Source: Pseudobutyrivibrio sp. YE44
GTDB lineage: Bacteria; Bacillota; Clostridia; Lachnospirales; Lachnospiraceae
Reading direction: 5' to 3'
DNA length: 64,000 nt
Assembly (NCBI RefSeq): GCF_900104335.1
Contig: NZ_FMXT01000011.1
Location: forward strand, 1-64,000
The notes under the pieces were generated by a model. The model was not told the origin of the DNA, searched no databases, and saw only the letters and a list, made by a program, of their open reading frames with translations. The translations under genes were made by a program, and so were the position numbers. This document shows, piece by piece, positions 1 to 64,000 of this stretch; positions within the stretch are counted from its first letter, which is position 1; each line of letters starts with the position of its first letter.

Positions 1-188
1 CATAGCTGAGTAGCCAAGTCTGGACGGGATAAACGCTGAAGGCATCTAAGCGTGAAGCCCCCCTCAAGATGAGATATCCCCTCCTTCAAGGAGATAAGAT
101 CCCTTAAAGACGATAAGGTAGATAGGTTCAAGGTGTAAGTGCAGTAATGCATTCAGCTGATGAATACTAATAGATCGAAGGTTTATTC
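1..188 (+). rRNA. 23S rRNA, 3' end (partial)
   Basis: The opening sequence matches the conserved 3' part of 23S rRNA: the stretch around positions 20-60 (ACGGGATAAACGCTGAAGGC) and the terminal CTGATGAATACTAATAGATC near 157-177. The 5' part lies outside the window, and the exact 3' end is estimated. No 5S rRNA gene fits in the 75 bases between it and the first tRNA. Confidence 0.93.
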
Positions 189-263
189 TAAATGATGTAA
201 GCGTAAAGTTCTCGTAATCTGTATGAAGTTTTGAGGTTGCTAGTGCAGTCCAATAATCAATAA

Positions 264-336
264 TCCTCAATAGCTCAGTTGGTAGAGCACTCGGCTGTTA
301 ACCGAGTTGTCGTAGGTTCGAGTCCTACTTGGGGAG
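264..336 (+). tRNA. tRNA-Asn (GTT)
   Basis: A full cloverleaf folds: acceptor TCCTCAA pairs with TTGGGGA, the D-arm contains TAGCTCAGTTGGTAGAGC, and the anticodon loop is CTGTTAA (anticodon GTT). The T-loop is GGTTCGAGTCC and the discriminator is G. CCA is not encoded. Confidence 0.97.
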
Positions 337-426
337 CTCATCAAAACAAAAGATATTGAATTTATTGATAGCTTATGTTATGATTAATCAGTCGCTGAAC
401 ACAAGGGTTGTGATTTCAGTCGGTTT

Positions 427-498
427 GGCTCCGTGGTCAAGCGGTTAAGACATCGCCCTTTCACGGCGGTAACACGGGTTCGATTCCCGTCGGAGTCA
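427..498 (+). tRNA. tRNA-Glu (TTC)
   Basis: Acceptor GGCTCCG pairs with CGGAGTC. The anticodon loop CTTTCAC between CGCC/GGCG stems gives anticodon TTC. The T-arm is ACGGGTTCGATTCCCGT, the discriminator is A, and CCA is not encoded. Confidence 0.97.
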
Positions 499-526
499 CT
501 TGCCTAAAGGCAATACTTAGTAATAA

Positions 527-599
527 GCCGATGTGGCTCAATTGGCAGAGCAGCTGATTTGTAATCAGCAGGTTATCGGTTCGAGTCCGATCATCGGCT
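527..599 (+). tRNA. tRNA-Thr (TGT)
   Basis: Acceptor GCCGATG pairs with CATCGGC. The anticodon stem CTGAT/ATCAG encloses a TTGTA loop (anticodon TGT). The discriminator is T and CCA is not encoded. Confidence 0.97.
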
Positions 600-663
600 T
601 TTTTCTATTGAGTAGAAAGAGGCCAATTTTTTTTATAAGGGTCTTGCTTGTTACATACAATAT

Positions 664-737
664 GGACCTTTAGCTCAGTTGGTTAGAGCAACCGGCTCAT
701 AACCGGTCGGTCCAGGGTTCGAGTCCCTGAGGGTCCA
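664..737 (+). tRNA. tRNA-Met (CAT)
   Basis: Acceptor GGACCTT pairs with AGGGTCC, and anticodon stem ACCGG/CCGGT encloses CTCATAA (anticodon CAT). The first acceptor pair is a normal G-C, so this is not the initiator. Elongator Met is preferred; a CAT-anticodon tRNA-Ile cannot be excluded by eye. Confidence 0.92.
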
Positions 738-758
738 CTTTCTAAAATATGTTAATAT

Positions 759-832
759 GGCCTCATGGCTCAGTTGGTTAGAGCGCCGCCCTGTCACGGC
801 GGAGGTCGAGGGTTCAAGTCCCTCTGGGGTCG
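759..832 (+). tRNA. tRNA-Asp (GTC)
   Basis: Acceptor GGCCTCA pairs with TGGGGTC (including G-T pairs). The anticodon stem CCGCC/GGCGG encloses CTGTCAC (anticodon GTC). The discriminator G is usual for Asp. CCA is not encoded. Confidence 0.97.
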
Positions 833-855
833 TTTTCCAGTTTTATTATTATCAT

Positions 856-928
856 GGGATCTTAGCTCAGCTGGGAGAGCATCTGCCTTACAAGCAGAGG
901 GTCACAGGTTCGAGCCCTGTAGGTCCCA
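856..928 (+). tRNA. tRNA-Val (TAC)
   Basis: Acceptor GGGATCT pairs with AGGTCCC. The anticodon stem TCTGC/GCAGA encloses CTTACAA (anticodon TAC). The discriminator is A and CCA is not encoded. Confidence 0.97.
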
Positions 929-944
929 TTAGCCTTTTGGCTAT

Positions 945-1028
945 GCCGTAGTGGCGGAACTGGCAGACGCGCGGGACTTAAAATCCCGTGGTGGCGACAT
1001 CGTACCGGTTCGATTCCGGTCTACGGCA
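945..1028 (+). tRNA. tRNA-Leu (TAA)
   Basis: A class II tRNA of 84 nt. Acceptor GCCGTAG pairs with CTACGGC, anticodon stem CGGGA/TCCCG encloses CTTAAAA (anticodon TAA), and there is a long variable arm (TGGTGGCGACATCGTA) typical of Leu. CCA is not encoded. Confidence 0.97.
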
Positions 1029-1058
1029 TTTACTCATTAGAGTATAAAAACAAAATAT

Positions 1059-1132
1059 GTGTGTGTAGCTCAGCTGGATAGAGCACTTGGCTACGGACCA
1101 AGGTGTCGGGGGTTCGAATCCTCTCACGCACG
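1059..1132 (+). tRNA. tRNA-Arg (ACG)
   Basis: Acceptor GTGTGTG pairs with CACGCAC, and anticodon stem CTTGG/CCAAG encloses CTACGGA (anticodon ACG). This is the last tRNA of the cluster. Its last 12 paired bases (CCTCTCACGCAC, 1120-1131) recur exactly at 1282-1293 and with one mismatch at 2343-2354, the ends of the two 99-bp direct repeats around the downstream toxin-antitoxin genes. The tRNA 3' end may therefore have been an attachment site. Confidence 0.97.
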
Positions 1133-1142
1133 CTATATGATA

Positions 1143-1174
1143 AAAAAACGATGAGTTTATCTCATCGTTTTTTT
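1143..1174 (+). terminator. Terminator of the rRNA-tRNA transcript
   Basis: A perfect stem AACGATGAG/CTCATCGTT with a TTTAT loop, followed by a T run, lies 10 bases after tRNA-Arg. Confidence 0.9.
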
Positions 1175-1195
1175 GTTATCCACAGTGTAGCTGTG

Positions 1196-1294
1196 CTCAC
1201 CGGCAGGTCGAATTCGAACAGGTTCGAATTCTCGCCTGCCGGCTCGGTCGGTGCTAAACGACGTCCACCGGACGTCAGCACCCTCTCACGCACA
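1196..1294 (+). repeat. 99-bp direct repeat, copy 1 (left border of the TA cassette)
   Basis: The sequence matches 2257-2355 at all but three positions. It contains two hairpins. The first (1200-1242) has an outer CCGGCAGG/CCTGCCGG stem and inner GAATTCGAAC/GTTCGAATTC arms. The second (1250-1282) is GGTGCT/AGCACC around GACGTCC/GGACGTC. The repeat ends with CCTCTCACGCAC, identical to the 3' end of the adjacent tRNA-Arg. It is much more GC-rich than its surroundings. Confidence 0.93.
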
Positions 1295-1466
1295 CAGTTT
1301 AATTATTGAATTATAACTATATAAATAATGTTATACTAGAAATAGTTGAAGAGCATGGAATAGAAAATGATATATAACCTACTTTGAATGATGTGTATGA
1401 TTTGTCTTGAAAAAAATGTTATACTGTTAAAGAGGTAAGTGTATATTGTTTATAGAGGGAAAAATA

Positions 1467-1799
1467 ATGGCAGTTATTAATGCTAATAGAATAAATAAAT
1501 TAAAACTGGATAAGATTAAGCGTGCAATAGATTTTATTGAATCCGAATCAAAAAAAGAGCGTGTTATCGATAAAGTAATATTATTTGGCAGTTGCATTAC
1601 AGATAATTGTACAAATCGTAGCGATATAGACGTTTGTCTTGTGTCAAACTATGATTGCAAGAATAAAACTTTTTTTAATATATATGGAAGATTACCATTG
1701 GTAATGGATGATTCATGTGATATTTTGATATATTCAAAACTGCATGGTGCTCTTAAGGACGAAATTGACAAAAAAGGAGTAGTTGTTTATGAATCTTAA
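1467..1799 (+). CDS. mntA: MNT-type nucleotidyltransferase antitoxin
   Basis: A 110-aa minimal nucleotidyltransferase of the MNT/HEPN toxin-antitoxin class. The fold signature is visible as LFGSC followed ten residues later by SDIDVCL (Gly-Ser plus the metal-binding Asp-x-Asp), with a third acidic residue in DSCDILIYS. Known family members modify the HEPN partner with AMP groups and so silence it. The ATG at 1467 is chosen because GAGGGA lies just upstream; a TTG at 1446 is in frame but has no ribosome binding site. The gene overlaps the HEPN gene by 11 bases, the usual two-gene order. The pair is AT-rich and lies between two 99-bp repeats next to a tRNA, which suggests acquisition by transfer. 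Confidence 0.85.
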   Translation: MAVINANRINKLKLDKIKRAIDFIESESKKERVIDKVILFGSCITDNCTNRSDIDVCLVSNYDCKNKTFFNIYGRLPLVMDDSCDILIYSKLHGALKDEIDKKGVVVYES

Positions 1800-2190
1800 T
1801 CGAATTAACGCGGATATCCAAACAGCTGAATTGAACATCTCAGATACAGGAAATCCAACAAATGATGAATTTCTATATGATGTAGCAGCGTATCATATCC
1901 AGCAAGCTATCGAGAAGGAACTTAAATACATTCTGCATAATGTTTATGGAGCAGATGAAACTACCAAAAGATTCAGGACTCACAATATTTCAACACTGTT
2001 AATTCAAGTAAATGAGTACGATAGTAATTTTATTAGTAGCCACCAAGATATAGTAGAAAATGCTGATGAGATTACTAGTTGGGAAGCTTCTACAAGATAT
2101 GGAGAGGATTTGGTTGCAACTAAGGATAAGATTAAAGAAGCAATAGAGTATGCTAAGAACTTACTTGAGGAAATAAAAAATAATAATTAA
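1789..2190 (+). CDS. hepT: HEPN-domain toxin partner of the MNT antitoxin
   Basis: A 133-aa, mostly helical HEPN protein. The helix-1 signature (YHIQQAIEKELKYIL) and the THNISTLL segment match the HEPN subgroup that pairs with minimal nucleotidyltransferases. The catalytic R-x4-6-H motif of ribonuclease HEPN toxins is not clearly present: the closest stretch is KRFRTHN, where the spacing is only three. It could therefore be an RNase-inactive type or a variant. The start is the ATG at 1789, preceded by AAAGGAG at 1773-1779; an upstream TTG is disfavoured. Toxin activity is inferred from the family, not visible in the sequence. Confidence 0.8.
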   Translation: MNLNRINADIQTAELNISDTGNPTNDEFLYDVAAYHIQQAIEKELKYILHNVYGADETTKRFRTHNISTLLIQVNEYDSNFISSHQDIVENADEITSWEASTRYGEDLVATKDKIKEAIEYAKNLLEEIKNNN

Positions 2191-2221
2191 TAAAGACTAT
2201 AAGACGGAGCCTCTACAGATT

Positions 2222-2254
2222 GAGAGATGGAATTTTTCCATCTCTTTTTTTTTT
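2222..2254 (+). terminator. Terminator of the mntA-hepT operon
   Basis: The stem AGAGATGG/CCATCTCT with an AATTTTT loop is followed by a run of ten or more T. It ends two bases before the second 99-bp repeat. Confidence 0.88.
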
Positions 2255-2256
2255 AA

Positions 2257-2355
2257 CTCACCGGCAGGTCGAATTCGAACAGGTTCGAACTCTCGCCTGC
2301 CGGCTCGGTCGGTGCTAAACGACGTCCACAGGACGTCAGCACCCTCTCACACACA
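2257..2355 (+). repeat. 99-bp direct repeat, copy 2 (right border of the TA cassette)
   Basis: Same sequence and orientation as 1196-1294 except for three substitutions. One is in the inner arm of the first hairpin (A-T to A-C, weakening the pair). One is in the loop of the second hairpin. One is in the tRNA-like end (CCTCTCACACAC instead of CCTCTCACGCAC). The two repeats enclose 962 bp holding exactly the mntA-hepT operon and its terminator. Confidence 0.93.
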
Positions 2356-2383
2356 TTTACATTTACTTTGGGGCAGTTATACT

Positions 2384-4453
2384 TTAGTTATTAGGATATG
2401 TTAATGTTCCGTTTTGAGCGCCTGCATGGGACATAGCCCATGACTTTGCTGCGTTTGCATCTTTAAGCTGGTAACCATAGTTATTGCTTGGTCTCCAATT
2501 GGTTGTGCCAGCAGTCTTTAGATTAGAAATGCTTGATGATAAAATGCTGCCGTTATCTGTAAAACGACCTTGATAATCCATGTCATTAACTACAGCACCT
2601 TTGTGATTTCCTTTTTCGAAGCAGTTCTTTTCAGAATAGATATTGCATTCTGTATAAGGAGTATATCCTAAATCAAAGTCATAAACATAGTTATTGTAAC
2701 AATGGAAATATCCGTATCTCATAAGACCAGGTGCACGTGTTATTGTTTGTTTAAAGTAGTTGTTGCAAATGGTCATGCATGGATATCCGTTGTAGGTTCC
2801 TCTTCCGTTTTCTTCAGGATAGCCTAAAATCAATCCATATTTATGACCGCCAAAGAAACAATCTGTTACAGAAACATAATTGGCTTTTAATCCTACATAA
2901 AGGAATTTGTCTGTATCATTTGAATGAATATTATAATCTCTATTCATATCATGTCCTGGCCAAGAGCAATGGTCTAGCCAGAAATTATTCCCATCTGAAA
3001 TATACATTTGAATATCATCGTTATTATTAATATTTACAGAATGTGTAAAGTTGATATTTTTGTATATGTTGTTTCCTGATGCTTTTATATTTCTAAAGTG
3101 AATATTATTAAGTGTGTGTGCTCCATACGAGCCAATAAATGTTTTATTAGATCCTACATTTACTTTTGTAAGAGAGCCCTGAGAAATATTAGAACCAATC
3201 ACGATTGTGTAAGGAGTAGAGCCAGAGGCATACTGCTGAAGCTCGCCAAGAGAATTAGCAGTGACAGTTTTTCCGAACACACCACCTATAACAGATGCTT
3301 TTTCATGTCCTGAATTATCCTTTGAATATCCAGCAAAGCCTTCAACTCCAAAAGGATTAATTCTAAAACACTGGCTTGCCTGTCCACTATAGTTAGAAAG
3401 TTTGAAAGATTCGCCAGAAAGTGTTAGGGCAAGGCTTGTGTTATTGCTGCTTACGATTTTGTAGTTAAGTGCTGTGTTACTAGCATCTTTTTTTACAGCA
3501 ACGATTTTCCAGCACTGAGAATTGTCGCTGCTTAAAATACCTGAGTCAGTAATCTTAACACCATCAGATACATTGCTTGAATTAGGTGTTAAACAGTAGC
3601 CAGTCTTAACATTTACTATTCTGTACACACCCTCTGAAACATATGAAAGAATCCATCTGTTTGAAGGGCTACTAGATTCAGTCGAGGTGAGCGCGGAACC
3701 ATGTGAACCTCCGTCTGTCATAAGCTTTCCATCTTGACAGTTAACAAAATTCAACTGTTCCTCAGGGAAGTTGTTAGAAAGAGGTGACTGAGGACTTGGG
3801 GCTGGTGATGGATTTGTTGAAGGTGTATCAGAAGGGGTATCTGCTGGTGAAGGATCAGATGACTCTGAACCCGATGAACCATTATTGCTAGGCCAAGGAG
3901 CCTGCTCAAAATACCAGATTTCATTATTCTTTCCCTTGTATGTATATTCCTGAACATTTACACCAGAATATTTTCTTGCACCATATACATTTAAAGCTGA
4001 TTTAAAATTGGAAACTTCAGTGGCAATATAATAGCCTTGATTTGAGTCAGCAGACAAAATAGCAAAATTCTGAGCTGATTGACCGTTATTAGAATAGATT
4101 TGAATATTGGTTTCATCCTTAGGTGAACCATAAGCTACATCAAGAGATAATCCACCAGTCATATCGGTGGCTGGATGTAGGCGGTAGTTACCGGTTGATG
4201 AGTTTTTCTCAAGAATCCATCGTTGACCTAGAGAACCGGTGCCAGTGGCCTGGATTACATTAGCACCTGCTGTGGATGAATCATTTTCAACAGTGAGGTA
4301 CAATCCACTATTCTTATTTTTAATATAGTAGATATTACCTGATTCAGGTGCTACCGCTGCTGCCCTAACATCAATAACAGGCATAGCAATTAGTGAAGCT
4401 ACAGTCATGACAAGCATAGAGAATAGCGACACGGCGCGTTTGAATGTTTTCAT
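2384..4453 (-). CDS. Secreted pectate lyase (PL1-like) with two ricin-type lectin domains
   Basis: A 689-aa secreted enzyme predicted to cleave pectate by beta-elimination. Domains in order: signal peptide (about 1-31, cleavage after VRA), ricin-B/CBM13-like beta-trefoil (about 37-185, ending in the QRW/IWYFE pattern), Pro/Ser/Thr linker (188-228), second ricin-like domain (232-365), and a parallel-beta-helix pectate lyase domain (about 370-689). Lyase marks are FWLDHCSW near 491 and RAPGLMRYGYFHCYNN at 573-588; the usual RxPxxR motif appears here with one extra residue before the last Arg. The start has a good GGAGGATACTTT site. It is transcribed alone toward the toxin-antitoxin cassette. 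The role in plant cell-wall use is inferred. Confidence 0.88.
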   Translation of the reverse strand: MKTFKRAVSLFSMLVMTVASLIAMPVIDVRAAAVAPESGNIYYIKNKNSGLYLTVENDSSTAGANVIQATGTGSLGQRWILEKNSSTGNYRLHPATDMTGGLSLDVAYGSPKDETNIQIYSNNGQSAQNFAILSADSNQGYYIATEVSNFKSALNVYGARKYSGVNVQEYTYKGKNNEIWYFEQAPWPSNNGSSGSESSDPSPADTPSDTPSTNPSPAPSPQSPLSNNFPEEQLNFVNCQDGKLMTDGGSHGSALTSTESSSPSNRWILSYVSEGVYRIVNVKTGYCLTPNSSNVSDGVKITDSGILSSDNSQCWKIVAVKKDASNTALNYKIVSSNNTSLALTLSGESFKLSNYSGQASQCFRINPFGVEGFAGYSKDNSGHEKASVIGGVFGKTVTANSLGELQQYASGSTPYTIVIGSNISQGSLTKVNVGSNKTFIGSYGAHTLNNIHFRNIKASGNNIYKNINFTHSVNINNNDDIQMYISDGNNFWLDHCSWPGHDMNRDYNIHSNDTDKFLYVGLKANYVSVTDCFFGGHKYGLILGYPEENGRGTYNGYPCMTICNNYFKQTITRAPGLMRYGYFHCYNNYVYDFDLGYTPYTECNIYSEKNCFEKGNHKGAVVNDMDYQGRFTDNGSILSSSISNLKTAGTTNWRPSNNYGYQLKDANAAKSWAMSHAGAQNGTLTYPNN

Positions 4454-4784
4454 AAAGTATCCTCCATTATAGTTTTTTAATCATTCAAACTCGTCTCCCC
4501 ATAAATTGTGTGTCCTCGCCCCAAAAATAATTGACACATATGTATTGTACCAAATTTCGTCTTTATAAATACATTCCAAATCTCTAGATGAGTATAAAAT
4601 TACATGAACTCTGCTTTGTAGAGCAATATTATCTTTTAGAAAAAATTAGTTCATCGATGGTTTTTGAATTAATAAGAATGTTTATTAGATATGCATTTAC
4701 TAATGTGACACTAGTGTGATACTTGGGGTGATAATATTACATCAGATAATAAAACAGACGTGTCTTTTAGGAGTGAGGAAAAAG
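4454..4784. other. Intergenic region between divergent genes
   Basis: 331 AT-rich bases that must hold the promoter of the minus-strand pectate lyase and of the rightward small-peptide genes. A dyad around the palindrome CACTAGTG (about 4712-4719) precedes the rightward genes. No stable hairpin, RNA gene or ORF is apparent. Confidence 0.5.
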
Positions 4785-4853
4785 ATGAAATTTGAGAATT
4801 TTACAAGAGGAATGATGGTTTTAAGCTTAGTCGTACTAGTATGTATGATTTAA
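4785..4853 (+). CDS. 22-aa hydrophobic peptide
   Basis: A short ORF starting MKFENFTRGMM and ending in a hydrophobic run (VLSLVVLVCMI). It is preceded by TAGGAGTGAGG at 4768-4778, a strong ribosome binding site with good spacing. Its stop lies 17 bases before the start of the 62-aa ORF, which has its own site, so the two look like a translational pair. It resembles a one-pass membrane micropeptide or a leader peptide. No family is recognised. It is too short for ordinary gene callers. Confidence 0.5.
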   Translation: MKFENFTRGMMVLSLVVLVCMI

Positions 4854-4870
4854 AGCTAGGAGGAAGAGTT

Positions 4871-5059
4871 ATGAGTAGAGTTTTAAGAAGACATATAGTA
4901 ATAAATATAAAGTATTTAACATTAATGAATCTTGCGTTTTTTCTAGGCGCCCATTTAGTTGGTGGAAGCTATATGTTTAGTTGTATAATAAGTATATTAG
5001 TACCAATGTGTTGTGCAGAAGCAGCGCTTTACGCTATGAATGCGGGGCTTTGTGAATAA
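4871..5059 (+). CDS. 62-aa membrane protein of unknown function
   Basis: The start MSRVLRR is chosen at 4871 because TAGGAGGAAGAGTT immediately precedes it; an in-frame ATG at 4841 lies inside the upstream micropeptide and lacks a site. A basic N-terminus is followed by one or two hydrophobic segments (about 18-35 and 38-56). The lipoprotein gene begins 25 bases after its stop with another strong GGAGG site, so the three genes probably form one transcript. No family is recognised. Confidence 0.6.
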   Translation: MSRVLRRHIVINIKYLTLMNLAFFLGAHLVGGSYMFSCIISILVPMCCAEAALYAMNAGLCE

Positions 5060-5084
5060 ATAAAACAGTTTTTAGGAGGAAGAA

Positions 5085-5786
5085 ATGAAAAAAGGATTAG
5101 TAATGTTAATGATTAGTATGACATGTATGTTTGTGGCATGTGGAAGTCAGGAAGCAGTAAAGGAGGAAGCAACACAGGAGACAGCAACAGTTGATACTAC
5201 AACAGAAGAGACTTCAGCAGAAACAGAAAGTCAGGAAATTGCTGTAAATGAGGAAAGTGTTGGAAAGTTAAATGATGGTGAAGGTATAGCTCCGGCAATA
5301 GACATTGAGGGATGCGCTACATTTACTGAAATTGTAGATAAAAAGCTTGAGCCTGGTATGGGTTATGCAAATGTTAAAATTGGTGATAAGGATGTAATTC
5401 TTATTACAAGTGGATGCTTCAACAATAACCCAGAGGGTGAAGAAGAGGAGATGGTTGCTATTGATGCAACAATTTTTAGATACACAAGTGAAGGAACAAT
5501 TGAAGAGGTTGGAAAGGTAACTTGTGGAGGTACAGCTTATCCTTTAGCAATTAAGGATGGAGAACTTATTTGTGGCGCAAATCATTGGCTCGTAAAGGAT
5601 ACAATCAAAGACGGAAAGCTTGAACCAGTTTTAAAAACATGGGTTGATTATTCTGTTGGTGATGGTGCTTATTATTCAATTGACGCTACAGGAGAAGGTA
5701 AGACTATAGATGAAGATACTTTCTGGGAAGCTTTTTCTGTATATGACAATGCAGAAGTTATCACATTTTCTGTTATTGCAAAGTAG
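5085..5786 (+). CDS. Lipoprotein of unknown function
   Basis: A 233-aa protein with a lipoprotein signal peptide: MKKG, a hydrophobic core, then a lipobox ending FVACGS (Cys about 20). An acidic, Thr/Glu-rich linker (about 22-58) leads to a beta-rich domain of unknown family that contains repeated GDK/GDG turns and a Cys pair (CFNNN, CGGTA). The ribosome binding site TAGGAGGAAGAA is strong. It is probably anchored on the outer face of the membrane. It may be co-transcribed with the preceding micropeptides. Confidence 0.75.
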   Translation: MKKGLVMLMISMTCMFVACGSQEAVKEEATQETATVDTTTEETSAETESQEIAVNEESVGKLNDGEGIAPAIDIEGCATFTEIVDKKLEPGMGYANVKIGDKDVILITSGCFNNNPEGEEEEMVAIDATIFRYTSEGTIEEVGKVTCGGTAYPLAIKDGELICGANHWLVKDTIKDGKLEPVLKTWVDYSVGDGAYYSIDATGEGKTIDEDTFWEAFSVYDNAEVITFSVIAK

Positions 5787-6008
5787 AAAGATATATATAT
5801 GACTTCTCATGAGTTACATAAGGAAAAAGGCCACGAGAACCATTTTTTACAGGGAAAAAAGTTCTTTCATAGAATTGTACACTATGGGATGGATTAATTT
5901 CTTATAATAAGTAAGTATTCATAAAAGGATATTAAAAAAGTCAGGTTGAATTCTCTATAATTCAGGATTAGAATAGTTGATGATATTCTGAAAGAGGAGA
6001 ATGATAAT

Positions 6009-7634
6009 ATGAAATCTGAATATGATCACTTGAATAATGGTGGTAAGCGTGCCCATTCAAGGAACAAGATAAAACGAAACAAAATACGCCGCAGAAGGAT
6101 AATGATTCTCGCGGCGTTTTGTGTTGTTCTGATATTAGGAGTAAGCATATTTGCTATTAATAAAATAAGAAAGAATAATCAAGAAGAGGAACAAGCTGCT
6201 AATAGTCAGCTGACTACAGAAACAGCAGATAACACTAATGTTATGGAGGAGGAGAATCCTGAAGCAGTAGTTGAGGTTGTTGAAGATTCATCCCAAGATG
6301 AGAAAGAGACAGAAGACAGCGACCCTCAGGCGGAAGTTACTAAGGAAAATGGTGTGGAAGTAAACGTAAAAGAGGCGGTAACTGCCAGCAATGTGGGGGA
6401 AAATTCCAACCTCACCTGGGGTATAGATGTATCGAGATTCCAAGGAACCATAGATTGGGCACAGGTCGCAACTAGCGGAATTGATTTTGCTATGATTCGT
6501 GTAGGAATTAGGGACGCCAAAACCGGTGAAATCAAAGCAGACACAAATGCAAAATATAATATGCAGGAAGCAGAAAAGAATGGAATAAAGATTGGTGCTT
6601 ATTTCTTTTCTACAGCAGTAACAGAAGCTGAAGCAATAGAAGAAGCGGATTGGGTTGCTTCATATATATCTAAATATCCAATCACTTATCCTGTTGGTTA
6701 CAACTGCGAAGGTTTTGAGAATGCAACTAGTCGCCAGTACAACTTAACCAAGGCTCAGAGAAGCACTATTGCAGCTGCATTTCTTAAGGAAATATACAAC
6801 AAGGGATATACACCTATTTTTTATGCATCAAGAAATGAACTTAGAAATGATGCAAAATGGAATGCTTCTATAATAGAAAAAAACTATAAGGTGTGGGTGG
6901 CGCAGTACACAGATGATACTTCACACCTTGATCAGGGACCAGCCTACAGTGGAAAGTATGCAATGTGGCAATACACAAACCAAGGCACAATTCCAGGTGT
7001 ATCGAAAAAGGTGGATGTAGACGTAGCCTTCTTTGGATATAATGGTACGGAAACAGCAAAGGATACTTCTGAACGTGAAACTGCCACAGCTGATGTTGAA
7101 GCTCTTATGAAGTTTACCGATTGTAATGAAAGTGTCACTGCAAAAAGTAAAACAAACTTGAGAGATAAGCCTAGTCAGGGTGCAGACAGCACAGTGAAGG
7201 TTACTCTTACAAACGGACAGATTGCCACTCGTACTGGAATCAGCAACAGTGGATGGTCAAGACTGGTATACGAAGGTGGAACTTATTATGCAGTGTCAAG
7301 TTACTTAACTACAGATACTTCGGCACCAGCCCAGACCACTGACAATTCAACTAAAGCTGATTCAACTCAGCAGGTAACAACTCCAGCACCGACTACAAAC
7401 ACAGGTTTTAAAACTAAATTTACTGATTGCAACGAAACTATAACTGCAAAGGAAAAGGTTAACCTGCGTAATAAGCCAAGCGTTACAGATCCGGACTCAC
7501 AGGTGGTTGCCACATTATATGCAGGAACAACAGCTACTCGAACAGGAATTAATAATGAATATGGATGGTCAAGAATTGTGATAGACGGACAAACTCTTTA
7601 CTGTGTAAGCAGCTACATTAAAGTTGTTGAATAA
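6009..7634 (+). CDS. GH25 muramidase with membrane anchor and two SH3-like repeats
   Basis: A 541-aa wall hydrolase. A basic N-terminus is followed by a transmembrane segment (about 30-48), an acidic linker (50-130), a GH25 domain starting WGIDVSRFQG at 136 and ending near 350, and two bacterial SH3-like domains (about 365-430 and 460-541, both opening with KFTDCNE). GH25 enzymes cut the MurNAc-GlcNAc bond. The catalytic segment usually reads D-x-E; here it is YNCEGF, so the Glu is kept but the Asp position is Asn. Activity is likely but not certain. An AGAGGAG site precedes the start. It is followed by a terminator. Confidence 0.87.
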   Translation: MKSEYDHLNNGGKRAHSRNKIKRNKIRRRRIMILAAFCVVLILGVSIFAINKIRKNNQEEEQAANSQLTTETADNTNVMEEENPEAVVEVVEDSSQDEKETEDSDPQAEVTKENGVEVNVKEAVTASNVGENSNLTWGIDVSRFQGTIDWAQVATSGIDFAMIRVGIRDAKTGEIKADTNAKYNMQEAEKNGIKIGAYFFSTAVTEAEAIEEADWVASYISKYPITYPVGYNCEGFENATSRQYNLTKAQRSTIAAAFLKEIYNKGYTPIFYASRNELRNDAKWNASIIEKNYKVWVAQYTDDTSHLDQGPAYSGKYAMWQYTNQGTIPGVSKKVDVDVAFFGYNGTETAKDTSERETATADVEALMKFTDCNESVTAKSKTNLRDKPSQGADSTVKVTLTNGQIATRTGISNSGWSRLVYEGGTYYAVSSYLTTDTSAPAQTTDNSTKADSTQQVTTPAPTTNTGFKTKFTDCNETITAKEKVNLRNKPSVTDPDSQVVATLYAGTTATRTGINNEYGWSRIVIDGQTLYCVSSYIKVVE

Positions 7635-7710
7635 GAGGACTACAAGGCTTTCTGAAACAAAAGTTTAAATGTTGCTAGTGTTGTAAAAATATAAATAAGA
7701 TAATATTTTT

Positions 7711-7747
7711 AACAGCTCTTTGGATAAAACCAAGGAGCTGTTTTTTA
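7711..7747 (+). terminator. Terminator after the GH25 gene
   Basis: The stem ACAGCTCTTTGG/CCAAGGAGCTGT around ATAAAA is followed by TTTTTT. Confidence 0.9.
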
Positions 7748-7914
7748 TTGTTTCAGTAAAAAAAGATTGTGTGATACTAAATGTCCAAATTGAACTCCTT
7801 AAATTCATAAATATTTTTGAATAGATTTGACAAAAAAAGTTGTTTTTCGATATAAATATGATTTTTTTTTACCTAATATGAAAACATGAGTTGAAATTTT
7901 AAAGGAGAAGGAAA

Positions 7915-10900
7915 ATGAAAAAAGGAAAATGGTTTAGCACTCTTGCAATGGCTATGGCGGTATCTGTTGCAGCAACAAGTGTGCCAGCAGTTAGTGTCCA
8001 AGCGAAGGGCAAGGATGCTATCAAGGACAAGTATTCCGATGAAGGCTATAGCCTCGTATGGAATGACGAGTTTGATGGTGATTCACTTGATACCTCAGAT
8101 TGGAACGTGGAGCAGCACGAGCCAGGATGGGTAAACTCTGAGCTTCAGCGTTACACAAGTCTTGATGAAGGAAATATTGAAGTCAAGAATGGAAAGCTTC
8201 TTTTGAAGCCACATGTAACAGAACCAGAGTCAACTGATGAGGAAGAAACAGAGACAGAGGTTGAAGAAAAAATCACACACATTTCGTTTGATGTAAATAT
8301 AGGTGAAGATAAAAATGATTCTGATTCAATTGCCCTCCAGGTAAATTTTGGAAAGATTGATGATAGCGAGGCCGGTTCAGCTCCAGCTACAGTTAAGCTT
8401 TCTAACATATCTTTAACAGAGGATGGCGACGAGCTATTAAAGGATACAAGCTTCTCAGGAAGTGATTGGAACTGCGGCTTTAGTGAAAGTGGCAAGGGTT
8501 CATGCTCTTTTGAGGATGGAAAAGCAGTTATTGATATCGAAAATTCAGGTGATGCAAATTGGCACATTCAGCTTCAGCAAAATGGATTAAAGCTTGAAGC
8601 AGGCCATACCTATAAATTTGAAATGGATGCTGTTTCATCAGCAGACAGAATGGTAGAAATCAGTCTTCTTGATCCAGATAATGGATACGACTGGTATGGT
8701 GGAAGTAAGGAAACAATTGAGGGGTCTAAGGTTGTAGACGGAGGAAGTAGTAGTTCTTCAGGAAAGCGTGAGATTACTTCTGGACGTATTACAACTCAGG
8801 GAAAGCGCGACTTTACATATGGTCGTTTCGAAGCCAGAGCGAAGGTGCCTACAGGAAAGGGTTATCTTCCAGCTTTCTGGCTTATGGCATCAGATGAGGG
8901 ACTTTATGGTCAGTGGCCAAGATGCGGAGAAATTGACATCATGGAAGTGATGGGCCAGGACACTACAAAGTCTTATCATACAATTCATTATGGCTACAGT
9001 GCGGGAAGTGGTCATAAGGAGAACCAGGGCAGCAAGGTTATTAGGGAGAATGATTTTGCGGAGGAGTACCATGTTTTCAGAGCGGATTGGGAGCCGGGAA
9101 AGATTACTTGGTATGTGGATGATGAGCAGGTTTACAGCACCAGCGATTGGTATACAGGCGCTGATGAGGCAAGCCAGCTCACTTATCCAGCCCCATTTGA
9201 TCAGGATTTTTACATTATCCTTAATCTTGCAGTTGGTGGTAGCTGGGTAGGAAATCCGGATGAGGAAGCCTACGAGCACATGAACGATGACAGCTATGCT
9301 ATCGACTATGTCCGTGTATATCAGAAGTCAGCTGATGAGTATGAAGAGGAAGAAGCAAAGGCAAAGCGCCCAGAGCAGAAGCCTGTAACATTCCGTGAGC
9401 CTGACGAGGATGGAAACTATGTAATAAATGGTGATTTCTCAAAGGACATTGCTTTAGATGGTAGTGATGAGGCAACAGACGATAACTGGGTGCTTCATCT
9501 TGAAAGCGATGCTAAGGATTCTAAATATAAAATAAAGAATAACAAAATTAAGATTACACCAGCGGCGGTAGGTTCACAGAATCATAGTGTACAGTTAAAG
9601 CAGGCTGGCATCCCAATGTATAAGGGATGGGAATATGAACTCACCTTTGACGCAGTTGCAGAAGAGGACAGAGATATTATTGTAGATGTGGAAGGCCCAG
9701 ACAGAGGATGGACACGCTACATGCAGGACACAACAGTTCCTGTTACTACAAAGAAGACAGCTTATAAATACACCTTTACAATGAATGATAAGACTGATCC
9801 TAACACAGCACTTGAGTTTAACCTTGGTAAGCTTAAGTCTACTGCGGCAGTTACTATTTCAAATGTAAAGCTTGTTCACAAGTCAGGTGAAGAGATTGCT
9901 GATGAGAATCTCAAAGAGATTCGCCCAGATGGAAACTACATTTATAATGGTGGTTTTGATCAGGGTGAAGGCAGACTTGGATATTGGGAAATTGACGAAG
10001 ATGACAAGGATGCTTTCTCAGTTACAAATAAAAAGAATACAAGAATGCTTAAGGTGGTAGCACCAAAGGGTACTTCAAAGGATAAGCCACTTAAGATTTC
10101 TCAGTCAGAGCTTTCTCCACTCTCAGCAGGACAGTATGAAATAAGCTTTGATGCCTTCACAGAGGATGGAAAAGCTGATGGACTTACAGTTTATGTGGCA
10201 GGAGAAAAATATACTCCAGAGTTAAAAGATTCAAGTAAGAACTTTGCAAAGAAGATTACACTTGAGGATAGTCTTTCACGTAAGGCCTCAAAGGTTGAAT
10301 TCGTATTTACGAATCCAGGAACCTACTATCTTGATAATGCATTTTTAGGTGAATCTGCACTTATTAAGAATGGTTCATTCAATGCTGGAATAACAGGCTT
10401 TAGCCCATATATTTACGATTCAGTAAAGGCAAATTATGTAATCGACAATATGAATGGAAATGACAATGCCTTTGCCATTACTATTGAAGATACAGTTGCT
10501 GATTCAGATGATAATTGTTGGTATGTTCAGCTCAATCAGGATGGAGTTAATCTTGAAAAAGGAAAGACCTACAAGGTATCCTTCAAGGCAAAGTCATCTA
10601 TTGATAGAGTAATCAAGTATTCTCTTCAGGAATTCGAAGGAAATTGGACAAATTATAGTGGAACAGGTTCTGTAGAAATTGGTAAGGAGTGGAAGACCTT
10701 CACCCATACCTTCAAGATGGAAAATGAATCTGATTCTAAGACAAGATTCAACATTACAATGGGTTCTGTTGATGGTGTTAGAATTAAGGAAAAGCATGAT
10801 GTATTTATTGATGATATAGAGCTTGTAGAAGTGGATGAAAATACACCAGTAGACGAGCCAGACCCATCATTAGGTCCAGCTAATCCAGAGCCTACACCTA

Positions 10901-11166
10901 CACCTGGTGAGGCCCCAACTCCTGGTTCAGACCCATCAGAGAATCCAGGGGAAAATCCTGGAGAAAACCCAGGTGAAAATCCTACAGTGGAGCCAACACC
11001 TACAGTAGACCCAGAGCCTACAGTAGAGCCAACTCCAGAACCAAAACCAACACCTGCGCCAAGTGTTTCACCAGAGGTTAAACATTTTATGAAGCAGGTT
11101 GCAAAGGTGGTTCATGAAATAGCAAAACAGGTTGTAAAATTCTTTTCACGTATTTTTAAATGGTAA
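7915..11166 (+). CDS. Secreted GH16 beta-glucanase with inserted and appended carbohydrate-binding modules
   Basis: A 1083-aa exported endo-beta-1,3(4)-glucanase. A signal peptide (1-31) precedes the first part of the GH16 jelly roll (YSLVWNDEFDG, about 43-100). About 180 residues resembling CBM4/9-type modules then interrupt the fold (101-283). The GH16 domain resumes at 285 (TSGRITTQGKRDFTYGRFEA is its usual next strand) and carries the catalytic EIDIME at 339-344. Three more CBM4/9-like units follow (about 500-650, 675-815, 820-965; each opens with NGxF), then a Pro/Thr/Glu linker with PGEN repeats (970-1053). The C-terminus is a cationic amphipathic helix (1054-1083) rich in K, V, F and H. 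No sorting motif is seen. The ribosome binding site AAAGGAGAAGG is strong. Confidence 0.88.
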   Translation: MKKGKWFSTLAMAMAVSVAATSVPAVSVQAKGKDAIKDKYSDEGYSLVWNDEFDGDSLDTSDWNVEQHEPGWVNSELQRYTSLDEGNIEVKNGKLLLKPHVTEPESTDEEETETEVEEKITHISFDVNIGEDKNDSDSIALQVNFGKIDDSEAGSAPATVKLSNISLTEDGDELLKDTSFSGSDWNCGFSESGKGSCSFEDGKAVIDIENSGDANWHIQLQQNGLKLEAGHTYKFEMDAVSSADRMVEISLLDPDNGYDWYGGSKETIEGSKVVDGGSSSSSGKREITSGRITTQGKRDFTYGRFEARAKVPTGKGYLPAFWLMASDEGLYGQWPRCGEIDIMEVMGQDTTKSYHTIHYGYSAGSGHKENQGSKVIRENDFAEEYHVFRADWEPGKITWYVDDEQVYSTSDWYTGADEASQLTYPAPFDQDFYIILNLAVGGSWVGNPDEEAYEHMNDDSYAIDYVRVYQKSADEYEEEEAKAKRPEQKPVTFREPDEDGNYVINGDFSKDIALDGSDEATDDNWVLHLESDAKDSKYKIKNNKIKITPAAVGSQNHSVQLKQAGIPMYKGWEYELTFDAVAEEDRDIIVDVEGPDRGWTRYMQDTTVPVTTKKTAYKYTFTMNDKTDPNTALEFNLGKLKSTAAVTISNVKLVHKSGEEIADENLKEIRPDGNYIYNGGFDQGEGRLGYWEIDEDDKDAFSVTNKKNTRMLKVVAPKGTSKDKPLKISQSELSPLSAGQYEISFDAFTEDGKADGLTVYVAGEKYTPELKDSSKNFAKKITLEDSLSRKASKVEFVFTNPGTYYLDNAFLGESALIKNGSFNAGITGFSPYIYDSVKANYVIDNMNGNDNAFAITIEDTVADSDDNCWYVQLNQDGVNLEKGKTYKVSFKAKSSIDRVIKYSLQEFEGNWTNYSGTGSVEIGKEWKTFTHTFKMENESDSKTRFNITMGSVDGVRIKEKHDVFIDDIELVEVDENTPVDEPDPSLGPANPEPTPTPGEAPTPGSDPSENPGENPGENPGENPTVEPTPTVDPEPTVEPTPEPKPTPAPSVSPEVKHFMKQVAKVVHEIAKQVVKFFSRIFKW

Positions 11167-11186
11167 TACCCAATCCCCAACTTAAG

Positions 11187-11218
11187 GAATGCCGCACTAC
11201 TGCGGCATTTCTTTTTTT
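11187..11218 (+). terminator. Terminator after the GH16 gene
   Basis: The stem AATGCCGCA/TGCGGCATT with a CTAC loop is followed by a T-rich run. Confidence 0.88.
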
Positions 11219-11381
11219 ATGCTATAGATCAAAGGATAATTGGGATAATGGATGAGGCGATATTCTTGTATGGAATGGCTACTAACAATAATGGAATAGG
11301 ATAACCAGCTGGATTTTCTTGTAGAATCTAGGTTCAGATTATAATATTAATAAGCTATCAAAAGATAAAAGAGGTATTCCT

Positions 11382-12326
11382 TTGAAATATACTATCAAAC
11401 GACTATTAGGATTAATACCCATATTACTTGCAATCACCTTTTTAAGCTTTGGAATGATGAGATTAGCAGGTTCAGATGTTGTTGAACAAAAGATGTTTAA
11501 CACAGGACAGGTGGTAAGTGAGGCACAGCTTCAGGCAGCTAAGGCAGAGCTTGGTTTGGATCGTCCTTTCATTATCCAGTACGGTTCATGGCTAAACAAT
11601 CTTTTGCATGGAGATATGGGAGTAAGTTATGTGTCAGGAAAGAATGTATTCGATTCTTTTGTGGAAAAGCTTCCTGCAACACTTTATTTGACGGTTGCGT
11701 CTATTTTTTTAACCGTTATTATTTCAATTCCATTAGGAATAATATCAGCAGTGTACAAGAATAAAATTTGGGATTATCTAATTCGATTTTTGAGTTTTAT
11801 TGGAAATAGTCTGCCAAATTTTTTTGTATCGCTGGTACTCATGTATATATTGTCAATTAAGCTAAAGCTTTTTCCTATCATATCCAAGGAAGTAAGCCTT
11901 CAAAGCGTTGCTATGCCAGCGATTACTTTAGCAATAGCAATGTCTGCGAAATACCTAAGACAGGTTAGAGCTACAGTTTTAGATGAGCTAGGGAAGGATT
12001 ATATTCTTGGTGCAAAAGCCAGAGGTGTAAAGTTTTCCATTACCCTGTGGAAGAGTGTAATGAGGGCATGTCTTGTGACAATTATCACTCTGTTGGCTCT
12101 ATCTATAGGAAGTTTGCTTGGAGGAACTGCTATCGTAGAAGCTATTTTTATGTGGGATGGAGTTGGAAAGCTTGCTGTGGATGCAATAAATATGCGTGAT
12201 TACCCTATCATCCAGGCATACGTAATGTGGATGGCAATTATCTATGTGACAGTTAACCTGGTGACAGATTTATCCTATAGATTACTTGATCCTAGAATAA
12301 GATTGGAGGACGCTGCTCATGAGTAA
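11382..12326 (+). CDS. ABC importer permease, nickel/peptide class (NikB/DppB type)
   Basis: A 314-aa inner-membrane permease with six predicted helices. The N-terminal MKYTIKRLLGLIPILLAIT signature and the C-terminal EAA loop (LGKDYILGAKARG) are typical of DppB/NikB proteins. The start codon is TTG at 11382 behind AGAGG. It overlaps the next permease by 8 bases. Proximity to seven hydrogenase maturation genes and the Ech hydrogenase favours nickel as substrate, but an oligopeptide importer has the same sequence class. I looked for a nickel/cobalt riboswitch in 11219-11381 and saw none. Confidence 0.85.
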   Translation: MKYTIKRLLGLIPILLAITFLSFGMMRLAGSDVVEQKMFNTGQVVSEAQLQAAKAELGLDRPFIIQYGSWLNNLLHGDMGVSYVSGKNVFDSFVEKLPATLYLTVASIFLTVIISIPLGIISAVYKNKIWDYLIRFLSFIGNSLPNFFVSLVLMYILSIKLKLFPIISKEVSLQSVAMPAITLAIAMSAKYLRQVRATVLDELGKDYILGAKARGVKFSITLWKSVMRACLVTIITLLALSIGSLLGGTAIVEAIFMWDGVGKLAVDAINMRDYPIIQAYVMWMAIIYVTVNLVTDLSYRLLDPRIRLEDAAHE

Positions 12327-13161
12327 GACAAAATTGTTCTCCAAAGGAAAAAATAATAGGGTCAGACTAAAAATTATCGTATTTACGATATTAGTGTTGA
12401 TGCTATTACTTACGGCGATTTTCGCAAATCATTTATGTCCATTTGATCCCTATGAACAGGATTTGACCATAGCCTACAATTCACCTAGTGCCAGTCACAT
12501 TATGGGAACAGATGCCTATGGTCGTGATATGTTTTCACGTGTGTTGGTAGGTGGAAAAACCAGTATTTTATCTACCTTAGCACTTGTTTTGGTTATTACT
12601 ATCTGGGGCACAATTGTGGGGGTTATTTGTGGATATAATGGCGGTGTTATCGATTCCTGCGTTATGAGGATTTCTGACCTGTGCCTTGCCTTTCCGGGGC
12701 TTGTGTTTGCTCTTGCTGTAGCGGCACTTCTTGGTGGAGGTGTAGGAAATGCTGTTATTGCACTTGCTATTATAAGTTGGCCCAAGTATTCGAGAGTGGC
12801 AAGAAGTCAAACTCTTTCCACAAAGGAAACCTGTTATGTGCAGGCGTCAATAGTTGCAGGAGCAAGGCCTGGGAGAATAATAGTGCGACATATCCTGCCT
12901 AATATATTTGGCCCAATTTTGGTAACTGCTATGTTAGATATAGGAACCATGATGATGGAGCTGGCCGGTCTATCCTTCCTTGGGCTTGGGGCACAGCCTC
13001 CTATTGCAGAATGGGGAAGCATGATGAGCAATGGACGCTCTATGCTACAGACATATCCATGGGTGGTATTGTCTCCAGGGTTTGCAATTTTCGTCTCCGT
13101 GGTTGTATTCAATCTTTTAGGAGATGCAGTGAGGGATTGCTTTGACCCAAAAGCAGCTTAG
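12319..13161 (+). CDS. ABC importer permease, nickel/peptide class (NikC/DppC type)
   Basis: A 280-aa partner permease. The HIMGTDAYGRDMFSRVLVGG segment and the EAA loop (ETCYVQASIVAGARPGRII) mark the DppC/NikC family. It starts inside the end of the upstream permease (ATG at 12319), so the two are translationally coupled. The two permeases would form the heterodimeric channel for the binding protein and ATPase encoded downstream. Confidence 0.86.
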   Translation: MSKTKLFSKGKNNRVRLKIIVFTILVLMLLLTAIFANHLCPFDPYEQDLTIAYNSPSASHIMGTDAYGRDMFSRVLVGGKTSILSTLALVLVITIWGTIVGVICGYNGGVIDSCVMRISDLCLAFPGLVFALAVAALLGGGVGNAVIALAIISWPKYSRVARSQTLSTKETCYVQASIVAGARPGRIIVRHILPNIFGPILVTAMLDIGTMMMELAGLSFLGLGAQPPIAEWGSMMSNGRSMLQTYPWVVLSPGFAIFVSVVVFNLLGDAVRDCFDPKAA

Positions 13162-13238
13162 TTTGTGTAAGCCTTTGGCTTATTCATTATAATTCTTGGA
13201 CAATAGTGTCTAAAAAGCATATATAAAGGAGTATAAAA

Positions 13239-14810
13239 ATGAAGAGAATTAGAAGAGTATTGGCAGTCACACTTGCTATGATGATGGCTGTAGCAGCCCT
13301 TACAGGTTGCGGTTCTGGTAAGACAGATGCTTCAAAGAATGGTGCAGCTTCAACTGGAACAAAGGTATTCACCTTTGGTGATACAACCTTTAATGCTGAA
13401 AATGAGGAACCAACCATTGATCCTCATAGCGCATATTGTGGATGGCCTTGTGTGCGATATGGTGTTGGCGAGACCCTTTTCAAGTTTAATGATAGCATGG
13501 AACTTGAGCCATGGATTGCAGAAAGCTACGAGAATGTTGATGAGCTTACCTGGAAGATTGTGCTTAAGGATGGTGTTAAATTTTCAAACGGCAAGGCCTG
13601 TGATGCAGCAGCTGTAAAGGCTTGCATTGAAGATTTGGTGGAAGTTCATGAGCGTGCAGCAGGAGACCTTGATATAGCATCTATTGAGGCTGATGGCAAT
13701 ACACTTACCATCAAGACAAATAGTTCAAAGCCAACATTAATCAACTATCTTTGTGACCCATACGGTTGTATTATTGATGTTGAGGCAGGCAATGAAAACG
13801 GAATTGTAGTTGGAACAGGTCCATTTGTAGCCACTGAGCTTGTGACAGATGATCACATTAATCTAGTTAAAAATGAAAACTACTGGAATGGCGAAGTTAA
13901 GCTAGACGAGGTAAAGGTTCTTACTATTACAGATGGTGATACCCTTGCTCTTGCTCTTCAGAATGGGGATATTGATGCTGCATATGGTATGGCATATGCT
14001 TCATATCCAATTTTTGAAAATGATGATTATCAGTTTACATCAACAGCAACAAGTAGAGCTTTCTACTGTCAGATGAACTACAATTCACCAGTTATCAAAG
14101 ATGATGCTGTCAGAAAAGCCCTTGCAATGGGAATTGATAAAGAGAGTTTCGTAAATACGTTATTATCTGGCTATGGATATGTGGGTCAGGGTGCATTCCC
14201 AGAGTCCTTCACATTTGGTGGACAGAACGTAAAGACAGAAAGCTATGATCCTGAAGGCGCAAAGAAGCTTCTTGAAGAAGCAGGCTGGGTTGACTCAGAT
14301 GGTGATGGAATCCGTGAAAAGGATGGAAAGACTCTTACTATCAAATGGGTTAGCTATCCTTCACGTCAGGAGCTTCCTCTTCTTGCAGAGAGTGCCCAGG
14401 CAACTCTCAAGGATATTGGTTTTGATGTGCAGCTTAATGTAACTGCTGACCACGGAACAATTGTAGCTGAAAAGGATGGTTGGGATGTATATGCAGCAGC
14501 CTTTGTAACCTGCGGTATCGGCGATCCAATGTATTTCTTTACAACACATTGTTTTGATGATTCCTCAAAGAACCGTGGTGGATATCACAGCGATGAGCTT
14601 CAGGAATTGGCTGATAAGATGAATGCTACCTTTGATAAGGATGAAAGAAGTCAGATTGCAATTGATATGCAGCAGCAGATTCTTGATGACAACGCCTTTA
14701 TCTTCTGTTCATTCCTTAAGATGAGCATGATTAGCAAGTCAAATGTAACTGGCTTAAAGGCTTGGCCATCAGATTACTACGAGCTTACAGCAGACTTAGA
14801 TATAGAATAA
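13239..14810 (+). CDS. Family 5 extracellular solute-binding lipoprotein (NikA/DppA type)
   Basis: A 523-aa lipoprotein whose signal ends in LTGCGSG (lipidated Cys about 25). The mature part is a family 5 substrate-binding protein: the N-terminal FGDTTFNAENEEPTIDPH region, the FSNGKACDAAAV segment and the GTGPFVATELVTDDHINLVK motif are all characteristic. It would deliver ligand to the upstream permeases. Early residues include His and Cys (DPHSAYCGWPC, about 65-76), which could suit a metal chelate, but specificity cannot be read from sequence. Its AAAGGAG site is good. Codon use suggests high expression. Confidence 0.87.
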   Translation: MKRIRRVLAVTLAMMMAVAALTGCGSGKTDASKNGAASTGTKVFTFGDTTFNAENEEPTIDPHSAYCGWPCVRYGVGETLFKFNDSMELEPWIAESYENVDELTWKIVLKDGVKFSNGKACDAAAVKACIEDLVEVHERAAGDLDIASIEADGNTLTIKTNSSKPTLINYLCDPYGCIIDVEAGNENGIVVGTGPFVATELVTDDHINLVKNENYWNGEVKLDEVKVLTITDGDTLALALQNGDIDAAYGMAYASYPIFENDDYQFTSTATSRAFYCQMNYNSPVIKDDAVRKALAMGIDKESFVNTLLSGYGYVGQGAFPESFTFGGQNVKTESYDPEGAKKLLEEAGWVDSDGDGIREKDGKTLTIKWVSYPSRQELPLLAESAQATLKDIGFDVQLNVTADHGTIVAEKDGWDVYAAAFVTCGIGDPMYFFTTHCFDDSSKNRGGYHSDELQELADKMNATFDKDERSQIAIDMQQQILDDNAFIFCSFLKMSMISKSNVTGLKAWPSDYYELTADLDIE

Positions 14811-14855
14811 GCCTTCCTACTGAGGGAGGGTGGCCTGAAGGGCCCAATGAGGTGT
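14811..14855 (+). repeat. Intergenic REP-like element, copy 1
   Basis: Two adjacent small hairpins (CCTTCCT/AGGGAGGG and GGCC/GGGCC) followed by AATGAGGTGT. The same arrangement occurs at 42397-42442. The terminal GAGGTG sits at ribosome-binding distance from the TTG start of the next gene. Confidence 0.75.
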
Positions 14856-14859
14856 ATAT

Positions 14860-15666
14860 TTGGAGATACTAAAGCTAGACTCAGTGCAAATTACATATGA
14901 TGGTATTCCAGTTGCGGAAGATATAAGTTTTTCCCTAAATGAGGGGGAAATTCTAGGTGTGGTAGGCGAGTCTGGTAGTGGTAAGTCTACAATCATAAAA
15001 GCGGTGGTTGGATTATTGAATTCTGGTGGTGCTGTAAAAAATGGCACCATCAGATATAAGGGTGAGAATCTTCTTGAGAAATCCGAAAGGCAGCTGCGCC
15101 AGATACGAGGTAAGGAAATCGGTATGATTTCTCAGAATGCCAGTACAACCTTTTGTCCAATAAGAAAGGTTGGGGATCAGATTTATGAAACTTTGCGAGC
15201 CCATGGAAAAATCAGCAAAAGGGAAGCCAAGACGAAAACTCTTGATATTTTTAATAAGCTGAACTTTATGGATGGGGAAAAGGTTTGGAACAGTTATCCT
15301 TTTCAGTTGTCTGGTGGAATGAATCAGCGTGTGGCAGTGGCTTTGGCCATGCTTCTAGAACCAAAGATACTGTTGTCTGATGAGGCAACAAGTGCTTTGG
15401 ATAACATTTCCCGCAATCAGGTTATAAGCGAATTAATTAAGCTTTATGATATGGGGACTTCAGTCATCTTTGTCACCCATGATATCGATATTGTTGAATC
15501 AATCTGTGACAAGGTGTTGGTACTGAAGGATGGTCGGATGCAGGAATATGGCTCAGCAAAGCAAGTATTATTTAATCCTCAGAATCAGTATACAAAGCAC
15601 TTAATACAATGTACTAGACAATTACGCGGTACTGGCTATGGTAAGGCCGCAGGAAATGAAGTATAA
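14860..15666 (+). CDS. ABC importer ATP-binding protein (NikD/DppD type)
   Basis: A 268-aa ATPase with Walker A GESGSGKST, signature LSGGMNQRVAVAL, Walker B ILLSDEATSALD and switch His in VTHDIDIV. It would energise the importer encoded just upstream. The start is TTG at 14860, using the GAGGTG of the repeat element as Shine-Dalgarno sequence. Importers of this class normally have two different ATPases (NikD plus NikE, or DppD plus DppF); no second one is present in the operon or elsewhere in the window. Either this one works as a homodimer or the partner is elsewhere. Confidence 0.86.
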   Translation: MEILKLDSVQITYDGIPVAEDISFSLNEGEILGVVGESGSGKSTIIKAVVGLLNSGGAVKNGTIRYKGENLLEKSERQLRQIRGKEIGMISQNASTTFCPIRKVGDQIYETLRAHGKISKREAKTKTLDIFNKLNFMDGEKVWNSYPFQLSGGMNQRVAVALAMLLEPKILLSDEATSALDNISRNQVISELIKLYDMGTSVIFVTHDIDIVESICDKVLVLKDGRMQEYGSAKQVLFNPQNQYTKHLIQCTRQLRGTGYGKAAGNEV

Positions 15667-15674
15667 TCCAGCCT

Positions 15675-16445
15675 ATGGACATTTATGAAGAAAACAAAGC
15701 CTACTGGCAAGGTAGGGCTGAAGGATATTCAGAAGTAAACAAAGAAGAACTAGCAGGCGTCCAACGAAAAAATTGGACGTCTTTTTTGAATTCACAGATT
15801 CAGGAACACTTCCCCGAGAGAGCACCAGAAACTATCAGAATTTTAGATGTGGGTGCTGGGCCAGGTTTCATATCAATTATATTGGCAGAGTCCGGCTACC
15901 AGGTCACGGCTCTTGATTTTGCAGAGCATATGCTTGAACAGGCAAAGCTAAATGCAGGTCCTCTGGCATCGCAGATTACGTATGTTCAAGGGGATGCCAC
16001 CAAGCTTCCATTTGACAAAAGTAGCTTTGATGTAGTATTCTCTAGAAACTTGATTTGGAATATCCAGTTTCCTGAGAAAGCTTACCAGGAATGGATTCGC
16101 GTTCTTAAGCCTAATGGGTTGATGCTTGTGTTTGATGCCAATTGGTACGCTTATCTTGTGGATGATAAAAAGCTTGCAGAGTATGAACAGGATAGAGCTA
16201 ATGTTGCAGCAGAGGGACTTGGAGATTATAACATCGGAGAGAATTTCGATAAGATGGATGTTATAGCCTCTAAAATGCCTTCTACGGCTCGATTACGTCC
16301 AGAGTGGGATAAAGACTACCTGGAATCTATAAAAGCCGGCACAGTGGAAACTAGAGAGGATATCGGCAGCATCCTGTATTCGGAAAAGGAAAAGATAAAC
16401 TATAAGTCAACACCACTTTTTATGGTGAAGCTTATTAAGAACTGA
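15675..16445 (+). CDS. SAM-dependent methyltransferase 1 of the importer operon
   Basis: A 256-aa class I methyltransferase: motif I ILDVGAGPGFIS (about 56-67), acidic end of strand 2 in TALDFAEHML, and motif DATKLPFDKSSFDVVFSRN. It starts 8 bases after the ATPase stop, so it belongs to the same operon. It is about the same length as the next gene and shares the YW..RA start and the SRN.IWN/TRNLTW motif, so the two are paralogues. The substrate is unknown. Association with a metal-type importer suggests small-molecule or metallophore chemistry, which is inference only. Confidence 0.8.
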   Translation: MDIYEENKAYWQGRAEGYSEVNKEELAGVQRKNWTSFLNSQIQEHFPERAPETIRILDVGAGPGFISIILAESGYQVTALDFAEHMLEQAKLNAGPLASQITYVQGDATKLPFDKSSFDVVFSRNLIWNIQFPEKAYQEWIRVLKPNGLMLVFDANWYAYLVDDKKLAEYEQDRANVAAEGLGDYNIGENFDKMDVIASKMPSTARLRPEWDKDYLESIKAGTVETREDIGSILYSEKEKINYKSTPLFMVKLIKN

Positions 16446-16510
16446 GAACATAGTCTTGCTCATTAGATAAATGAGCATCTCCCTTAGGGAGTTAGAATGG
16501 ATAAAAAGTA

Positions 16511-17275
16511 ATGGGTGAATTACACTATATAGCCTTTGAAGACGAGGCAGACAATATAAAGGAAAAGGTGGAGAGCTACTGGACAAAGAGAGCAGACAGC
16601 TTTTTTGAACTTCGACACGACGAGATAGAAAGCGAAAAGGCTGCTCGCTGGCTTGGAGAGATAAAAAAGCTTTTACCTGAGGGAAAACAGCTAAATATCT
16701 TGGACGTGGGTTGTGGCACTGGATATTTCGAAGTACTTTTAGGAAGACTTGGTCACAGGGTTACAGGCATCGATTTGACTCCAGAGATGATTAATGGCGC
16801 CAACGAAATGATTCGTATATACCAATTGGATGCTGACAAGGTGAAATGTCAAATCGGTGATGCTGAGCATCTGGAATTTGAGGATGAAACCTTTGACGTG
16901 GTCATCACTCGAAATCTTACCTGGACTTTACCTCATCCAATCGAAGCATACGGTGAATGGTATCGTGTGTTAAAAAAAGATGGCGTGCTTATAAATTTTG
17001 ATGCTGAATATGCAAAAGGAGCACACAATCTTAAGAGTCCAGAGAATATAGCTCATAGCAAAATTAGTGATGAGCTTAAGGATGAATGTCATGATATTTA
17101 TCACATGTTAACCATTAGTACACTTAATAGACCAAATTGGGATGAGTGTGTATTACGCCACATTGGGTATGAAAACGTAAAAATCGATTCTAGTTTCGGA
17201 AGCCGCATATTTATTGAAAAAGATGAGTTTTATATCCCAGATCAGATGTTTTGTATATCGGCTTCTAAGCCTTGA
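16511..17275 (+). CDS. SAM-dependent methyltransferase 2 of the importer operon
   Basis: A 254-aa paralogue of the preceding methyltransferase, with motif I ILDVGCGTGYFEVL and DAEHLEFEDETFDVVITRNLTW. A 65-base spacer with two small hairpins (TGCTCATT/AATGAGCA near 16457-16477 and CTCCC/GGGAG) separates them. No clear Shine-Dalgarno sequence precedes the ATG at 16511, so coupling or a different start is possible. This is the last gene of the importer operon. Substrate unknown. Confidence 0.8.
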   Translation: MGELHYIAFEDEADNIKEKVESYWTKRADSFFELRHDEIESEKAARWLGEIKKLLPEGKQLNILDVGCGTGYFEVLLGRLGHRVTGIDLTPEMINGANEMIRIYQLDADKVKCQIGDAEHLEFEDETFDVVITRNLTWTLPHPIEAYGEWYRVLKKDGVLINFDAEYAKGAHNLKSPENIAHSKISDELKDECHDIYHMLTISTLNRPNWDECVLRHIGYENVKIDSSFGSRIFIEKDEFYIPDQMFCISASKP

Positions 17276-17386
17276 AAATAGCGGAATTGGTACACAATAC
17301 TTACCAAGTGTGCATGAGAGTTAGCGCTGACTAATTCGAAGTACATGAAAAATACAAAATTTGTGAATAAATTGTGAAAAAAAGTC

Positions 17387-17415
17387 TTGCGCAAACGGTT
17401 ACGTAGTGTTATATT
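17387..17415 (+). promoter_or_regulatory. Promoter with a cre-like operator in its spacer
   Basis: A -35 box TTGCGC (17387-17392), 17-bp spacer and -10 box TATATT (17410-17415). The spacer holds GCAAACGGTTACG (17391-17403), close to the catabolite-repression (CcpA) consensus TGNAANCGNTNNCA with mismatches at the outer bases. It would drive the short transcript described next. Confidence 0.55.
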
Positions 17416-17420
17416 ATCTA

Positions 17421-17528
17421 ACGTACTAGCGAAAAGCTAATACCAAATTTTTCATAACTCAGCGACCAAGGGCAACTTTGGTCGCACTCCCCGAACTTTC
17501 ACCGGCGCCTTCAAGCGTCGGTTTTTTA
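17421..17528 (+). ncRNA. Candidate small RNA of about 108 nt
   Basis: This lies between a good promoter and an intrinsic terminator and has no ORF. It contains a perfect 8-bp hairpin GCGACCAA/TTGGTCGC (17462-17485), then a single-stranded CTCCCC (17487-17492) complementary to Shine-Dalgarno sequences. The terminator hairpin is ACCGGCGC/GCGTCGGT (17501-17522) with a T run. This design (exposed C-rich stretch next to a hairpin) is typical of trans-acting small RNAs in Firmicutes. No known RNA family is recognised. Confidence 0.5.
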
Positions 17529-17550
17529 ATGTCCATTTCCCCGCTATTCA

Positions 17551-18298
17551 CACCCTCTATCTTTTTTATATGCCAAGGCTCCCCTGCCCATATAATCCAG
17601 CCCCCGCATTACGACCTCCCTTGTAGTTACTAGTGCACAGCCTCACCTGCTGCTCCACCCGGGCCCGCCACTTATGTATTAACATGATTGAAAATGAATT
17701 TTGTATTTTCTTAATGCTACAAACGAGCTTTTGGTAGGTGTCTTTTATTTGGTGTTGCACTTTGAAGCTACTGTATGTATAGCTCAGACACTTATAGGTT
17801 AAAATAATGCTCCTCATCAGGGGATATAACTATCAGTTGCTTCCATACTCCGTTTGCTAAGTAAAATTTAAAAAGCAGGTTTTGAATGTGTAGTCACCGT
17901 GGCACATTCAACATCGTGTCTCAAGTGACCACTGCAGCCGCCGTCCTAGCGACTGCTGCCTATACATACAAAACCTGCTTTTTATTTTACTAAGCGCACT
18001 TCAAATTCCAGCAACTGATAGTTATATCCCCTGAGGAGAAGCATTACATAAAATAGAGTGTGTCTGAGAAATACATACTGTAGCACCCAAAGTGCAATGA
18101 ATATAAAAGACACCTACAATAAAGAAAGCGCAGTGTAGCATTTAGAAAATACAAATTCATTGACACTGTTAATACATAGGTGGCGGGCCCGGGTGTAGCA
18201 GCAGGTGTAGCTGTGAACAGAATTAATAGAGGGAGGTCGTAACGCGGGGGCTGATTTAATGGGCAGGGGAGCGTTGGAAGGGGCTAAACTGGAGGGTG
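17551..18298. repeat. Giant foldback element, copy A (about 748 bp imperfect palindrome)
   Basis: The left half (from CACCCTC at 17551) and right half (to GAGGGTG at 18298) are reverse complements with moderate divergence, centred near 17925. Easily seen mirrored pairs include CACCCGGGCCCGCCAC / GTGGCGGGCCCGGGTG, GGGGATATAACTATCAG / CTGATAGTTATATCCCC, and AAAAAGCAGGTTTTG / CAAAACCTGCTTTTT. The centre (about 17894-17959) is a non-palindromic 66-base loop with its own hairpins. Copy B at 33883-34617 has the same core in opposite orientation. The outer arms of A and B differ, while roughly 350 central bases are conserved. No ORF is credible; a short minus-strand ORF near 17566-17817 is an accident of the arms. 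Confidence 0.92.
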
Positions 18299-18319
18299 GG
18301 AATAGTGATGGGAATGGGG

Positions 18320-18325
18320 TATAAT
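18320..18325 (+). promoter_or_regulatory. Possible -10 box for the hypB-ech operon
   Basis: A perfect TATAAT lies 22 bases outside the right end of palindrome A and 50 bases before hypB. The -35 region is poor, so an activator or different architecture may be needed. Confidence 0.35.
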
Positions 18326-18375
18326 AGGGGTAGGCTTTGTGAGGGCGAAGCGGGTTTAGAGTAGGAGTATAAGTG

Positions 18376-19047
18376 ATGAGTGAAGTAAAAGTAATTGAGA
18401 TTGGAGAGAGCGTATTTGCTGAAAACGAGCAGGCTGCTGAGAATATACGTGCTCAGATGAAGGCTCAGGGGACATTCTTTTTGAATGTAATGTCGGGGCC
18501 AGGTTCAGGAAAGACAACGACGCTTTCTGCAATTATTAACAGAATGAAGGATAGATACAAAATCGGTGAGATGGATGTAGATATCGAGACTAGTATTGAT
18601 GCCCAGAGGGTGGCTGATGCCACAGGGGTACAGTCAATCCAGATTCATAATATGGGGTTGTGCCATATTGATGCGGATATGACAAGTCGTGCGCTTATGG
18701 AGTATGACACTAAGGATTTTGATCTGTTGATTCTTGAGAATATTGGTAATCTTGTTTGTCCGGCGGAGTTCGATGTTGGAGCAAATAAGAACCTGATGTT
18801 GCTTTCTGTGCCAGAGGGGGATGATAAACCTTTGAAGTATCCTCTCATGTTCGAGATAAGCGACGTGGTGCTTATTAATAAGATAGATACCTTGGAGTAT
18901 TTCGATTTTAGTAAGGAAAAGGTTACTGAGCGTATTTTGAAGCTAAACCCAAATGCAAAGATCTTCTTTGTTAGCGGAAAGACTGGAGAGGGCTTGGACG
19001 ATGTTATTGCTTGGTTAGAGCAGGAAATTGCTGAGGCGAAAAAATAA
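18376..19047 (+). CDS. hypB: Hydrogenase nickel incorporation GTPase HypB (copy 1)
   Basis: A 223-aa GTPase that, with HypA, loads nickel into [NiFe] hydrogenase. It shows the P-loop SGPGSGKTTTL (about 37-47), DVDIETSIDAQRVA, the metal-site Cys-His region GLCHIDADM, ILENIGNLVCPAEFDVG and the base-specificity motif INKIDTLEYF. No His-rich N-terminus is present. The ATG at 18376 is preferred over a GTG three bases upstream because AGGAG at 18363-18367 is then 8 bases away. It stands directly before the ech operon. A second hypB lies at 46176. Confidence 0.93.
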   Translation: MSEVKVIEIGESVFAENEQAAENIRAQMKAQGTFFLNVMSGPGSGKTTTLSAIINRMKDRYKIGEMDVDIETSIDAQRVADATGVQSIQIHNMGLCHIDADMTSRALMEYDTKDFDLLILENIGNLVCPAEFDVGANKNLMLLSVPEGDDKPLKYPLMFEISDVVLINKIDTLEYFDFSKEKVTERILKLNPNAKIFFVSGKTGEGLDDVIAWLEQEIAEAKK

Positions 19048-19052
19048 TTATT

Positions 19053-19087
19053 TAGGCTTGAGGACTGTGTGGTCCCCAAGCCTTTTT
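19053..19087 (+). terminator. Terminator between hypB and echA
   Basis: The stem AGGCTTGAGGAC/GTCCCCAAGCCT with a TGTGTG loop is followed by TTTTTT. It separates hypB from the ech genes, so echA likely has its own promoter in 19088-19259 or depends on readthrough. Confidence 0.85.
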
Positions 19088-19259
19088 TATATAGAGCTTG
19101 AGAGCTAGCGTAATCATAGGTGGTTGTGCACAATTACTGTAAAAAAGCAATTTTTAGGATAACATTATGGTAAAAGTGTGGTATAGTAATTATGTTGTCT
19201 CTTGGGGGTAAAGGGGCAACGGAGAGGGATTTTTTATAATGTAATAGGAGGGAGTAATA

Positions 19260-21200
19260 ATGGAAGTATTAGTGACAGCATTGATTTGCTTTCCATTTCT
19301 CTGGGCGATATTGCCTGCCGTGATTCATAATTCGAAGCGCAGGGCATTTACCGTCTATCTAGGCTGCGGAATCGTTATGGTTCTTTCAGTCTTCACTGCG
19401 ATTCAGTGGTATTTGGCAGGGGGCCAGACACTGGATTTTCGTCTACCATATCAGGAAGCATTTGGAGAAATCTTCTTGTGGGGCGATATTTTCTTAATGT
19501 GTTTTATCACATATCTTTCATACAAACATAATAGATTAATAATCGCATTCCTTTCGATTATATCTACTGTGGTACCTACAATTTTAGAAAAGTTTGGACC
19601 AGAGCTTCCAGCGGGACCAACAATGCGTTTTGACTGGCTCACCTTCATTATGGTTCTGATTATTGGTGTTGTAGGTTCACTTATTGGAGTTTATGCAGTT
19701 GGTTATATGCATGGCTTTCACATTCATCATCACAAGGAAGTTACTGATAGAAGAAGCTTCTTCCTTTCAATGATATTTGTGTTCTTCGGAGCAATGTTTG
19801 GTCTGGTTACATCTGCAAATCTTCTAGGATTATATTTCTTCTGGGAAATTACATCTGTTACATCTTTCCTTTTAATAGGATATACCCGCACAGATGAAGC
19901 AATTAATAATTCTTTCAAGGCTTTATGGATGAACTTACTTGGTGGCTGCGGTCTTGCAGTGGCTATTTCTGTTGGAATTATCTATTTCAACACAGCAAAT
20001 CTTTACACTTTGATTGCTGCAGCAGTAAAGACACCAACCAAAATGCTTTGTTTGCTACCAATAGCAATGCTAGCTTTTGCAGCACTTACCAAGTCAGCCC
20101 AGTTCCCATTTTCTGGATGGCTCCTTGGTGCCATGGTTGCGCCAACACCTTCATCAGCACTTCTTCATAGTGCAACAATGGTAAAGGCTGGTGTTTATAT
20201 GCTTATTAGACTTTCACCAGCGATGGCAGATAACTATGTAGGAAACATGGTTGCGTTGATAGGAGGATTTACCTTTGTGGCAGCATCCTGCTTCGCAATT
20301 ACGGTATCAGATGGAAAAAAAGTTTTGGCTTATTCGACTATTTCAAACCTTGGACTTATAGTTGCATGTACTGGTTGTGGTTATGAGGAAACCATTTGGG
20401 CTGCAGTATTCCTTGTAATTTTCCATGCTGTTTCAAAGTCAATGCTTTTCCAGTGTGTAGGTGCTATTGAAACAACAATTGGAAGCCGTGATGTGGAGGA
20501 TATGCAGGGCTTGATGAGCATCTTCCCTAAGCTAGCCTTCATCCTTATGGTGGGTATTGCAGGAATGTTCCTTGCTCCATTTGGAATGCTTATTTCAAAG
20601 TGGGCAGCGCTCAAGGCATTCATCGACACAAGCTCAGTTTATGTTTCCACACTGATGGTTATGTTCATTTGCTTTGGTTCGGCTACAACAATGTTTTACT
20701 GGACAAAGTGGATGTCGAAAATCCTTGGAGCGTCAAAAAGGGAAAAATCCAGAGATCTTACAAAGAAGAATGAGTATATTTCAATGTTCTTCCATGCTTT
20801 TATGATGATTTCTCTTATACTTGGTTTCCCATGGCTTTCAGAGCATGTGCTTAAGCCTCTTTCAAATGATATGTTTGGCGTGGTTAAGCAGGTTATTTCC
20901 TATGAAAACATGGTAATTATGATTGTTCTTCTTTGCGGCGTATTCGTAATTCCGTTTATCAATTATCTTTTGACAAAGGGCCAGAAGGGCAAGAAGGTCA
21001 TAACATATATGGGCGGTGCAAATGCAGGAGATAACTTCAATTTTGTATCCGCAACAGGAGACCCAAGAGAGATGGATATTTCCAATTTCTATATGGAAGA
21101 TTTGATGGGTGAAAAGAAATTATTCACTCCAGCAATTCTTATTTCATCCTTCATAATTGTTGTTTACCTAATTATCGTAGTGGGAGGTGCTTTACAATGA
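19260..21200 (+). CDS. echA: Ech hydrogenase subunit A (proton-translocating NuoL/MrpD-like)
   Basis: A 646-aa multi-spanning membrane protein of the complex I antiporter family. It shows the core motif of the proton-conducting transporter domain (KSAQFPFSGWLLGAMVAPTP and SALLHSATMVKAGVYMLIR, about 285-320), with Lys and Glu residues in the membrane helices (WEITS, KALWMN). EchA is thought to carry ion translocation coupled to electron flow from ferredoxin to protons. A strong AGGAGGGAG site precedes it. Its stop overlaps the echB start (ATGA). Confidence 0.93.
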   Translation: MEVLVTALICFPFLWAILPAVIHNSKRRAFTVYLGCGIVMVLSVFTAIQWYLAGGQTLDFRLPYQEAFGEIFLWGDIFLMCFITYLSYKHNRLIIAFLSIISTVVPTILEKFGPELPAGPTMRFDWLTFIMVLIIGVVGSLIGVYAVGYMHGFHIHHHKEVTDRRSFFLSMIFVFFGAMFGLVTSANLLGLYFFWEITSVTSFLLIGYTRTDEAINNSFKALWMNLLGGCGLAVAISVGIIYFNTANLYTLIAAAVKTPTKMLCLLPIAMLAFAALTKSAQFPFSGWLLGAMVAPTPSSALLHSATMVKAGVYMLIRLSPAMADNYVGNMVALIGGFTFVAASCFAITVSDGKKVLAYSTISNLGLIVACTGCGYEETIWAAVFLVIFHAVSKSMLFQCVGAIETTIGSRDVEDMQGLMSIFPKLAFILMVGIAGMFLAPFGMLISKWAALKAFIDTSSVYVSTLMVMFICFGSATTMFYWTKWMSKILGASKREKSRDLTKKNEYISMFFHAFMMISLILGFPWLSEHVLKPLSNDMFGVVKQVISYENMVIMIVLLCGVFVIPFINYLLTKGQKGKKVITYMGGANAGDNFNFVSATGDPREMDISNFYMEDLMGEKKLFTPAILISSFIIVVYLIIVVGGALQ

Positions 21201-22075
21201 CAATTCAGACTAGAGTTTTATTTGCCGTCCTCTACGTGGTACTGACACCCTTTGTGATTGGATTATTAGATGGCTTCGACAGAAAGATTTCCGCAAGAAT
21301 GCAGGGCCGAAGAGGCCCATCAGTGCTTCAGCCATTTTTTGATTTAAAGAAGTTATTTGAAAAAGAATTTTTGACAGCAAATAAGATGCAATTATTTTTA
21401 ATTCGTTCTTATCTTTGCTTCATCGTATTATCAGGAATTATTTTCTTTGCAGGCTTTGATTTATTGTTAGTTATTTTTTCACTTTCAACAGCTGCAATGT
21501 TTTTGATTCTTGCATCCACCGCGACACATTCACCCTTTGCATCACAGGGTACCTCACGAGAGCTTGTACAGATTATGGCGTGTGAGCCAATGGAGCTTCT
21601 CGTGGCAGTAGGTTTTTATCTTGCAACTAGCACTTTTACAGTGTCAGACATTGTTACAAAAAGTCCAGTTGCAAACATTAGATTTTTACCAGGATTTTTT
21701 GTAGGCTTTGTATTTATCCTGACTATAAAGTTTAGAAAGTCACCATTTGATATTTCTACAAGCCATCATGCACATCAGGAGGTTATCAAGGGCGTTACCT
21801 CTGAAATGGTTGGTAAGGAATACGCAATGGTAACAATTGCAGAATGGTATGAGAATGCTATTCTTCTTGGAATCGTAGGATTGTTCTTTGTCAGCAGCAA
21901 TATCCTGACAGTAATTGGAGCAGTTATTGCCATACTTGTGGTATGGTTCCTTGAGATTCTCATCGACAACACATCAGCAAGAGTAAAATGGCAGCTTATG
22001 TTAAAGCTTGCATGGGGAACAACAATAGTTGCAGCAGGCATGAATTTATTCTTGCTAGAGATAATTAGGGGGTAG
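21197..22075 (+). CDS. echB: Ech hydrogenase subunit B (NuoH-like membrane anchor)
   Basis: A 292-aa, eight-helix protein of the NuoH/HycD family that anchors the soluble arm. Family marks are DGFDRKISARMQGRRGPSVLQPF near the N-terminus and FRKSPFDISTSHHAHQE (about 178-194), where acidic and His residues face the quinone-like cavity. It overlaps echA by 4 bases and is followed 3 bases later by echC, so translation is coupled. Confidence 0.93.
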   Translation: MTIQTRVLFAVLYVVLTPFVIGLLDGFDRKISARMQGRRGPSVLQPFFDLKKLFEKEFLTANKMQLFLIRSYLCFIVLSGIIFFAGFDLLLVIFSLSTAAMFLILASTATHSPFASQGTSRELVQIMACEPMELLVAVGFYLATSTFTVSDIVTKSPVANIRFLPGFFVGFVFILTIKFRKSPFDISTSHHAHQEVIKGVTSEMVGKEYAMVTIAEWYENAILLGIVGLFFVSSNILTVIGAVIAILVVWFLEILIDNTSARVKWQLMLKLAWGTTIVAAGMNLFLLEIIRG

Positions 22076-22078
22076 GAC

Positions 22079-22519
22079 ATGGCTAAGATACATAAATCTC
22101 CATGGCTGCTTCATTATGACGGAAGCAGCTGCAATGGATGTGATATAGAGGTATTGGCATGCACAACGCCAGTGTACGATGTAGAGCGATTTGGTGTAAT
22201 CAATACAGGCAATCCAATGCATGCAGACATTTTTCTTATAACTGGAGGAATTAACTCCCAAAACGAAGCAGTGGTTAAGCAGATATACGACCAAATGCCT
22301 CAGCCAAAGGTGGTTATTGCAGTTGGAACCTGTGCGTGTACAGGAGGAATATTCAAGGAGTGCTACAACATAAAGGGTGGCGCAGACACAGTTATTCCTG
22401 TAGATATATACGTTCCTGGTTGTGCTGCTAGACCAGAGTCAATAATCGACGGTGTAGTAAAGGGAATTGGTCTTTTCAAGGAAAAGGCAGCAGCTCTGGC
22501 AGCTCAGAGTAAGGCTTAA
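22079..22519 (+). CDS. echC: Ech hydrogenase subunit C (small subunit, NuoB-like)
   Basis: A 146-aa electron-transfer small subunit that binds one [4Fe-4S] cluster next to the NiFe site. The cluster ligands are visible as SSCNGCDIEVLA, VGTCACTGG and PGCAARPE. The length and motif order match the NuoB-like small subunits of group 4 hydrogenases. Fourth subunit-size gene order A-B-C-D-E-F agrees with Ech operons of clostridia and Methanosarcina. Confidence 0.94.
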   Translation: MAKIHKSPWLLHYDGSSCNGCDIEVLACTTPVYDVERFGVINTGNPMHADIFLITGGINSQNEAVVKQIYDQMPQPKVVIAVGTCACTGGIFKECYNIKGGADTVIPVDIYVPGCAARPESIIDGVVKGIGLFKEKAAALAAQSKA

Positions 22520-22568
22520 AGATATAGGTTTCAATTTTTGTTGAGACCCAAGGAGGAAGATAATAGTT

Positions 22569-22943
22569 ATGCAGGAATTAAAGACAGACTTATTTTTAAT
22601 AGATAAGGCAGAGCTTCTGAATATCATTATGGAAAAGAAAAATGCTCTTTGGAGACTTTGCCAGATTTGCTGTTCATATCCCAAGGCAGAGGACCATTTT
22701 GAAATCACCTACTCCTTTGCCAATGGACAGGAATTAGCAAATTACAGATTGATTGCTGAAAGAGAGGAGGAGGTTCCTTCAATCTCTCGTGTTTACAAAT
22801 CAGCAATCTACTACGAAAACGAAATGCATGAGCTTTGGGGCCTTCATGTTGAAAACATCAAGCAGGATTTCCATGACAAGCTATATCGTATAGACGTAGA
22901 GACACCATTCCTTGAAAAGGAGGAAAAGAACGATGGGGAATAG
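22569..22943 (+). CDS. echD: Ech hydrogenase subunit D (NuoC-like)
   Basis: A 124-aa soluble subunit related to NuoC. The C-terminal YKSAIYYENEMHELWGLHVEN segment is the NuoC signature, in which the ExHDxxG motif appears as EMHELWG. AAGGAGGAAG precedes the start. The gene overlaps echE by 11 bases. It is presumed to stabilise the large-subunit/small-subunit module. Confidence 0.9.
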   Translation: MQELKTDLFLIDKAELLNIIMEKKNALWRLCQICCSYPKAEDHFEITYSFANGQELANYRLIAEREEEVPSISRVYKSAIYYENEMHELWGLHVENIKQDFHDKLYRIDVETPFLEKEEKNDGE

Positions 22944-24012
22944 AAGTGTAGTACCATTTGGCCCACAGCATCCAGTTCTTCCAGAACCAGTTCATTTGGA
23001 TTTGGTGCTGGAGGATGAGAAGGTTTTGGCGGCAATACCATCAATAGGATTTGTACATAGAGGACTAGAAAGCCTTACTAGCAAAAAAGATTTCAACGAG
23101 ATGGTGTATGTTGCGGAACGTATATGCGGTATATGCTCCTTTATGCATGGCATGTCATATTGCATGGCTTTGGAGGATATTATGAACGTAGAAGTCCCAC
23201 GACGTGCTGATTATCTCAGAACTATTTGGGGTGAGATGAGTAGACTTCACAGCCACTTGCTTTGGCTAGGTCTATTGGCAGATGGATTTGGATTTGAATC
23301 ATTGTTTATGCACTCATGGAGACTTCGCGAAAAGATTCTTGATATGTTTGAGGCCTCTACAGGTGGACGAGTTATCTTTTCTGTAAACACTATCGGTGGT
23401 GTATTAAAGGATATGCCAGCAGATATGCTAAAGGATTTTGTCCGCCAGCTTGATGAAATGGAAAAGGAAATCCGAGAGACTACAGCCATCTTCTTAGATG
23501 ACTACACAGTAAAGAGTCGTCTTGTGGATATAGGTATAATTAGTGGAGAGGATGCAATCAGAAGAGGTGCAGTTGGTCCTATGATGCGTGCGTCAGGAAT
23601 CAATGTTGATATGAGAAAGAACGGCTATGGCGCCTACAACGATATTGACTTTGAGGTGATTACCTCTAATAAGTGTGATTCCTATGCAAGATGTGAGGTG
23701 CGAATCGGAGAGATTTTCCAGTCTATTGATATTATTCGACAATGTGTAGCAAAGATACCTGATACGGAGATTAATACAAAGGTTACGGGAATGCCTAATG
23801 GGGAATCTATTATAAGAGTGGAGCAGCCACGAGGGGAGGCCTTCTATCACGTGCGAGCAAACGGAACAAAATTCTTGGATCGCTTCCGTGTACGAACACC
23901 TACCTTCGCCAACATCCCAGCCCTAGCTCAAACCCTCCAGGGCTGCCAATACAGCGACGTACCATTACTCGTCTTAACTATAGACCCATGTATTAGCTGT
24001 ACAGAGCGTTAA
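22933..24012 (+). CDS. echE: Ech hydrogenase subunit E ([NiFe] large subunit, NuoD-like)
   Basis: A 359-aa catalytic subunit. The NiFe ligands are present as RICGICSFMHG (N-terminal CxxC) and DPCISCTER (C-terminal CxxC). The protein ends directly after DPCISCTER, so there is no C-terminal extension to be cut; consistent with this, no maturation endopeptidase gene is seen in the window. Catalyses reversible proton reduction to H2 with electrons from EchF/EchC. The ATG at 22933 follows AAGGAGGAAAA; an in-frame TTG upstream is disfavoured. Confidence 0.95.
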   Translation: MGNRSVVPFGPQHPVLPEPVHLDLVLEDEKVLAAIPSIGFVHRGLESLTSKKDFNEMVYVAERICGICSFMHGMSYCMALEDIMNVEVPRRADYLRTIWGEMSRLHSHLLWLGLLADGFGFESLFMHSWRLREKILDMFEASTGGRVIFSVNTIGGVLKDMPADMLKDFVRQLDEMEKEIRETTAIFLDDYTVKSRLVDIGIISGEDAIRRGAVGPMMRASGINVDMRKNGYGAYNDIDFEVITSNKCDSYARCEVRIGEIFQSIDIIRQCVAKIPDTEINTKVTGMPNGESIIRVEQPRGEAFYHVRANGTKFLDRFRVRTPTFANIPALAQTLQGCQYSDVPLLVLTIDPCISCTER

Positions 24013-24053
24013 CAATGTTGCTAATAAGTATTTTTTATTATTTCAATAAACTA

Positions 24054-24141
24054 GCTGGTAGCTAACAATTTCTACTGCTATTTTTGAGAGTATAGTGAAA
24101 ACGATGAAAAAATAGTAGTAGGAATTGTTAGTGTAACCAGC
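24054..24141 (+). repeat. Long intra-operon hairpin between echE and echF
   Basis: GCTGGT/ACCAGC encloses CTAACAATT/AATTGTTAG, then CTACT/AGTAG and CTATTTTT/AAAAATAG, giving an imperfect stem of about 30 pairs with a 20-base loop. No T run follows, so it is not a classical terminator. It may protect or process the mRNA between the large-subunit and ferredoxin genes. It is similar in design to the hairpin before hypE; in both cases the downstream gene opens ATGGAGAAGATT. Confidence 0.75.
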
Positions 24142-24148
24142 GGAATTT

Positions 24149-24556
24149 ATGGAGAAGATTATGGGACAGTTTTTACCATTTAGTAAGCAAGTACTCAAGA
24201 ATCTATTTTCTGAGCCAGCCACAACTCAATACCCATTTGTACCACGTGAGTACCCTGAGCGTACAAGAGGTCATGTGGATATTGACAAAGACAGCTGTAT
24301 TTTGTGTGGTATGTGTATGCGCAGCTGCCCACCAGGGGCAATCAAGGTGGATAGAGCAGGCAAGACCTGGAGTATAAATCGCTTTGATTGTATTCAGTGT
24401 GGATACTGCACCGAAAAATGCCCAAAGAAGTGCTTGAGTATTACACCGGGCTATCAAGAGCCTGGTCCAGAAAAATTCGTATATATGGTGGAGGTTCCTT
24501 ACGAACCCCCAAAACCTGCGGCAAAACCCGCGACCCCTACACCGTCACAATCGTAG
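24149..24556 (+). CDS. echF: Ech hydrogenase subunit F (2x[4Fe-4S] ferredoxin-type)
   Basis: A polyferredoxin subunit that takes electrons from soluble ferredoxin and passes them to EchC. Two cluster motifs are clear: CILCGMCMRSCPPGAIK and CIQCGYCTEKCPKKCLS (about 50-95). The annotated start (MEKIMGQF) lies 7 bases after the upstream hairpin; the internal ATG at 24161 (MGQFLPFSKQV) has GGAGAAG in front of it and may be the real start. A Pro-rich tail (about 112-135) is unusual. Confidence 0.92.
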   Translation: MEKIMGQFLPFSKQVLKNLFSEPATTQYPFVPREYPERTRGHVDIDKDSCILCGMCMRSCPPGAIKVDRAGKTWSINRFDCIQCGYCTEKCPKKCLSITPGYQEPGPEKFVYMVEVPYEPPKPAAKPATPTPSQS

Positions 24557-24574
24557 GATAAAAAGCATAAAATA

Positions 24575-24710
24575 AGCCTATTACTATACCCAGAATCTTA
24601 AGTGAGCTAGTAGGCATCAAGCTCTTAGATTTCTCAAGTGAAGCTTTCTATAGCTGAACGGAGAAATACTAAGGCTTGTAGCCGTAACTAGCGGAGTATG
24701 GTAATAGGCT
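24575..24710 (+). repeat. Tandem-GA hairpin family, copy 1
   Basis: Outer arms AGCCTATTACTATAC / GTATGGTAATAGGCT enclose a core (24618-24678) with stems CAAGC.CTTAG/CTAAGGCTTG, ATTTCTC/GAGAAAT and AGCT/AGCT. Between the last two is GTGA opposite GAAC, which gives G-C, T-A and then tandem G-A mismatches. The same core occurs at 49778-49840 (minus strand) and, more divergent, at 36388-36435. It lies between convergent echF and the GGDEF/EAL gene. It shares the 5' box TCTTAAGTGAGC (24597-24608) with the 36-kb copy. Confidence 0.72.
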
Positions 24711-24716
24711 CTTAGT

Positions 24717-27700
24717 TTATGCGTATACTTTAGTTTTTAGGGCTTTTTTATCGTAATACATTTCTTTGTCGGCCTTGTCAAAGACATCTGATACGCGTCT
24801 TTCTCCATCGTATCTTGCGTATCCAGAGGCTATAACAACTTGCCCTTTGCGCTGATTCTCAAGAACTTTTTCTCTAAAGGAAGCCATAAGCTCATTTAGC
24901 TTGTTGTAATCAGAGCCTTGAGCAATAGCTACAAACTCATCGCCACCTATTCTAAATACAGGGCTGTGTTGGAATTGCTTACATATGAGCATACAACCTT
25001 CTTTAATGTATCGATCGCCCTCATGGTGACCAAGAGTATCGTTTATTTCCTTCAGACCATTTAAGTCGAATACTATTATTGCAAAATCGGTATTCGTCTT
25101 TTCTTCTATTAGGATGTTTAACTTCGCTTCAGCATCAATATAGGCATGCTTATTCTTCACACCTGTTAATGGATCGGAGTTAGCAGCTTTACTCATCTCT
25201 GCAAGATTCTTGTGGTAGCTTTGTTCTTTTCTAACTTGAGAATCAATATCCACAAGACCGAGAATGAGCTGAGGGCCTAGCTCCTCATTAAGGACCGTTG
25301 CCTTTATGCAGGTGTATCTTGGGCTTCCTTCGTATATTAATCTAAGGTTAAGCGAGAAAATACCTTCTGTCTTAATAGCTTCAAGAACATTTTCTTTAGT
25401 AAATAGTGTCAGGAAGTTCTCGATGTCGTCAATGAAAACATTCTTTAAGGACTTTATTCGGAAGTATTCATAGAAGTCGTCACCCTCATTCTCATGACCT
25501 AAATATTTGTAATCATCTGCTAGGACATAGCGGATATAGTGGTCAGTTTCAATATCCACTGCAAATATACAAATGAAATCTCCAGTAAGAGAGGTAACTC
25601 TAGAATAGGTTTGTCTTTCCTGTTTAATTCTTTCTAACTCATCTTTGTGTCTAAGCTCTAAGTCATTGTCCAGGTATCCAAGTATAACAACGGAAAGTGC
25701 TACAGCACCGGTTTCAGGATTGCTAGCAACCTTTCTTATGAAAAGATGAACTACATCATTTTTGGTTCCTCTTATGTCTACAATTACAGGTTTACCATCC
25801 TCTTTGCACTTTATAACAGCATTGAAGAAGTTTATATCGTTAGTACCTTTTAGATACCCATCGGTATTGCTAACAAAGGAAGGATAATAATTCTTTATAA
25901 ATTGTTTGTAGGACTTGTTGCTCTTTAAGAGGCTTATTTCATCATCTACAACTTCTACGATAAGCATTGGCATTGTGTCAAAGAAACCGTTATAATTATC
26001 ATCCCCATCAGATAAAGAGAAGGAAAAATCGTATAAATCCATATTTCCGATGGTGGAATAATATTCTGCCTCGTTAGGATTTTCAAAGGCAAACTTGGCA
26101 CCTTTTTTGTAAATATCAATAATTACAGAAAATGGTAAAGCCTCACTATAGTAGAAGCCTTGAAGCAGTGTACATCCAACCTCATTGAGGAAGTCGATGG
26201 ATCTATCTGTTTCAACGCCTTCTGCGACAGTTTCACTACCGAGACCTTTTGCAATTCTAATCAACTCTGAAACAATAATTCTACTATCTTCACTATGATC
26301 AAGCTGATCAATATAGGATTTGTCTAGTTTGATTACATCAAAGTGGATTTTTTGTAGCAAGTCAGGAGAGGAATAGCCGCTTCCAAAATCATCAAGCCAT
26401 ACGCTGAAACCTAACTCTCTGAACCTATTAACCTGAGTAAGCATAAACTCAGTATCATCCATAATGACACTCTCGGTTAATTCGATGGCAATATTGCTTC
26501 TGTCTACACCTGACTCATCCACAAGCTTTCTTATTTCCTCTACAATATCGCAGGAATAGAAATCAGTACGAGATAAATTGATGGAATTTGGCACAACACC
26601 AAAGCCGTACTTCTCTTGATTTTTTATTTTGATAATAACCTGTTTAGCTACATATAAATCCAGCTTGTAGGCAATTTTAGCATCCTCAAGAATAGGAATA
26701 AAATCATTTGGTTCGATTAATCCTTTTTCAGGGTCATACCATCTAACAAGGGCTTCCTCGTTACATACTTTGCTATTTGAGGTACGCACAATCGGCTGAT
26801 AACAAACCTTTATCCAACCATCCGACATTGCTTTATCTATATTTTCAAAAATGTAGCGTCTATCCTCAAATCGTTTGAGCATAGCTTCGTCGAAATACGC
26901 AATTGTGGACTCAAAGATATTGCCACAGCTGTCACAGGCAATCTTGGCTCTGTCTGTTGCAGTTGCAGGTCCAACAAGGCCATATTTTGTATCATAAATA
27001 CCAATTCGTACAGGTAAATTCTGTCCCCCGTTAATGTGTTTGAAATCTTCTAAAAGTTGCTCAAGCAACCTTTGTGAACCATACTTTTCTGTATAGCAGG
27101 CAAAATGGTCTGAGGTTGTTCTACAGCAATGGTAGTTACCAAAGGTTCTTGACAGAAGGTGGGCTACTTCTTTAATGAGCGCGTCGCCAGCAGTATAACC
27201 ATAGCGCTGGTTATAGGCCTGCATGCCGTTTAGATTTAAGAAGATCATCAATAACTCGTGCCCCTCACTGATTGCTTCCTCTCTATAGGCTTCTGCCAAT
27301 TCAAAGAAGTAGTTCATATCTGGAAGGCCTGTTAAATAATCATAGCTTAAATTGCCCATGCCCTTTTTGTTTTGAAAGCTTTTATTGTGAATAAGATTGA
27401 AACCTAAGGCAATGTCGCTGTTATCTGTATTGTAAACTCCTTCGTTTACATAATTGATTACAGCAAGCTTGGTGCCGTCTTCTTTAATTACATGTGTGCC
27501 TATTGCGTGGACAATAATATAATCCTCACCTTTTTTCTGGCGATAAATAACGTCATATTCTTCATCTTTAGATGCGAAACGTACAGCAGCGTCAGCCATC
27601 TCAGCTATATCATCTGGATGAACATATCTGTACATGTCCTTATTCATAAACTCATAGGTTTCCTCAAGGGTATCAAGACCAATAAGCTCTCTAAAGCCAT

Positions 27701-27812
27701 TGGACAGAGCAATAGTAACTACCCGCTTATTAATAAACTGGTAGACACCCAAAGGTATACTGATATTTTCAATTAGTTTTAATTCACTGGCGTTATACTT
27801 GTATTTTTTCAT
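24717..27812 (-). CDS. Cyclic-di-GMP turnover protein (PAS, GGDEF-like, EAL, PAS-like, GGDEF)
   Basis: A 1031-aa multidomain signalling protein. A PAS domain (about 12-105) is followed by a degenerate GGDEF (155-310, active-site loop TSDHF). An EAL phosphodiesterase domain (330-580) keeps its key motifs (EALVR, ELTES, DDFGSGYSS, KLDKSYID, AEGVET, QGFYYSEALPF). A PAS-like linker (600-860) leads to an intact GGDEF domain at the C-terminus (RIGGDEFVAIAQ). Both synthesis and breakdown of c-di-GMP are therefore possible. No membrane segment is seen. The start is the ATG at 27812, 8 bases after GAAGGGA; an upstream TTG is weaker. It lies between ech and hypF. Confidence 0.88.
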   Translation of the reverse strand: MKKYKYNASELKLIENISIPLGVYQFINKRVVTIALSNGFRELIGLDTLEETYEFMNKDMYRYVHPDDIAEMADAAVRFASKDEEYDVIYRQKKGEDYIIVHAIGTHVIKEDGTKLAVINYVNEGVYNTDNSDIALGFNLIHNKSFQNKKGMGNLSYDYLTGLPDMNYFFELAEAYREEAISEGHELLMIFLNLNGMQAYNQRYGYTAGDALIKEVAHLLSRTFGNYHCCRTTSDHFACYTEKYGSQRLLEQLLEDFKHINGGQNLPVRIGIYDTKYGLVGPATATDRAKIACDSCGNIFESTIAYFDEAMLKRFEDRRYIFENIDKAMSDGWIKVCYQPIVRTSNSKVCNEEALVRWYDPEKGLIEPNDFIPILEDAKIAYKLDLYVAKQVIIKIKNQEKYGFGVVPNSINLSRTDFYSCDIVEEIRKLVDESGVDRSNIAIELTESVIMDDTEFMLTQVNRFRELGFSVWLDDFGSGYSSPDLLQKIHFDVIKLDKSYIDQLDHSEDSRIIVSELIRIAKGLGSETVAEGVETDRSIDFLNEVGCTLLQGFYYSEALPFSVIIDIYKKGAKFAFENPNEAEYYSTIGNMDLYDFSFSLSDGDDNYNGFFDTMPMLIVEVVDDEISLLKSNKSYKQFIKNYYPSFVSNTDGYLKGTNDINFFNAVIKCKEDGKPVIVDIRGTKNDVVHLFIRKVASNPETGAVALSVVILGYLDNDLELRHKDELERIKQERQTYSRVTSLTGDFICIFAVDIETDHYIRYVLADDYKYLGHENEGDDFYEYFRIKSLKNVFIDDIENFLTLFTKENVLEAIKTEGIFSLNLRLIYEGSPRYTCIKATVLNEELGPQLILGLVDIDSQVRKEQSYHKNLAEMSKAANSDPLTGVKNKHAYIDAEAKLNILIEEKTNTDFAIIVFDLNGLKEINDTLGHHEGDRYIKEGCMLICKQFQHSPVFRIGGDEFVAIAQGSDYNKLNELMASFREKVLENQRKGQVVIASGYARYDGERRVSDVFDKADKEMYYDKKALKTKVYA

Positions 27813-28056
27813 GTTGTAAATCCCTTCATAGGCATTTGGATACAACTTTCACAACATACATCAAAATTATATCAAGTCAATCTTTATAAATGTTGATTTT
27901 GCATTAATGTTCAAAGAATGTTACGAGAATGTTCAAACTTTATTTTTGAATAATTATTTAAACGTCCACGGGAGTAATATGATAGAATTATGTAATGAAA
28001 TGAATAATATAATCTTAAATGAGATGTATAAATAAACGGGATTAGGGAATAATGTA

Positions 28057-30366
28057 ATGACTAATAAATACGTTATTAAGGGGCTGGTTCAGGGAATTGG
28101 ATATCGTCCCTTTGTGGCAAGAATTGCAGAGGAATTAAAGCTTGATGGATGGGTAAGAAACACTGGTGGAATTGTGACTGTTATGGCCTCGGGATCAGAA
28201 GAGGCTTTGCAGCAGTTTTTTCAAGTGTTATCTAATCAGGTACCTACAGGTGGCTTTGTAAGCGCAATTGATGTGGATGAGTTGTCCTCTCCGACAGAGT
28301 TTGCGCCAGGATTTTACATCCTTGAGTCGGATTTTGATGAAGCTTCTAATTTACCCATGCTTCCAGCGGATATAGCTACTTGTGACAGCTGTAAGGAAGA
28401 ACTTTTTGAATCTCGTAATCGACGCTTCTTACATCCGTTTATAAGCTGTACTATCTGTGGCCCTAGATATTCTATTCTTAAAAATCTTCCATATGACAGG
28501 GATACAATCACAATGGAGGATTTTGAAATGTGCCCACAGTGTAGGGCTGAGTATACTGGGAAAAAGGACCGACGAAGACATGCTCAGACTGTTGCCTGCA
28601 AAGATTGTGGACCAAAATTGGAATTTATCAGAATAAAAGACAAAAATACTGACAATGTTACGACTTGTGGAAAAGTTGATAACTCTGTGGATATATATAA
28701 CGAAAACGATTTAGGTCCAGAATTATCAAGGGCTTGTGAAATATTAAAAGATGGGGGAATACTGGCTATAAAGGATATTGGTGGATATCATTTGGCATGT
28801 AATCCTTTTGCAGAAAGGTCCGTATCAGCCCTTAGAATTCTTAAACACAGAGAGGCAAAAGCTTTTGCTGTAATGTTTGAGAAATTAGAACAGATTCGAG
28901 GGTATTGCCAGGTTAATCAGCAGGAAGCTGAGCTTTTAGAATCACCAGCCAGACCTATAGTTCTGGTTAGAAGAAAAAAGGTTGGTGGTGATAGTTTAGA
29001 TGCTGTCTGTCTTAACAGTCCAGATATTGGGGCAATGCTTCCATGTAACCCTGTGCAAATAATATTGACAAGAATCTGCGGTCCTCTTGTTATGACCAGT
29101 GGAAATGCCAGCGGAGATGTGCTAGAAATAGATAACGATAGAATGAGATTATGGCTTGAAGGGCGTGTGGCTTCCGGAGATATTCCAGAGGAAATTCAAA
29201 TTGCTATGCTTGGTCATAACAGGGCTATCCTTCGACCTTCCGATGATTCTGTAATGAAGGTGGTAAAGGGAAGACAACAGTTTATCAGAAGAGGAAGAGG
29301 CCATGTGCCAAGTCCACTGACAACGGATATAATGGATGAGATATTTGCAGCAGGGGGAGATTTAAAATCCAGCTTTTGTTATGTGCAAAACGGGTATGCC
29401 TATGTAAGCCAGTATCTAGGAGATATGGAAACTGTTAGCTGTCAAAACTTCTATGAAAAGGAAAGGACAGCCATGAAGGATATCTTTGGCTTCAATCCTA
29501 AGTATATAGCTGCTGACTTGCATCCTGGTTATTTTAGCAGAAATATGGCTAAGGAGCTTTCGGAGGATTTGAATCTTCCTATTAGCTGTTATCAGCATCA
29601 TAAGTCACATGTGGCTGCGGTTATAGCTGAGCACAGATTATCAGAGCCAGTGCTTGGCTTTGCCTTTGACGGTACAGGTTATGGTGAGGATGGAAACATC
29701 TGGGGGAGCGAAGCTTTTATATGGCGTGGAACAAGCAATATGGAACGAGTTGCACACCTGAAGCCATTGAAGCTTATTGGTGGTGATGAAGGGGCAAAGA
29801 ATTGTGATACTATCCTTTCAGGATTTTTACATAGTATTGGCCTTGAGGCCTTTGATATAAATCCTAATAAGGAGCTAATCTATGCAGCTATAGATAATAA
29901 TATAAACACTGTAACCTCCACTTCCATGGGACGTTTGTTTGATGCAGTATCTGCTATGCTTGATATATGTCATTACAACTCCTATGAAGGGCAGGCTCCG
30001 GTTGAACTGGAAAATATAGCAGCAAGAAATAATGGAGAAGCATATGCCTTATCCCTTGGCGAGGATGGTGATGTGGCAGAGCTATTTGCAGGGATAGCTG
30101 AGGCTATGAAAAATCAGATACCAAGAGAGAAAATTGCAAAGGGATTTATTCAGGCTGTTGGAAAATATATTCAAGCTATTGCTTTGAAATCAGGAATTAC
30201 AACTATAGTTTTATCGGGAGGAACCTTCCTAAACAGAATCCTTTTGGAGTATACAATCGATTTGTTGGAGTCAGAAGGATTTACGGTTTACATATCAAAT
30301 CAACTTCCTTCAGGAGACGGTAGTATTTGTTTGGGCCAGGCTTTTTTGGCATACATGGAAAAATAG
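28057..30366 (+). CDS. hypF: Carbamoyltransferase HypF
   Basis: A 769-aa enzyme that uses carbamoyl phosphate to make the CN ligands of the hydrogenase Fe atom. Domain order is canonical: acylphosphatase (VQGIGYRPFVARIAEE, 1-85), zinc fingers (CDSCKEEL, CTICGPRYS, CPQCRAEY, CKDCGP; 105-190), YrdC-like (205-390, with HREAKAFAVM), and the Kae1-like part (400-769, with HHKSHVAAV and the VLSGGTFLN motif). Full length for the family. It starts with ATG behind a modest TTAGGGA. Confidence 0.94.
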   Translation: MTNKYVIKGLVQGIGYRPFVARIAEELKLDGWVRNTGGIVTVMASGSEEALQQFFQVLSNQVPTGGFVSAIDVDELSSPTEFAPGFYILESDFDEASNLPMLPADIATCDSCKEELFESRNRRFLHPFISCTICGPRYSILKNLPYDRDTITMEDFEMCPQCRAEYTGKKDRRRHAQTVACKDCGPKLEFIRIKDKNTDNVTTCGKVDNSVDIYNENDLGPELSRACEILKDGGILAIKDIGGYHLACNPFAERSVSALRILKHREAKAFAVMFEKLEQIRGYCQVNQQEAELLESPARPIVLVRRKKVGGDSLDAVCLNSPDIGAMLPCNPVQIILTRICGPLVMTSGNASGDVLEIDNDRMRLWLEGRVASGDIPEEIQIAMLGHNRAILRPSDDSVMKVVKGRQQFIRRGRGHVPSPLTTDIMDEIFAAGGDLKSSFCYVQNGYAYVSQYLGDMETVSCQNFYEKERTAMKDIFGFNPKYIAADLHPGYFSRNMAKELSEDLNLPISCYQHHKSHVAAVIAEHRLSEPVLGFAFDGTGYGEDGNIWGSEAFIWRGTSNMERVAHLKPLKLIGGDEGAKNCDTILSGFLHSIGLEAFDINPNKELIYAAIDNNINTVTSTSMGRLFDAVSAMLDICHYNSYEGQAPVELENIAARNNGEAYALSLGEDGDVAELFAGIAEAMKNQIPREKIAKGFIQAVGKYIQAIALKSGITTIVLSGGTFLNRILLEYTIDLLESEGFTVYISNQLPSGDGSICLGQAFLAYMEK

Positions 30367-30570
30367 ATATTTGTTAATTAGAAAAGATTTCTGCCGGTAG
30401 AATATCCTTCTGCCAGTGGGAATCTTTATATTTTTGTGAATTCTTTTACAGTTAATTGACATAATTTTCTGACAATTTTATAATTATAGTGTGGTTTAAT
30501 CTAAGTAAAAATAGGGATTAAGACATAAAGAGTGCTTCGTTGGTAACTGTGTAAATTGGGGGAATTTACT

Positions 30571-32847
30571 GTGGAACCTATTAACATTCAACAGGGACAA
30601 AAGCTAATAAATGAAGGGGACCCAGTTGATAGCATGTATGTTATCGTCACTGGTGCTATTGAACAGATTTGGAGGGGACAGCATTTGATGCTTGGACCAG
30701 GTACAATTGCTGGACTTTCAGATTCTCTGAACCATGAGTATGAGGCTGATTATGTGGTGGCCGAGGATGCCATGGTTATTAAATGCCCTTACAAGACGGT
30801 GGCTGATTTTGGAGGTATTTTTGAGGCTCAGCCAGTCTACATTTTCGGCTTTTCTAAGGGCGCCTTTAGACAGTGCCGAGATGTTTTCAAGATTTATGAT
30901 GACAATAAAAAGAAGGTTGATGATTTCCTTAACTATTGTAGAGGCATCAACAATGAATATAAAAAGCAGTGCCGTGCTATAGGTGCTGAAATTCAAGAAA
31001 ATCCTATGTTAGAGGAACTGGAACCGCTAGTATTGGATTCAGAGATTTTACAGTGGGAGCACGACTATATTGACAGCCTTAATTCTGTTGATAACAAAGA
31101 AATAGAGAATATATATGGTTCGAAAACTGAAATAGCCACAGGTGTTATTGGAATAAGCTGTGGTTATATGAAGCGTGCTATTGAAGCTATTGAAACTATG
31201 GGCTTTTATTTGGAGGAATTTACTCCAATTCTTCTTGCACCTGAAAAGGGTGATATGTTTGAGCAGATTTTCAATCTTCGTATATACGCTGCTCAAAGAG
31301 GCGCTGATCAGGAAAATGTAATTAAGCTTATGAAGATGCTTTACAAGTTCCTGTCTCAGTCTGGAATATATGACAAGAAGCTTTTAAAGGAACGTTGGCA
31401 GGAGTATGACAGCCATGACTTTGCAGCTACAGCAGCATCCTTTGATGAGGCCAAAATGCAAAAGCAGGCAGAGTTTACCCAGACCTTTGAGCACCTTTGC
31501 GAATTTGCTGAAATTGAAGAGGAGAAGACAGCAGAATATAGAGAACAGCTTGATGCATATCTTGCTCTTGATGACCGTGAAGGTAAGGATGATGAGGAGC
31601 GAAAGGCTCGTAAGAAGGCTGTTGATTTGTTCTACGACTTATACATGAAAATCTTCTTTAGAGCCCTTGAATTGGAAGCCTACGGAGGAGAGTTGGATAC
31701 AATTGTCCGCATGTTCCTGAACTTTGGATATATTGATTACAATGCAGTGGGGGATGAGTTGACAAATGAATTGGCTGATTTGGTAGACAGATTAGATACA
31801 TTATGTCACTCGGAGAATTTGTTTACTATTTATACCTGGCTTAGGGCGGTTTATGCCGGTGACAGAGAGCCAAGCAGAAACGAGCTGGACTTAGACTATC
31901 GAGGCTTTGTTTTAGAGGAGCGCAAAAACGGAAATATTTCTGAGGCAGATATGCCAACTTGGATGAATGACCAGGAGCAGAAGGTAAAGTTTGAGATAAC
32001 AAATTTCTTCGTATCTGCAAACAGAACCACCTCAGGAAAAATGACCTCCTTCTGTCCTGTTCTCACCAAGGAGGACTTTGGCGCGGAGCCTATGCGAATG
32101 CTTCTTACCAACGCAAAGCTTATGGAAGCCATGGAAAAAATAGAATCAGTGGATTATCAGATATTCCTTCGAGAAGCATATTTCACAGATATGGAAGCCA
32201 ACGTAAAGAGTGAGGCTTATCCAAAACGTGTTCAGCCAGATATTATTCTTCTTCCAAACTGTGGTATGCGTGCCATGATGTGGCAGGAGTGTGGTGGTAT
32301 CAAGGTGGATTCGCCAGGTAGATTCGTATTTCCGATGTTCACCTTCGACGATCTTGATAAGCTCATGATTTACTGCTGTGGTGCCTTCCGTTGGGAGATT
32401 TGCCGTAAGGAGCAAGGCCCTAGATGGAATGATATTGGAAGTGAATGTCTCACCTCTGATTTCTACGACTACTTTACCTTCTACAGAAAGAACAAGGAAC
32501 TTTCTGCTGAGAATAAAGAAAAGGTTAAAACTCTTCTTAAATCATCACGTAACAATATGCGTGAAGCCTTTACCAAGCAGTACACCATCTGGATTAATTT
32601 TGAGGCCCAAGGAAGTATTCGTTTGAACAAGCCTGAGCGAAATATTCTAAACAAGCACTGTACCTTCTCAAAGCCATATCGCTCAAAGGTTGCTAACCAT
32701 CCTATGTACGAGCAGGTAATTTCTCGTCATGAGATTAAGTGTAGTCAGGCGTTAAATCATTTGAAGACCCAGCTAGACAAGGTTGAAAAAAATGGTGGAA
32801 CTGTTCCAGAGGAAGTATTAAAGGGAATGGAATATCTTAGAATGTAG
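30571..32847 (+). CDS. Large protein with N-terminal cyclic-nucleotide-binding domain
   Basis: A 758-aa cytoplasmic protein. Residues about 5-115 form a CRP-like beta-roll (GQKLINEGDPVDSMYVIVTG is the entry strand pair, followed by LGPGTIAGLS). The usual PRAAR phosphate-binding cassette is not evident. No helix-turn-helix follows. Instead there is a long, mainly helical acidic region (120-480) and a C-terminal domain (480-758) with LPNCGMRAMMWQECGG and YCCGAFRWEICR, whose Cys/Trp pattern I cannot assign to a family. The GTG at 30571 is chosen over a TTG at 30556 because the GGGGG site is then properly spaced. Function unknown; a sensor or scaffold is possible. Confidence 0.8.
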   Translation: MEPINIQQGQKLINEGDPVDSMYVIVTGAIEQIWRGQHLMLGPGTIAGLSDSLNHEYEADYVVAEDAMVIKCPYKTVADFGGIFEAQPVYIFGFSKGAFRQCRDVFKIYDDNKKKVDDFLNYCRGINNEYKKQCRAIGAEIQENPMLEELEPLVLDSEILQWEHDYIDSLNSVDNKEIENIYGSKTEIATGVIGISCGYMKRAIEAIETMGFYLEEFTPILLAPEKGDMFEQIFNLRIYAAQRGADQENVIKLMKMLYKFLSQSGIYDKKLLKERWQEYDSHDFAATAASFDEAKMQKQAEFTQTFEHLCEFAEIEEEKTAEYREQLDAYLALDDREGKDDEERKARKKAVDLFYDLYMKIFFRALELEAYGGELDTIVRMFLNFGYIDYNAVGDELTNELADLVDRLDTLCHSENLFTIYTWLRAVYAGDREPSRNELDLDYRGFVLEERKNGNISEADMPTWMNDQEQKVKFEITNFFVSANRTTSGKMTSFCPVLTKEDFGAEPMRMLLTNAKLMEAMEKIESVDYQIFLREAYFTDMEANVKSEAYPKRVQPDIILLPNCGMRAMMWQECGGIKVDSPGRFVFPMFTFDDLDKLMIYCCGAFRWEICRKEQGPRWNDIGSECLTSDFYDYFTFYRKNKELSAENKEKVKTLLKSSRNNMREAFTKQYTIWINFEAQGSIRLNKPERNILNKHCTFSKPYRSKVANHPMYEQVISRHEIKCSQALNHLKTQLDKVEKNGGTVPEEVLKGMEYLRM

Positions 32848-32861
32848 AACTAAAATACAAG

Positions 32862-32888
32862 GGCTCCCAGACAACTGGGAGTCTTTTT
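32862..32888 (+). terminator. Terminator after the cyclic-nucleotide-domain gene
   Basis: The stem GGCTCCCAG/CTGGGAGTC with ACAA loop is followed by TTTTT. Confidence 0.9.
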
Positions 32889-32998
32889 CTGTGTAAAAAA
32901 ATAATTTTATGTGCTAAACTAGTACCATCTTAATGTTTCTAGTTGGCAGACATATTTTGCCGGCAGGAAGACAACGAAAACTGACAGGAGAATTAATC

Positions 32999-33880
32999 AT
33001 GGATGGCAAAAAAATAGAGCAGGAAATCCTCGAGATTACTGAAGAACTTATTAAAGATTACAAATCAGACAGAGCTATAGACAAGATGGATACCTTCCAT
33101 CAGCCAAACAAAGACAGCATCATCGACATCACAATGAAGCTGCTTCGTATTGTTTATCCTGGCTACTATCGTGATCACGTATACAAGGTGTACAATGTTG
33201 AGACCAACCTTAACACCCTTATGGAGGATGTAGTTTACAATCTTAACAAGCAGATTGCATTGATTCTTTGCTACAGTGCAGATTACTGCAATTGCTGCGA
33301 TGATGATTGTGCTGCTAAGGCTGAGGAGCTTTCCTTAGCATTCCTTAAGCGAATTCCACACGTAAGAGCCCTTCTTGATACTGACTTAGCTGCTGCTTAT
33401 GATGGAGATCCTGCTGCCACCAGCATCGACGAAATCATTTTTGCATATCCAGGTATTCTTGCTATTACAATATACCGCTTGGCTCACGAGCTTTACCTTT
33501 TAGGCGTGCCAATCATCCCACGTATTATGACTGAGTATGCTCATTCCAACACAGGTATCGACATCCATCCTGGTGCCACCATTGGTGAATACTTCTTCAT
33601 TGACCACGGCACAGGTATCGTAATCGGTGAAACTACCATCATCGGCAAAAACGTAAAGGTATACCAGGGCGTAACACTTGGTGCCCTTTCTACACGAGGT
33701 GGCCAAAACCTTCGTGGAGTTCGTCGTCACCCAACCATCGAAGACAACGTAACCATCTACTCCAACGCCTCAATCCTTGGCGGCGACACCGTCATCGGAC
33801 ACGATTCCATCATCGGCGGCTCAACCTTCATCACCGAATCTGTACCGCCTGAATCTCGTATCTACTACGACGTAAAATAA
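32999..33880 (+). CDS. cysE: Serine O-acetyltransferase
   Basis: A 293-aa enzyme that makes O-acetylserine from serine and acetyl-CoA for cysteine synthesis. An alpha-helical N-terminal domain is followed by a left-handed beta-helix of hexapeptide repeats with the signature [15 protein letters not shown], then [15 protein letters not shown] and [13 protein letters not shown]. The start at 32999 follows CAGGAG at 8 bases; an ORF extension to 32933 lacks a site. N-terminal length (about 150 residues) resembles the EpsC-like form. Its terminator hairpin is the left end of palindrome B. Confidence 0.93.
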
Positions 33881-33882
33881 AA

Positions 33883-34617
33883 CCACGCAAACCTGCGGCT
33901 CTTTTGATATCTCAAGGGGGCCGCTTTTTCTATGCCCACTCGCCGTCCTTTTACCCCCGCCTGCCCCGCCCCAGCCCCGGCACCGACCAATACGGCACAC
34001 CTGTTATCACAATCGCTAAACGTTGGTTTTCTAATTCCTGCTTTTCGCTTTTTTATTAGTGAGTGTTCTTTCAATTTATTGCACTTTTATCGCTACTGTA
34101 TGTATTGCACAGACACACACTATTTTTTGTAATGCGCCCCATCAGGATATATAACCATCAGCTGCTGGAATTTGGAGTGCGCTTAGTAGAATAAAAAGCA
34201 GGTTTTGTATGTATAGGCAGCAGCCGCTAGGAAGGCGGCTGCAGTGGTCACTTGAGACACGATGTTGAATGTGCCACGGTGACTATACATTCAAAACCTG
34301 CTTTTTTAATTCTACTTAGCAAATGGAGTATGGAAGCAACTGATGGTTATATATCCTGATGGGGCGCATTGTTTGAATTCATAAGTGTCTGTGCAATACA
34401 TACAGTAGCTTCAAAGTGCAACACCAATGAAAGTACACTCACAAAAGCTCAAATTGCAGGAATAAGAAAACCTAACGTTTCGCTCAAATGATGATAACAG
34501 GTGTGCCGTATTGGTCGGTGCCGGGGCTGGGGCGGGGCAGGCGGGAGACTTTGGAAAGCTGAGTGGGCATAGAAAAAGCGGCCCCAGGAAAGAGTCAGGA
34601 GCCGCAGGTTTGCGTGG
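33883..34617. repeat. Giant foldback element, copy B (about 735 bp imperfect palindrome)
   Basis: The left end CCACGCAAACCTGCGGCT (33883) is the exact reverse complement of the right end at 34617. Mirrored arms continue inward (GCCCCGCCCCAGCCCCGGCA, AATACGGCACACCTGTTATCA, CTACTGTATGTATTGCACAG) to a centre near 34250. The central loop (about 34216-34281) is the reverse complement of that of copy A with only two differences in 66 bases. Arm sequences next to the core are also shared with A, but the outermost arms are not. The ends contain GCGGC/GCCGC hairpins with TTTTT on both strands, so they act as terminators for cysE (left) and hypA (right). Confidence 0.93.
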
Positions 34618-34621
34618 AACT

Positions 34622-34963
34622 TTAGCTTACTTCGATGTTTTTTACGATGAAGTCGGTACAGCGCTGGAGCTTAAGGTTGGAGCTGCCGCATTCTGGACAG
34701 CGGTCCGAGAACTGGTGTCGCGTGAAGGTGGAACGGCAGTCGGTGCAGAGAACGGTGGATTCTTTGATGGTGGCGTCCACCTTGACTCCGGCTAAGGGGG
34801 TGCCTTCACTCATGACCTGAAGGTATTGTTCGATGATTTCGGGTACGTAGTCGCACTGGTCTCCTAAGAGGAGGTGGATTTTGTCTACATGGTTGACGCC
34901 CGCTGCGTCAGCCTGTTTTTTTACAAGGTTAAAAACGTATTCTGTCACTGCTAGTTCGTGCAT
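34622..34963 (-). CDS. hypA: Hydrogenase nickel metallochaperone HypA
   Basis: A 113-aa nickel/zinc protein that hands nickel to the hydrogenase large subunit together with HypB. The start is the ATG of MHELAVTEY (34963), giving the required MHE nickel-binding N-terminus, behind GGGAGGATAAA. A longer ORF reading is rejected. The zinc site is CTDCRSTF and CPECGSSN. Divergent from hypC with a 78-bp shared promoter region, and convergent with cysE across palindrome B. Confidence 0.94.
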   Translation of the reverse strand: MHELAVTEYVFNLVKKQADAAGVNHVDKIHLLLGDQCDYVPEIIEQYLQVMSEGTPLAGVKVDATIKESTVLCTDCRSTFTRHQFSDRCPECGSSNLKLQRCTDFIVKNIEVS

Positions 34964-35041
34964 TTTATCCTCCCAAAACATGTCAAATGTAGTATAGTAA
35001 TACTGTTGAATAATTATATCAAAGATTAGGGGAAAAATGTA

Positions 35042-35251
35042 ATGTGTGTGGCAATTCCAGGACTTGTAAAGAAGATAAAAGATGGCAAGGTTACCGTGGA
35101 TTTCAATGGGAATGAAGTGGAAGCTTATGCAGGTCTTGTAAATATAAAGGAAGGCGATTATGCCTTGGTTCATGCAGGCTGTGTTATTCAGACCTTGAAG
35201 AAGTCGGAGGCTGAAGAAATTATTGAGCTGATGGGAGGTCTGGAGGCTTAA
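35042..35251 (+). CDS. hypC: Hydrogenase assembly chaperone HypC
   Basis: A 69-aa chaperone of the HypC/HupF family. The N-terminal MCVAIPG with the essential Cys2 carries the Fe(CN)2CO unit with HypD. The body DFNGNEVEAYAGLVNIKEGDYALVHAG is typical. Its stop overlaps the hypD start by one base. Confidence 0.95.
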   Translation: MCVAIPGLVKKIKDGKVTVDFNGNEVEAYAGLVNIKEGDYALVHAGCVIQTLKKSEAEEIIELMGGLEA

Positions 35252-36294
35252 TGGAAATAGCAGAGCTTGTAGATTTTTTACGAAATTATGATGGGAAGCC
35301 TATAAGGCTTATGGAGGTATGTGGCAGTCATACTCATGCTATTGCGAAGCATGGAATACGTGGGTTGTTGTCAGATAAGATAGAGCTTTTGTCTGGGCCA
35401 GGGTGTCCGGTTTGTGTAACGCCTACGGCATATATTGACAAGCTTATTGAGCTTAGTTTGCAGGAAAATACTACGGTGGTTACCTTTGGGGATTTGCTAA
35501 GGGTACCTGGTAGTGAAGAAAGCTTGAATGCTGCTAAGGGACGTGGCGGTTCTGTGGAGATGGTTTATTCGCCTATGGATGTGCTGCAGCTTGCGAAAGA
35601 TAATCCATATCGTATATACGTATTTGCGGCGGTGGGTTTTGAAACCACAGCTCCGGTATACACCTTGCTTTTAGATCAGGCAGTGGAGCAGGGGCTTTAT
35701 AATATCAGATTGCTTACAGCCTTAAAGACTATGCCAGGGGCTATTTCATATCTGTGTGATAATGGTGCAAGGATTGATGGTTTTATTGCTCCGGGCCATG
35801 TGAGTGCTGTTACAGGTGCGGATTACTTTAATGACTTGGCTAAGAAGTATCAGATTCCTTTTGCTGTGTCAGGCTTTGGGGCTAAAGAGTTGGTGGTAGC
35901 TATTTATGGCTTGGTTCAGATGGTTATAAACGGTGATAGCTCTGTAAAGAATTTCTATACCTCAGTTGTGGAACAAGACAAAAATCCTGTCATAGAGATG
36001 CAGATAAATAAATACTTTGAAGCTGCAGACGTTGCGTGGCGTGGAATGGGAATAATTCCAGGTTCTGGCTTGTTGCTTAAGGATGATTATAAACAGTTTG
36101 ATGCTGGAAGTATGGGGCTTGATGTGGATAACAAAAAGAATAAGGCATGTCGATGTGGAGAAATTCTCATGGGTAAGGCAAAGCCTTCCGATTGCCCACT
36201 GTTTGGCACTGCGTGCACCCCATCAAATCCAGCTGGTGCATGCATGGTCTCAGAGGAAGGGGCATGTAACAGCGTATATCTGAGCAAGAATTAA
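35251..36294 (+). CDS. hypD: Hydrogenase Fe-ligand assembly protein HypD
   Basis: A 347-aa [4Fe-4S] protein that scaffolds Fe(CN)2CO assembly with HypC and HypE. Signature motifs are intact: EVCGSHTHAIAKHGI (about 20-34), LLSGPGCPVCVTP (about 46-58), GFETTAPVYT, and the C-terminal cluster region CRCGEILMGKAKPSDCPLFG. Translationally coupled to hypC. The end of the gene is followed by about 190 bases of hairpin-forming sequence before hypE. Confidence 0.95.
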   Translation: MEIAELVDFLRNYDGKPIRLMEVCGSHTHAIAKHGIRGLLSDKIELLSGPGCPVCVTPTAYIDKLIELSLQENTTVVTFGDLLRVPGSEESLNAAKGRGGSVEMVYSPMDVLQLAKDNPYRIYVFAAVGFETTAPVYTLLLDQAVEQGLYNIRLLTALKTMPGAISYLCDNGARIDGFIAPGHVSAVTGADYFNDLAKKYQIPFAVSGFGAKELVVAIYGLVQMVINGDSSVKNFYTSVVEQDKNPVIEMQINKYFEAADVAWRGMGIIPGSGLLLKDDYKQFDAGSMGLDVDNKKNKACRCGEILMGKAKPSDCPLFGTACTPSNPAGACMVSEEGACNSVYLSKN

Positions 36295-36365
36295 TTAGAT
36301 AAATATAAAATATAAATGAGCAAATTCTAATTACTGATATATTCAAATGTTAAAAGTCTTAAGTG

Positions 36366-36457
36366 AGCAAATTCCAATTAACAATCTATTAGAACTCTAC
36401 TGCGAGACGTGTTAGTCGAGCAGAGAGTTACTAATGATTGTTAATGTAGGGATTTGC
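36366..36457 (+). repeat. Tandem-GA hairpin family, copy 3 (before hypE)
   Basis: Arms GCAAATTCC/GGGATTTGC and ATTAACAATC/GATTGTTAAT enclose a core (36388-36435): ATTAG/CTAAT, AACTCT/AGAGTT with a single bulged A on the 3' side, CT/AG, then GCGA opposite GAGC (two pairs plus tandem G-A) and GAC/GTC with a GTGTTA loop. This is the same layout as the 24.6-kb and 49.8-kb copies with different bases in the stems. It sits inside the hypCDE operon, with the 5' box TCTTAAGTGAGC at 36357-36368. No T run follows. Confidence 0.65.
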
Positions 36458-36488
36458 GGACTAGAATTTGCGGATTAGGGTATTAATT

Positions 36489-37490
36489 ATGGAGAAGATT
36501 TGTATGGAGCATGGCTCAGGCGGCCGTGCAACAGGTGAATTGATTAGAGAAATTTTTGAGTCACAATTTGATAGTGATGTGCTTTCGGAGATGGAGGATG
36601 CTGCGGTGGTTCCTGGGGATGCCACAATTGCAATGACCACTGATAGCTTTGTGGTAACTCCTTTGGAGTTTCCGGGAGGAGACATTGGAAGGCTGTGCAT
36701 ATGCGGAACGGTTAATGATTTGTGTATGCGAGGTGCCACCCCTAAATATATTACCTGCGGGTTCATTCTTGAGGAGGGGGCTGATATACCTACCTTACGA
36801 AGAATTGTAAAATCCATGGCGGATATTGCAAAGGAAGCTGGAGTGAAAATCGTTGCCGGAGATACAAAGGTTATTGAGGGCAATGGTGGAATATATATAA
36901 ATACGGCAGGCGTTGGCTTTGTGTCAAAGTCTGTGGATATAAAGGCAAAAAATGCTAAGCCTGGTGATGCGATTATAGTCTCAGGAAATGTTGGGGATCA
37001 TCATGCTGCTATTTTAAGCCAGCGCATGAATATCAAAAATTCTATTGAAAGTGACAATGCACCTCTTCAAGATATGGTGACAGCTTTAATCCAAGAAGAA
37101 ATTCCAGTTCATGTTTTGAGAGATGTTACTAGGGGAGGTCTGGGAACGGTTCTTAAAGAATTGGCAATGGCTAGCAGGCTGTCTTTTTGTATAGAACAGG
37201 AAAAGCTACCTGTCACTCCACAGGTTCAATCCTTCTGTGGGCTTCTTGGATTGGATCCTCTTTACATGGGAAATGAAGGGAAGTTAGTTGCTATTGTTCC
37301 AGAGGAATATGCAGCTAAGGCTGTTGAAATAATAAGAAGCTGCAAATATGGTGAAAATGCCTGTATAATAGGCAAAATCTGCGCTCCTAAAAAGGATACA
37401 GACGCAGGTACTCTTATTATGAACACCGAAATTGGCGGCCAAAGATACTTGGATATTCTTCAAGGTGAAGGATTACCACGTATCTGTTAG
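36489..37490 (+). CDS. hypE: Hydrogenase cyanide-ligand dehydratase HypE
   Basis: A 333-aa enzyme that dehydrates the thiocarboxamide on its own C-terminal Cys to thiocyanate. The N-terminal MEHGSGGRATGELI, the ATP site DDAAVVPGD-like EDAAVVPGDAT and the C-terminal PRIC with the essential last Cys are all present. Start chosen at 36489 (MEKICMEHG); the ribosome binding site is weak (AGGG), perhaps because the preceding hairpin controls access. Confidence 0.94.
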   Translation: MEKICMEHGSGGRATGELIREIFESQFDSDVLSEMEDAAVVPGDATIAMTTDSFVVTPLEFPGGDIGRLCICGTVNDLCMRGATPKYITCGFILEEGADIPTLRRIVKSMADIAKEAGVKIVAGDTKVIEGNGGIYINTAGVGFVSKSVDIKAKNAKPGDAIIVSGNVGDHHAAILSQRMNIKNSIESDNAPLQDMVTALIQEEIPVHVLRDVTRGGLGTVLKELAMASRLSFCIEQEKLPVTPQVQSFCGLLGLDPLYMGNEGKLVAIVPEEYAAKAVEIIRSCKYGENACIIGKICAPKKDTDAGTLIMNTEIGGQRYLDILQGEGLPRIC

Positions 37491-37600
37491 CCTTTTGTAT
37501 ACAAAGAGTTAACAGAAGTTTCATAATTTTAGCACCACTTCATGTGGTATAATATATCTACACTTCCAAATTGATTTGTTTCATAAGAGGAGGATGCACG

Positions 37601-37984
37601 GTGGGTAAGACAGTTCTTATAGTTGATGACTCCAAGTTCATGCGAGCTGTAGTCAGAGGCGAAGTAGAAAGAAATGGTCTCACTGTAGTTGGCGAAGCAG
37701 ATTGTAGTGATGGTGCTGTTACCAAGTACAAGGAGCTTAAACCTGATATAGTTACGATGGATATCACCATGACAGTTGACGGACATACTGTCGGTCGTAG
37801 TTCTAACGGCATCGATGCTATTAAGCAAATCAAGGAATTCGACCCAGATGCCAAGATCTTGGTGGTAAGTGCCATGGGCCAAAAGTGTTACGTTATCGAG
37901 GCAATAGAGGCTGGAGCTAAGGATTTTGTTATTAAGCCATTTGATGAGGTTAGATTTGCGGAAGCGCTAGCTCATTTTAAGTAA
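37601..37984 (+). CDS. Single-domain response regulator (CheY-like)
   Basis: A 127-aa receiver domain: VDDSKFMR at the N-terminus (acidic pair DD), phospho-acceptor Asp in DIVTMDITM (about 57), Ser in VVSAMGQK, and conserved Lys in VIKPFDE. Compared with ordinary CheY, about eight extra residues (TVDGHTVGRSS) lie between the acceptor Asp strand and the GIDAIKQI helix. The GTG at 37601 is the start because AGAGGAGG precedes it by 7 bases. No kinase gene is nearby. A terminator follows directly. Confidence 0.88.
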   Translation: MGKTVLIVDDSKFMRAVVRGEVERNGLTVVGEADCSDGAVTKYKELKPDIVTMDITMTVDGHTVGRSSNGIDAIKQIKEFDPDAKILVVSAMGQKCYVIEAIEAGAKDFVIKPFDEVRFAEALAHFK

Positions 37985-37997
37985 TAGAATATATACA

Positions 37998-38022
37998 AAG
38001 GGCTACATTTTGTAGTCCTTTT
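37998..38022 (+). terminator. Terminator after the receiver gene
   Basis: AAAGGGCTAC/GTAGTCCTTT with an ATTT loop and a T run. Confidence 0.85.
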
Positions 38023-38060
38023 TATTTAGACATCATTTTGAAAACGTGTATAATATAATT

Positions 38061-38178
38061 CATAAGTAGTTTTAAAAAATGTAATAATATGGAAACTGTA
38101 TTTGAATATGGTATAAGAGACACTTGAGGATTTGAAAAATTAATGCAAAAGAAAAAGACCGAGTTTTCGGTCTTTTTG
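38061..38178 (+). ncRNA. Candidate small RNA of about 118 nt
   Basis: A strong promoter precedes it: TAGACA (38027-38032), 16 bp, TATAAT (38049-38054). A strong terminator ends it: AAAAAGACCG/CGGTCTTTTT at 38152-38177. The body is AT-rich and holds only a 12-codon ORF without a ribosome binding site (METVFEYGIRDT, near 38090). Downstream at 38204-38229 is an isolated hairpin GCGTGG/CCACGC without a T run; the rest of the gap to 38392 shows nothing clear. No RNA family is recognised. Confidence 0.45.
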
Positions 38179-38392
38179 AGGGGAGTATAAATAATTAATA
38201 AGGGCGTGGGCGGGAAACTCCGTCCACGCTTAGGATTATAATATAGATGATACCCCTTTGCAAGAAAATATTTCAGAAATTTTTCACATTTTTGAAATAT
38301 AGAACAGTCAATTTATTTGACGTGCTTGGTGATAAATAATAAGATATTTTTGTTAAGTATAAGTAATAAAAGAAAGAGATAGAAATTTTAAT

Positions 38393-39541
38393 ATGCCAAA
38401 GATTTTCACAATTAGTTGCCCTTGCCATTTTGGTTTAGAGGCTCCTTTAAAAAGAGAAATATATGATATGGGATACGACGTTACAGAGGTTACTGATGGT
38501 CGAGTAACCTTTACTGGTGATGCAGAGGCTATTTGCCGCGCAAACATTCACCTTCGTACTGCAGAACGTGTTCTTGTTGAGGTGGGCCGCTTTCATGCCA
38601 CCACCTTTGAGGAGCTGTTTCAGGGGATTAAAGCTCTTCCTTGGGAGGAATATATTCCTGAAAATGGTAAGTTTTGGGTTACAAAGGCAACCTCTGTAAA
38701 GAGCAAGCTTTTCTCTCTTACAGATATTCAGTCCATTGCTAAAAAAGCAATGGTTGAGCGCATGAAGACATATTATGATACCCAGTGGTTTAAGGAGGAC
38801 GGCTCCGAATACCCTGTTCGTATCTTCTTGTTAAAGGATGACGTTGTTGTCACCTTGGACTCTACAGGTACTCCTCTTCATAAGAGAGGTTATCGTACCT
38901 ACACCAGCAAGGCTCCACTTTCAGAGACTATGGCTGCGGCGCTTATTCAGCTAACACCATGGCGTCCAGACAGAATATTGGTGGACCCTTTCTGTGGTTC
39001 AGGTACATTTCTTATTGAGGCAGCAATGATGGCTGCAAATATTGCTCCAGGACTTAATCGCGAATTCACATCTATGGATTGGGACAATATTATTGATACA
39101 GATTTATGGAAGGATGTTTTAGACGAGGCTAGAGCTGATGTTGACACCTCGGTGGAGTGCGATTTACAGGGCTTTGATATTGATCCTGATATGGTCAAAA
39201 TCGCTCGTCTTAATGCAAAGCAGGCAGGTGTGGATCATATGATTCATTTCCAGGTTAGAGATGTCGGTGCTTTGCGTCATCCAAAGAAATTTGGTTTTAT
39301 TCTCACAAATCCTCCATATGGAGAGCGTTTGGAGGATAAAAAGGATTTGCCAGAGATTTATGGAAAGCTTGGAGATTCCTTTAAGGCACTTGATAGCTGG
39401 TCTATGTTTGTAATTACCAGCTATGAAAATGCTCCAAGAGATATTGGCAAAAAAGCAGACAAAAACAGAAAGATTTATAATGGAATGATAAAGACTTATT
39501 TTTATCAGTTCCTTGGACCAAAGCCTAAGAAAAAGGACTAG
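38393..39541 (+). CDS. THUMP-domain class I RNA methyltransferase (RlmL/YcbY N-half type)
   Basis: A 382-aa protein with a THUMP RNA-binding domain (about 5-155) and a Rossmann methyltransferase domain (160-375). The methyltransferase motifs are VDPFCGSGTFLIEAA and the N-methylation motif TNPPYGERL. This is the guanine-N2 type acting on 23S rRNA in relatives; the precise target is inferred. The ribosome binding site is weak (AAAGAGATAG at some distance). It begins a rightward run of genes that reaches 45053. Confidence 0.88.
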   Translation: MPKIFTISCPCHFGLEAPLKREIYDMGYDVTEVTDGRVTFTGDAEAICRANIHLRTAERVLVEVGRFHATTFEELFQGIKALPWEEYIPENGKFWVTKATSVKSKLFSLTDIQSIAKKAMVERMKTYYDTQWFKEDGSEYPVRIFLLKDDVVVTLDSTGTPLHKRGYRTYTSKAPLSETMAAALIQLTPWRPDRILVDPFCGSGTFLIEAAMMAANIAPGLNREFTSMDWDNIIDTDLWKDVLDEARADVDTSVECDLQGFDIDPDMVKIARLNAKQAGVDHMIHFQVRDVGALRHPKKFGFILTNPPYGERLEDKKDLPEIYGKLGDSFKALDSWSMFVITSYENAPRDIGKKADKNRKIYNGMIKTYFYQFLGPKPKKKD

Positions 39542-39544
39542 AAT

Positions 39545-41284
39545 ATGAAATTTTCCAAGAGATTTGTGGTGTTTGTGCTAGTGATAGCCATCACCTTGTT
39601 TGGAAAAATGAATAATTGGAACGACAGATATGCAGCTGTCGAGACCTTCCGTGGTGCAGCACTCAATGAAGATGTGCTGTATCCTTTGATGTCCAAAAAT
39701 CTTAATGATGGTAGCAAGCTCAAGGTTTATATCAATGGAGAGCCTTATGTTGAAAGCAATCAAAATACCATGTTAGATGATGGACTTAATCCTGTTGGCT
39801 CTTTAGAATTCATCCGAACTGTTCTCAACGGATCAGCCTTTATGCAGGATGAAAATAGCGCAGTTGTACAGATTACAAATGACATTTACGAGTTCATTGA
39901 AGGAAAAAACAGTGCCACTGAAAATGGCGAGGAAATCAGCCTTAAAACAAGACCATCCTTGCATCTTGGAGATTTGTACGTAGGTCTCGAGGATTTATGT
40001 AAGGTGTTTAATTATGACTATTCTTATGACAAGTCTACCTACACTGTAAACATAAATATTAATAAGGTTCCTAAGCTTCCAAAGTCTTATGATCTTCGCT
40101 CAGTCAATCGTGTAAGCTTTATTCGAAATCAGGGGTCCACTGCCACCTGTTGGGCTTGTGCATCCCTAGAGTCTCTTGAGTCTTCACTTTTACCAGCAAA
40201 GCCATACAAGTTTTCTGTGGATTCCATGATTAATTCAAATAGCTTTAATTTGGATGAATCAGCAGGTGGAGATTACACAATGGCCTTGGCCTATTTGTTG
40301 TCGTGGCAGGGTCCAGTAGAAACAGAGGATAGCAAAAATCTTTTTGAAGAACTGACAAGTGACGATGAAATCAGTCCAGTACATCTTCAGGAAGCTCATT
40401 TTTATGATTCTGAAAATTTGGATGATATAAAGCGTGCAGTATATTGTTATGGCGGTGTTTCTACCTCTATTTATGCCAGTGTTTCTACTGCTAATCTTAA
40501 TGGTTCAAGCAGCTATAATCGAAGTACCAATTCATACTGCTATACGGGAAATGCGAAGCCAAACCATGACGTGGTTATTATAGGCTGGGATGATTCATAT
40601 TCTGCTGATAATTTCAGTACAAAGGTTGCTGGAAATGGTGCCTTCATTTGTCAAAACAGTTGGGGAAGTGGTTTTGGCGATGATGGTGTATTCTATATTT
40701 CTTATTATGATTCAAACATCGGAAATCAGGCTGTATCCTATGTAAAAGTGGATACAAATAACAGCTATAGCTATATTTATCAGAGTGATTTGTGTGGTTG
40801 GGTAGGTCAGATAGGCTACAGTAAAGAGTGGGCTTATGGCGCCAATACCTACACTGCAGAAGCAGATCAGCAAATCGAGGCGGCTGGCTTCTATGCTCTT
40901 GGCAAAAACACCAGCTACCAGGTTTATTTTGTTCCAAATTATGAAAACACAAGCACCTTGGCTTCAAAGGAAATTGTGGCTTCAGGAACAGTTGACCAAG
41001 CGGGATATTATACCGTAAAATTTAATTCAGCTAAGACAGTAGCAAAGGGAGAAAATTTTGCAATTGTTGTCTATATAAACACTCCAGACACCTTGCGTCC
41101 ACTGGCTGTGGAATATGCAAGTGACGCCATGACAAAGAATGTTGATATCACCGATGGAAAGGGCTTTATCAGCAATAACGGATTGGATTGGGAGAATGTT
41201 GAAGACGTTGCAAAAGCAAATCTTTGCATAAAGGCTTATGCAAATAATGTTGTGGAAGTGTTTAATCCTGAAGATAAAAAGTAA
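39545..41284 (+). CDS. Secreted papain-like (C1) cysteine protease
   Basis: A 579-aa exported protease. After an N-terminal hydrophobic segment comes a prodomain-like region (30-175) that includes a copper-amine-oxidase-like piece (LGDLYVGLEDLCKVFNYDYSYD). The C1 peptidase domain follows (about 180-420) with oxyanion Gln and nucleophile Cys in RNQGSTATCWACASLE, His in NHDVVIIGWDD and Asn in CQNSWGSGFG. The C-terminal part (430-579) resembles the beta-sandwich lectin-like domain that accompanies such proteases in clostridia. It starts three bases after the methyltransferase stop. Confidence 0.87.
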   Translation: MKFSKRFVVFVLVIAITLFGKMNNWNDRYAAVETFRGAALNEDVLYPLMSKNLNDGSKLKVYINGEPYVESNQNTMLDDGLNPVGSLEFIRTVLNGSAFMQDENSAVVQITNDIYEFIEGKNSATENGEEISLKTRPSLHLGDLYVGLEDLCKVFNYDYSYDKSTYTVNININKVPKLPKSYDLRSVNRVSFIRNQGSTATCWACASLESLESSLLPAKPYKFSVDSMINSNSFNLDESAGGDYTMALAYLLSWQGPVETEDSKNLFEELTSDDEISPVHLQEAHFYDSENLDDIKRAVYCYGGVSTSIYASVSTANLNGSSSYNRSTNSYCYTGNAKPNHDVVIIGWDDSYSADNFSTKVAGNGAFICQNSWGSGFGDDGVFYISYYDSNIGNQAVSYVKVDTNNSYSYIYQSDLCGWVGQIGYSKEWAYGANTYTAEADQQIEAAGFYALGKNTSYQVYFVPNYENTSTLASKEIVASGTVDQAGYYTVKFNSAKTVAKGENFAIVVYINTPDTLRPLAVEYASDAMTKNVDITDGKGFISNNGLDWENVEDVAKANLCIKAYANNVVEVFNPEDKK

Positions 41285-41323
41285 GCATTAGGGTTACGCT
41301 TTGGGGTTGAACCGGATGAGTTA

Positions 41324-42388
41324 ATGGAAGAGAAAGTAATGGGGGCCTTTACGGCCATAGTGTTGGCAGTTGTTATTATAATGAGCTGCCTGCTTATTTA
41401 TGTGCCAAACATGCATATAATTGCGCTTAAAATTCAAGACAACAAACTCGCAGGGGGAAGGACATCTGTTATGGAAATGCTTCGTGCCTCTGAAGAGGAG
41501 CTTGAAGGGGATGACGAGCAAACAAGGGAGAGTGTTCTTAAGGGGCATCAAATCAGATTGACCCTGCCACAGAATGTCACAAGTAAAGCGGTTTCTATTG
41601 ATAATTCCCAAGTTGATAGAACAATTAAAATCACCATTAATGGTATTGGAAAGGACTACTTCACCAATTATCCAATGAGAGGAAATGGAGATAATATCGT
41701 GGATATCACCTACGATAGTTCAGATTTGGTAGGTGTTATTGAGCTTGCCCTTGATGATGTAAAAGAGGTTAAAATGACCTCGGAGGGGGAGTATATTTAC
41801 TTGGATTTCCTTGAGCCTCACGACGTGTATGATTACGTTGTTGTGGTGGATGCTGGTCATGGTGGAAATGTGCCTGGAGCTAGCAAATTAGGGGTTGATG
41901 AAAAGGATTTAGACTTGCAGATTGTCTTAGAGTTGAAAAAACTTTTTGACGCTAGCAATAAAAATATAGGTGTTTATTATACTCGTACCGATGATTCCAA
42001 TCCTTCCTTTGAAGCAAGAGTTGGTTTGGCAAATGATTCTGATGCAGATTTATTTTTATCTGTACACAACAACTCCACTGCCTCAGGCCGAATGAGCAAC
42101 ATCAGTGGAACGGAGGTTATGTACAAGGGTGGAGATTCTACTGGAGAGTCCAAGAAATTTGCTGAAATGTGCCTAAATCATCTTTTAGAGGAGCTAGGTT
42201 CAAAATCAAAGGGCACGGTTGTTGGGGATGAGGTTTACATAATCAGAACCTCAAAGTCACCAGTTGCCTTGGCAGAAATCGGCTTTATGACCAACGCCAA
42301 TGAGCTTGAAAAGCTTCAGGACAAGGAATACCAACAGTCTACAGCAAAAGCATTATATGACGCAGTTCTTGAGTATTTAAATTTATAG
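41324..42388 (+). CDS. N-acetylmuramoyl-L-alanine amidase (Amidase_3)
   Basis: A 354-aa membrane-anchored peptidoglycan amidase. One N-terminal transmembrane segment (about 8-28) is followed by an AMIN-like or linker region (60-165) and a zinc amidase domain (170-354). Zinc ligands are His in VVDAGHGG, Glu in GVDEKDLD and His in FLSVHNNS; the catalytic Glu is in ALAEIGFM. The upstream protease gene ends 39 bases before. It is probably involved in cell separation or wall turnover. Confidence 0.9.
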   Translation: MEEKVMGAFTAIVLAVVIIMSCLLIYVPNMHIIALKIQDNKLAGGRTSVMEMLRASEEELEGDDEQTRESVLKGHQIRLTLPQNVTSKAVSIDNSQVDRTIKITINGIGKDYFTNYPMRGNGDNIVDITYDSSDLVGVIELALDDVKEVKMTSEGEYIYLDFLEPHDVYDYVVVVDAGHGGNVPGASKLGVDEKDLDLQIVLELKKLFDASNKNIGVYYTRTDDSNPSFEARVGLANDSDADLFLSVHNNSTASGRMSNISGTEVMYKGGDSTGESKKFAEMCLNHLLEELGSKSKGTVVGDEVYIIRTSKSPVALAEIGFMTNANELEKLQDKEYQQSTAKALYDAVLEYLNL

Positions 42389-42396
42389 AGTATAGA

Positions 42397-42442
42397 GCCT
42401 TCTCCTTGAGGAGAAGGTGCCCCGTAGGGGCAGATGAGGTGT
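42397..42442 (+). repeat. Intergenic REP-like element, copy 2
   Basis: CCTTCTCC/GGAGAAGG and GCCCC/GGGGC hairpins in tandem, then AGATGAGGTGT. Same design as 14811-14855. The terminal GAGGTG is positioned 6 bases before the ATG of the next gene, so it serves as its ribosome binding site. Confidence 0.8.
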
Positions 42443-42447
42443 GAATA

Positions 42448-43062
42448 ATGAATAAAACTAAAATCGTTTTTGCCACTGGCAATGTAAACAAGATGCGAGA
42501 GATTAAAGCAATCTTAGGTGAGGATAAATACGATATTCAGTCCATGAAGGAGGCAGGTGTGGACTGTGACATCGTTGAGGATGGAAAAACCTTTGAAGAG
42601 AATTCTCTTATTAAATCAAGAGCAATATCAAAGCTTGTTCCTGATGCAATCGTTCTTGCTGATGACAGTGGTCTTGAAATTGACGCATTGAATAAGGAAC
42701 CGGGTATTTACTCTGCCAGATATTTAGGTGAGGATACCTCTTATGATGTAAAGAATGCAAATCTCATACAGCGACTTGAGGGTGTTGAGAAGCAGGATAG
42801 AAGTGCCAGATTCGTATGCGCGGTTTCCGCTGTTTTTCCAGATGGAAAAGAGGCCGTAGTCCGTGGTACTATAGAGGGGTATATTGGCTGGGAGCCTATG
42901 GGAACAAACGGCTTTGGCTATGATCCTATTTTTTATCTTTGGGACAAGGATGTTAGTACAGCCAGTGTATCACCAGAAGAAAAAAATGCCATAAGCCATC
43001 GTGGACAGGCGCTTAGAATGATAAAGGAAGAAATAATTAAGCATGAAAATATTAGTTGTTAG
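42448..43062 (+). CDS. rdgB: XTP/dITP pyrophosphatase (RdgB/HAM1)
   Basis: A 204-aa house-cleaning enzyme that hydrolyses dITP and XTP. Motifs: FATGNVNKMREIKAIL at the N-terminus, ADDSGLEIDAL (about 71-81), GYIGWEPMGTNGFGYDPIF (about 146-164) and SHRGQALRM near the end. It overlaps the next gene by 20 bases. Its ribosome binding site comes from the REP-like repeat. Confidence 0.93.
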   Translation: MNKTKIVFATGNVNKMREIKAILGEDKYDIQSMKEAGVDCDIVEDGKTFEENSLIKSRAISKLVPDAIVLADDSGLEIDALNKEPGIYSARYLGEDTSYDVKNANLIQRLEGVEKQDRSARFVCAVSAVFPDGKEAVVRGTIEGYIGWEPMGTNGFGYDPIFYLWDKDVSTASVSPEEKNAISHRGQALRMIKEEIIKHENISC

Positions 43063-43546
43063 TGATAGCCATGGAAGGTCTGAGAATCTTCGTGATGCAA
43101 TACATATTGAAAATCCAGATGTAATCTATCATCTTGGAGATGGACAGGGGGTGGAGGATAATCTTTGGATGATGTCCGAAGCACCATGCGAGTGTGTTGC
43201 AGGAAATTGTGACTGGGGTGGAAATCTTCCAAGCGAGGTGGTTCTCGAAGTTGGAAACCACGTTATACTTCTCACCCATGGTCATTATTACGGTGTTAAT
43301 TATGGTTATGAAAAAATAGCTGAGGCGGCCAAAAACAAAGGCTGCGACATTGTTTTATACGGTCACACACATGTGCCAACCATAGACCACTATGAGAATC
43401 TGATAATCGCAAATCCTGGAAGTATATCTTATCCCAGACAAAATTCCAGAGAACACACTTATATGACAATTTTGGTAGATAATAGTGGTGAACTAAAAAT
43501 GGATTTGCATTCACTTGAGGAATACGATAGGACACATGGAAATTAA
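43043..43546 (+). CDS. YfcE-type metallophosphodiesterase
   Basis: A 167-aa calcineurin-like phosphoesterase of the YfcE/MJ0936 family. Metal-binding motifs are VSDSHGR, HLGDGQG, VAGNCDW, LTHGHYYG and GHTHVP. The paired order with rdgB is common in Firmicutes. Natural substrate uncertain. Confidence 0.9.
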   Translation: MKILVVSDSHGRSENLRDAIHIENPDVIYHLGDGQGVEDNLWMMSEAPCECVAGNCDWGGNLPSEVVLEVGNHVILLTHGHYYGVNYGYEKIAEAAKNKGCDIVLYGHTHVPTIDHYENLIIANPGSISYPRQNSREHTYMTILVDNSGELKMDLHSLEEYDRTHGN

Positions 43547-45053
43547 AATTGTTATTGAAGATGTTGTTCCTGAACAGGAATATGTATACATGACAAGGGA
43601 TGAGGAAATCACCTTTGGGGATGTTATGGACCATTTAGGTCTTAAATTCTATAGACCTTGTGGCGGTATTGGAAAGTGTTTAAGCTGCGCCATAAGGTTC
43701 GTTTATGGTGCACCTGAAATGACTTCAAACGATGAGCGAGCTTTAGATTTCTCGGAAATGAGAAATGGCTGGCGCATCGGTTGTAAGTGTGTAATCACAA
43801 AGGATTGCAAGATTCAGGTGCCAAAAAGACTAGTTTCTGAAATCACATCTGTGGCTACCTCTGGTGTCGAAGAGGAGCTCCCACTTGATAAAACAAATAT
43901 TGCAATTGCAGTTGATATTGGAACCACGACGCTTGCAGCAGCTGCAGTGGAGCTTGGTACAGGAAAAATCCTTAGACAACGTACATGGACCAATGGACAG
44001 CTTAAATTTGGCGCGGATGTTATGAGCCGAATTAAAGCCTCAATAGAGGGAAATAGAGATGAACTTAGTCAGCTTGTAATTAAGGATTTGATGCGTCTTG
44101 GTACAACGATCATTGGCGAAGATTTCTTAACTCATAGGGTGGTTATTTCAGGTAATACCGTTATGACCCACCTGATGTTGAAATATCCAATGGATGGTAT
44201 GGCCAAGTATCCTTTTGTACCTTATACCACTGATGCCGTAAAGTTCCGTGAGACCAATCGTAATATCTTTTTTATGCCATCTATAAGTGCCTTTGTAGGC
44301 GGGGATATTGTTTCAGGTCTTTACTATATAAAGCGTGAAGCCAAACTTAAAAACAAGGAGAAGGAGACCTTCCTCTTTGTGGATATGGGAACCAATGCGG
44401 AGATAGTTCTTTTTGATGGTGAAAAATATTGGTGTTCTTCCGCATCCGCAGGACCAGCTTTAGAGGGAGCATCCCTCAGCTGTGGCTGTGCGTCTATAGC
44501 TGGAGCAATCAATCATATCTCTATAAACAATAGAATCTGCAAATTCACCACCATTGGAGGTGAAAAGCCAATTGGTATATGTGGTTCTGGAATAATCGAT
44601 TTAATACATGAGCTTAGACGAAATGAGCTGATTGATGAGGGCGGACTTCTTATAGAAGAATATGCTGATACGGGCTTTCCGATTACAGAGGATATTATTG
44701 TTACAGGCGAAGATATTCAACAGGTTATTTTGGCAAAGGCAGCCATAAGATCCGGTCTGCAAATGTTGATGGAAGCTGCAAAACTTCCGCCAGAGTCCAT
44801 AGACCACCTTTATGTATCAGGTGGACTTGGGGCAACCATAAGCATATGGGCAGCTGCAGGTATAGGCTTATTCTCTATGGATTTGATACCTAAATTTGAA
44901 TCCCTTGGTAATACCTCCCTCATCGGAGATATCGCCTTTATTATGGAACCTGACGAAGATGCTTTAAAGGAAATAAAGGACAATTCACAGGTGGTACTAT
45001 TGGCCACTACTCCTCGATTTGAAGAACTGTTCCTGGAGAATCTTAAACTGTGA
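43536..45053 (+). CDS. Ferredoxin-fused ASKHA ATPase (RACo-like, DUF4445)
   Basis: A 505-aa protein with an N-terminal [2Fe-2S] domain (CGGIGKCLSCAIRF and a later Cys near GCKC; about 40-90) and a C-terminal ASKHA-type ATPase domain (VDIGTTTLAAAAVE, FVDMGTNAEIVLFDG, ICGSGIIDLIHEL, VSGGLGA). Relatives reductively reactivate corrinoid proteins of methyltransfer pathways, using ATP. No corrinoid protein is seen in the window, so the partner is unknown. The ATG at 43536 is used; the ribosome binding site is poor and it overlaps the phosphodiesterase by 11 bases. Confidence 0.83.
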   Translation: MEIKIVIEDVVPEQEYVYMTRDEEITFGDVMDHLGLKFYRPCGGIGKCLSCAIRFVYGAPEMTSNDERALDFSEMRNGWRIGCKCVITKDCKIQVPKRLVSEITSVATSGVEEELPLDKTNIAIAVDIGTTTLAAAAVELGTGKILRQRTWTNGQLKFGADVMSRIKASIEGNRDELSQLVIKDLMRLGTTIIGEDFLTHRVVISGNTVMTHLMLKYPMDGMAKYPFVPYTTDAVKFRETNRNIFFMPSISAFVGGDIVSGLYYIKREAKLKNKEKETFLFVDMGTNAEIVLFDGEKYWCSSASAGPALEGASLSCGCASIAGAINHISINNRICKFTTIGGEKPIGICGSGIIDLIHELRRNELIDEGGLLIEEYADTGFPITEDIIVTGEDIQQVILAKAAIRSGLQMLMEAAKLPPESIDHLYVSGGLGATISIWAAAGIGLFSMDLIPKFESLGNTSLIGDIAFIMEPDEDALKEIKDNSQVVLLATTPRFEELFLENLKL

Positions 45054-45166
45054 AAAATGTGAGAATTCTTAGTGTTTTGAAACGATAAAAGATAATCTGT
45101 GTGCTAAAATAGTATTATCTTTTTAATTTAAACTATTGGGGGCTGTTTTCGAAAGGAGTTTATACT

Positions 45167-45754
45167 ATGGCAAAGTATGTATGTCCTGTATGTGGTTATG
45201 TTCATGAGGGAGATAATCCTCCTGATGAATGTCCTGTATGTCACGTTAGTGGTGACAAGTTCAAGAAGGTCGAAGGTGAAATCGCTCTTGCAGCAGAGCA
45301 CAAGTTTGGTGTATATGGTGCAACAGTAAAGGATAATCCTGAGATTTCTGAAGAAGATAAAAAGTTTATCTTCGAACAGCTTAAGTCTAATTTTGAAGGC
45401 GAATGCTCAGAAGTTGGTATGTATCTTTGCATGGCTCGTGTAGCTCATCGAGAGGGCTACCCGGAGATTGGACTCTATTGGGAGAAGGCGGCCTTTGAAG
45501 AGGCAGAACATGCTGCCAAGTTTGCAGAGCTTCTTGGTTCTGACTTAGAGAAGAATATGACAAACTCTACAGAAAAGAATCTTAGATGGCGTGTTGACTG
45601 CGAATATGGTGCTACAGCCGGTAAGGTTGATTTAGCTACCTGTGCTAAGAAAAACAACCTTGATGCTATTCATGACACCGTTCATGAGATGGCTCGTGAT
45701 GAGGCTCGCCACGGCAAAGCACTAGAAGGATTACTTAATAGATATTTTAAATAA
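45167..45754 (+). CDS. Reverse rubrerythrin (NADH peroxidase component)
   Basis: A 195-aa protein with a rubredoxin domain at the N-terminus (YVCPVCGYVHEGDNPPDECPVC, about 3-24 and 20-23) followed by a ferritin-like four-helix diiron domain (ExxH motifs EEAEHAAKF and DEARHGKALEG). The rubredoxin-first order defines reverse rubrerythrin, which reduces H2O2 or O2 in anaerobes. AAAGGAG precedes the ATG. The promoter region has the extended -10 like TGTGCTAAAAT near 45100. A terminator follows. Confidence 0.92.
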   Translation: MAKYVCPVCGYVHEGDNPPDECPVCHVSGDKFKKVEGEIALAAEHKFGVYGATVKDNPEISEEDKKFIFEQLKSNFEGECSEVGMYLCMARVAHREGYPEIGLYWEKAAFEEAEHAAKFAELLGSDLEKNMTNSTEKNLRWRVDCEYGATAGKVDLATCAKKNNLDAIHDTVHEMARDEARHGKALEGLLNRYFK

Positions 45755-45778
45755 TATATTAATATATTTGCTCTTTAG

Positions 45779-45806
45779 ACCTCCGGAATTCCGGAGGTCT
45801 TTTTTG
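45779..45806 (+). terminator. Terminator after reverse rubrerythrin
   Basis: GACCTCCGGAATTCCGGAGGTC, a perfect palindromic stem, followed by TTTTTT. Confidence 0.93.
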
Positions 45807-45973
45807 TTATTTTTATAGGGATTGTTGGTGGGGACAGGGCAGTTGTAATGTTGAGTTAAAGGGGAATAAAGTTGTATAATTGAATTACAAATATAAAATA
45901 AAATGAAAAATATTGAAAAAATATAATACAAACTAGTGATTTTTACATAATTCTGTGGTAATATATGTATATA

Positions 45974-46029
45974 TTGTACAAGAGAATTATCTGAAAATAC
46001 TCACGTGGGTATTTATGGCGTTTTGTACT
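45974..46029 (+). other. Hairpin-rich upstream region of hypB copy 2
   Basis: An outer TTGTACAA.../...TTTTGTAC pairing (near 45974-46029) encloses a near-perfect stem AAATAC-CACGTG-GTATTT (about 45999-46018). It lies upstream of the -35 box of the following promoter, so it may be regulatory DNA rather than leader RNA. No known riboswitch is recognised. Confidence 0.4.
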
Positions 46030-46056
46030 AGATTTTATACGGAGTTTGAGACTTGA

Positions 46057-46091
46057 CCTAATTGACAATAATTTATCAATTAGGTTATATT
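46057..46091 (+). promoter_or_regulatory. Promoter with overlapping operator-like dyad
   Basis: Perfect 9-bp inverted repeats CCTAATTGA (46057-46065) and TCAATTAGG (46076-46084) are separated by 10 bp. The -35 box TTGACA (46062-46067) lies in the left arm, and the -10 box (TTATAT or TATATT, 46085-46091) starts right after the right arm. A bound regulator would occlude RNA polymerase. It should control hypB copy 2 and the flavoprotein. Confidence 0.6.
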
Positions 46092-46175
46092 TATACGACT
46101 AGGAAACTAGAAGATAATGGTTTAGTTTTCATTCTTGGGGTTTTATACACAAGAATGCAATTAAGCGGAGGGATT

Positions 46176-46853
46176 ATGGAAGATTACAAAGTTATTGAGG
46201 TAAAGCAGAGTATCTTTGAGGATAACGATGCTGACGCAAAAAAACTTAGAGCTGAATTAAAATCTCAGAAGACTTTTTTAGTTAATCTAATGTCTTCTCC
46301 GGGCTCAGGAAAAACCACCACCTTATGCCAAACCATAGCCAGACTTAAGGACGAGATGGCTATTGGCGTTATGGAAGCGGATATTGATTCGGATGTGGAT
46401 GCAGCCACAATTCAGGCGGCAGGAGCTCGAGCAATTCAGATTCACACTGGCGGTATGTGTCATCTTGATGCAGACATGACCAGACAGGGCTTACATGAAT
46501 TTGGTACAGAGGATTTGGATTTGGTTTTCCTAGAAAATGTTGGTAACCTTGTTTGTCCCGCAGAGTTTGATACTGGTTCTTCAAAGAATGCAATGATTCT
46601 TTCAGTTCCAGAGGGAGACGACAAGCCACTTAAGTATCCACTTATGTTTTCTGTTTGCGATGTGGTGCTTATCAACAAATGTGACACACTTCCTGTGTTC
46701 ACCGAATTCTCAAAAGAAGCTGTTACAGAGCGAATCCATAAGTTGAACCCTAATGCCCAGGTTATATTTGTTTCGGCAAAAACAGGCGAAGGTTTTGATG
46801 AGTGGATTAACTGGTTGAGGGGCCAGGTCGCTGACTGGAACGCTGATAATTAA
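46176..46853 (+). CDS. hypB: Hydrogenase nickel incorporation GTPase HypB (copy 2)
   Basis: A 225-aa paralogue of the HypB at 18376, with P-loop SSPGSGKTTTL, metal-site GMCHLDADM, LENVGNLVCPAEFDTG and INKCDTLPVF. ATG at 46176 follows GCGGAGGG; a longer ORF has no support. The copies differ in the N-terminus and in the effector region. Its partner downstream is not a hydrogenase but a flavoprotein with iron-sulfur motifs. It may serve another hydrogenase elsewhere or a different nickel enzyme. Confidence 0.92.
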   Translation: MEDYKVIEVKQSIFEDNDADAKKLRAELKSQKTFLVNLMSSPGSGKTTTLCQTIARLKDEMAIGVMEADIDSDVDAATIQAAGARAIQIHTGGMCHLDADMTRQGLHEFGTEDLDLVFLENVGNLVCPAEFDTGSSKNAMILSVPEGDDKPLKYPLMFSVCDVVLINKCDTLPVFTEFSKEAVTERIHKLNPNAQVIFVSAKTGEGFDEWINWLRGQVADWNADN

Positions 46854-46954
46854 CCTGCTGGCACAGGTGTTTATCAGAAGGCTTTAGCCGACGAACTTTT
46901 TGAGGGTAGAGAGAGTATAAATAGTTTTTAAGGTAAAAGGAGGAAATAATTAAT

Positions 46955-49744
46955 ATGGGAATTGGACCAGACCGTTTAGGTGATTTTTATCCTGATTGGG
47001 TAAAAGATTTAAAGGATGAAGATCTCCGTCCTGAGATTCTTCAGCTTGGTAAGGTGATTACAGACCGAGCAAAGATCAAGCTTGGTCTTCAGAAAATCAC
47101 AAAGTATGATCCAGAGTACTGGGCAGTTGCAAATCTTGCACCTACAAAGGAGATTGCAGAGCTTGCACTTCAGATGGGTGGTATTAGAAAGCCAAAGACT
47201 TTTAAGCAGATGCTTGAAATTACAGGTCTTGATGAGAAGACACTTGAAGAGCGTCTCGAGCAGGCTAGCTACACAGGTCTTATTGAGTGGAACTATGAGA
47301 ATGATGCTCACGAAAAGCAGTGGGTTCTTCCTATGTTCGTTCCAGGTTCAGCAGAGTTTTCTAACATGAACCAGGATCTTCTCAAGGAGCATCCTGAGAT
47401 GGGACGTTTCTTCGAGAGAATGTCACGTCTTCCACTTGAGGGACTTACACACATGGTGCCACCAGGAGGCGCTGGTATCGGTATGCACGTTATTCCTGTT
47501 GAGGAAGCTATCGGTATGGAGCAGGAAGCAATTGGTCTTGAAAAGATTTCATACTGGCTTGATAAATACGAAGGAAAGTATGCTAAGTCACCATGTTCAT
47601 GCCGTCTTTCTAGACAGACATATGATGAGGGCTGTGCAGATGATCCTATCGGTTGGTGTATCGCTGTAGGTGATATGGCTGATTACGTTGTTGAGACCAA
47701 CAAGGGTGGCGTTTATATCACTCGTGAGGAGGCTCTTGAGATTTTCAAGCAGGCTGAGGAGAACGGTTTCGTTCACCAGATCACAAATATCGATGGTGAG
47801 AACAAGATTTTCGCTATCTGTAACTGTAATGTAAATGTATGTTATGCTCTTCGTACATCACAGCTTTTCAACACTCCTAATATGTCACGTTCGGCATATA
47901 TTGCTCACGTTACTGCTGAGGATTGTGTTGCTTGTGGTAAGTGTGTTGAGTCTTGTCCAGCAGGTGCTGTTAAGCTTGGCCAGAAGCTTTGCAAGGCTGA
48001 TGGTTCAGAAGTTCAGTATCCAAAGCACGTTCTTCCAACAGAGAAGAAGTGGACTACAGACGACTGGGATGACGATTACAGGGACAACAATAGAATTAAC
48101 TGCTACGACACTGGTACAGCTCCATGTAAGACAGCTTGTCCTGCTCACATTGCTATCCAGGGTTATCTTCGTATGGCAGCTCAGGGACGTTACAAGGAAG
48201 CTCTTGCTCTTATCAAGCAGGACAACCCACTTCCAGCTATTTGCGGTCGTGTATGTAACAGACGTTGTGAGGCTGCTTGTACAAGAGGTACAGTTGATGA
48301 GGCTATCGCAATCGATGAGGTTAAGCGTTTCTTAGCTGAGATGGATCTCAAGGCTGAGACAAGATATATTCCAAAGAAGATTGTTCCTTCACTTAAGGGC
48401 GAGTTCAACGAGAAGATTGCTATCATCGGTGCAGGTCCTGCAGGTCTTTCATGTGCTTACTACTTAGCACTTAAGGGCTACAAGCCAACAATCTTCGAGA
48501 AGAGCAAGTATCCAGGTGGTATGCTTCGCTATGGTATTCCATCATTCGTTCTTGAGAACAATGTTATCGATGCTGAAATCGAAATCATCAAGGAGCTTGG
48601 TGTAGAGATTAAGTGTGGCGTTGAAGTAGGTAAGGATATCTCTCTTGCAGAGCTCCGTTCACAGGGCTACAAGGCATTCTACGTAGCTATCGGTTGCCAG
48701 GGTGGTAATCGTCCAAACGTACCTGGTGATGATGCTATCGGTACAGCTACAGCTGTTGATTTCCTTCACCAGTGCTCAGAGAATGAAGCATACGATATTA
48801 AGGGTGACCTTGTTGTTATCGGTGGTGGTAACGTTGCTATCGACGTTGCTCGTTCTGCAAGACGTGTTGGTAATGAAAAGGTTTCTATGTTCTGTCTCGA
48901 GAGCAGAGACATCATGCCAGCTTCTCCAGAGGAAATAGAAATTGTTGAAGCTGAGGGCGTAGAGCTCAACTGCGGTTGGGGTCCTAAGGAAGTTCTCGTT
49001 GACGAGGCAGGCGCTGTAAAGGGTATCGTTCTTAAGAAGTGTACACGTGTTAAGGATGAGACAGGTCGCTTCTCTCCACAGTACGACGAGAATGATACAA
49101 TCACTGTAGAGTGTAAGCATGTTATCTTCTCAGTAGGACAGCGTAGCGTTTACGGAGATCTCTTCAAGGATTCCAAGGTTGTTATCGAGCGTGGACCAAA
49201 GGCAGATTCTCTTACATATCAGACAGACGAGCCTGATATCTTCGTTGGTGGTGATATGTACACAGGCCCTAGATTTGCTATCGATGCTATCGCAGCTGGT
49301 CGTGAGGGTGCTATCTCAATCCACCGTTTCGTACAGCCTAATAGCTCACTTACTATCGGACGTAACCGTCGTGATTTCATCGAGCTTGATAAGGAAAACC
49401 TTATGATTGGTGATTACGATCACAGCCCACGTCAGATTCCAGGTGTTTCTAAGACAACTGTTGACGGCGAGCTTACATTCCGTGATAAGACTGTTGAACT
49501 TACAGAGGAGCAGATCAAGATTGAGACAGCTAGATGTCTTAAGTGTGGAGCTTCTGTTGTTGATGAGAATAAGTGTATCGGTTGTGGTATTTGTACAACC
49601 AAGTGCGAATTCGATGCAATCAAGCTTTACAGAGAACATCCAGAGTGCTCAAAGATGACTCCTTCTGAGGACAAGCTTAAGTACGTGCTTCCATACGGAC
49701 TCAAGCAGCGCGTAAGCGTAACCTTCAAGCGTGGTCGTAAGTAA
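46955..49744 (+). CDS. GltD-like FAD/NAD(P)-dependent oxidoreductase with flanking ferredoxin domains
   Basis: A 929-aa multi-cofactor flavoprotein. The N-terminal 310 residues are an uncharacterised domain with paired Cys motifs (SPCSCRLSRQTYDEGC, CNCNVNVC). A [4Fe-4S] motif follows (CVACGKCVESCPAGAVK, about 328-345), then the GltD-type cluster region (CKTACPAHI, CGRVCNRRCEAACTRG, 388-450). The FAD-binding GAGPAGLSCAYYLALKG starts at about 490, the NAD(P)-binding VIGGGNVAIDVARSARR at about 623, and FVGGDMYTGPRFAIDAIAAGREGA follows. A C-terminal ferredoxin (CLKCGASV, CIGCGICTTKCEFDAIKL) completes it. The family contains NADPH-dependent glutamate synthase beta chains and electron-bifurcating NfnB-like proteins. 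Very biased codons suggest high expression. AAAGGAGG precedes it. Confidence 0.85.
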   Translation: MGIGPDRLGDFYPDWVKDLKDEDLRPEILQLGKVITDRAKIKLGLQKITKYDPEYWAVANLAPTKEIAELALQMGGIRKPKTFKQMLEITGLDEKTLEERLEQASYTGLIEWNYENDAHEKQWVLPMFVPGSAEFSNMNQDLLKEHPEMGRFFERMSRLPLEGLTHMVPPGGAGIGMHVIPVEEAIGMEQEAIGLEKISYWLDKYEGKYAKSPCSCRLSRQTYDEGCADDPIGWCIAVGDMADYVVETNKGGVYITREEALEIFKQAEENGFVHQITNIDGENKIFAICNCNVNVCYALRTSQLFNTPNMSRSAYIAHVTAEDCVACGKCVESCPAGAVKLGQKLCKADGSEVQYPKHVLPTEKKWTTDDWDDDYRDNNRINCYDTGTAPCKTACPAHIAIQGYLRMAAQGRYKEALALIKQDNPLPAICGRVCNRRCEAACTRGTVDEAIAIDEVKRFLAEMDLKAETRYIPKKIVPSLKGEFNEKIAIIGAGPAGLSCAYYLALKGYKPTIFEKSKYPGGMLRYGIPSFVLENNVIDAEIEIIKELGVEIKCGVEVGKDISLAELRSQGYKAFYVAIGCQGGNRPNVPGDDAIGTATAVDFLHQCSENEAYDIKGDLVVIGGGNVAIDVARSARRVGNEKVSMFCLESRDIMPASPEEIEIVEAEGVELNCGWGPKEVLVDEAGAVKGIVLKKCTRVKDETGRFSPQYDENDTITVECKHVIFSVGQRSVYGDLFKDSKVVIERGPKADSLTYQTDEPDIFVGGDMYTGPRFAIDAIAAGREGAISIHRFVQPNSSLTIGRNRRDFIELDKENLMIGDYDHSPRQIPGVSKTTVDGELTFRDKTVELTEEQIKIETARCLKCGASVVDENKCIGCGICTTKCEFDAIKLYREHPECSKMTPSEDKLKYVLPYGLKQRVSVTFKRGRK

Positions 49745-49758
49745 TTTAATATAATATA

Positions 49759-49857
49759 AAGCCTTGGGTTACGCTCTCAAGCCTTAGATATTACTCCGCT
49801 CAGCTGAAGAAAGCTTCGCTTGAGTAACACTAAGAGCTAGATAGCTACCCAAGGCTT
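49759..49857 (-). repeat. Tandem-GA hairpin family, copy 2
   Basis: Read on the minus strand: outer arms AAGCCTTGGGT/ACCCAAGGCTT, core (49778-49840) AGC.CTTAG/CTAAGGCT with a bulged T, GTTACTC/GAGTAAT, AA opposite G, then GCGA opposite GAGC (two pairs plus tandem G-A) and AGCT-TTCTTC-AGCT. Compared with copy 1, GTGA/GAAC becomes GCGA/GAGC and TTTCTC/GAGAAA becomes TTACTC/GAGTAA, so both sides change together. It follows the flavoprotein gene and may also end its transcript (ATTTTATA after the stem). Confidence 0.72.
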
Positions 49858-49961
49858 ATTTTATACACTTCTTTTAGTATGTACTACTTTCGCTACATAT
49901 TACTTGTGATACGTACTACATGTGATATTATTGAAGTAACGACACGTACGGGAGGACTAGA

Positions 49962-50957
49962 ATGAATTTTTACTTATTTAATGAAGGTTTTGCGCAAGCG
50001 CTTCGCACAATAATACTTGTTTATTTTATATTGACATTCGTATTTACGGTATATTCTATTGCCAGAATGTACTATTATGAGCATATTGCAAATGATGTTA
50101 AGGGTGGAAGAGCTCGTATGAAGGAGCTGGCAGCCACCGGTCGTTTCATTCAGATGCCAGTGTACACTATGGAGGAGATGGCAGAGGATAAGCACAAGCG
50201 AGATGTTCGACTTATGTATTTTCCTGCTGACAATCCTAGAGATAAGCGCTTTGTTATGATACTTCCAGGTGGAGGATATGCACATGTTTGTTTGAAGCAG
50301 GAAGGATATCCTGTTGCAGCAGCACTAAACAAAATGGACATTAATGCTTTTGTGCTTGATTATAGAGCTGGCCGTGATTGCGAACCTTTTGCGCCAATGC
50401 AGGATTTAGGCGCAGCACTAGTTCTGATAAAGGATAATCCTGACAAGTTTCAGGTTGATATTGAGGGATACTCATTAATGGGATTTTCTGCAGGGGGTAA
50501 TCTTGCAGGCATTTTCTCCAGCCATAAATTTGGCTATATTGATTATCAACTTCCTAAGCCTAAGGCTATACTTCTTGGCTATCCATGGACTTGTGTTAAT
50601 GACTGGCTTCATCATCCATATTGGAATATATGGATTGGTCTTTTAGGCGTGTGGTTATCAAATCGTGGAAGCTATTATATGTTTGGATTGCGAGGTATTC
50701 GAAAGGGCCGCCAGCTTCTTGATGTAAAAAATTACATTGAGGAGGATTATCCTCCAACCTTTATGTATTCGGGTTCTTGGGATGTGCTTGTACCAGCCAG
50801 CCGTCATGCGGACGTGTTTGATGTAGCTCTCACTGAAAATGGAGTGGTTCATAAGTATGAAAAATACTTTGGTGTACCCCACGGTATTGGTCTTGGAAAG
50901 AGGACAAAAGCAAATGGTTGGTTAGAAAGAGCAGTAGCCTTTTGGGATGAGGCTTAG
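49962..50957 (+). CDS. Membrane-anchored alpha/beta hydrolase (esterase-like)
   Basis: A 331-aa protein with one N-terminal transmembrane helix (about 14-36) and an alpha/beta-hydrolase domain. Features are the oxyanion motif LPGGGYAH (about 104-111), nucleophile elbow GFSAGGN (about 174-180), Asp in SGSWDVLVPASRH and His in GVPHGIGLG. It resembles the BD-FAE/acetyl esterase group acting on acylated sugars. Substrate unknown. Site GGGAGGACTAGA precedes the ATG. Confidence 0.84.
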   Translation: MNFYLFNEGFAQALRTIILVYFILTFVFTVYSIARMYYYEHIANDVKGGRARMKELAATGRFIQMPVYTMEEMAEDKHKRDVRLMYFPADNPRDKRFVMILPGGGYAHVCLKQEGYPVAAALNKMDINAFVLDYRAGRDCEPFAPMQDLGAALVLIKDNPDKFQVDIEGYSLMGFSAGGNLAGIFSSHKFGYIDYQLPKPKAILLGYPWTCVNDWLHHPYWNIWIGLLGVWLSNRGSYYMFGLRGIRKGRQLLDVKNYIEEDYPPTFMYSGSWDVLVPASRHADVFDVALTENGVVHKYEKYFGVPHGIGLGKRTKANGWLERAVAFWDEA

Positions 50958-51017
50958 AATCTTTATTTTATAAGAAAAATCAGCCCATTTATGCTTGCAT
51001 TTTTCTGGTTCAGGTTG

Positions 51018-51156
51018 TATTATATTCAAGCAATTAAGATATAGAAATTCACCTTCGGGTGAGGGACAGTTCGTTTGTACCATCCTGTCCATAAACAAAA
51101 CCAGGACTAAGATATATTACTATGTTTGTTTTGGCTGCCGGTGCGCAGCCTTTTTT
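51018..51156 (+). promoter_or_regulatory. Leader of the queuosine operon: candidate preQ1 riboswitch plus terminator
   Basis: A possible promoter (TTGCAT at 50996, TATTAT at 51018) precedes a structured leader. Hairpin TTCACC/GGGTGA (51048-51062) is followed at once by GGACAG/CTGTCC (51064-51090), a linker containing AAACAAA that can pair with TTTGTTT at 51124-51130, and an intrinsic terminator GGCTGC/GCAGCC with TTTTTT (51133-51156) before queD. Leader, then terminator, then queuosine genes is the usual layout of a preQ1 riboswitch that stops transcription. The class is not certain; a class III-like form is my guess. Confidence 0.6.
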
Positions 51157-51219
51157 ATTGGAATCCTTTGTGGATTTTCGCGTCTGTATTTCTTATGTCC
51201 TGATTCAAGGAGATTTTCA

Positions 51220-51642
51220 ATGTACTATTTAACAGCAGAGGCATCCTTTGATGGAGCTCACTTTTTAGCAGGTTACGAGGGCAAGTGTTCAAATTTACAC
51301 GGTCATCGTTGGAGAGTAATCCTAAAAATAAAGACTGAAAAGCTACAGTCTGAAGGCCAGCAACGTGGCATGGTTGTTGATTTCGGAGATGTAAAGGATG
51401 CTTTAAAGAAGGAAACAGATTTTTTTGATCACAGCTTTATATATGAACTTGGTTCCCTGAAGGACGAAACAGTTGCAGCTTTGAAAGCTGAGAATTTTGA
51501 AATGCATGAGGTTCCATTTAGACCAACGGCAGAGAATTTTTCTAGGTACTTCTTTTACAAGTTTAAGGAATATGGCTTTACAGTTGCAGAGGTGACCGTT
51601 TACGAGACACCAAATAACTGTGCAAGTTATTCGGAAGACTAA
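51220..51642 (+). CDS. queD: 6-carboxytetrahydropterin synthase QueD
   Basis: A 140-aa enzyme that makes 6-carboxy-tetrahydropterin from dihydroneopterin triphosphate, the second step of preQ0 synthesis. Motifs: FDGAHFLAGYEGKCSNLHGHRW with zinc His residues and catalytic Cys, DFGDVKDAL, DHSFIYE, PTAENFSRYFF. The ATG at 51220 follows CAAGGAG; the longer ORF covers the leader and is rejected. First gene of the operon. Confidence 0.93.
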   Translation: MYYLTAEASFDGAHFLAGYEGKCSNLHGHRWRVILKIKTEKLQSEGQQRGMVVDFGDVKDALKKETDFFDHSFIYELGSLKDETVAALKAENFEMHEVPFRPTAENFSRYFFYKFKEYGFTVAEVTVYETPNNCASYSED

Positions 51643-51644
51643 TT

Positions 51645-52313
51645 ATGGCAGTATTTAACGTAGTAGAAAAATTTGTCAGCATTAATGGTGAGGGACAGCA
51701 CGCAGGTGAGCTTGCAGTGTTTATTAGACTCCGTGGATGTAATCTTTCTTGCAGCTATTGTGATACAAGATGGGCTTGTACTGCTGATGCCAAGGCAGAA
51801 GAAATGACAGAGCTTCAGCTTCTAGATTATGTGAAATCCACAGGAGTAAAAAGAGTTACTCTTACTGGTGGCGAGCCACTTTTGGCAAAAGATGTTATGG
51901 TTCTGCTAGAGGCTTTTGCTAAGGAACCGGATATAAAGGTCGAGATAGAGACTAATGGTAGTATTTCACTTGAGCCATTTGTTGCTATAGAGAATCCTCC
52001 AGCCTTTACCCTTGATTACAAGTTGGCAGGATCAGGAATGGAAGCAAAAATGGATTTATCAAACTTCCAGTATTTACAGGAAAAGGATACTGTTAAGTTT
52101 GTTTGCTCAGATGTAAGTGAGTTGGATAAGGTTTGCAATATCGTAAATACGTATTCACTTTCAGATAAATGTACTGTTTTAATCAGCCCGGTTTTCGGTC
52201 GTATTGAACCGGCAGATATGGTGGACTATTTGATAGAGCATAAGCGAAATGATATTCGTTTACAGCTTCAGCTTCACAAGTTTATTTGGGATCCAAATAA
52301 GCGTGGCGTGTAG
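51645..52313 (+). CDS. queE: 7-carboxy-7-deazaguanine synthase QueE
   Basis: A 222-aa radical SAM enzyme. The cluster motif is [14 protein letters not shown] (Cys at 30, 34 and 37 approximately) after [31 protein letters not shown] and the EIETNGS strand are typical. The spacing within the motif is CxxxCxxC. It begins two bases after queD and is followed by folE. Confidence 0.93.
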
Positions 52314-52332
52314 TTTTAAGAAGAGGATAGAA

Positions 52333-52905
52333 ATGGCAATTAACAAGGAATTAATAAAGGAAAGCATTAGAAATATTATTATAGCTCTTGGGGATGACCC
52401 AGATAGAGCAGGACTTGTGGAGACCCCTGACAGAGTGGCTCGTATGTACGAGGAAGTCTTTGAAGGAATGAATTATAGTAACCAGGATATTGCAGAAATG
52501 TTTAACAAGACCTTCGATGAGGATTATTACGATGATAACAATCAGGATTTGGTCTTTGTAAAGGATATTGAGGTCTTCAGCTATTGCGAACATCATCTTG
52601 CACTTATGTATGACATGAAGGTCAGCGTAGCCTATATTCCAAATGGAAAGGTAATTGGTCTTAGCAAAATTGCAAGAATCGCTGATATGGCAGCAAAGCG
52701 ACTTCAGCTTCAGGAGCGAATTGGAAATGATATTGCTGAGATTCTTCAGATGGTTACTGAATCAGAGGATGTAGCTGTATTTATAGAAGCTAGCCATTCT
52801 TGCATGACTGCCAGAGGAATCAAAAATGCAGGGGCAAGAACTTATACTCAAACCTTACGAGGTAGGTTTAAGACTGATAAGGACTTGCTTGCAAGATTAA
52901 GATAG
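52333..52905 (+). CDS. folE: GTP cyclohydrolase I
   Basis: A 190-aa enzyme that makes dihydroneopterin triphosphate, the shared precursor of folate and queuosine. Motifs: [40 protein letters not shown] with the zinc Cys-His-His, and [19 protein letters not shown]. Start at 52333 with AGAGGATAG; an ORF extension overlapping queE is rejected. Its place in the que operon suggests dedicated supply to QueD. Confidence 0.94.
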
Positions 52906-52931
52906 AGGATGAGCTGTAAAAGGAGATAAAT

Positions 52932-53618
52932 ATGAAAGCATTAGTTTTAGTTAGTGGTGGCGTGGATAGCACCACATGTCTTGGAATGGCAGTAAAGGAA
53001 TATGGAAGCGAGAATGTAGTTGGACTTTCAATTTTCTACGGACAGCGTCATGATAAAGAAATCAAGGCTGCAGATGCGGTTTGCGAGCATTATAAGGTAG
53101 AGCATATCACTCTTGATTTATCTACAATGTTTCAGTTTAGCGATTGTACATTGCTACAGCATTCAGAGGGAGAAATTCCAGAGGAATCTTATGCAGAGCA
53201 GCTTGCTAAAACAGATGGCAAGCCAGTGAGCACATATGTGCCATTTAGAAATGGGTTATTCCTTTCAAGTGCCAGTGCCATTGCACTTTCAAAGGGATGT
53301 TCAAAGATTTACTATGGAGCACACAGCGACGATGCAGCAGGCAACGCATACCCAGACTGTTCAGAGGCTTTCAACGAGGCTATGAACAAGGCAATCTACG
53401 AGGGCAGTGGAAAGCAGCTCGAAATTGTGGCGCCATTTATTAGTCTCACAAAATCACAGGTGGTAAAGAAGGGCTTAGAATTAGGTGTGCCTTATGAGCT
53501 TACCTGGAGCTGTTATGAGGGTCATGAAAAGGCCTGCGGTAAATGTGGCACTTGCATCGATAGAAAGGCTGCATTTGAGCTTAACGGGGTTACAGACCCT
53601 ATTGAATATGAAATGTAA
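52932..53618 (+). CDS. queC: 7-cyano-7-deazaguanine synthase QueC
   Basis: A 228-aa ATP-dependent enzyme that converts carboxy-deazaguanine to preQ0. The PP-loop is [15 protein letters not shown] (about 5-19). The zinc site is [23 protein letters not shown] precedes the ATG. Confidence 0.94.
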
Positions 53619-53637
53619 TATATCGGAGGAAAAAATT

Positions 53638-54129
53638 ATGGCAGATAGAGCAGCAGAGGGTACACTTACCCTTCTTGGAAACAAAAACAACACTTATCCA
53701 GACAATTACGCACCAGAGATGCTTCAGACATTCTTGAATAAGCATCCTGAAAATGACTATTTTGTAAAGTTTAATTGTCCAGAGTTTACATCACTTTGTC
53801 CAATTACAGGTCAGCCAGATTTTGCGAACATCATCATTTCCTATGTTCCAGGAGAAAAGATGGTGGAGAGCAAGTCTCTTAAGCTTTACCTTTTCAGTTT
53901 TAGAAATCACGGTGACTTCCATGAGGATTGTGTAAACATCATCATGAAGGATTTGATTAAGCTTATGGATCCAAAGTATATTGAGGTTTGGGGCAAATTC
54001 ACTCCAAGAGGAGGTATTTCCATCGACCCATATTGCAACTATGGAAAGCCAGGTACAAAGTGGGAAGAGGTTGCCTTCAATCGCATGGCAAACCACGATA
54101 TGTATCCAGAAAAGGTAGATAATAGATAA
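53638..54129 (+). CDS. queF: NADPH-dependent preQ0 reductase QueF
   Basis: A 164-aa enzyme that reduces preQ0 to preQ1. The catalytic Cys lies in [17 protein letters not shown] (about 53-58), with the Que[21 protein letters not shown] motif that binds substrate. Start at 53638 after GGAGGAAAAA; a longer ORF inside queC is rejected. Last gene of the operon. Confidence 0.95.
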
Positions 54130-54166
54130 TAAAAGACCAGTCGACTTTGACTGATTGATGAGATGT

Positions 54167-54205
54167 GAAAAGAGGCCCACTCCCTAGCGGAATGGACCTC
54201 TTTGC
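54167..54205. terminator. Bidirectional terminator between queF and the kinase-like gene
   Basis: AAAGAGGCCCA/TGGACCTCTTT forms an 11-bp stem (one mismatch) with T-rich tail on the plus strand and an A-run before it, so it can stop both convergent transcripts. Confidence 0.8.
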
Positions 54206-54214
54206 TTTTTGTAG

Positions 54215-54817
54215 TTATTCAGGATACTTTTCAGCAAGCTGACAAATTGTATTTACACAGGTTTCTTCACCGAGAGTACCGCTGTCTAAAATTACATCAT
54301 ACTCTCTGAAATCACCCCAGTTTTTGTCGGTGTAATATTTGTAATAGGTTTTTCTCTGTTTATCCTTCTTTGCAAGGCGCTTCTCAATGCTGACATTTTC
54401 TATGTTTTCGTAGCGGTCAAGAACTCTCTTTTTTCTGTGCTCCATATCTGCGTGAATCATAACGTTCATGCAGCGGATGCCCTCCTTGCGAAGAATGTAG
54501 TCCGCACAACGTCCAACGATTACGCAAGGACCTTTGCTGGCAAATTCAAGGATAACCTTTTTCTGAGCTATAAATATTTCATCCTGAGGACTCTGGAAGT
54601 ACATTGTACCTGCAGCTGAAATATCAAACCACATTGCTGTAGAAGATGTATATTCACCTTGAGTCTCTATAAGCTCTTTTGCATAGCCACTTTCAACAGC
54701 CACACGATTTACGATTTCCCCATCGTAAAAAGGAATGTTTAATTGCTTTGCAACAGCTTCTCCAATGCTATGACCACCGCTGCCGAATTCTCTTGAGATA
54801 GTAATTACTGGATACAT
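54215..54817 (-). CDS. Cytidylate kinase-like family protein
   Basis: A 200-aa P-loop kinase-like protein. The N-terminal ITISREFGSGGHSIGEAVAKQL carries a P-loop variant typical of the cytidylate-kinase-like family found in many clostridia, with GRCADYIL and an LDRYENIENVSIEKRLAKKDKQR lid-like region. Substrate not established. The ATG at 54817 follows GGAGGGAACC; the longer ORF has no support. Confidence 0.82.
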   Translation of the reverse strand: MYPVITISREFGSGGHSIGEAVAKQLNIPFYDGEIVNRVAVESGYAKELIETQGEYTSSTAMWFDISAAGTMYFQSPQDEIFIAQKKVILEFASKGPCVIVGRCADYILRKEGIRCMNVMIHADMEHRKKRVLDRYENIENVSIEKRLAKKDKQRKTYYKYYTDKNWGDFREYDVILDSGTLGEETCVNTICQLAEKYPE

Positions 54818-54902
54818 AGTGGTTCCCTCCAATTTTAAAATATAAATCATACAGATTCTGTATTTGTATCTATATGATAACCCAACATTTGTTACTTATA
54901 TT

Positions 54903-55556
54903 TTAAAAGTTTTCCGATAAAAAGTCAAAGAGAGCAGCATTTGTCTGATTATTAATTTTGCCGCCTGATTCGGCGTTTTCCCCGCTGTCTCCGCAGATAT
55001 CTACGCCAATAATCCTGTGATTTTTAAAGAGGATCTTCAGAGAATCAAGTAGTTCTTCTAAAGTCATATTTCCCTGGTCCCAATCGGTAACGGAACATTC
55101 AGTGGAAAGAACGTCCTTGTCGATGGAGATATATAAAGGTAAATCCATTGGAATATCCTCCACAGGTATTTCTTCACCAACTCCATAGGTGAAGACCTTC
55201 TTTAAGTTCGGCAGAGTTTCTTTAGCTTCAAGAACCCATCCGCCACAGGAGGTGATTTGGCCGAAGCTTGGAGGCTGATCATCAGGATGGTGATCAAAGA
55301 GTACAAGGCTAAAATCCTCCTTCACTTTTTGAAGCCAAAGAAGGCTGAGATAGTGGTAGTTGCCTGAATCAATAAAGTGTATGCCAGTTGGAGAAAATTC
55401 GTATATACGTTTTTGGATTTCTTCTTTTGCAAGGTCATCTAAGTAGCATCTTGTGCCTTCAATATCTCGGCAGTCAATTGTTATAAAATTTTCTTTGTAA
55501 TTGTAGAATGACTGATGCTCGAAAGCATCAGTCATTTTCATAAGAATAGTTTCCAT
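54903..55556 (-). CDS. Arginase/agmatinase-family protein
   Basis: A 217-aa ureohydrolase-fold protein, shorter than usual (about 300). Metal-binding motifs are LFDHHPDDQ (DxHxD-like), and SIDKDVLSTECSVTDWDQG (the SxDxDxxDP-like motif lacks the final Pro). Catalytic capability and substrate are uncertain. It starts two bases after the trkH stop with no obvious Shine-Dalgarno sequence, so it may be translated by coupling. Confidence 0.75.
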   Translation of the reverse strand: METILMKMTDAFEHQSFYNYKENFITIDCRDIEGTRCYLDDLAKEEIQKRIYEFSPTGIHFIDSGNYHYLSLLWLQKVKEDFSLVLFDHHPDDQPPSFGQITSCGGWVLEAKETLPNLKKVFTYGVGEEIPVEDIPMDLPLYISIDKDVLSTECSVTDWDQGNMTLEELLDSLKILFKNHRIIGVDICGDSGENAESGGKINNQTNAALFDFLSENF

Positions 55557-55558
55557 AA

Positions 55559-57061
55559 TTATTTATTTTTGAAAATCTTTCCTGCGTGTTCTAATTCCTT
55601 AGAGCGACGCTTTGTAAATAAGTCTTGCCAAATAGTTGGATGGAAGAGCATAAGGATTGGGAAAAGCTCAAGTCTTCCTGCTAGCATATCAAATATCAAA
55701 ACAATCTTTGATAAATCAGTAAAGAATGCAAAGTTTGCAGCAGGACCAACCATGCTCATACCAGGTCCGATGTTACTCATTGTGGCAATAACTGCTGTAA
55801 AGATGGTCGAAAAATCTAGGTTCTCGAAAGAAAGGATAAACACACTTACAAAGAACACCAACATAAATGTACCGAAAAATACGTTGTTGGAACGAACTGT
55901 ATCGTGGTTAACTGGCTTTCCATCCATAAGAGTCTTTCTGATACTACGTGGATGAATGTAGCTGATCAACTCCTTGTGAACAGCCTTGCCCATAAGTACA
56001 AATCGAGAAACCTTGATACCACCACCAGTGGAACCGGCGCAGGCACCAATAAACATAAGGATTACCAAAACACAACGGCTGGCCTGTGGCCAAACAGCAA
56101 AGTCAGCAGTTGAGAAACCAGTAGAAGATTGGATTGAGGTAACCTGGAAGGCTGCCTTTGTAAGAGCATCAAACAATCCTGCGCTGCAGCTTAAGGTGTT
56201 AAAGGTAATAATACCGATTGAACCAAGTGTCAAAAGGGTGTACATTCTAACTTCTTCCATTCTAAAGGCATCTCTAGCATGGTGGAATAGCACATAGTAG
56301 TAGAAGTTGAAGTTAACACCGAATACAAACATAAAAATAGCTATTATCCACTGACAAGCCACGTTGAAGCCTGCACAGCTGTTGGCGTAAATACCGAAAC
56401 CTCCAGTACCTGCTGTGGCGATACCAGTATTGATTGCCTCAAATGGTGTCATACCTGCAATCAATAGAAGAGTGATTTCTAAAGCGCAAAGGCCTAAATA
56501 AATCAAGTAAAGCATCTGTGCTGTGTTCTTAAGCTTTGGAACCAGCTTTCCAACAGATGGGCCAGGTGACTCAGCTTTCATAAGATTGAACTGTGAACCC
56601 TCACCACCTGCAAGTGGGATAACTGTAAGAAGGAATACCAAAACTCCCATACCACCTACTAAGTGAGTAAAGCTTCGCCAAAATAGTGAAGCGTGAGAAA
56701 GGGTTTCAACATTATCAATAATGGAAGCACCTGTTGTGGTGAAGCCGGAAACAGCTTCGAATAAAGCATCAATATAATGAGGAATTTCTCCTGTGAGCCA
56801 AAGTGGAATGGCGCCAATGACGGATAAAACCACCCAAGATGCACCTGTACAGAAGAAACCTTCTTTTAAGTAGAAACTAAACTTCTTTGGTTTGAAATAG
56901 CTGTTAATAACGCCTGCCACAAGACATGGGAATGCAACTATAGCATAGTCAACCCAAACACTTTCGTGGTAGATAAATGCCACAAAAATCGGAAGCATTA
57001 AAAACAATCCTAAAAATCCTACAACATATAATAGGATAAAACGAATGACGGAATTATTCAT
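55559..57061 (-). CDS. trkH: Potassium uptake channel subunit TrkH/KtrB
   Basis: A 500-aa membrane protein with four pore-loop repeats (SGFTTTGAS, TAGTGGFGIY, SSTGFSTAD, SNIGPGMSM) typical of the TrkH/KtrB superfamily; the filter Gly of each repeat is visible. It moves K+ under control of TrkA, encoded 6 bases upstream. N-terminal M1 and long linker are present, so full length. Confidence 0.92.
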   Translation of the reverse strand: MNNSVIRFILLYVVGFLGLFLMLPIFVAFIYHESVWVDYAIVAFPCLVAGVINSYFKPKKFSFYLKEGFFCTGASWVVLSVIGAIPLWLTGEIPHYIDALFEAVSGFTTTGASIIDNVETLSHASLFWRSFTHLVGGMGVLVFLLTVIPLAGGEGSQFNLMKAESPGPSVGKLVPKLKNTAQMLYLIYLGLCALEITLLLIAGMTPFEAINTGIATAGTGGFGIYANSCAGFNVACQWIIAIFMFVFGVNFNFYYYVLFHHARDAFRMEEVRMYTLLTLGSIGIITFNTLSCSAGLFDALTKAAFQVTSIQSSTGFSTADFAVWPQASRCVLVILMFIGACAGSTGGGIKVSRFVLMGKAVHKELISYIHPRSIRKTLMDGKPVNHDTVRSNNVFFGTFMLVFFVSVFILSFENLDFSTIFTAVIATMSNIGPGMSMVGPAANFAFFTDLSKIVLIFDMLAGRLELFPILMLFHPTIWQDLFTKRRSKELEHAGKIFKNK

Positions 57062-57067
57062 GTCCTA

Positions 57068-58456
57068 TTACCTCAATGTATCTAAAATAGTAGCAAAGCC
57101 AGTGTGTGTAGTTACAACCATGATTGTATCACCAACCTCGATGGTATCAGAACCGCTAGGAATGATGATTTTGCCATTACGATTGATAAAGGCAATAAGA
57201 ACATTGTCTTTAAATTGTAAAACTGAGAAAGGCACGCCTGTGGCCTTTGACTTTTCAGTAATGTTAAACTCGATAGCTTCCACTCTCTGATCGAAAAGAT
57301 GGTAGAGGGTAAGGATATCGTTTCCATCACCAGAAGCACTCTTTGCTCGAACGTAAGCGATGATAGATTCTGCTGTTATCTGACGAGGATATACCACAGA
57401 TCCAAGGTTCAACTGTGACATAACGTTGTCGAAGCTGATTCGGTTAATTTTTGTAATTACCTTTGCATTGCTAACTTGATTAGCATAAAGGGTAAGGAAA
57501 ATATTTTCTTCGTCGATTCCTGTAAGAGGAATAAAGCTTTCAACATATTCGATGCCTTCCTCACGAAGAAGTGCCTCGTCGCTACCATCACCATTAATGA
57601 TTGTAGCCTTTGGAAGGGCAATAGAAAGTTCTTCGCAGCGTTCCTTGCTTCTTTCAATGATTCGTACGTTCATTCTTGCCTGAAGAAGGAGCTTTGCAAG
57701 ATAGAAGGAAGCCTTTCCGCCACCAACAATCAAACAGTCCTTAACCTGGCGGGTTTTGAATCCAATTTCGTTCAAGAAGGTACGAGCAAATCGTCTTGCA
57801 CCAACGGCACAAACAATATCGTTTGTTTTAAGGACGAAATCACCAGTAGGGATAACTACTTCGTCGTCACGTTTAACGGCTGTGATAAGCACCTTGCTAG
57901 AGCTTGATTGGCTAAGGTTCTTAATTGTAAGGCCATCAAGGATGTTGCCCTCCTCAATTTTGAACTCAACCATTTCAGCCTGGCCGTGGGCAAAGGAAGA
58001 AACTTCAAGTGTGGATGGAAGAGAGAGAATAGATGAAATCTCTCTGGCAGCCTCAAGCTCTGGGTTGATAATCATAACCAAGCCAAGCTTTTCCTGAAGA
58101 TATGAAATTTCCTTTGAATAGTCGGGATTTCTAACTCGTGCGATTGAAGCGCAATCACCTACCTGTTTAGCGATTGTGCAGCAGAGAAGATTAAGCTCAT
58201 CTGAGTTAGTTACGGCAATAATGAGATCCGCATCCTTAATACCAGCTTCAACCTGAGTGCTGTAGCTGGCACCATTTCCCTGGATACCCATTATGTCATA
58301 AAGATTTGTGAGATTATCGATTCGTTCTTGCTTCTGATCGATAACGACAATATCATGACCTTCCTTTGAAAGTCTATCTACTAGGGTGCGGCCTACTTTA
58401 CCACATCCTACAATTATTATTTTTAGTCCTCTTTTTTGGGACGAGCCAAATATCAT
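57068..58456 (-). CDS. trkA: Potassium uptake regulatory subunit TrkA
   Basis: A 462-aa cytoplasmic protein with two RCK units, each an NAD-binding Rossmann domain (LKIIIVGCGKVGRTLVDRL and VKDCLIVGGGKASFYLAKLL) followed by a TrkA-C domain. It gates TrkH in response to nucleotides. The ATG at 58456 follows GGAGGCAAAAGTA; the TTG at 58471 is part of that site. Confidence 0.92.
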   Translation of the reverse strand: MIFGSSQKRGLKIIIVGCGKVGRTLVDRLSKEGHDIVVIDQKQERIDNLTNLYDIMGIQGNGASYSTQVEAGIKDADLIIAVTNSDELNLLCCTIAKQVGDCASIARVRNPDYSKEISYLQEKLGLVMIINPELEAAREISSILSLPSTLEVSSFAHGQAEMVEFKIEEGNILDGLTIKNLSQSSSSKVLITAVKRDDEVVIPTGDFVLKTNDIVCAVGARRFARTFLNEIGFKTRQVKDCLIVGGGKASFYLAKLLLQARMNVRIIERSKERCEELSIALPKATIINGDGSDEALLREEGIEYVESFIPLTGIDEENIFLTLYANQVSNAKVITKINRISFDNVMSQLNLGSVVYPRQITAESIIAYVRAKSASGDGNDILTLYHLFDQRVEAIEFNITEKSKATGVPFSVLQFKDNVLIAFINRNGKIIIPSGSDTIEVGDTIMVVTTHTGFATILDTLR

Positions 58457-58537
58457 TACTTTTGCCTCCAAAAAAATTTAAGGAGATTACATAATCTCCC
58501 ATATGATAATTTAATCCATAAAGGGCAAAAGTGCAAG

Positions 58538-59038
58538 TTAAATCCTTACATCAACTCTTCGTGTAATTCTTTTGGCTGCATCATATAAGTCCTTCAAATA
58601 CTTGGAATCTTTATCGAAGAAATTCTGAAAACGTTCAGATTTATATGTGGTTGAAGCTGATTCATAAAGGGACATAGTGCCGTCCTTTTGTACGGTTATG
58701 CCAATCCTTTTCAGCTCAGACGCATATTCATTATTAAGTGTTTTGATTTTTGAAGCTGCGTTTCTTACAGAGGTGTCGTCTTTTCCGTATTTGCTGGCAG
58801 AGGTAAGCGTATTGTTTACGGCGTCGGTAAAAGCCTTCAGCTTTTCTTGATTTTGAGTATCACTGCTGTCGGTAAACTTGTAATCCTGCAGCTTTTTGAT
58901 GGCATTACGAAGAGCACTTGCATCAGCCATAGAAAGAGTGCCTTTAGTGGCCTCGTTTCTGGTAGAACCTTTTGCAAATGCAGAATACTTTCCATAATAT
59001 AATCTTAAGCTGAGAGAATTTGTTACGCTTACGTTCAT
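58538..59038 (-). CDS. Hypothetical helical protein
   Basis: A 166-aa polar protein without signal peptide, membrane helix or cysteine. It is predicted mainly helical and rich in Ser, Lys, Asp and Thr, with segments like ALRNAIKKLQDYKF and NAASKIKTLNNEYASELKRIGI. The style is faintly like flagellin/FliD C-terminal coils, but I do not recognise a family. The start has an AGGAGAAATAAT site. It stands alone upstream of trkA on the same strand. Confidence 0.6.
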   Translation of the reverse strand: MNVSVTNSLSLRLYYGKYSAFAKGSTRNEATKGTLSMADASALRNAIKKLQDYKFTDSSDTQNQEKLKAFTDAVNNTLTSASKYGKDDTSVRNAASKIKTLNNEYASELKRIGITVQKDGTMSLYESASTTYKSERFQNFFDKDSKYLKDLYDAAKRITRRVDVRI

Positions 59039-59252
59039 ATATTATTTCTCCTGTGAGATGGTAGTTTGGTTAATATAGCTACTATGACATTATCCTATAT
59101 TTTATATCGGTGGGAATTGGTGAATTATTTATATTGAAGTAAGGATTATATTAGTTGTATAAGGAAATTATGTATATTTACTGTTGAAGAAAATGTTAAA
59201 AGCACATATACTATAGGAAATTTAAAAGTAACTTTAATAGAAGGAGCGTCTA

Positions 59253-60800
59253 ATGAACCAGGAAAAAGTCATTGTTATCGACTTTGGCGGACAGTACAAC
59301 CAGTTGGTTGCTCGTCGTGTCAGAGAATGTAATGTCTATTGTGAAATCTATTCTTACCGTACCCCTATTGACCAAATTAAAGAAATGAATCCTGCTGGAA
59401 TTATTCTTACTGGCGGACCAAATTCTTGTTATGAAGATGGAGCACCTACCTATACTAAAGAGCTATTCGAGCTTGGTATACCTGTGCTTGGTCTTTGTTA
59501 TGGTGCTCAGCTTATGATGCATCTCTTAGGTGGTAAGGTTGAAAAGGCGCCTGTACGCGAGTACGGAAAGACTGAGACCTTTATTGATGGTGCTTCAGAG
59601 ACACTTTTTGCTGGTGTTGACAAGTCAACTATCGTTTGGATGAGTCACTTTGACTATATTAGCAAGGTTGCTCCTGATTTTGATATTATAGCTCATACTG
59701 CTGATTGTCCTGTTGCAGCAGCTGCTTGCGAGGCTAAGAAGCTTTATGCAATTCAGTTCCACCCAGAGGTGCTTCACACTGTTCAGGGAAAGGACATTTT
59801 ATTTAACTTTGTTCGTAACATCTGCGGTACTGCTGGTTCTTGGCGTATGGATTCTTTTGTTGAGCAGACCATTGGCGAGATTCGTCAGCGTGTTGGCGAT
59901 GGCAAGGTATTACTTGCCCTTTCTGGTGGTGTTGATTCATCAGTGCTTGCAGCACTTTTGGCCAAGGCTATTGGAAAGCAGCTTACCTGTGTGTTCGTAG
60001 ATCATGGTCTTCTTCGTAAAAACGAAGGTGATGAAGTAGAAAGCGTATTTGGCCCAGCCGGTTCCTTTGATATTAATTTTGTTCGTGTTAACGCTGCAGA
60101 GCGTTATTATGCAAAGCTTGCTGGTGTAGAAGAGCCAGAGCAGAAGCGTAAAATCATCGGTGAAGAATTCATCCGTGTCTTCGAGGAAGAAGCAAAGAAG
60201 ATTGGTACTGTAGACTTCCTTGCACAGGGAACTATCTATCCAGACGTTGTAGAGTCAGGTCTTGGCGGTGAGTCAGTAGTTATTAAGTCTCATCACAATG
60301 TTGGTGGACTTCCTGACTATGTTGATTTCAAGGAAATCATCGAGCCTCTTCGCAATCTTTTCAAGGATGAGGTTCGTAAGGTTGGTCTTGAGCTTGGCCT
60401 TCCAGAATACCTTGTATTCCGTCAGCCATTCCCAGGCCCAGGCCTTGGTATCCGTATCATTGGTGAGGTTACAGCAGAAAAAGTTCGCATAGTTCAGGAT
60501 GCTGATTATATTTATAGAACAGAGCTTGCAGAGGCTGGCTTAGCTAAGCTTCCAGATCAGTATTTCGCAGCTCTTTCAAACATGCGCTCTGTTGGTGTTA
60601 TGGGTGATGAGCGTACCTACGACTATGCAGTTGTACTTCGTGCCGTTGAAACCATCGACTTCATGACAGCTGAAGCTACTGAGATTCCTTTCGAGGTTCT
60701 CCAGCGTGTTATGAGCCGCATCATCAATGAGGTTAAGGGTGTCAACCGCGTAATGTACGACCTCACTTCTAAGCCACCAGGAACTGTGGAGCTGGAATAA
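59253..60800 (+). CDS. guaA: GMP synthase (glutamine-hydrolysing)
   Basis: A 515-aa enzyme converting XMP to GMP. Glutamine amidotransferase domain (1-190): nucleophile Cys in [11 protein letters not shown] and His-Glu in [11 protein letters not shown]-pyrophosphatase domain: [22 protein letters not shown] (from about 226). C-terminal dimer domain: [19 protein letters not shown] and the final [21 protein letters not shown] precedes the ATG. No guanine riboswitch is seen upstream in the 214-base gap, which shows nothing notable. Confidence 0.96.
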
Positions 60801-60825
60801 AGCCTATAAAGCACAAGCCGAGTAA

Positions 60826-60889
60826 AAATAAGCAGTCTAGTTGCGTGGATGCTTGCATCCAAAGTGACTAGGCTGCTTATTTTTATTGG
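60826..60889 (+). terminator. Terminator after guaA
   Basis: A long stem AAAAATAAGCAG.CTAGT / ACTAG.CTGCTTATTTTT with an inner GGATGC/GCATCC hairpin, followed by T-rich sequence. Confidence 0.88.
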
Positions 60890-60934
60890 GCGCCGCTAGG
60901 CGCTAGTAAGTGTGCCAGGTTGTGGCGCACTTAC
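60890..60934 (+). other. Two stacked GC-rich hairpins
   Basis: GCGCC/GGCGC (60891-60904) and GTAAGTGTGCC/GGCGCACTTAC (60906-60934) follow the guaA terminator directly. No T run. Role unknown. Confidence 0.5.
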
Positions 60935-61001
60935 GGGAGGGTTGAGCTTTGGCACAGTGAGTGCCATTTTAAATAACAATAATTGGTAAATTAGCATGTT
61001 T

Positions 61002-61259
61002 TACGGAACATAGGCTGACTTCAGCTTTTTTTCCGTAGTCAATATTCTTAGAATGAATCTGATTACGGAAAAAGAACATAATAATATGATTTTTTCCGTA
61101 GTCATGACTTTCATAGATGTAAATATCGTTAGCTTGTTAATGAATTAGCACTATAATCCTACGGAAAAAAGTTGTTGTTTTATAATCTGTTCCGTAATTG
61201 AACATGATTTGTCATTTCGGCCTACGGAACAGAAGCCTATTGTTAGGCTTTGTTCCGTA
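61002..61259. repeat. Array of eight alternating TACGGAA / TTCCGTA motifs (four 36-37 bp dyads)
   Basis: TACGGAA starts at 61002, 61064, 61160 and 61223; its reverse complement TTCCGTA starts at 61031, 61094, 61190 and 61253. Successive starts are 29, 33, 30, 66, 30, 33 and 30 bp apart, so one slot near 61127 is vacant. Each plus/minus pair can form a hairpin of 36 or 37 bases; unit 2 has 10-11 paired bases at each end, and unit 4 has an inner AAGCCT/AGGCTT stem. Loop sequences are unrelated. The motif is not seen elsewhere in the window. The surrounding gap (60935-61557) has no credible ORF. Confidence 0.9.
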
Positions 61260-61557
61260 AATATTGTTCAAATTAAAAAAAGCTTTGGAATGTTATAGGA
61301 AAAATAAGAAATATTGGAACAGGGCTACTAGAAAAGTATTTATAGCAAAGAATTTGCAGAACAGAGCATTAAGAACAGAGCTTATATAACAGATTTTGCT
61401 GACCAGATTAAAGAAAGAACTTATAAAACAAAATATACAAAAAGGTCAAGCGTAACCGAAAATTCGACAGTTTTTATTACAGTTCACTATGCAACAAATT
61501 CTGGATTTAGTATACTAATTCAAAACAATAAACAAAAAGAATAAGGCAGGGAAGAGC

Positions 61558-62190
61558 ATGGCATTTGATTTCAAAAAAGAATATAAAGAATTTTATATGC
61601 CTAAAAATAATCCAGAGATTGTTAATGTGCCTAAGGCAAATTACATAGCGGTTAGAGGTAAAGGTAATCCTAATGAAGAGGAGGGAGATTATCAGAAAGC
61701 AATCAGTGTATTGTATGCTATCGCATATACATTAAAAATGAGCTATAAAACTGATTATAAAATTGAAGGTTTCTTTGAATATGTTGTTCCACCACTTGAA
61801 GGTTTTTGGTGGCAGGATGAAGTAGACGGTGTCGATTATACTGACAAATCAACCTTCAATTGGATATCTGTTATTAGATTACCTGATTTCGTTACAGAGA
61901 AAGACTTTGCGTGGGCTGTTGAGAATGCAACGAAAAAGAAAAAGTTAGATTGTTCCGCTGCAGAGTTTATGACAATTGATGAGGGATTGTGTGTTCAGAT
62001 TATGCATTTAGGTTCATTTGATGATGAACCTGCAACAGTCGCTCTTATGGATGAATATTTAGCAGAAAAAGGATATGTTACTGATTTTACTGAAATAAGA
62101 CTTCATCACGAGATTTATATGTCAGATGCCAGAAAGGTTGCTCCAGAAAAATGGAAAACTGTTATTAGGCATCCTATACGAAAAGCGTGA
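61558..62190 (+). CDS. GyrI-like small-molecule-binding domain protein
   Basis: A 210-aa protein of the GyrI-like family: FKKEYKEFYMPKNNPEIVNVPKANYIAVRGKGNPNEEEGDYQKAIS start, with aromatic residues (FFEYVVPPLEGFWW) and the late EIRLHHEIYMSD strand. Proteins of this type bind cationic or aromatic small molecules and may act in drug tolerance. It lacks a DNA-binding domain. The motif array at 61002-61259 ends 299 bases upstream. Followed by a GNAT gene. Confidence 0.83.
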   Translation: MAFDFKKEYKEFYMPKNNPEIVNVPKANYIAVRGKGNPNEEEGDYQKAISVLYAIAYTLKMSYKTDYKIEGFFEYVVPPLEGFWWQDEVDGVDYTDKSTFNWISVIRLPDFVTEKDFAWAVENATKKKKLDCSAAEFMTIDEGLCVQIMHLGSFDDEPATVALMDEYLAEKGYVTDFTEIRLHHEIYMSDARKVAPEKWKTVIRHPIRKA

Positions 62191-62209
62191 TAAGTATTTG
62201 GAGGCGAAA

Positions 62210-62692
62210 ATGCTAAGACTCGAGAAAATCAACGGGAAAAATGTTTGGGATATATTAAAACTTTCAGTCAATGATTCACAAAAGACGTTTGTAGCAAGTA
62301 ATGATATAAGTATCATTGAAGCATACACAGCTATAACAGCGCCTGGGTATGCCTATCCTTTTGGAATATATGAGGGGGATACCCCAATAGGATTTTTGAT
62401 GATTGGGTTTGATAAGGATGATTATTGGGAAGATGCACCTGATATTGCCATAGGAAATTATAATTTGTGGCGACTGATGATAGATAAGAAATATCAGCAT
62501 AAAGGATATGGCAGGCAAGCAGTAAAGCTTGCATTGGATTTCATTAAGACTTATCCATGTGGACCAGCTGAAAACTGCTGGTTATCCTATGAGCCAGAGA
62601 ATCAAATTGCTAAGGAGTTGTATGCATCCTATGGATTTGTTGAGACTGGGGATATGGATGGAGAAGAGATTATAGTAGTTTTGAAATTATAA
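62210..62692 (+). CDS. GNAT-family N-acetyltransferase
   Basis: A 160-aa acetyltransferase. The acetyl-CoA-binding region LMIDKKYQHKGYGRQAVKLALDFI (motif A with QxxGxG as QHKGYG) and the C-terminal YEPENQIAKELYASYGFVETGD are typical. ATG at 62210 behind TTGGAGGCGAAA; upstream ORF extension overlaps the GyrI-like gene and is rejected. Acceptor substrate unknown. Confidence 0.87.
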   Translation: MLRLEKINGKNVWDILKLSVNDSQKTFVASNDISIIEAYTAITAPGYAYPFGIYEGDTPIGFLMIGFDKDDYWEDAPDIAIGNYNLWRLMIDKKYQHKGYGRQAVKLALDFIKTYPCGPAENCWLSYEPENQIAKELYASYGFVETGDMDGEEIIVVLKL

Positions 62693-62706
62693 AATGGGAT
62701 AATACA

Positions 62707-62838
62707 ATGTCAGATTTTGGGATTAACGAAATGCTTGAAATGCAGAAAGCGCTTCAAGAGAAGTACAAAGATAAATGGGAGCATATTTCTCCAGAAGTTG
62801 GTAAAAACAAGCTACTTTGGATGTTTGGAGAAGTGTGA
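62707..62838 (+). pseudogene. Truncated MazG-like nucleotide pyrophosphohydrolase remnant
   Basis: A 43-codon ORF beginning MSDFGINEMLEMQKALQEKY and ending KLLWMFGEV before TGA. This is the N-terminal segment of MazG-like/NTP pyrophosphohydrolase-family proteins, which normally continue with the catalytic EExE helix. After the TGA the frame reads EEHEPLVEG for a few codons, but no catalytic helix follows and the next gene starts. It is probably a decayed or recombined fragment. Confidence 0.5.
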
Positions 62839-62889
62839 GAAGAACATGAACCGCTGGTAGAAGGAAAAAAACGCAGGAGGAAGGTCGTT

Positions 62890-63672
62890 TTGAACGAATA
62901 TAGTCTACAACATAAAAAAGCCTGGGAGTTTGATGCATATGACTTTTGGGTAAGAACCGCCGGGACTCCGGAGGAAAGAGCATCAAAGGATAAAGAAAAA
63001 ACCAGGAAGATGCTAAAGCAGTATGCGAACTACTTTGATTTTTTTGAAGGTGTCAAGGTAGCTAATATCTGCGGATCCTGCGGCAAGAAAGCAATTCCGC
63101 TGGCTCTTTTGGGAGCAGAGGTTACAGTATTTGATATATCCGAAGCCAATAAGAAATATGCCATGGAAACAGCCGAGGCTGCAGGCGTAAACATTGGCTA
63201 TGAGGTTTGTGATATCATGGAAATCGATATGGACAAGTATGCCGGCTTTTTTGATGTTGTCTTTATGGAGGGTGGAATCCTTCATTATTTCCACGATATA
63301 GATGTTTTTATGAATGTTATGAACGGATTGCTTAAACCCGGTGGAAAGATGATCTGCAGTGACTTCCATCCATTTACTAAGATTTCCGATATACTTGGGC
63401 TGCAGCAGCCAACCATGAGTTATTTCTCAACAGATATCTTTGAAGGTGAGATGGCGCACGCAAGATTTTACGATGAGGAGATCCGTAAGCAGATTCCTAA
63501 ATGCCATTACAGGAAGTACACAATCAGCGAAATCATCAATTCTATCATCGGGAGCGGATTTACTTTGGAGCGTTTTGATGAGCATCCTTCATGGGAGAAC
63601 GAGAAACTTCCGGGAGAGTTTACTGCAATTGCAAAAAAAGATATGAAAGGCGCAGATAAATGGTTGGCTTAA
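62890..63672 (+). CDS. SAM-dependent methyltransferase
   Basis: A 260-aa class I methyltransferase with motif I region VANICGSCGKKAIPLALLGAEVTVFDIS (here NICGSCGK, a Gly-rich loop with two Cys) and DVVFMEGGILHYFHDI. The start is TTG at 62890 after GCAGGAGGAAGG. The GC content is slightly higher than its neighbours. It overlaps folA by 13 bases. Substrate unknown. Not closely similar to the two importer-linked methyltransferases. Confidence 0.82.
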   Translation: MNEYSLQHKKAWEFDAYDFWVRTAGTPEERASKDKEKTRKMLKQYANYFDFFEGVKVANICGSCGKKAIPLALLGAEVTVFDISEANKKYAMETAEAAGVNIGYEVCDIMEIDMDKYAGFFDVVFMEGGILHYFHDIDVFMNVMNGLLKPGGKMICSDFHPFTKISDILGLQQPTMSYFSTDIFEGEMAHARFYDEEIRKQIPKCHYRKYTISEIINSIIGSGFTLERFDEHPSWENEKLPGEFTAIAKKDMKGADKWLA

Positions 63673-64000
63673 TTGTAGCACGTTCAAGAAATAATGTTAT
63701 TGGAAAAGATGGAGCAATTCCATGGAAAATCAAGGGGGAGCAGAAACAGTTTAAGGAGCTTACTACAGGAAATGTTGTTGTGATGGGCAGACGTTCTTAT
63801 GAAGAGATAGGTCATCCGCTTCCTAATTGGGAGACAATAGTTGTGTCTAGGACTAAAAGGTTTGATGGGGATAATGTACGAACAGCAAGCTCTGTAAAAG
63901 AGGCGATAGAGCTGGCTAAGGGCAAGGATATTTATATTGCAGGCGGCTATGGATTGTACAAAGAGGCTATCCCATTTGTAGATGTCATGTACATTACAGA
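63660..64000 (+). CDS. folA: Dihydrofolate reductase, 5' part (runs off the window)
   Basis: An ORF from ATG at 63660 to the window edge (113 codons seen). Opening MVGLIVARSRNNVIGKDGAIPW matches the DHFR N-terminus, followed by VVVMGRRSYEEIG (NADPH-binding), IVVSRTKRF and YIAGGYGLYKEAI with the conserved double Gly. It reduces dihydrofolate to tetrahydrofolate. It starts within the end of the methyltransferase gene, so translation is likely coupled. Confidence 0.92.
   Translation, partial: MVGLIVARSRNNVIGKDGAIPWKIKGEQKQFKELTTGNVVVMGRRSYEEIGHPLPNWETIVVSRTKRFDGDNVRTASSVKEAIELAKGKDIYIAGGYGLYKEAIPFVDVMYIT

Follow-up and report, generated by a model that had tools for sequence, protein, structure and literature searches.

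The foldback at positions 17573-18277 of the window (the whole stretch of 64,000 nt analyzed here) belongs to a family of dispersed intergenic foldbacks. We lean towards reading this family as one that carries a CsrA-sponge RNA at its tip, and the tip is most likely the functional part of the foldback. A TwoAYGGAY RNA (RF01731) would be read from the minus strand, present GGA motifs in its hairpin loops and in an internal loop and bind CsrA, and the transcripts of the approximately 29 copies per genome would together act as a sponge for this protein. The long stem would hold the tip out, its upkeep and extension taking place mainly at the DNA level.

The foldback combines a shared inner part with locus-specific outer arms

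The left arm (approximately 17573-17896) pairs with approximately 17957-18277 in successive blocks of 78-95% complementarity. Compared with its own reverse complement, 17573-18277 showed 75% identity ungapped and about 84% over aligned columns, and the single-strand fold of 17540-18310 reached -436 to -439 kcal/mol, whereas dinucleotide-shuffled sequences gave -207 +/- 7 (z of about -33 for both strands). The first-pass annotation had described two reverse-complementary halves around an unpaired centre, and this architecture was borne out, as was the sub-stem that it quoted (AAAAAGCAGGTTTTG with CAAAACCTGCTTTTT), but the arms are imperfect and the structured centre, given as 66 bases with one hairpin, measures 60 nt between the arms and forms two hairpins when read on the minus strand.

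The 748-bp interval that had been taken as one unit does contain the foldback, but mixes two layers, a 480-bp inner part common to the copies and outer arms unique to the locus. The outer arms of the family are near-perfect inverted repeats, and the sequence of those in the window copy is absent elsewhere in the genome; matches of the other copies to the query begin exactly at 17683 or close to it, the first of them at 17658. An 83-aa ORF in the left arm had no Pfam match. The features are as follows:

17573-17682, no strand: left outer arm, C-rich (45% C), pairing with 18163-18277, sequence of this locus only
18163-18277, no strand: right outer arm, rich in G and complementary to the left one (from arm pairing)
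17683-18162, no strand: inner element, with similar sequence at about 29 scattered genomic places; identity 85-92% for the best full-length copies
17845-18006, minus strand: core of the TwoAYGGAY (RF01731) structured RNA, a variant; it scores 48.3 bits, the gathering threshold being 43
17934-17959, minus strand: first tip hairpin, GCAGCAGUC[GCUAGGAC]GGCGGCUGC, loop with AGGA (alifold structure)
17899-17932, minus strand: second tip hairpin, loop CACGAUG, without GGA in the window copy (comparison of copies)
17839-17855, minus strand: AAACGGAGUAUGGAAGC, 3' side of the conserved internal loop, with two more GGA motifs (comparison of 16 copies)
17501-17527, plus strand: left border of the insertion, formed by the intrinsic terminator of a conserved but unrelated gene of sRNA type
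33881-34621: second family copy in the window, taking up all of the space from cysE (plus) to hypA (minus), core about 34027-34470

The sRNA-like gene (17416-17530, plus strand) has its own terminator and sits between the foldback and a methyltransferase gene. Over about 75 nt it is 90-100% identical in 27 of 28 other Pseudobutyrivibrio genomes and it is absent from 60 genomes of other genera; it is often, not always, near hypB, and had no Rfam match above cut-off.

A dispersed intergenic family with empty sites in relatives

The source genome comprises 3.24 Mb in 28 contigs, and about 29 distinct places in it resemble the inner 480 bp, most full copies being 81-92% identical; this number is approximate because some contigs end inside copies. 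Total foldback length ranges from 600 to 1100 bp, of which 480 bp are common. Among 99 genomes searched at blastn level, matches came from 24 of the 28 other Pseudobutyrivibrio genomes and from none outside the genus. The tip pattern is present in Pseudobutyrivibrio xylanivorans DSM 14809 and Butyrivibrio fibrisolvens 16/4.

Intergenic space is mostly taken up by the foldback, which at many convergent loci ends approximately 30 bp or less from both stop codons, while some copies sit between divergent genes. The second copy in the window, between the convergent genes cysE and hypA, is flanked on both sides by near-identical inward terminators.

An insulator (one of the earlier suggestions) or a two-way terminator between genes might be expected to look like this, as the element often fills the whole space of convergent genes and the two inward terminators at convergent loci have a common locus-specific sequence, left and right being mostly alike locus by locus. 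These terminators nonetheless accompany only those sides of the element at which a gene ends, and therefore belong to the flanking genes; we rejected them as a part of the element because they track those genes. Considering also that the same gene pair lacks the element in relatives and that copies occur between divergent genes, the insulator found no positive support and we regard it as highly improbable.

Empty sites, which the first-pass annotation had proposed to look for, were found in relatives. In one relative (G017), cysE and hypA are 4 bp apart from stop codon to stop codon, versus 741 bp in the source genome, this relative being too diverged to judge the insertion junction or a target-site duplication. 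As only 4 bp separate the coding regions at the empty site, we rejected the idea that the outer arms are copies of the target flank. Upstream of hypB, a strong foldback was found only in the source genome and G010 among 29 genomes; at one locus without it (L067), the hypB leader begins right after the terminator of the neighboring sRNA-like gene, and two further loci (L060, L045) also lack the foldback. At one convergent gene pair, the source-genome locus L003 has a 726-bp foldback region and its counterpart L207, in G018, only 330 bp.

An assembly artefact has next to no probability. Some contigs do end inside copies, but the same architecture recurs inside contigs of many independent assemblies, including assemblies of one to three contigs, and the arms are diverged, 75-90% complementary rather than 100%. 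One 94-kb contig (C15) carries the same copy with the same flank at both ends (L007, L008), so that the contig is either a circular replicon or was cut at the repeat during assembly.

The tip is a variant of the TwoAYGGAY RNA family with GGA in its loops

The minus strand of 17845-18006 matched RF01731 over the cut-off (local search E = 1.7e-6). With the same model, 7 copies of the source genome were reported in the family-set search, in which 17 of 120 genomes were positive, the highest copy number reported for one genome being 21. In the Clostridia, 38 of 391 genomes from many families were positive, 27 of them over cut-off. This agrees with the known distribution of TwoAYGGAY in human gut samples and Clostridiales (Weinberg 2010, PMC2864571). 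The sense strand was assigned from the tip loops together with the Rfam model.

We then compared the loops. The window copy has UAGGAC as its first loop and no GGA in its second (CACGAUG), and we filed this copy as a TwoAYGGAY variant because its loops differ from the naming motif AYGGAY. Three sister copies (L018, L022, L024) have a GGA in the second loop, CAGGACG, their AYGGAY-type loops being CA(C/U)GGAC and CAGGAC. Most copies of the source genome keep AGGA in the first loop and have lost GGA from the second, and most have two GGAs in the conserved internal loop, which are invariant or nearly so in 16 copies. The internal-loop sequences are kept between copies. Among 16 paralogous copies, 47 of 158 consensus pairs of the inner element showed two-sided changes.

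Outside the genus, 43 matches in 12 other Lachnospiraceae genera have tip hairpin loops that are mostly A-N-GGA-U (ATGGAT 23, ACGGAT 9, AAGGAT 8), and one loop region (L094), GUACAAGGAUGU, is an exact match to the CsrA SELEX consensus RUACARGGAUGU; the hexaloop bound by CsrA/RsmE is ANGGAN (PMC7652899). On the basis of the motif, TwoAYGGAY was already predicted in 2015 to bind CsrA (PMC4333381). In the cores of other genera, ANGGA occurred 80 times in sense and 27 times in antisense, with 30 expected by shuffling. In the source genome, the cores have 54 GGA in sense versus 4 in antisense and 23 ANGGA, slightly above the shuffled mean of 17. GGA motifs fall in predicted loops on the TwoAYGGAY strand. 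Tip stems are 7-13 bp, longer than most SELEX ligands. The same plan is seen in other genera and families, with arms extending approximately 25-560 bp beyond the Rfam model, strong in some and weak in others. In other genera, TwoAYGGAY is often arranged as -/+ pairs 300-450 bp apart (L143, L144, L159, L082/L098).

Several points speak against the sponge: a promoter scan of the arms and element revealed no convincing promoter and nothing inside, the window copy is without the second-loop GGA, the tip stems exceed most SELEX ligands in length, and ANGGA is only slightly above shuffle in the source genome. In addition, the tip is antisense to both neighbors in three of four copies between same-direction genes, so that read-through would not yield the sense RNA.

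Most genomes with TwoAYGGAY encode CsrA

A CsrA-sequestering RNA needs its partner in the same genome, and CsrA is indeed encoded in the source genome (G000:C12:92104-92259). Every one of the 17 genomes with TwoAYGGAY in the family set had CsrA, versus 49 of 103 others (Fisher p = 2e-5). The Clostridia class set gave 33 of 38 versus 92 of 353 (p = 2e-13), a difference that held for genomes at least 90% complete (28/30 versus 82/288, p = 2e-12) and among the sampled Clostridia genera, where CsrA was present in 23 of 23 genera with TwoAYGGAY and in 54 of 199 without (p = 2e-12). Five genomes with TwoAYGGAY were exceptions (G361, G402, G441, G458, G501); three are under 90% complete, and CsrA is present in other sampled genomes of their genera. 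These are counts by genome and by genus, and motility or shared ancestry may be an alternative source of the association.

The arms point to copying at the DNA level

Beyond the common 480 bp, each copy goes on as an inverted repeat of its own sequence. A subgroup of five copies (L009, L010, L011, L015, L016) has a recognizable common AT-rich outer motif, and in most of the other outer arms the 5' side is rich in C and the 3' side in G (window G+C 40%). When 17 copies were compared with gaps counted, arm complementarity was 75-79% in the inner part and 69-90% over the first 80 columns of the outer part; a younger or more perfect state of the outer arms was not supported (median 0.80 versus 0.77).

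We asked whether the whole stem could be selected for pairing as a very long structured RNA of at least 700 nt, which had been among the first proposals. Pair-by-pair selection at the RNA level is expected to raise G-U on the transcribed strand. Results showed that G-U and A-C make up 26 and 23 of 2449 inner arm pairs (1.1% versus 0.9%, the alignment treating both strands alike), giving no strand signal from G-U counts for the inner arms, and 17 and 38 of 1544 outer arm pairs (1.1% versus 2.5%). In nine tRNAs, G-U reached 7.0% and A-C 0, the G-U share differing from that of the arms (p = 2e-7). The TwoAYGGAY strand thus shows no G-U excess, which argues against such selection; in the outer arms, mismatches on this strand even lean to A-C over G-U (38 versus 17, p = 0.006), a lean that favors the plus strand.

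Changes between copies were also informative. Paralogous copies differ by double Watson-Crick changes in 111 cells versus one-sided changes in 62. In contrast, orthologous copies of the close species G012 and G019 showed only one-sided changes in 4 of 5 loci (20 G-U, 17 A-C and 38 other mismatch cells, no double changes). Orthologues thus accumulate one-sided changes, suggesting that selection on the stem is weak. Conservation of the orthologous elements (0.947-0.973) was roughly on a level with that of the flanks (0.898-0.960). At the fifth locus (L185/L203), the outer arms are replaced and rearranged. As the orthologous pairs were one-sided in 4 of 5 loci, we withdrew a model of continuous concerted evolution of the arms, which the double changes of the paralogues had suggested, in favor of episodic replacement.

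The two-sided changes in 47 of 158 pairs and the conserved internal loops are what a long RNA would predict, but the absence of G-U excess on either strand, the one-sided orthologue differences with mismatch types alike and outer arms without common sequence between most loci make RNA-level selection on the whole stem improbable. The structured-RNA proposal stands for the tip, as an Rfam family, and not for the arms.

The data point to arms made at the DNA level rather than kept by pair-by-pair RNA selection, and fit arms made as inverted copies, with slow decay and replacement at intervals. Arms would arise in this way probably through template switching at replication or through recombination of one arm with another; point mutations would then erode them until they are replaced, each locus on its own. 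Footprints of this kind are known to result from template switching (PMC8794818; PMC8604942). Those predicted are arm homogenization, inversion of loop or spacer and perfect stems in one event, and at the hypB locus of G010 the element has an inverted tip and new arms, nearly all different in sequence yet self-complementary. The structures covered by that literature are rRNA hairpins and short inverted repeats, whereas the arms here span hundreds of bases and switching would be their presumed origin. More tentatively, these may be self-rebuilding palindromes, in which the functional RNA tip stays the same and arms of 100-400 bp are rewritten time and again as new, near-perfect inverted repeats, separately at each locus and out to the stop codons of the adjoining genes, giving dozens of hairpins with a shared tip and different stems.

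Comparison with mobile repeats and known RNAs

REP/BIME/REPIN and ERIC are dispersed, multi-copy intergenic palindromes. The present family resembles them in this respect and, if it were a selfish non-autonomous DNA repeat (MITE- or REPIN-like) whose hairpin is recognized by a transposase, its RNA likeness would be incidental. The approximately 29 dispersed intergenic copies with empty sites, the closely spaced -/+ pairs in other genera and complementarity without strand preference would all fit, and part of the first-pass proposal of a transposase-less foldback element is thereby retained, as the element is dispersed, multi-copy and intergenic. Other results fit poorly. The REP-mobilizing Y1 transposase (PF01797) expected of a REPIN/RAYT system is in only 10 of 29 genomes of the genus, with only fragments in the source genome. 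No fixed ends, MITE-type terminal inverted repeats common to the copies or target duplication were found, the ends differing at every locus. Phage and plasmid collections gave no match at blastn level and no transposase or mobile-element similarity was detected, which does not support a known insertion-sequence derivative. The foldbacks are also far longer than REP-type repeats, with locus-specific outer arms and a tip that is an RNA family. Finally, a selfish repeat predicts neither the CsrA association nor CsrA-type loops, and we consider it unlikely.

CsrB/CsrC and RsmY/RsmZ are CsrA-type sponges of gammaproteobacteria. Under our preferred reading as a CsrA-sponge tip on a DNA-level stem, the family shares with CsrB/CsrC and RsmX/Y/Z the GGA in hairpin loops, relatives having ANGGA hexaloops. 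It differs in consisting of many dispersed copies with 1-3 GGA sites instead of one or two many-site RNAs, in its long foldback stem with no promoter or regulator identified, and in its occurrence in Clostridia. With TwoAYGGAY itself the family has in common a core that scores above the gathering cut-off, a single stem bearing two tip hairpins and GGA in one or both loops, but the Rfam model covers 168 nt, while here the shared stem is 480 bp and the total 600-1100 bp with locus-specific outer arms, and the window copy departs in both of its tip loops. The first-pass statement that no described element matches thus fails for the tip, already known as RF01731, and stands for the long locus-specific arms, of which we found no description as far as searched; literature on long palindromes in Pseudobutyrivibrio or Lachnospiraceae yielded nothing relevant.

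Implications

If the sponge reading is true, Clostridia would control CsrA by tens of dispersed RNA decoys, where the gammaproteobacterial model has a few RNAs with many sites each. An RNA family that has been without a function since 2010 would then gain a testable role, with co-occurrence in 23 genera. The arms suggest that in bacterial chromosomes long palindromes, which are usually regarded as unstable, can arise anew and be replaced with their complementarity kept. This would make the arms a natural test case for whether template switching gives rise to perfect stems.

Follow-up and report, generated by a model that had tools for sequence, protein, structure and literature searches.

The TwoAYGGAY RNA (Rfam RF01731) is a curated RNA family with covarying base pairs, as given in Table 2 of PMC11701678, and the titration of CsrA by its GGA loops was proposed in PMC4333381. 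The portions of the TwoAYGGAY literature consulted make no mention of foldbacks or of mobility. The prokaryotic MITEs covered in excerpts of PMC10969869, among them the Correia elements, which are known to invert, and the terminator-like SPRITE elements, provide a second point of comparison. The foldback described here resembles them in being multi-copy and intergenic, in lacking a transposase gene, in its inversion and terminator-like hairpins, and, in a minority of copies, in its terminal inverted repeats. However, it differs from them in that it is almost wholly palindromic, in that its outer arms are private to each locus, and in that its mirroring continues beyond the ends to the stop codons of the flanking genes. 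A third comparison is template switching at inverted repeats, which according to the consulted parts of PMC8604942 and PMC8794818 causes homogenisation of the arms and inversion of the spacer. The present element likewise shows mirrored changes of several bases, homogenised arms and inverted spacers, but the cases described in those parts have short stems and small spacers, whereas here the arms are hundreds of bp long and the core that is turned measures about 480-570 bp.

The foldback between cysE and hypA and its RNA centre

The window, i.e., the whole 64,000-nucleotide stretch of Pseudobutyrivibrio sp. YE44 that was analysed, contains a gap between two convergent genes that is filled by one near-continuous 735-bp foldback, copy B (33883..34617, no strand assigned), delimited by its arms, its fold and its distances from the stop codons. 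The two genes are presumably cysE and hypA, names taken over from the earlier note that fit the translations and the neighbouring hyp genes as judged by eye; their stops lie at 33880 and, on the minus strand, at 34622, with the palindrome ending 2 nt and 4 nt away, respectively. The outermost arms (33883..33901 with 34599..34617, 19 nt), a second arm pair (33917-33941 with 34561-34585, 25 nt) and a hypervariable C-rich outer arm with its partner (33956..34009 with 34492..34545, 54 nt) are each 100% complementary, and the inner arms are 85-93% complementary. Folded as a single strand, copy B reaches -488 kcal/mol vs. -221 +/- 7.6 kcal/mol for 20 shuffles (z -35). Its interior holds no ORF of 100 aa or more and thus, as in a MITE, no transposase gene.

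A terminator-like hairpin, GCGGC..GCCGC followed by five T, can be read from the sequence behind cysE (33895..33929, plus strand), and the sequence and its alignment place a mirror copy with identical stem and different loop behind hypA (34573..34605, minus strand). A G+C-rich hairpin followed by a T run is therefore present on both strands, which is the sequence pattern of a bidirectional intrinsic terminator, and the symmetric hairpin between the convergent genes is probably such a terminator. A putative diverged terminal repeat, CTATGCCCACTC (33930..33941, plus strand), which can be compared with CTATTCACAGTC in the own-genome copies c8, c9 and c11, has its mirror at 34561..34572 on the minus strand; the end-motif search, allowing two mismatches, returned no terminal repeat in copy B.

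Copy A lies between a methyltransferase-like gene and hypB (about 17533..18317, minus strand), with its core opposite to that of B. The earlier note had described B as a second foldback copy in opposite orientation between convergent genes, with hairpins and T runs on both strands, and the arm complementarity, the fold, the alignment to copy A and the hairpins themselves bear this out. Its near-identical centre of 66 bases with two differences is likewise recovered, as the middle ~70 nt of A and B differ at two positions, although the similarity is broader than was noticed then, spanning 420 nt at 85%. The conserved core of that note stands in the alignments of the copies but its length does not, the unit common to the genome copies being 482 bp (34010..34491, plus strand). 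The outermost arms of A and B, called unrelated in the note, indeed fail to align, and the similarity of A to B stops at the core. As separate observations in the same region, hypB (18376-19059) is flipped in genome G017 (L191:16491-17174) relative to the window, where the window carries copy A, and a 99-nt direct repeat (1196-1294 and 2257-2355, 97% identical, 1061 nt apart) lies by the rRNA/tRNA cluster.

The centres of both copies exceed the TwoAYGGAY gathering score of 43, with 52.2 bits (E 1.6e-7) for B (34171..34331, plus strand) and 48.3 bits for A (17845..18006, minus strand). The Rfam model has 168 positions and the class label Cis-reg, whereas here the RNA is the middle of repeated foldbacks of 500-870 bp. 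All 25 alignment rows that hold the centre keep GGA in the first loop. The second AYGGAY-type loop has GGA in only five of them and is lost in A, B and 18 of the remaining 23 rows, and the membership of A and B in RF01731 rests on the model score. The retained TwoAYGGAY centre with its GGA loop may point to some RNA or DNA-hairpin role. If the copies were CsrA-sequestering sRNAs, they would titrate CsrA through two GGA hairpin loops; a CsrA gene does exist (G000 C12:92104-92259, E 6e-26), so the published idea survives with a single site in A and B, and the invariant first-loop GGA speaks for it too. As an account of the locus it is nevertheless unlikely, since the second GGA is missing from A, B and most other rows, and the arms, ends and inversions would be left unexplained, though CsrA binding could coexist with them.

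In three G003 copies (L278, L280 and L281), IS4-family insertion sequences interrupt the first TwoAYGGAY hairpin at one and the same position, in L278 with ten repeated bases flanking the insertion on each side, so this hairpin also acts as an insertion target. The foldbacks are over ten times longer than REP sequences. The role as target is nonetheless shared with the REP/BIME palindromes, which the consulted part of PMC1525189 describes as insertion targets.

Copies, ends and element-free sites in the genus

The core matches 31 places in the own genome, corresponding to about 29 loci, since c2/c4 and c17/c18 each seem to be a single copy that the assembly split between two contig ends. Five copies (c24, c26, c27, c29 and c30) have both arms and lack the TwoAYGGAY centre, and the stretch missing from c24 and c27 is bounded by the direct repeats CTTAGTAAA and CTTAGCAAA, resembling a slippage deletion. 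A search for the conserved unit in 41 relatives gave 23 matching genomes (own genome included), all of the same genus, and no match in 16 genomes of other genera; the core motif is present in named Pseudobutyrivibrio records, among them P. xylanivorans DSM 14809. RF01731 itself scores over the cut-off in 27 of 29 Pseudobutyrivibrio genomes, with up to 49 matches per genome, and in a phylum-wide sample in 30 of 398 genomes (26 of 267 genera). Around the centre, 70 of 74 loci from other species of the genus are self-complementary (E 1e-8), 56 of the 74 as palindromes of 521-868 bp. Among 19 loci from other genera, self-complementarity was for the most part limited to short stretches (about 110-330 bp) or not detected. 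The longest self-complementary stretch outside the genus (L305 of G169, 869-1701) measures 833 bp at 66% identity.

Terminal repeats survive in a minority of these copies. Copies c6, c8, c9 and c11 have ACTATTCACAG and CTGTGAATAGT at their two ends, often right after the T run of a host terminator. With at most one mismatch in each, both ends are found in five of the 31 own copies, i.e., these four and c21 (one mismatch), and in eight of 70 other-species loci, to which L247 and L248 can be added; in the remaining copies, B included, the repeats are degenerate or absent in a search to two mismatches. Exact ACTATTCACAG occurs 21 times in the own genome vs. three times for a backwards-motif control, and exact TTACTATTCACAG 126 times vs. 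five in 29 genomes of the genus (summed columns). MITE-like repeats of ~190 bp bounded by GTTACTATTCACAG ends are present at four places in the own genome (L194, L197, L200 and L202) and in several species of the genus.

The terminal repeats also bear on the origin of the outer arms. Read outside-in, these are C-rich (C 0.38 and G 0.16 overall; C 0.51 and G 0.18 in B), and the subfamily with intact ends (c6, c8, c9, c11) is not (C 0.16-0.21). In the end-keeping copies c21, L247 and L248 the C-rich stretch lies inside the terminal repeats, which makes it fast-diverging element sequence and not captured flank. The terminators outside the ends are host-side sequence turned mirror-image. A Rho-type role is conceivable for these C-rich arms.

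Conserved terminal repeats together with target-site duplications would, according to the earlier note, mark a simple MITE; the repeats are there in the minority described above, and inspection by eye of c6, c8, c9, c11 and the ~190-bp repeats showed no target-site duplication. No partner transposase with ACTATTCACAG ends was found among the candidates inspected. The IS4-family insertion sequence of G003 was tried as the mobiliser when its ends seemed common to both, and was rejected when its relatives and an end alignment gave it ends of its own, CAATGTCATTAAGTTAAG; its ends read CAATGTCATT.., and its relatives elsewhere in the genus sit inside other palindromes. An IS1182-like broken transposase was seen beside a ~190-bp repeat at L256. 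Between two distant end motifs at L245 lies a gene that we take, by eye, to be IS66-like. A literature search returned no match for the ACTATTCACAG motif and none for Pseudobutyrivibrio with inverted repeat.

Orthologous sites free of the element are known for two loci. The convergent gene pair of c9 adjoins without a foldback in all six relatives that have both genes close together (L323, L325-L328 and L330 in G003, G014, G012, G019, G041 and G018); of seven further loci inspected, six showed no left gene and one (G017) has it 1 kb away. At the B locus of G017, 4 bp separate the two stop codons, and among 27 genomes with cysE only this and the own genome have hypA beside it. These sites support insertion at the c9 and B loci, with loss in G017 as an alternative for B. 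The foldback is thus dispersed in many copies with element-free orthologous sites, as a MITE would be, and the unit is, as far as sequence goes, MITE-like, because a minority of copies keep terminal repeats common to the ~190-bp repeats and because the c9 locus is element-free in six relatives. Two other repeats were seen at the same kind of 3' intergenic site. One, terminator-like and ~100 bp long (GAGCC..AGCTCTT..AAGGCTTGxAGxCGTAAC..GGCTC), is present in several species, at the empty c9 sites L323, L325, L326 and L330 and at the cysE flank L105. The second, CCTTCCCC..GGGGAAGG with an inner part of GGATGAGG type, recurs at gene 3' ends, here at the cysE flanks L115, L120 and L122 and the c9 sites L327 and L328.

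Mirrored changes and core inversion

Whether a copy resembles itself or its family depends on the zone. In 21 of the 31 own copies (10 were dropped), the outer 60 nt are 82% identical (median) to their own partner arm vs. 52% when the same arm is compared between copies (210 comparisons), in line with the conserved core and locus-specific outer arms of the earlier note. The inner arms are 78% identical to their own partner and 81% to other copies, about equally alike within and between copies, which suggests that homogenisation is not uniform.

Flank comparison located orthologous copies in sister species, and their persistence across species suggests that transposition is now slow or over. 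In 14 orthologous pairs, 77 double changes keep the pairing and eight break it, vs. 9.5 doubles expected from the single-site rates if the two sites changed independently. Kept and broken doubles number 22 and 0 in the centre, 23 and 2 in the inner arms, and 32 and 6 in the outer arms. This set omits L076/L077 and L077/L081, whose orientation is ambiguous, and the poorly aligned L095/L142; with all 17 pairs, there are 105 pairing and 36 broken doubles for 18.5 expected. Core orientation was checked by blastn and the doubles were counted with orientation corrected, the orthologous loci being non-independent samples.

Such doubles could also arise by RNA-level selection, in which the whole 735-nt hairpin would be a functional RNA or terminator whose arms are kept by compensatory mutation. 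The strong fold, the curated status of TwoAYGGAY with its covarying pairs and the invariant first-loop GGA speak for it, and single changes (91 wobble, 171 broken) in part lean to wobble, so that some selection on pairing is possible. However, 53 of the 105 pairing-preserving doubles include a transversion, for which there is no route through a G-U pair, and the mirrored changes often sit in adjacent runs. Moreover, the mirroring extends past stop codons into coding DNA, the core turns around in situ, and the outer sequence differs at nearly every locus, all of which makes this explanation quite unlikely.

In-place inversion of the core was scored in 17 comparisons, of which four are clear, 11 not inverted and two ambiguous. 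In the four clear pairs (L167/L178, L182/L181, L187/L150 and L095/L074), turning the core raises the identity from 76-80% to 89-96%. These four could be taken for a phase-variable switch in which a dedicated recombinase, or RecA working on the arms, inverts the core. However, at the loci read no recombinase was seen close by, the comparisons are between species with one assembly each, and template switching yields the same outcome, which leaves the switch little probability. In the pair L103/L104, which lies downstream of cysE in G012 and G019, the arms are near-identical and the centre is a different TwoAYGGAY variant, as if it had been exchanged with another copy.

Palindrome boundaries and the proposed course of events

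The neighbouring genes of 79 copies are convergent in 26 cases, tandem in 45 and divergent in eight; in the window as background, four of 49 neighbouring gene pairs are convergent. The palindrome ends a median of 6 nt from a flanking stop codon (n 98) and 92 nt from a start side (n 62), and 17 of the 26 copies between convergent genes have each end beyond the stop codon or no more than 12 nt from it. This set left out seven of the 31 own copies, being very short or located at contig ends, other-species loci below 400 bp and one duplicate place; two of the resulting 81 had no neighbour on one side. The genes are simple ORF calls with some errors, and orthologues were counted separately.

At some loci the palindrome passes the stop codon. 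In G012 and G019, the final codons of the convergent gene, which by eye we take to be uppP, recur as a stretch of about 16 nt following the cysE stop (CGGCATCATCGGGGTA in G019). The two genes at L137 finish in an identical 20 nt, AGGGACTAACACCCACGCCC, and the genes flanking c26 have ACGGCGAATA in common across their ends. These common gene ends indicate that mirroring has run through stop codons. The broader idea of the earlier note, a mobile core with outer symmetry made locally, holds in part: the mirrored changes and the palindromes past stops support local symmetry, and the implied lack of conserved ends is not supported.

Taken together, copy B is probably a copy of a non-autonomous, MITE-like foldback in which DNA template switching has made the arms alike, lengthened them and turned them around. 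Copies would first have inserted at gene 3' ends, often beside terminators, a step supported by the element-free orthologous sites at two loci and by the terminal repeats in a minority of copies. The long quasi-palindrome would then serve as a substrate for replication template switching or equivalent arm-to-arm conversion, in which switching within a strand copies one arm over the other and switching between strands turns the core; mirrored changes and in-place inversions are observed as sequence patterns, from which we infer the enzymology. Because arms and core are far longer than in the published cases, homologous recombination between the arms may contribute. Finally, copying would overrun the element, so that adjoining terminators and last codons are mirrored until selection on the flanking genes stops the spread; the boundaries at stop codons are observed, and selection is their presumed cause. 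An ordinary MITE, with arms that are inherited, decayed terminal repeats and no active homogenisation, would account for the terminal repeats, the ~190-bp relatives with the same ends and the element-free sites, but is very improbable, since decay would make the arms diverge, whereas outer arms are more alike within a copy than between copies and the 54-nt outer arm of B is perfect.

What stands out as unusual is how strongly and how far one arm is copied onto the other around a known RNA family. TwoAYGGAY, a family reported in 2010 and long unexplained, is now placed inside a repeated, probably mobile foldback, which offers a natural series, in many copies and several species, for following how template switching builds and renews long palindromes, with protein ends affected too. 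More tentatively, the element may be a palindrome-spreading mobile foldback that mirrors its surroundings, i.e., 3' ends, terminators and last codons, and flips its RNA core in place. If this is true, much of the TwoAYGGAY covariation would come from DNA-level arm copying and not from RNA selection. Base-pair covariation in such elements need not imply RNA function.
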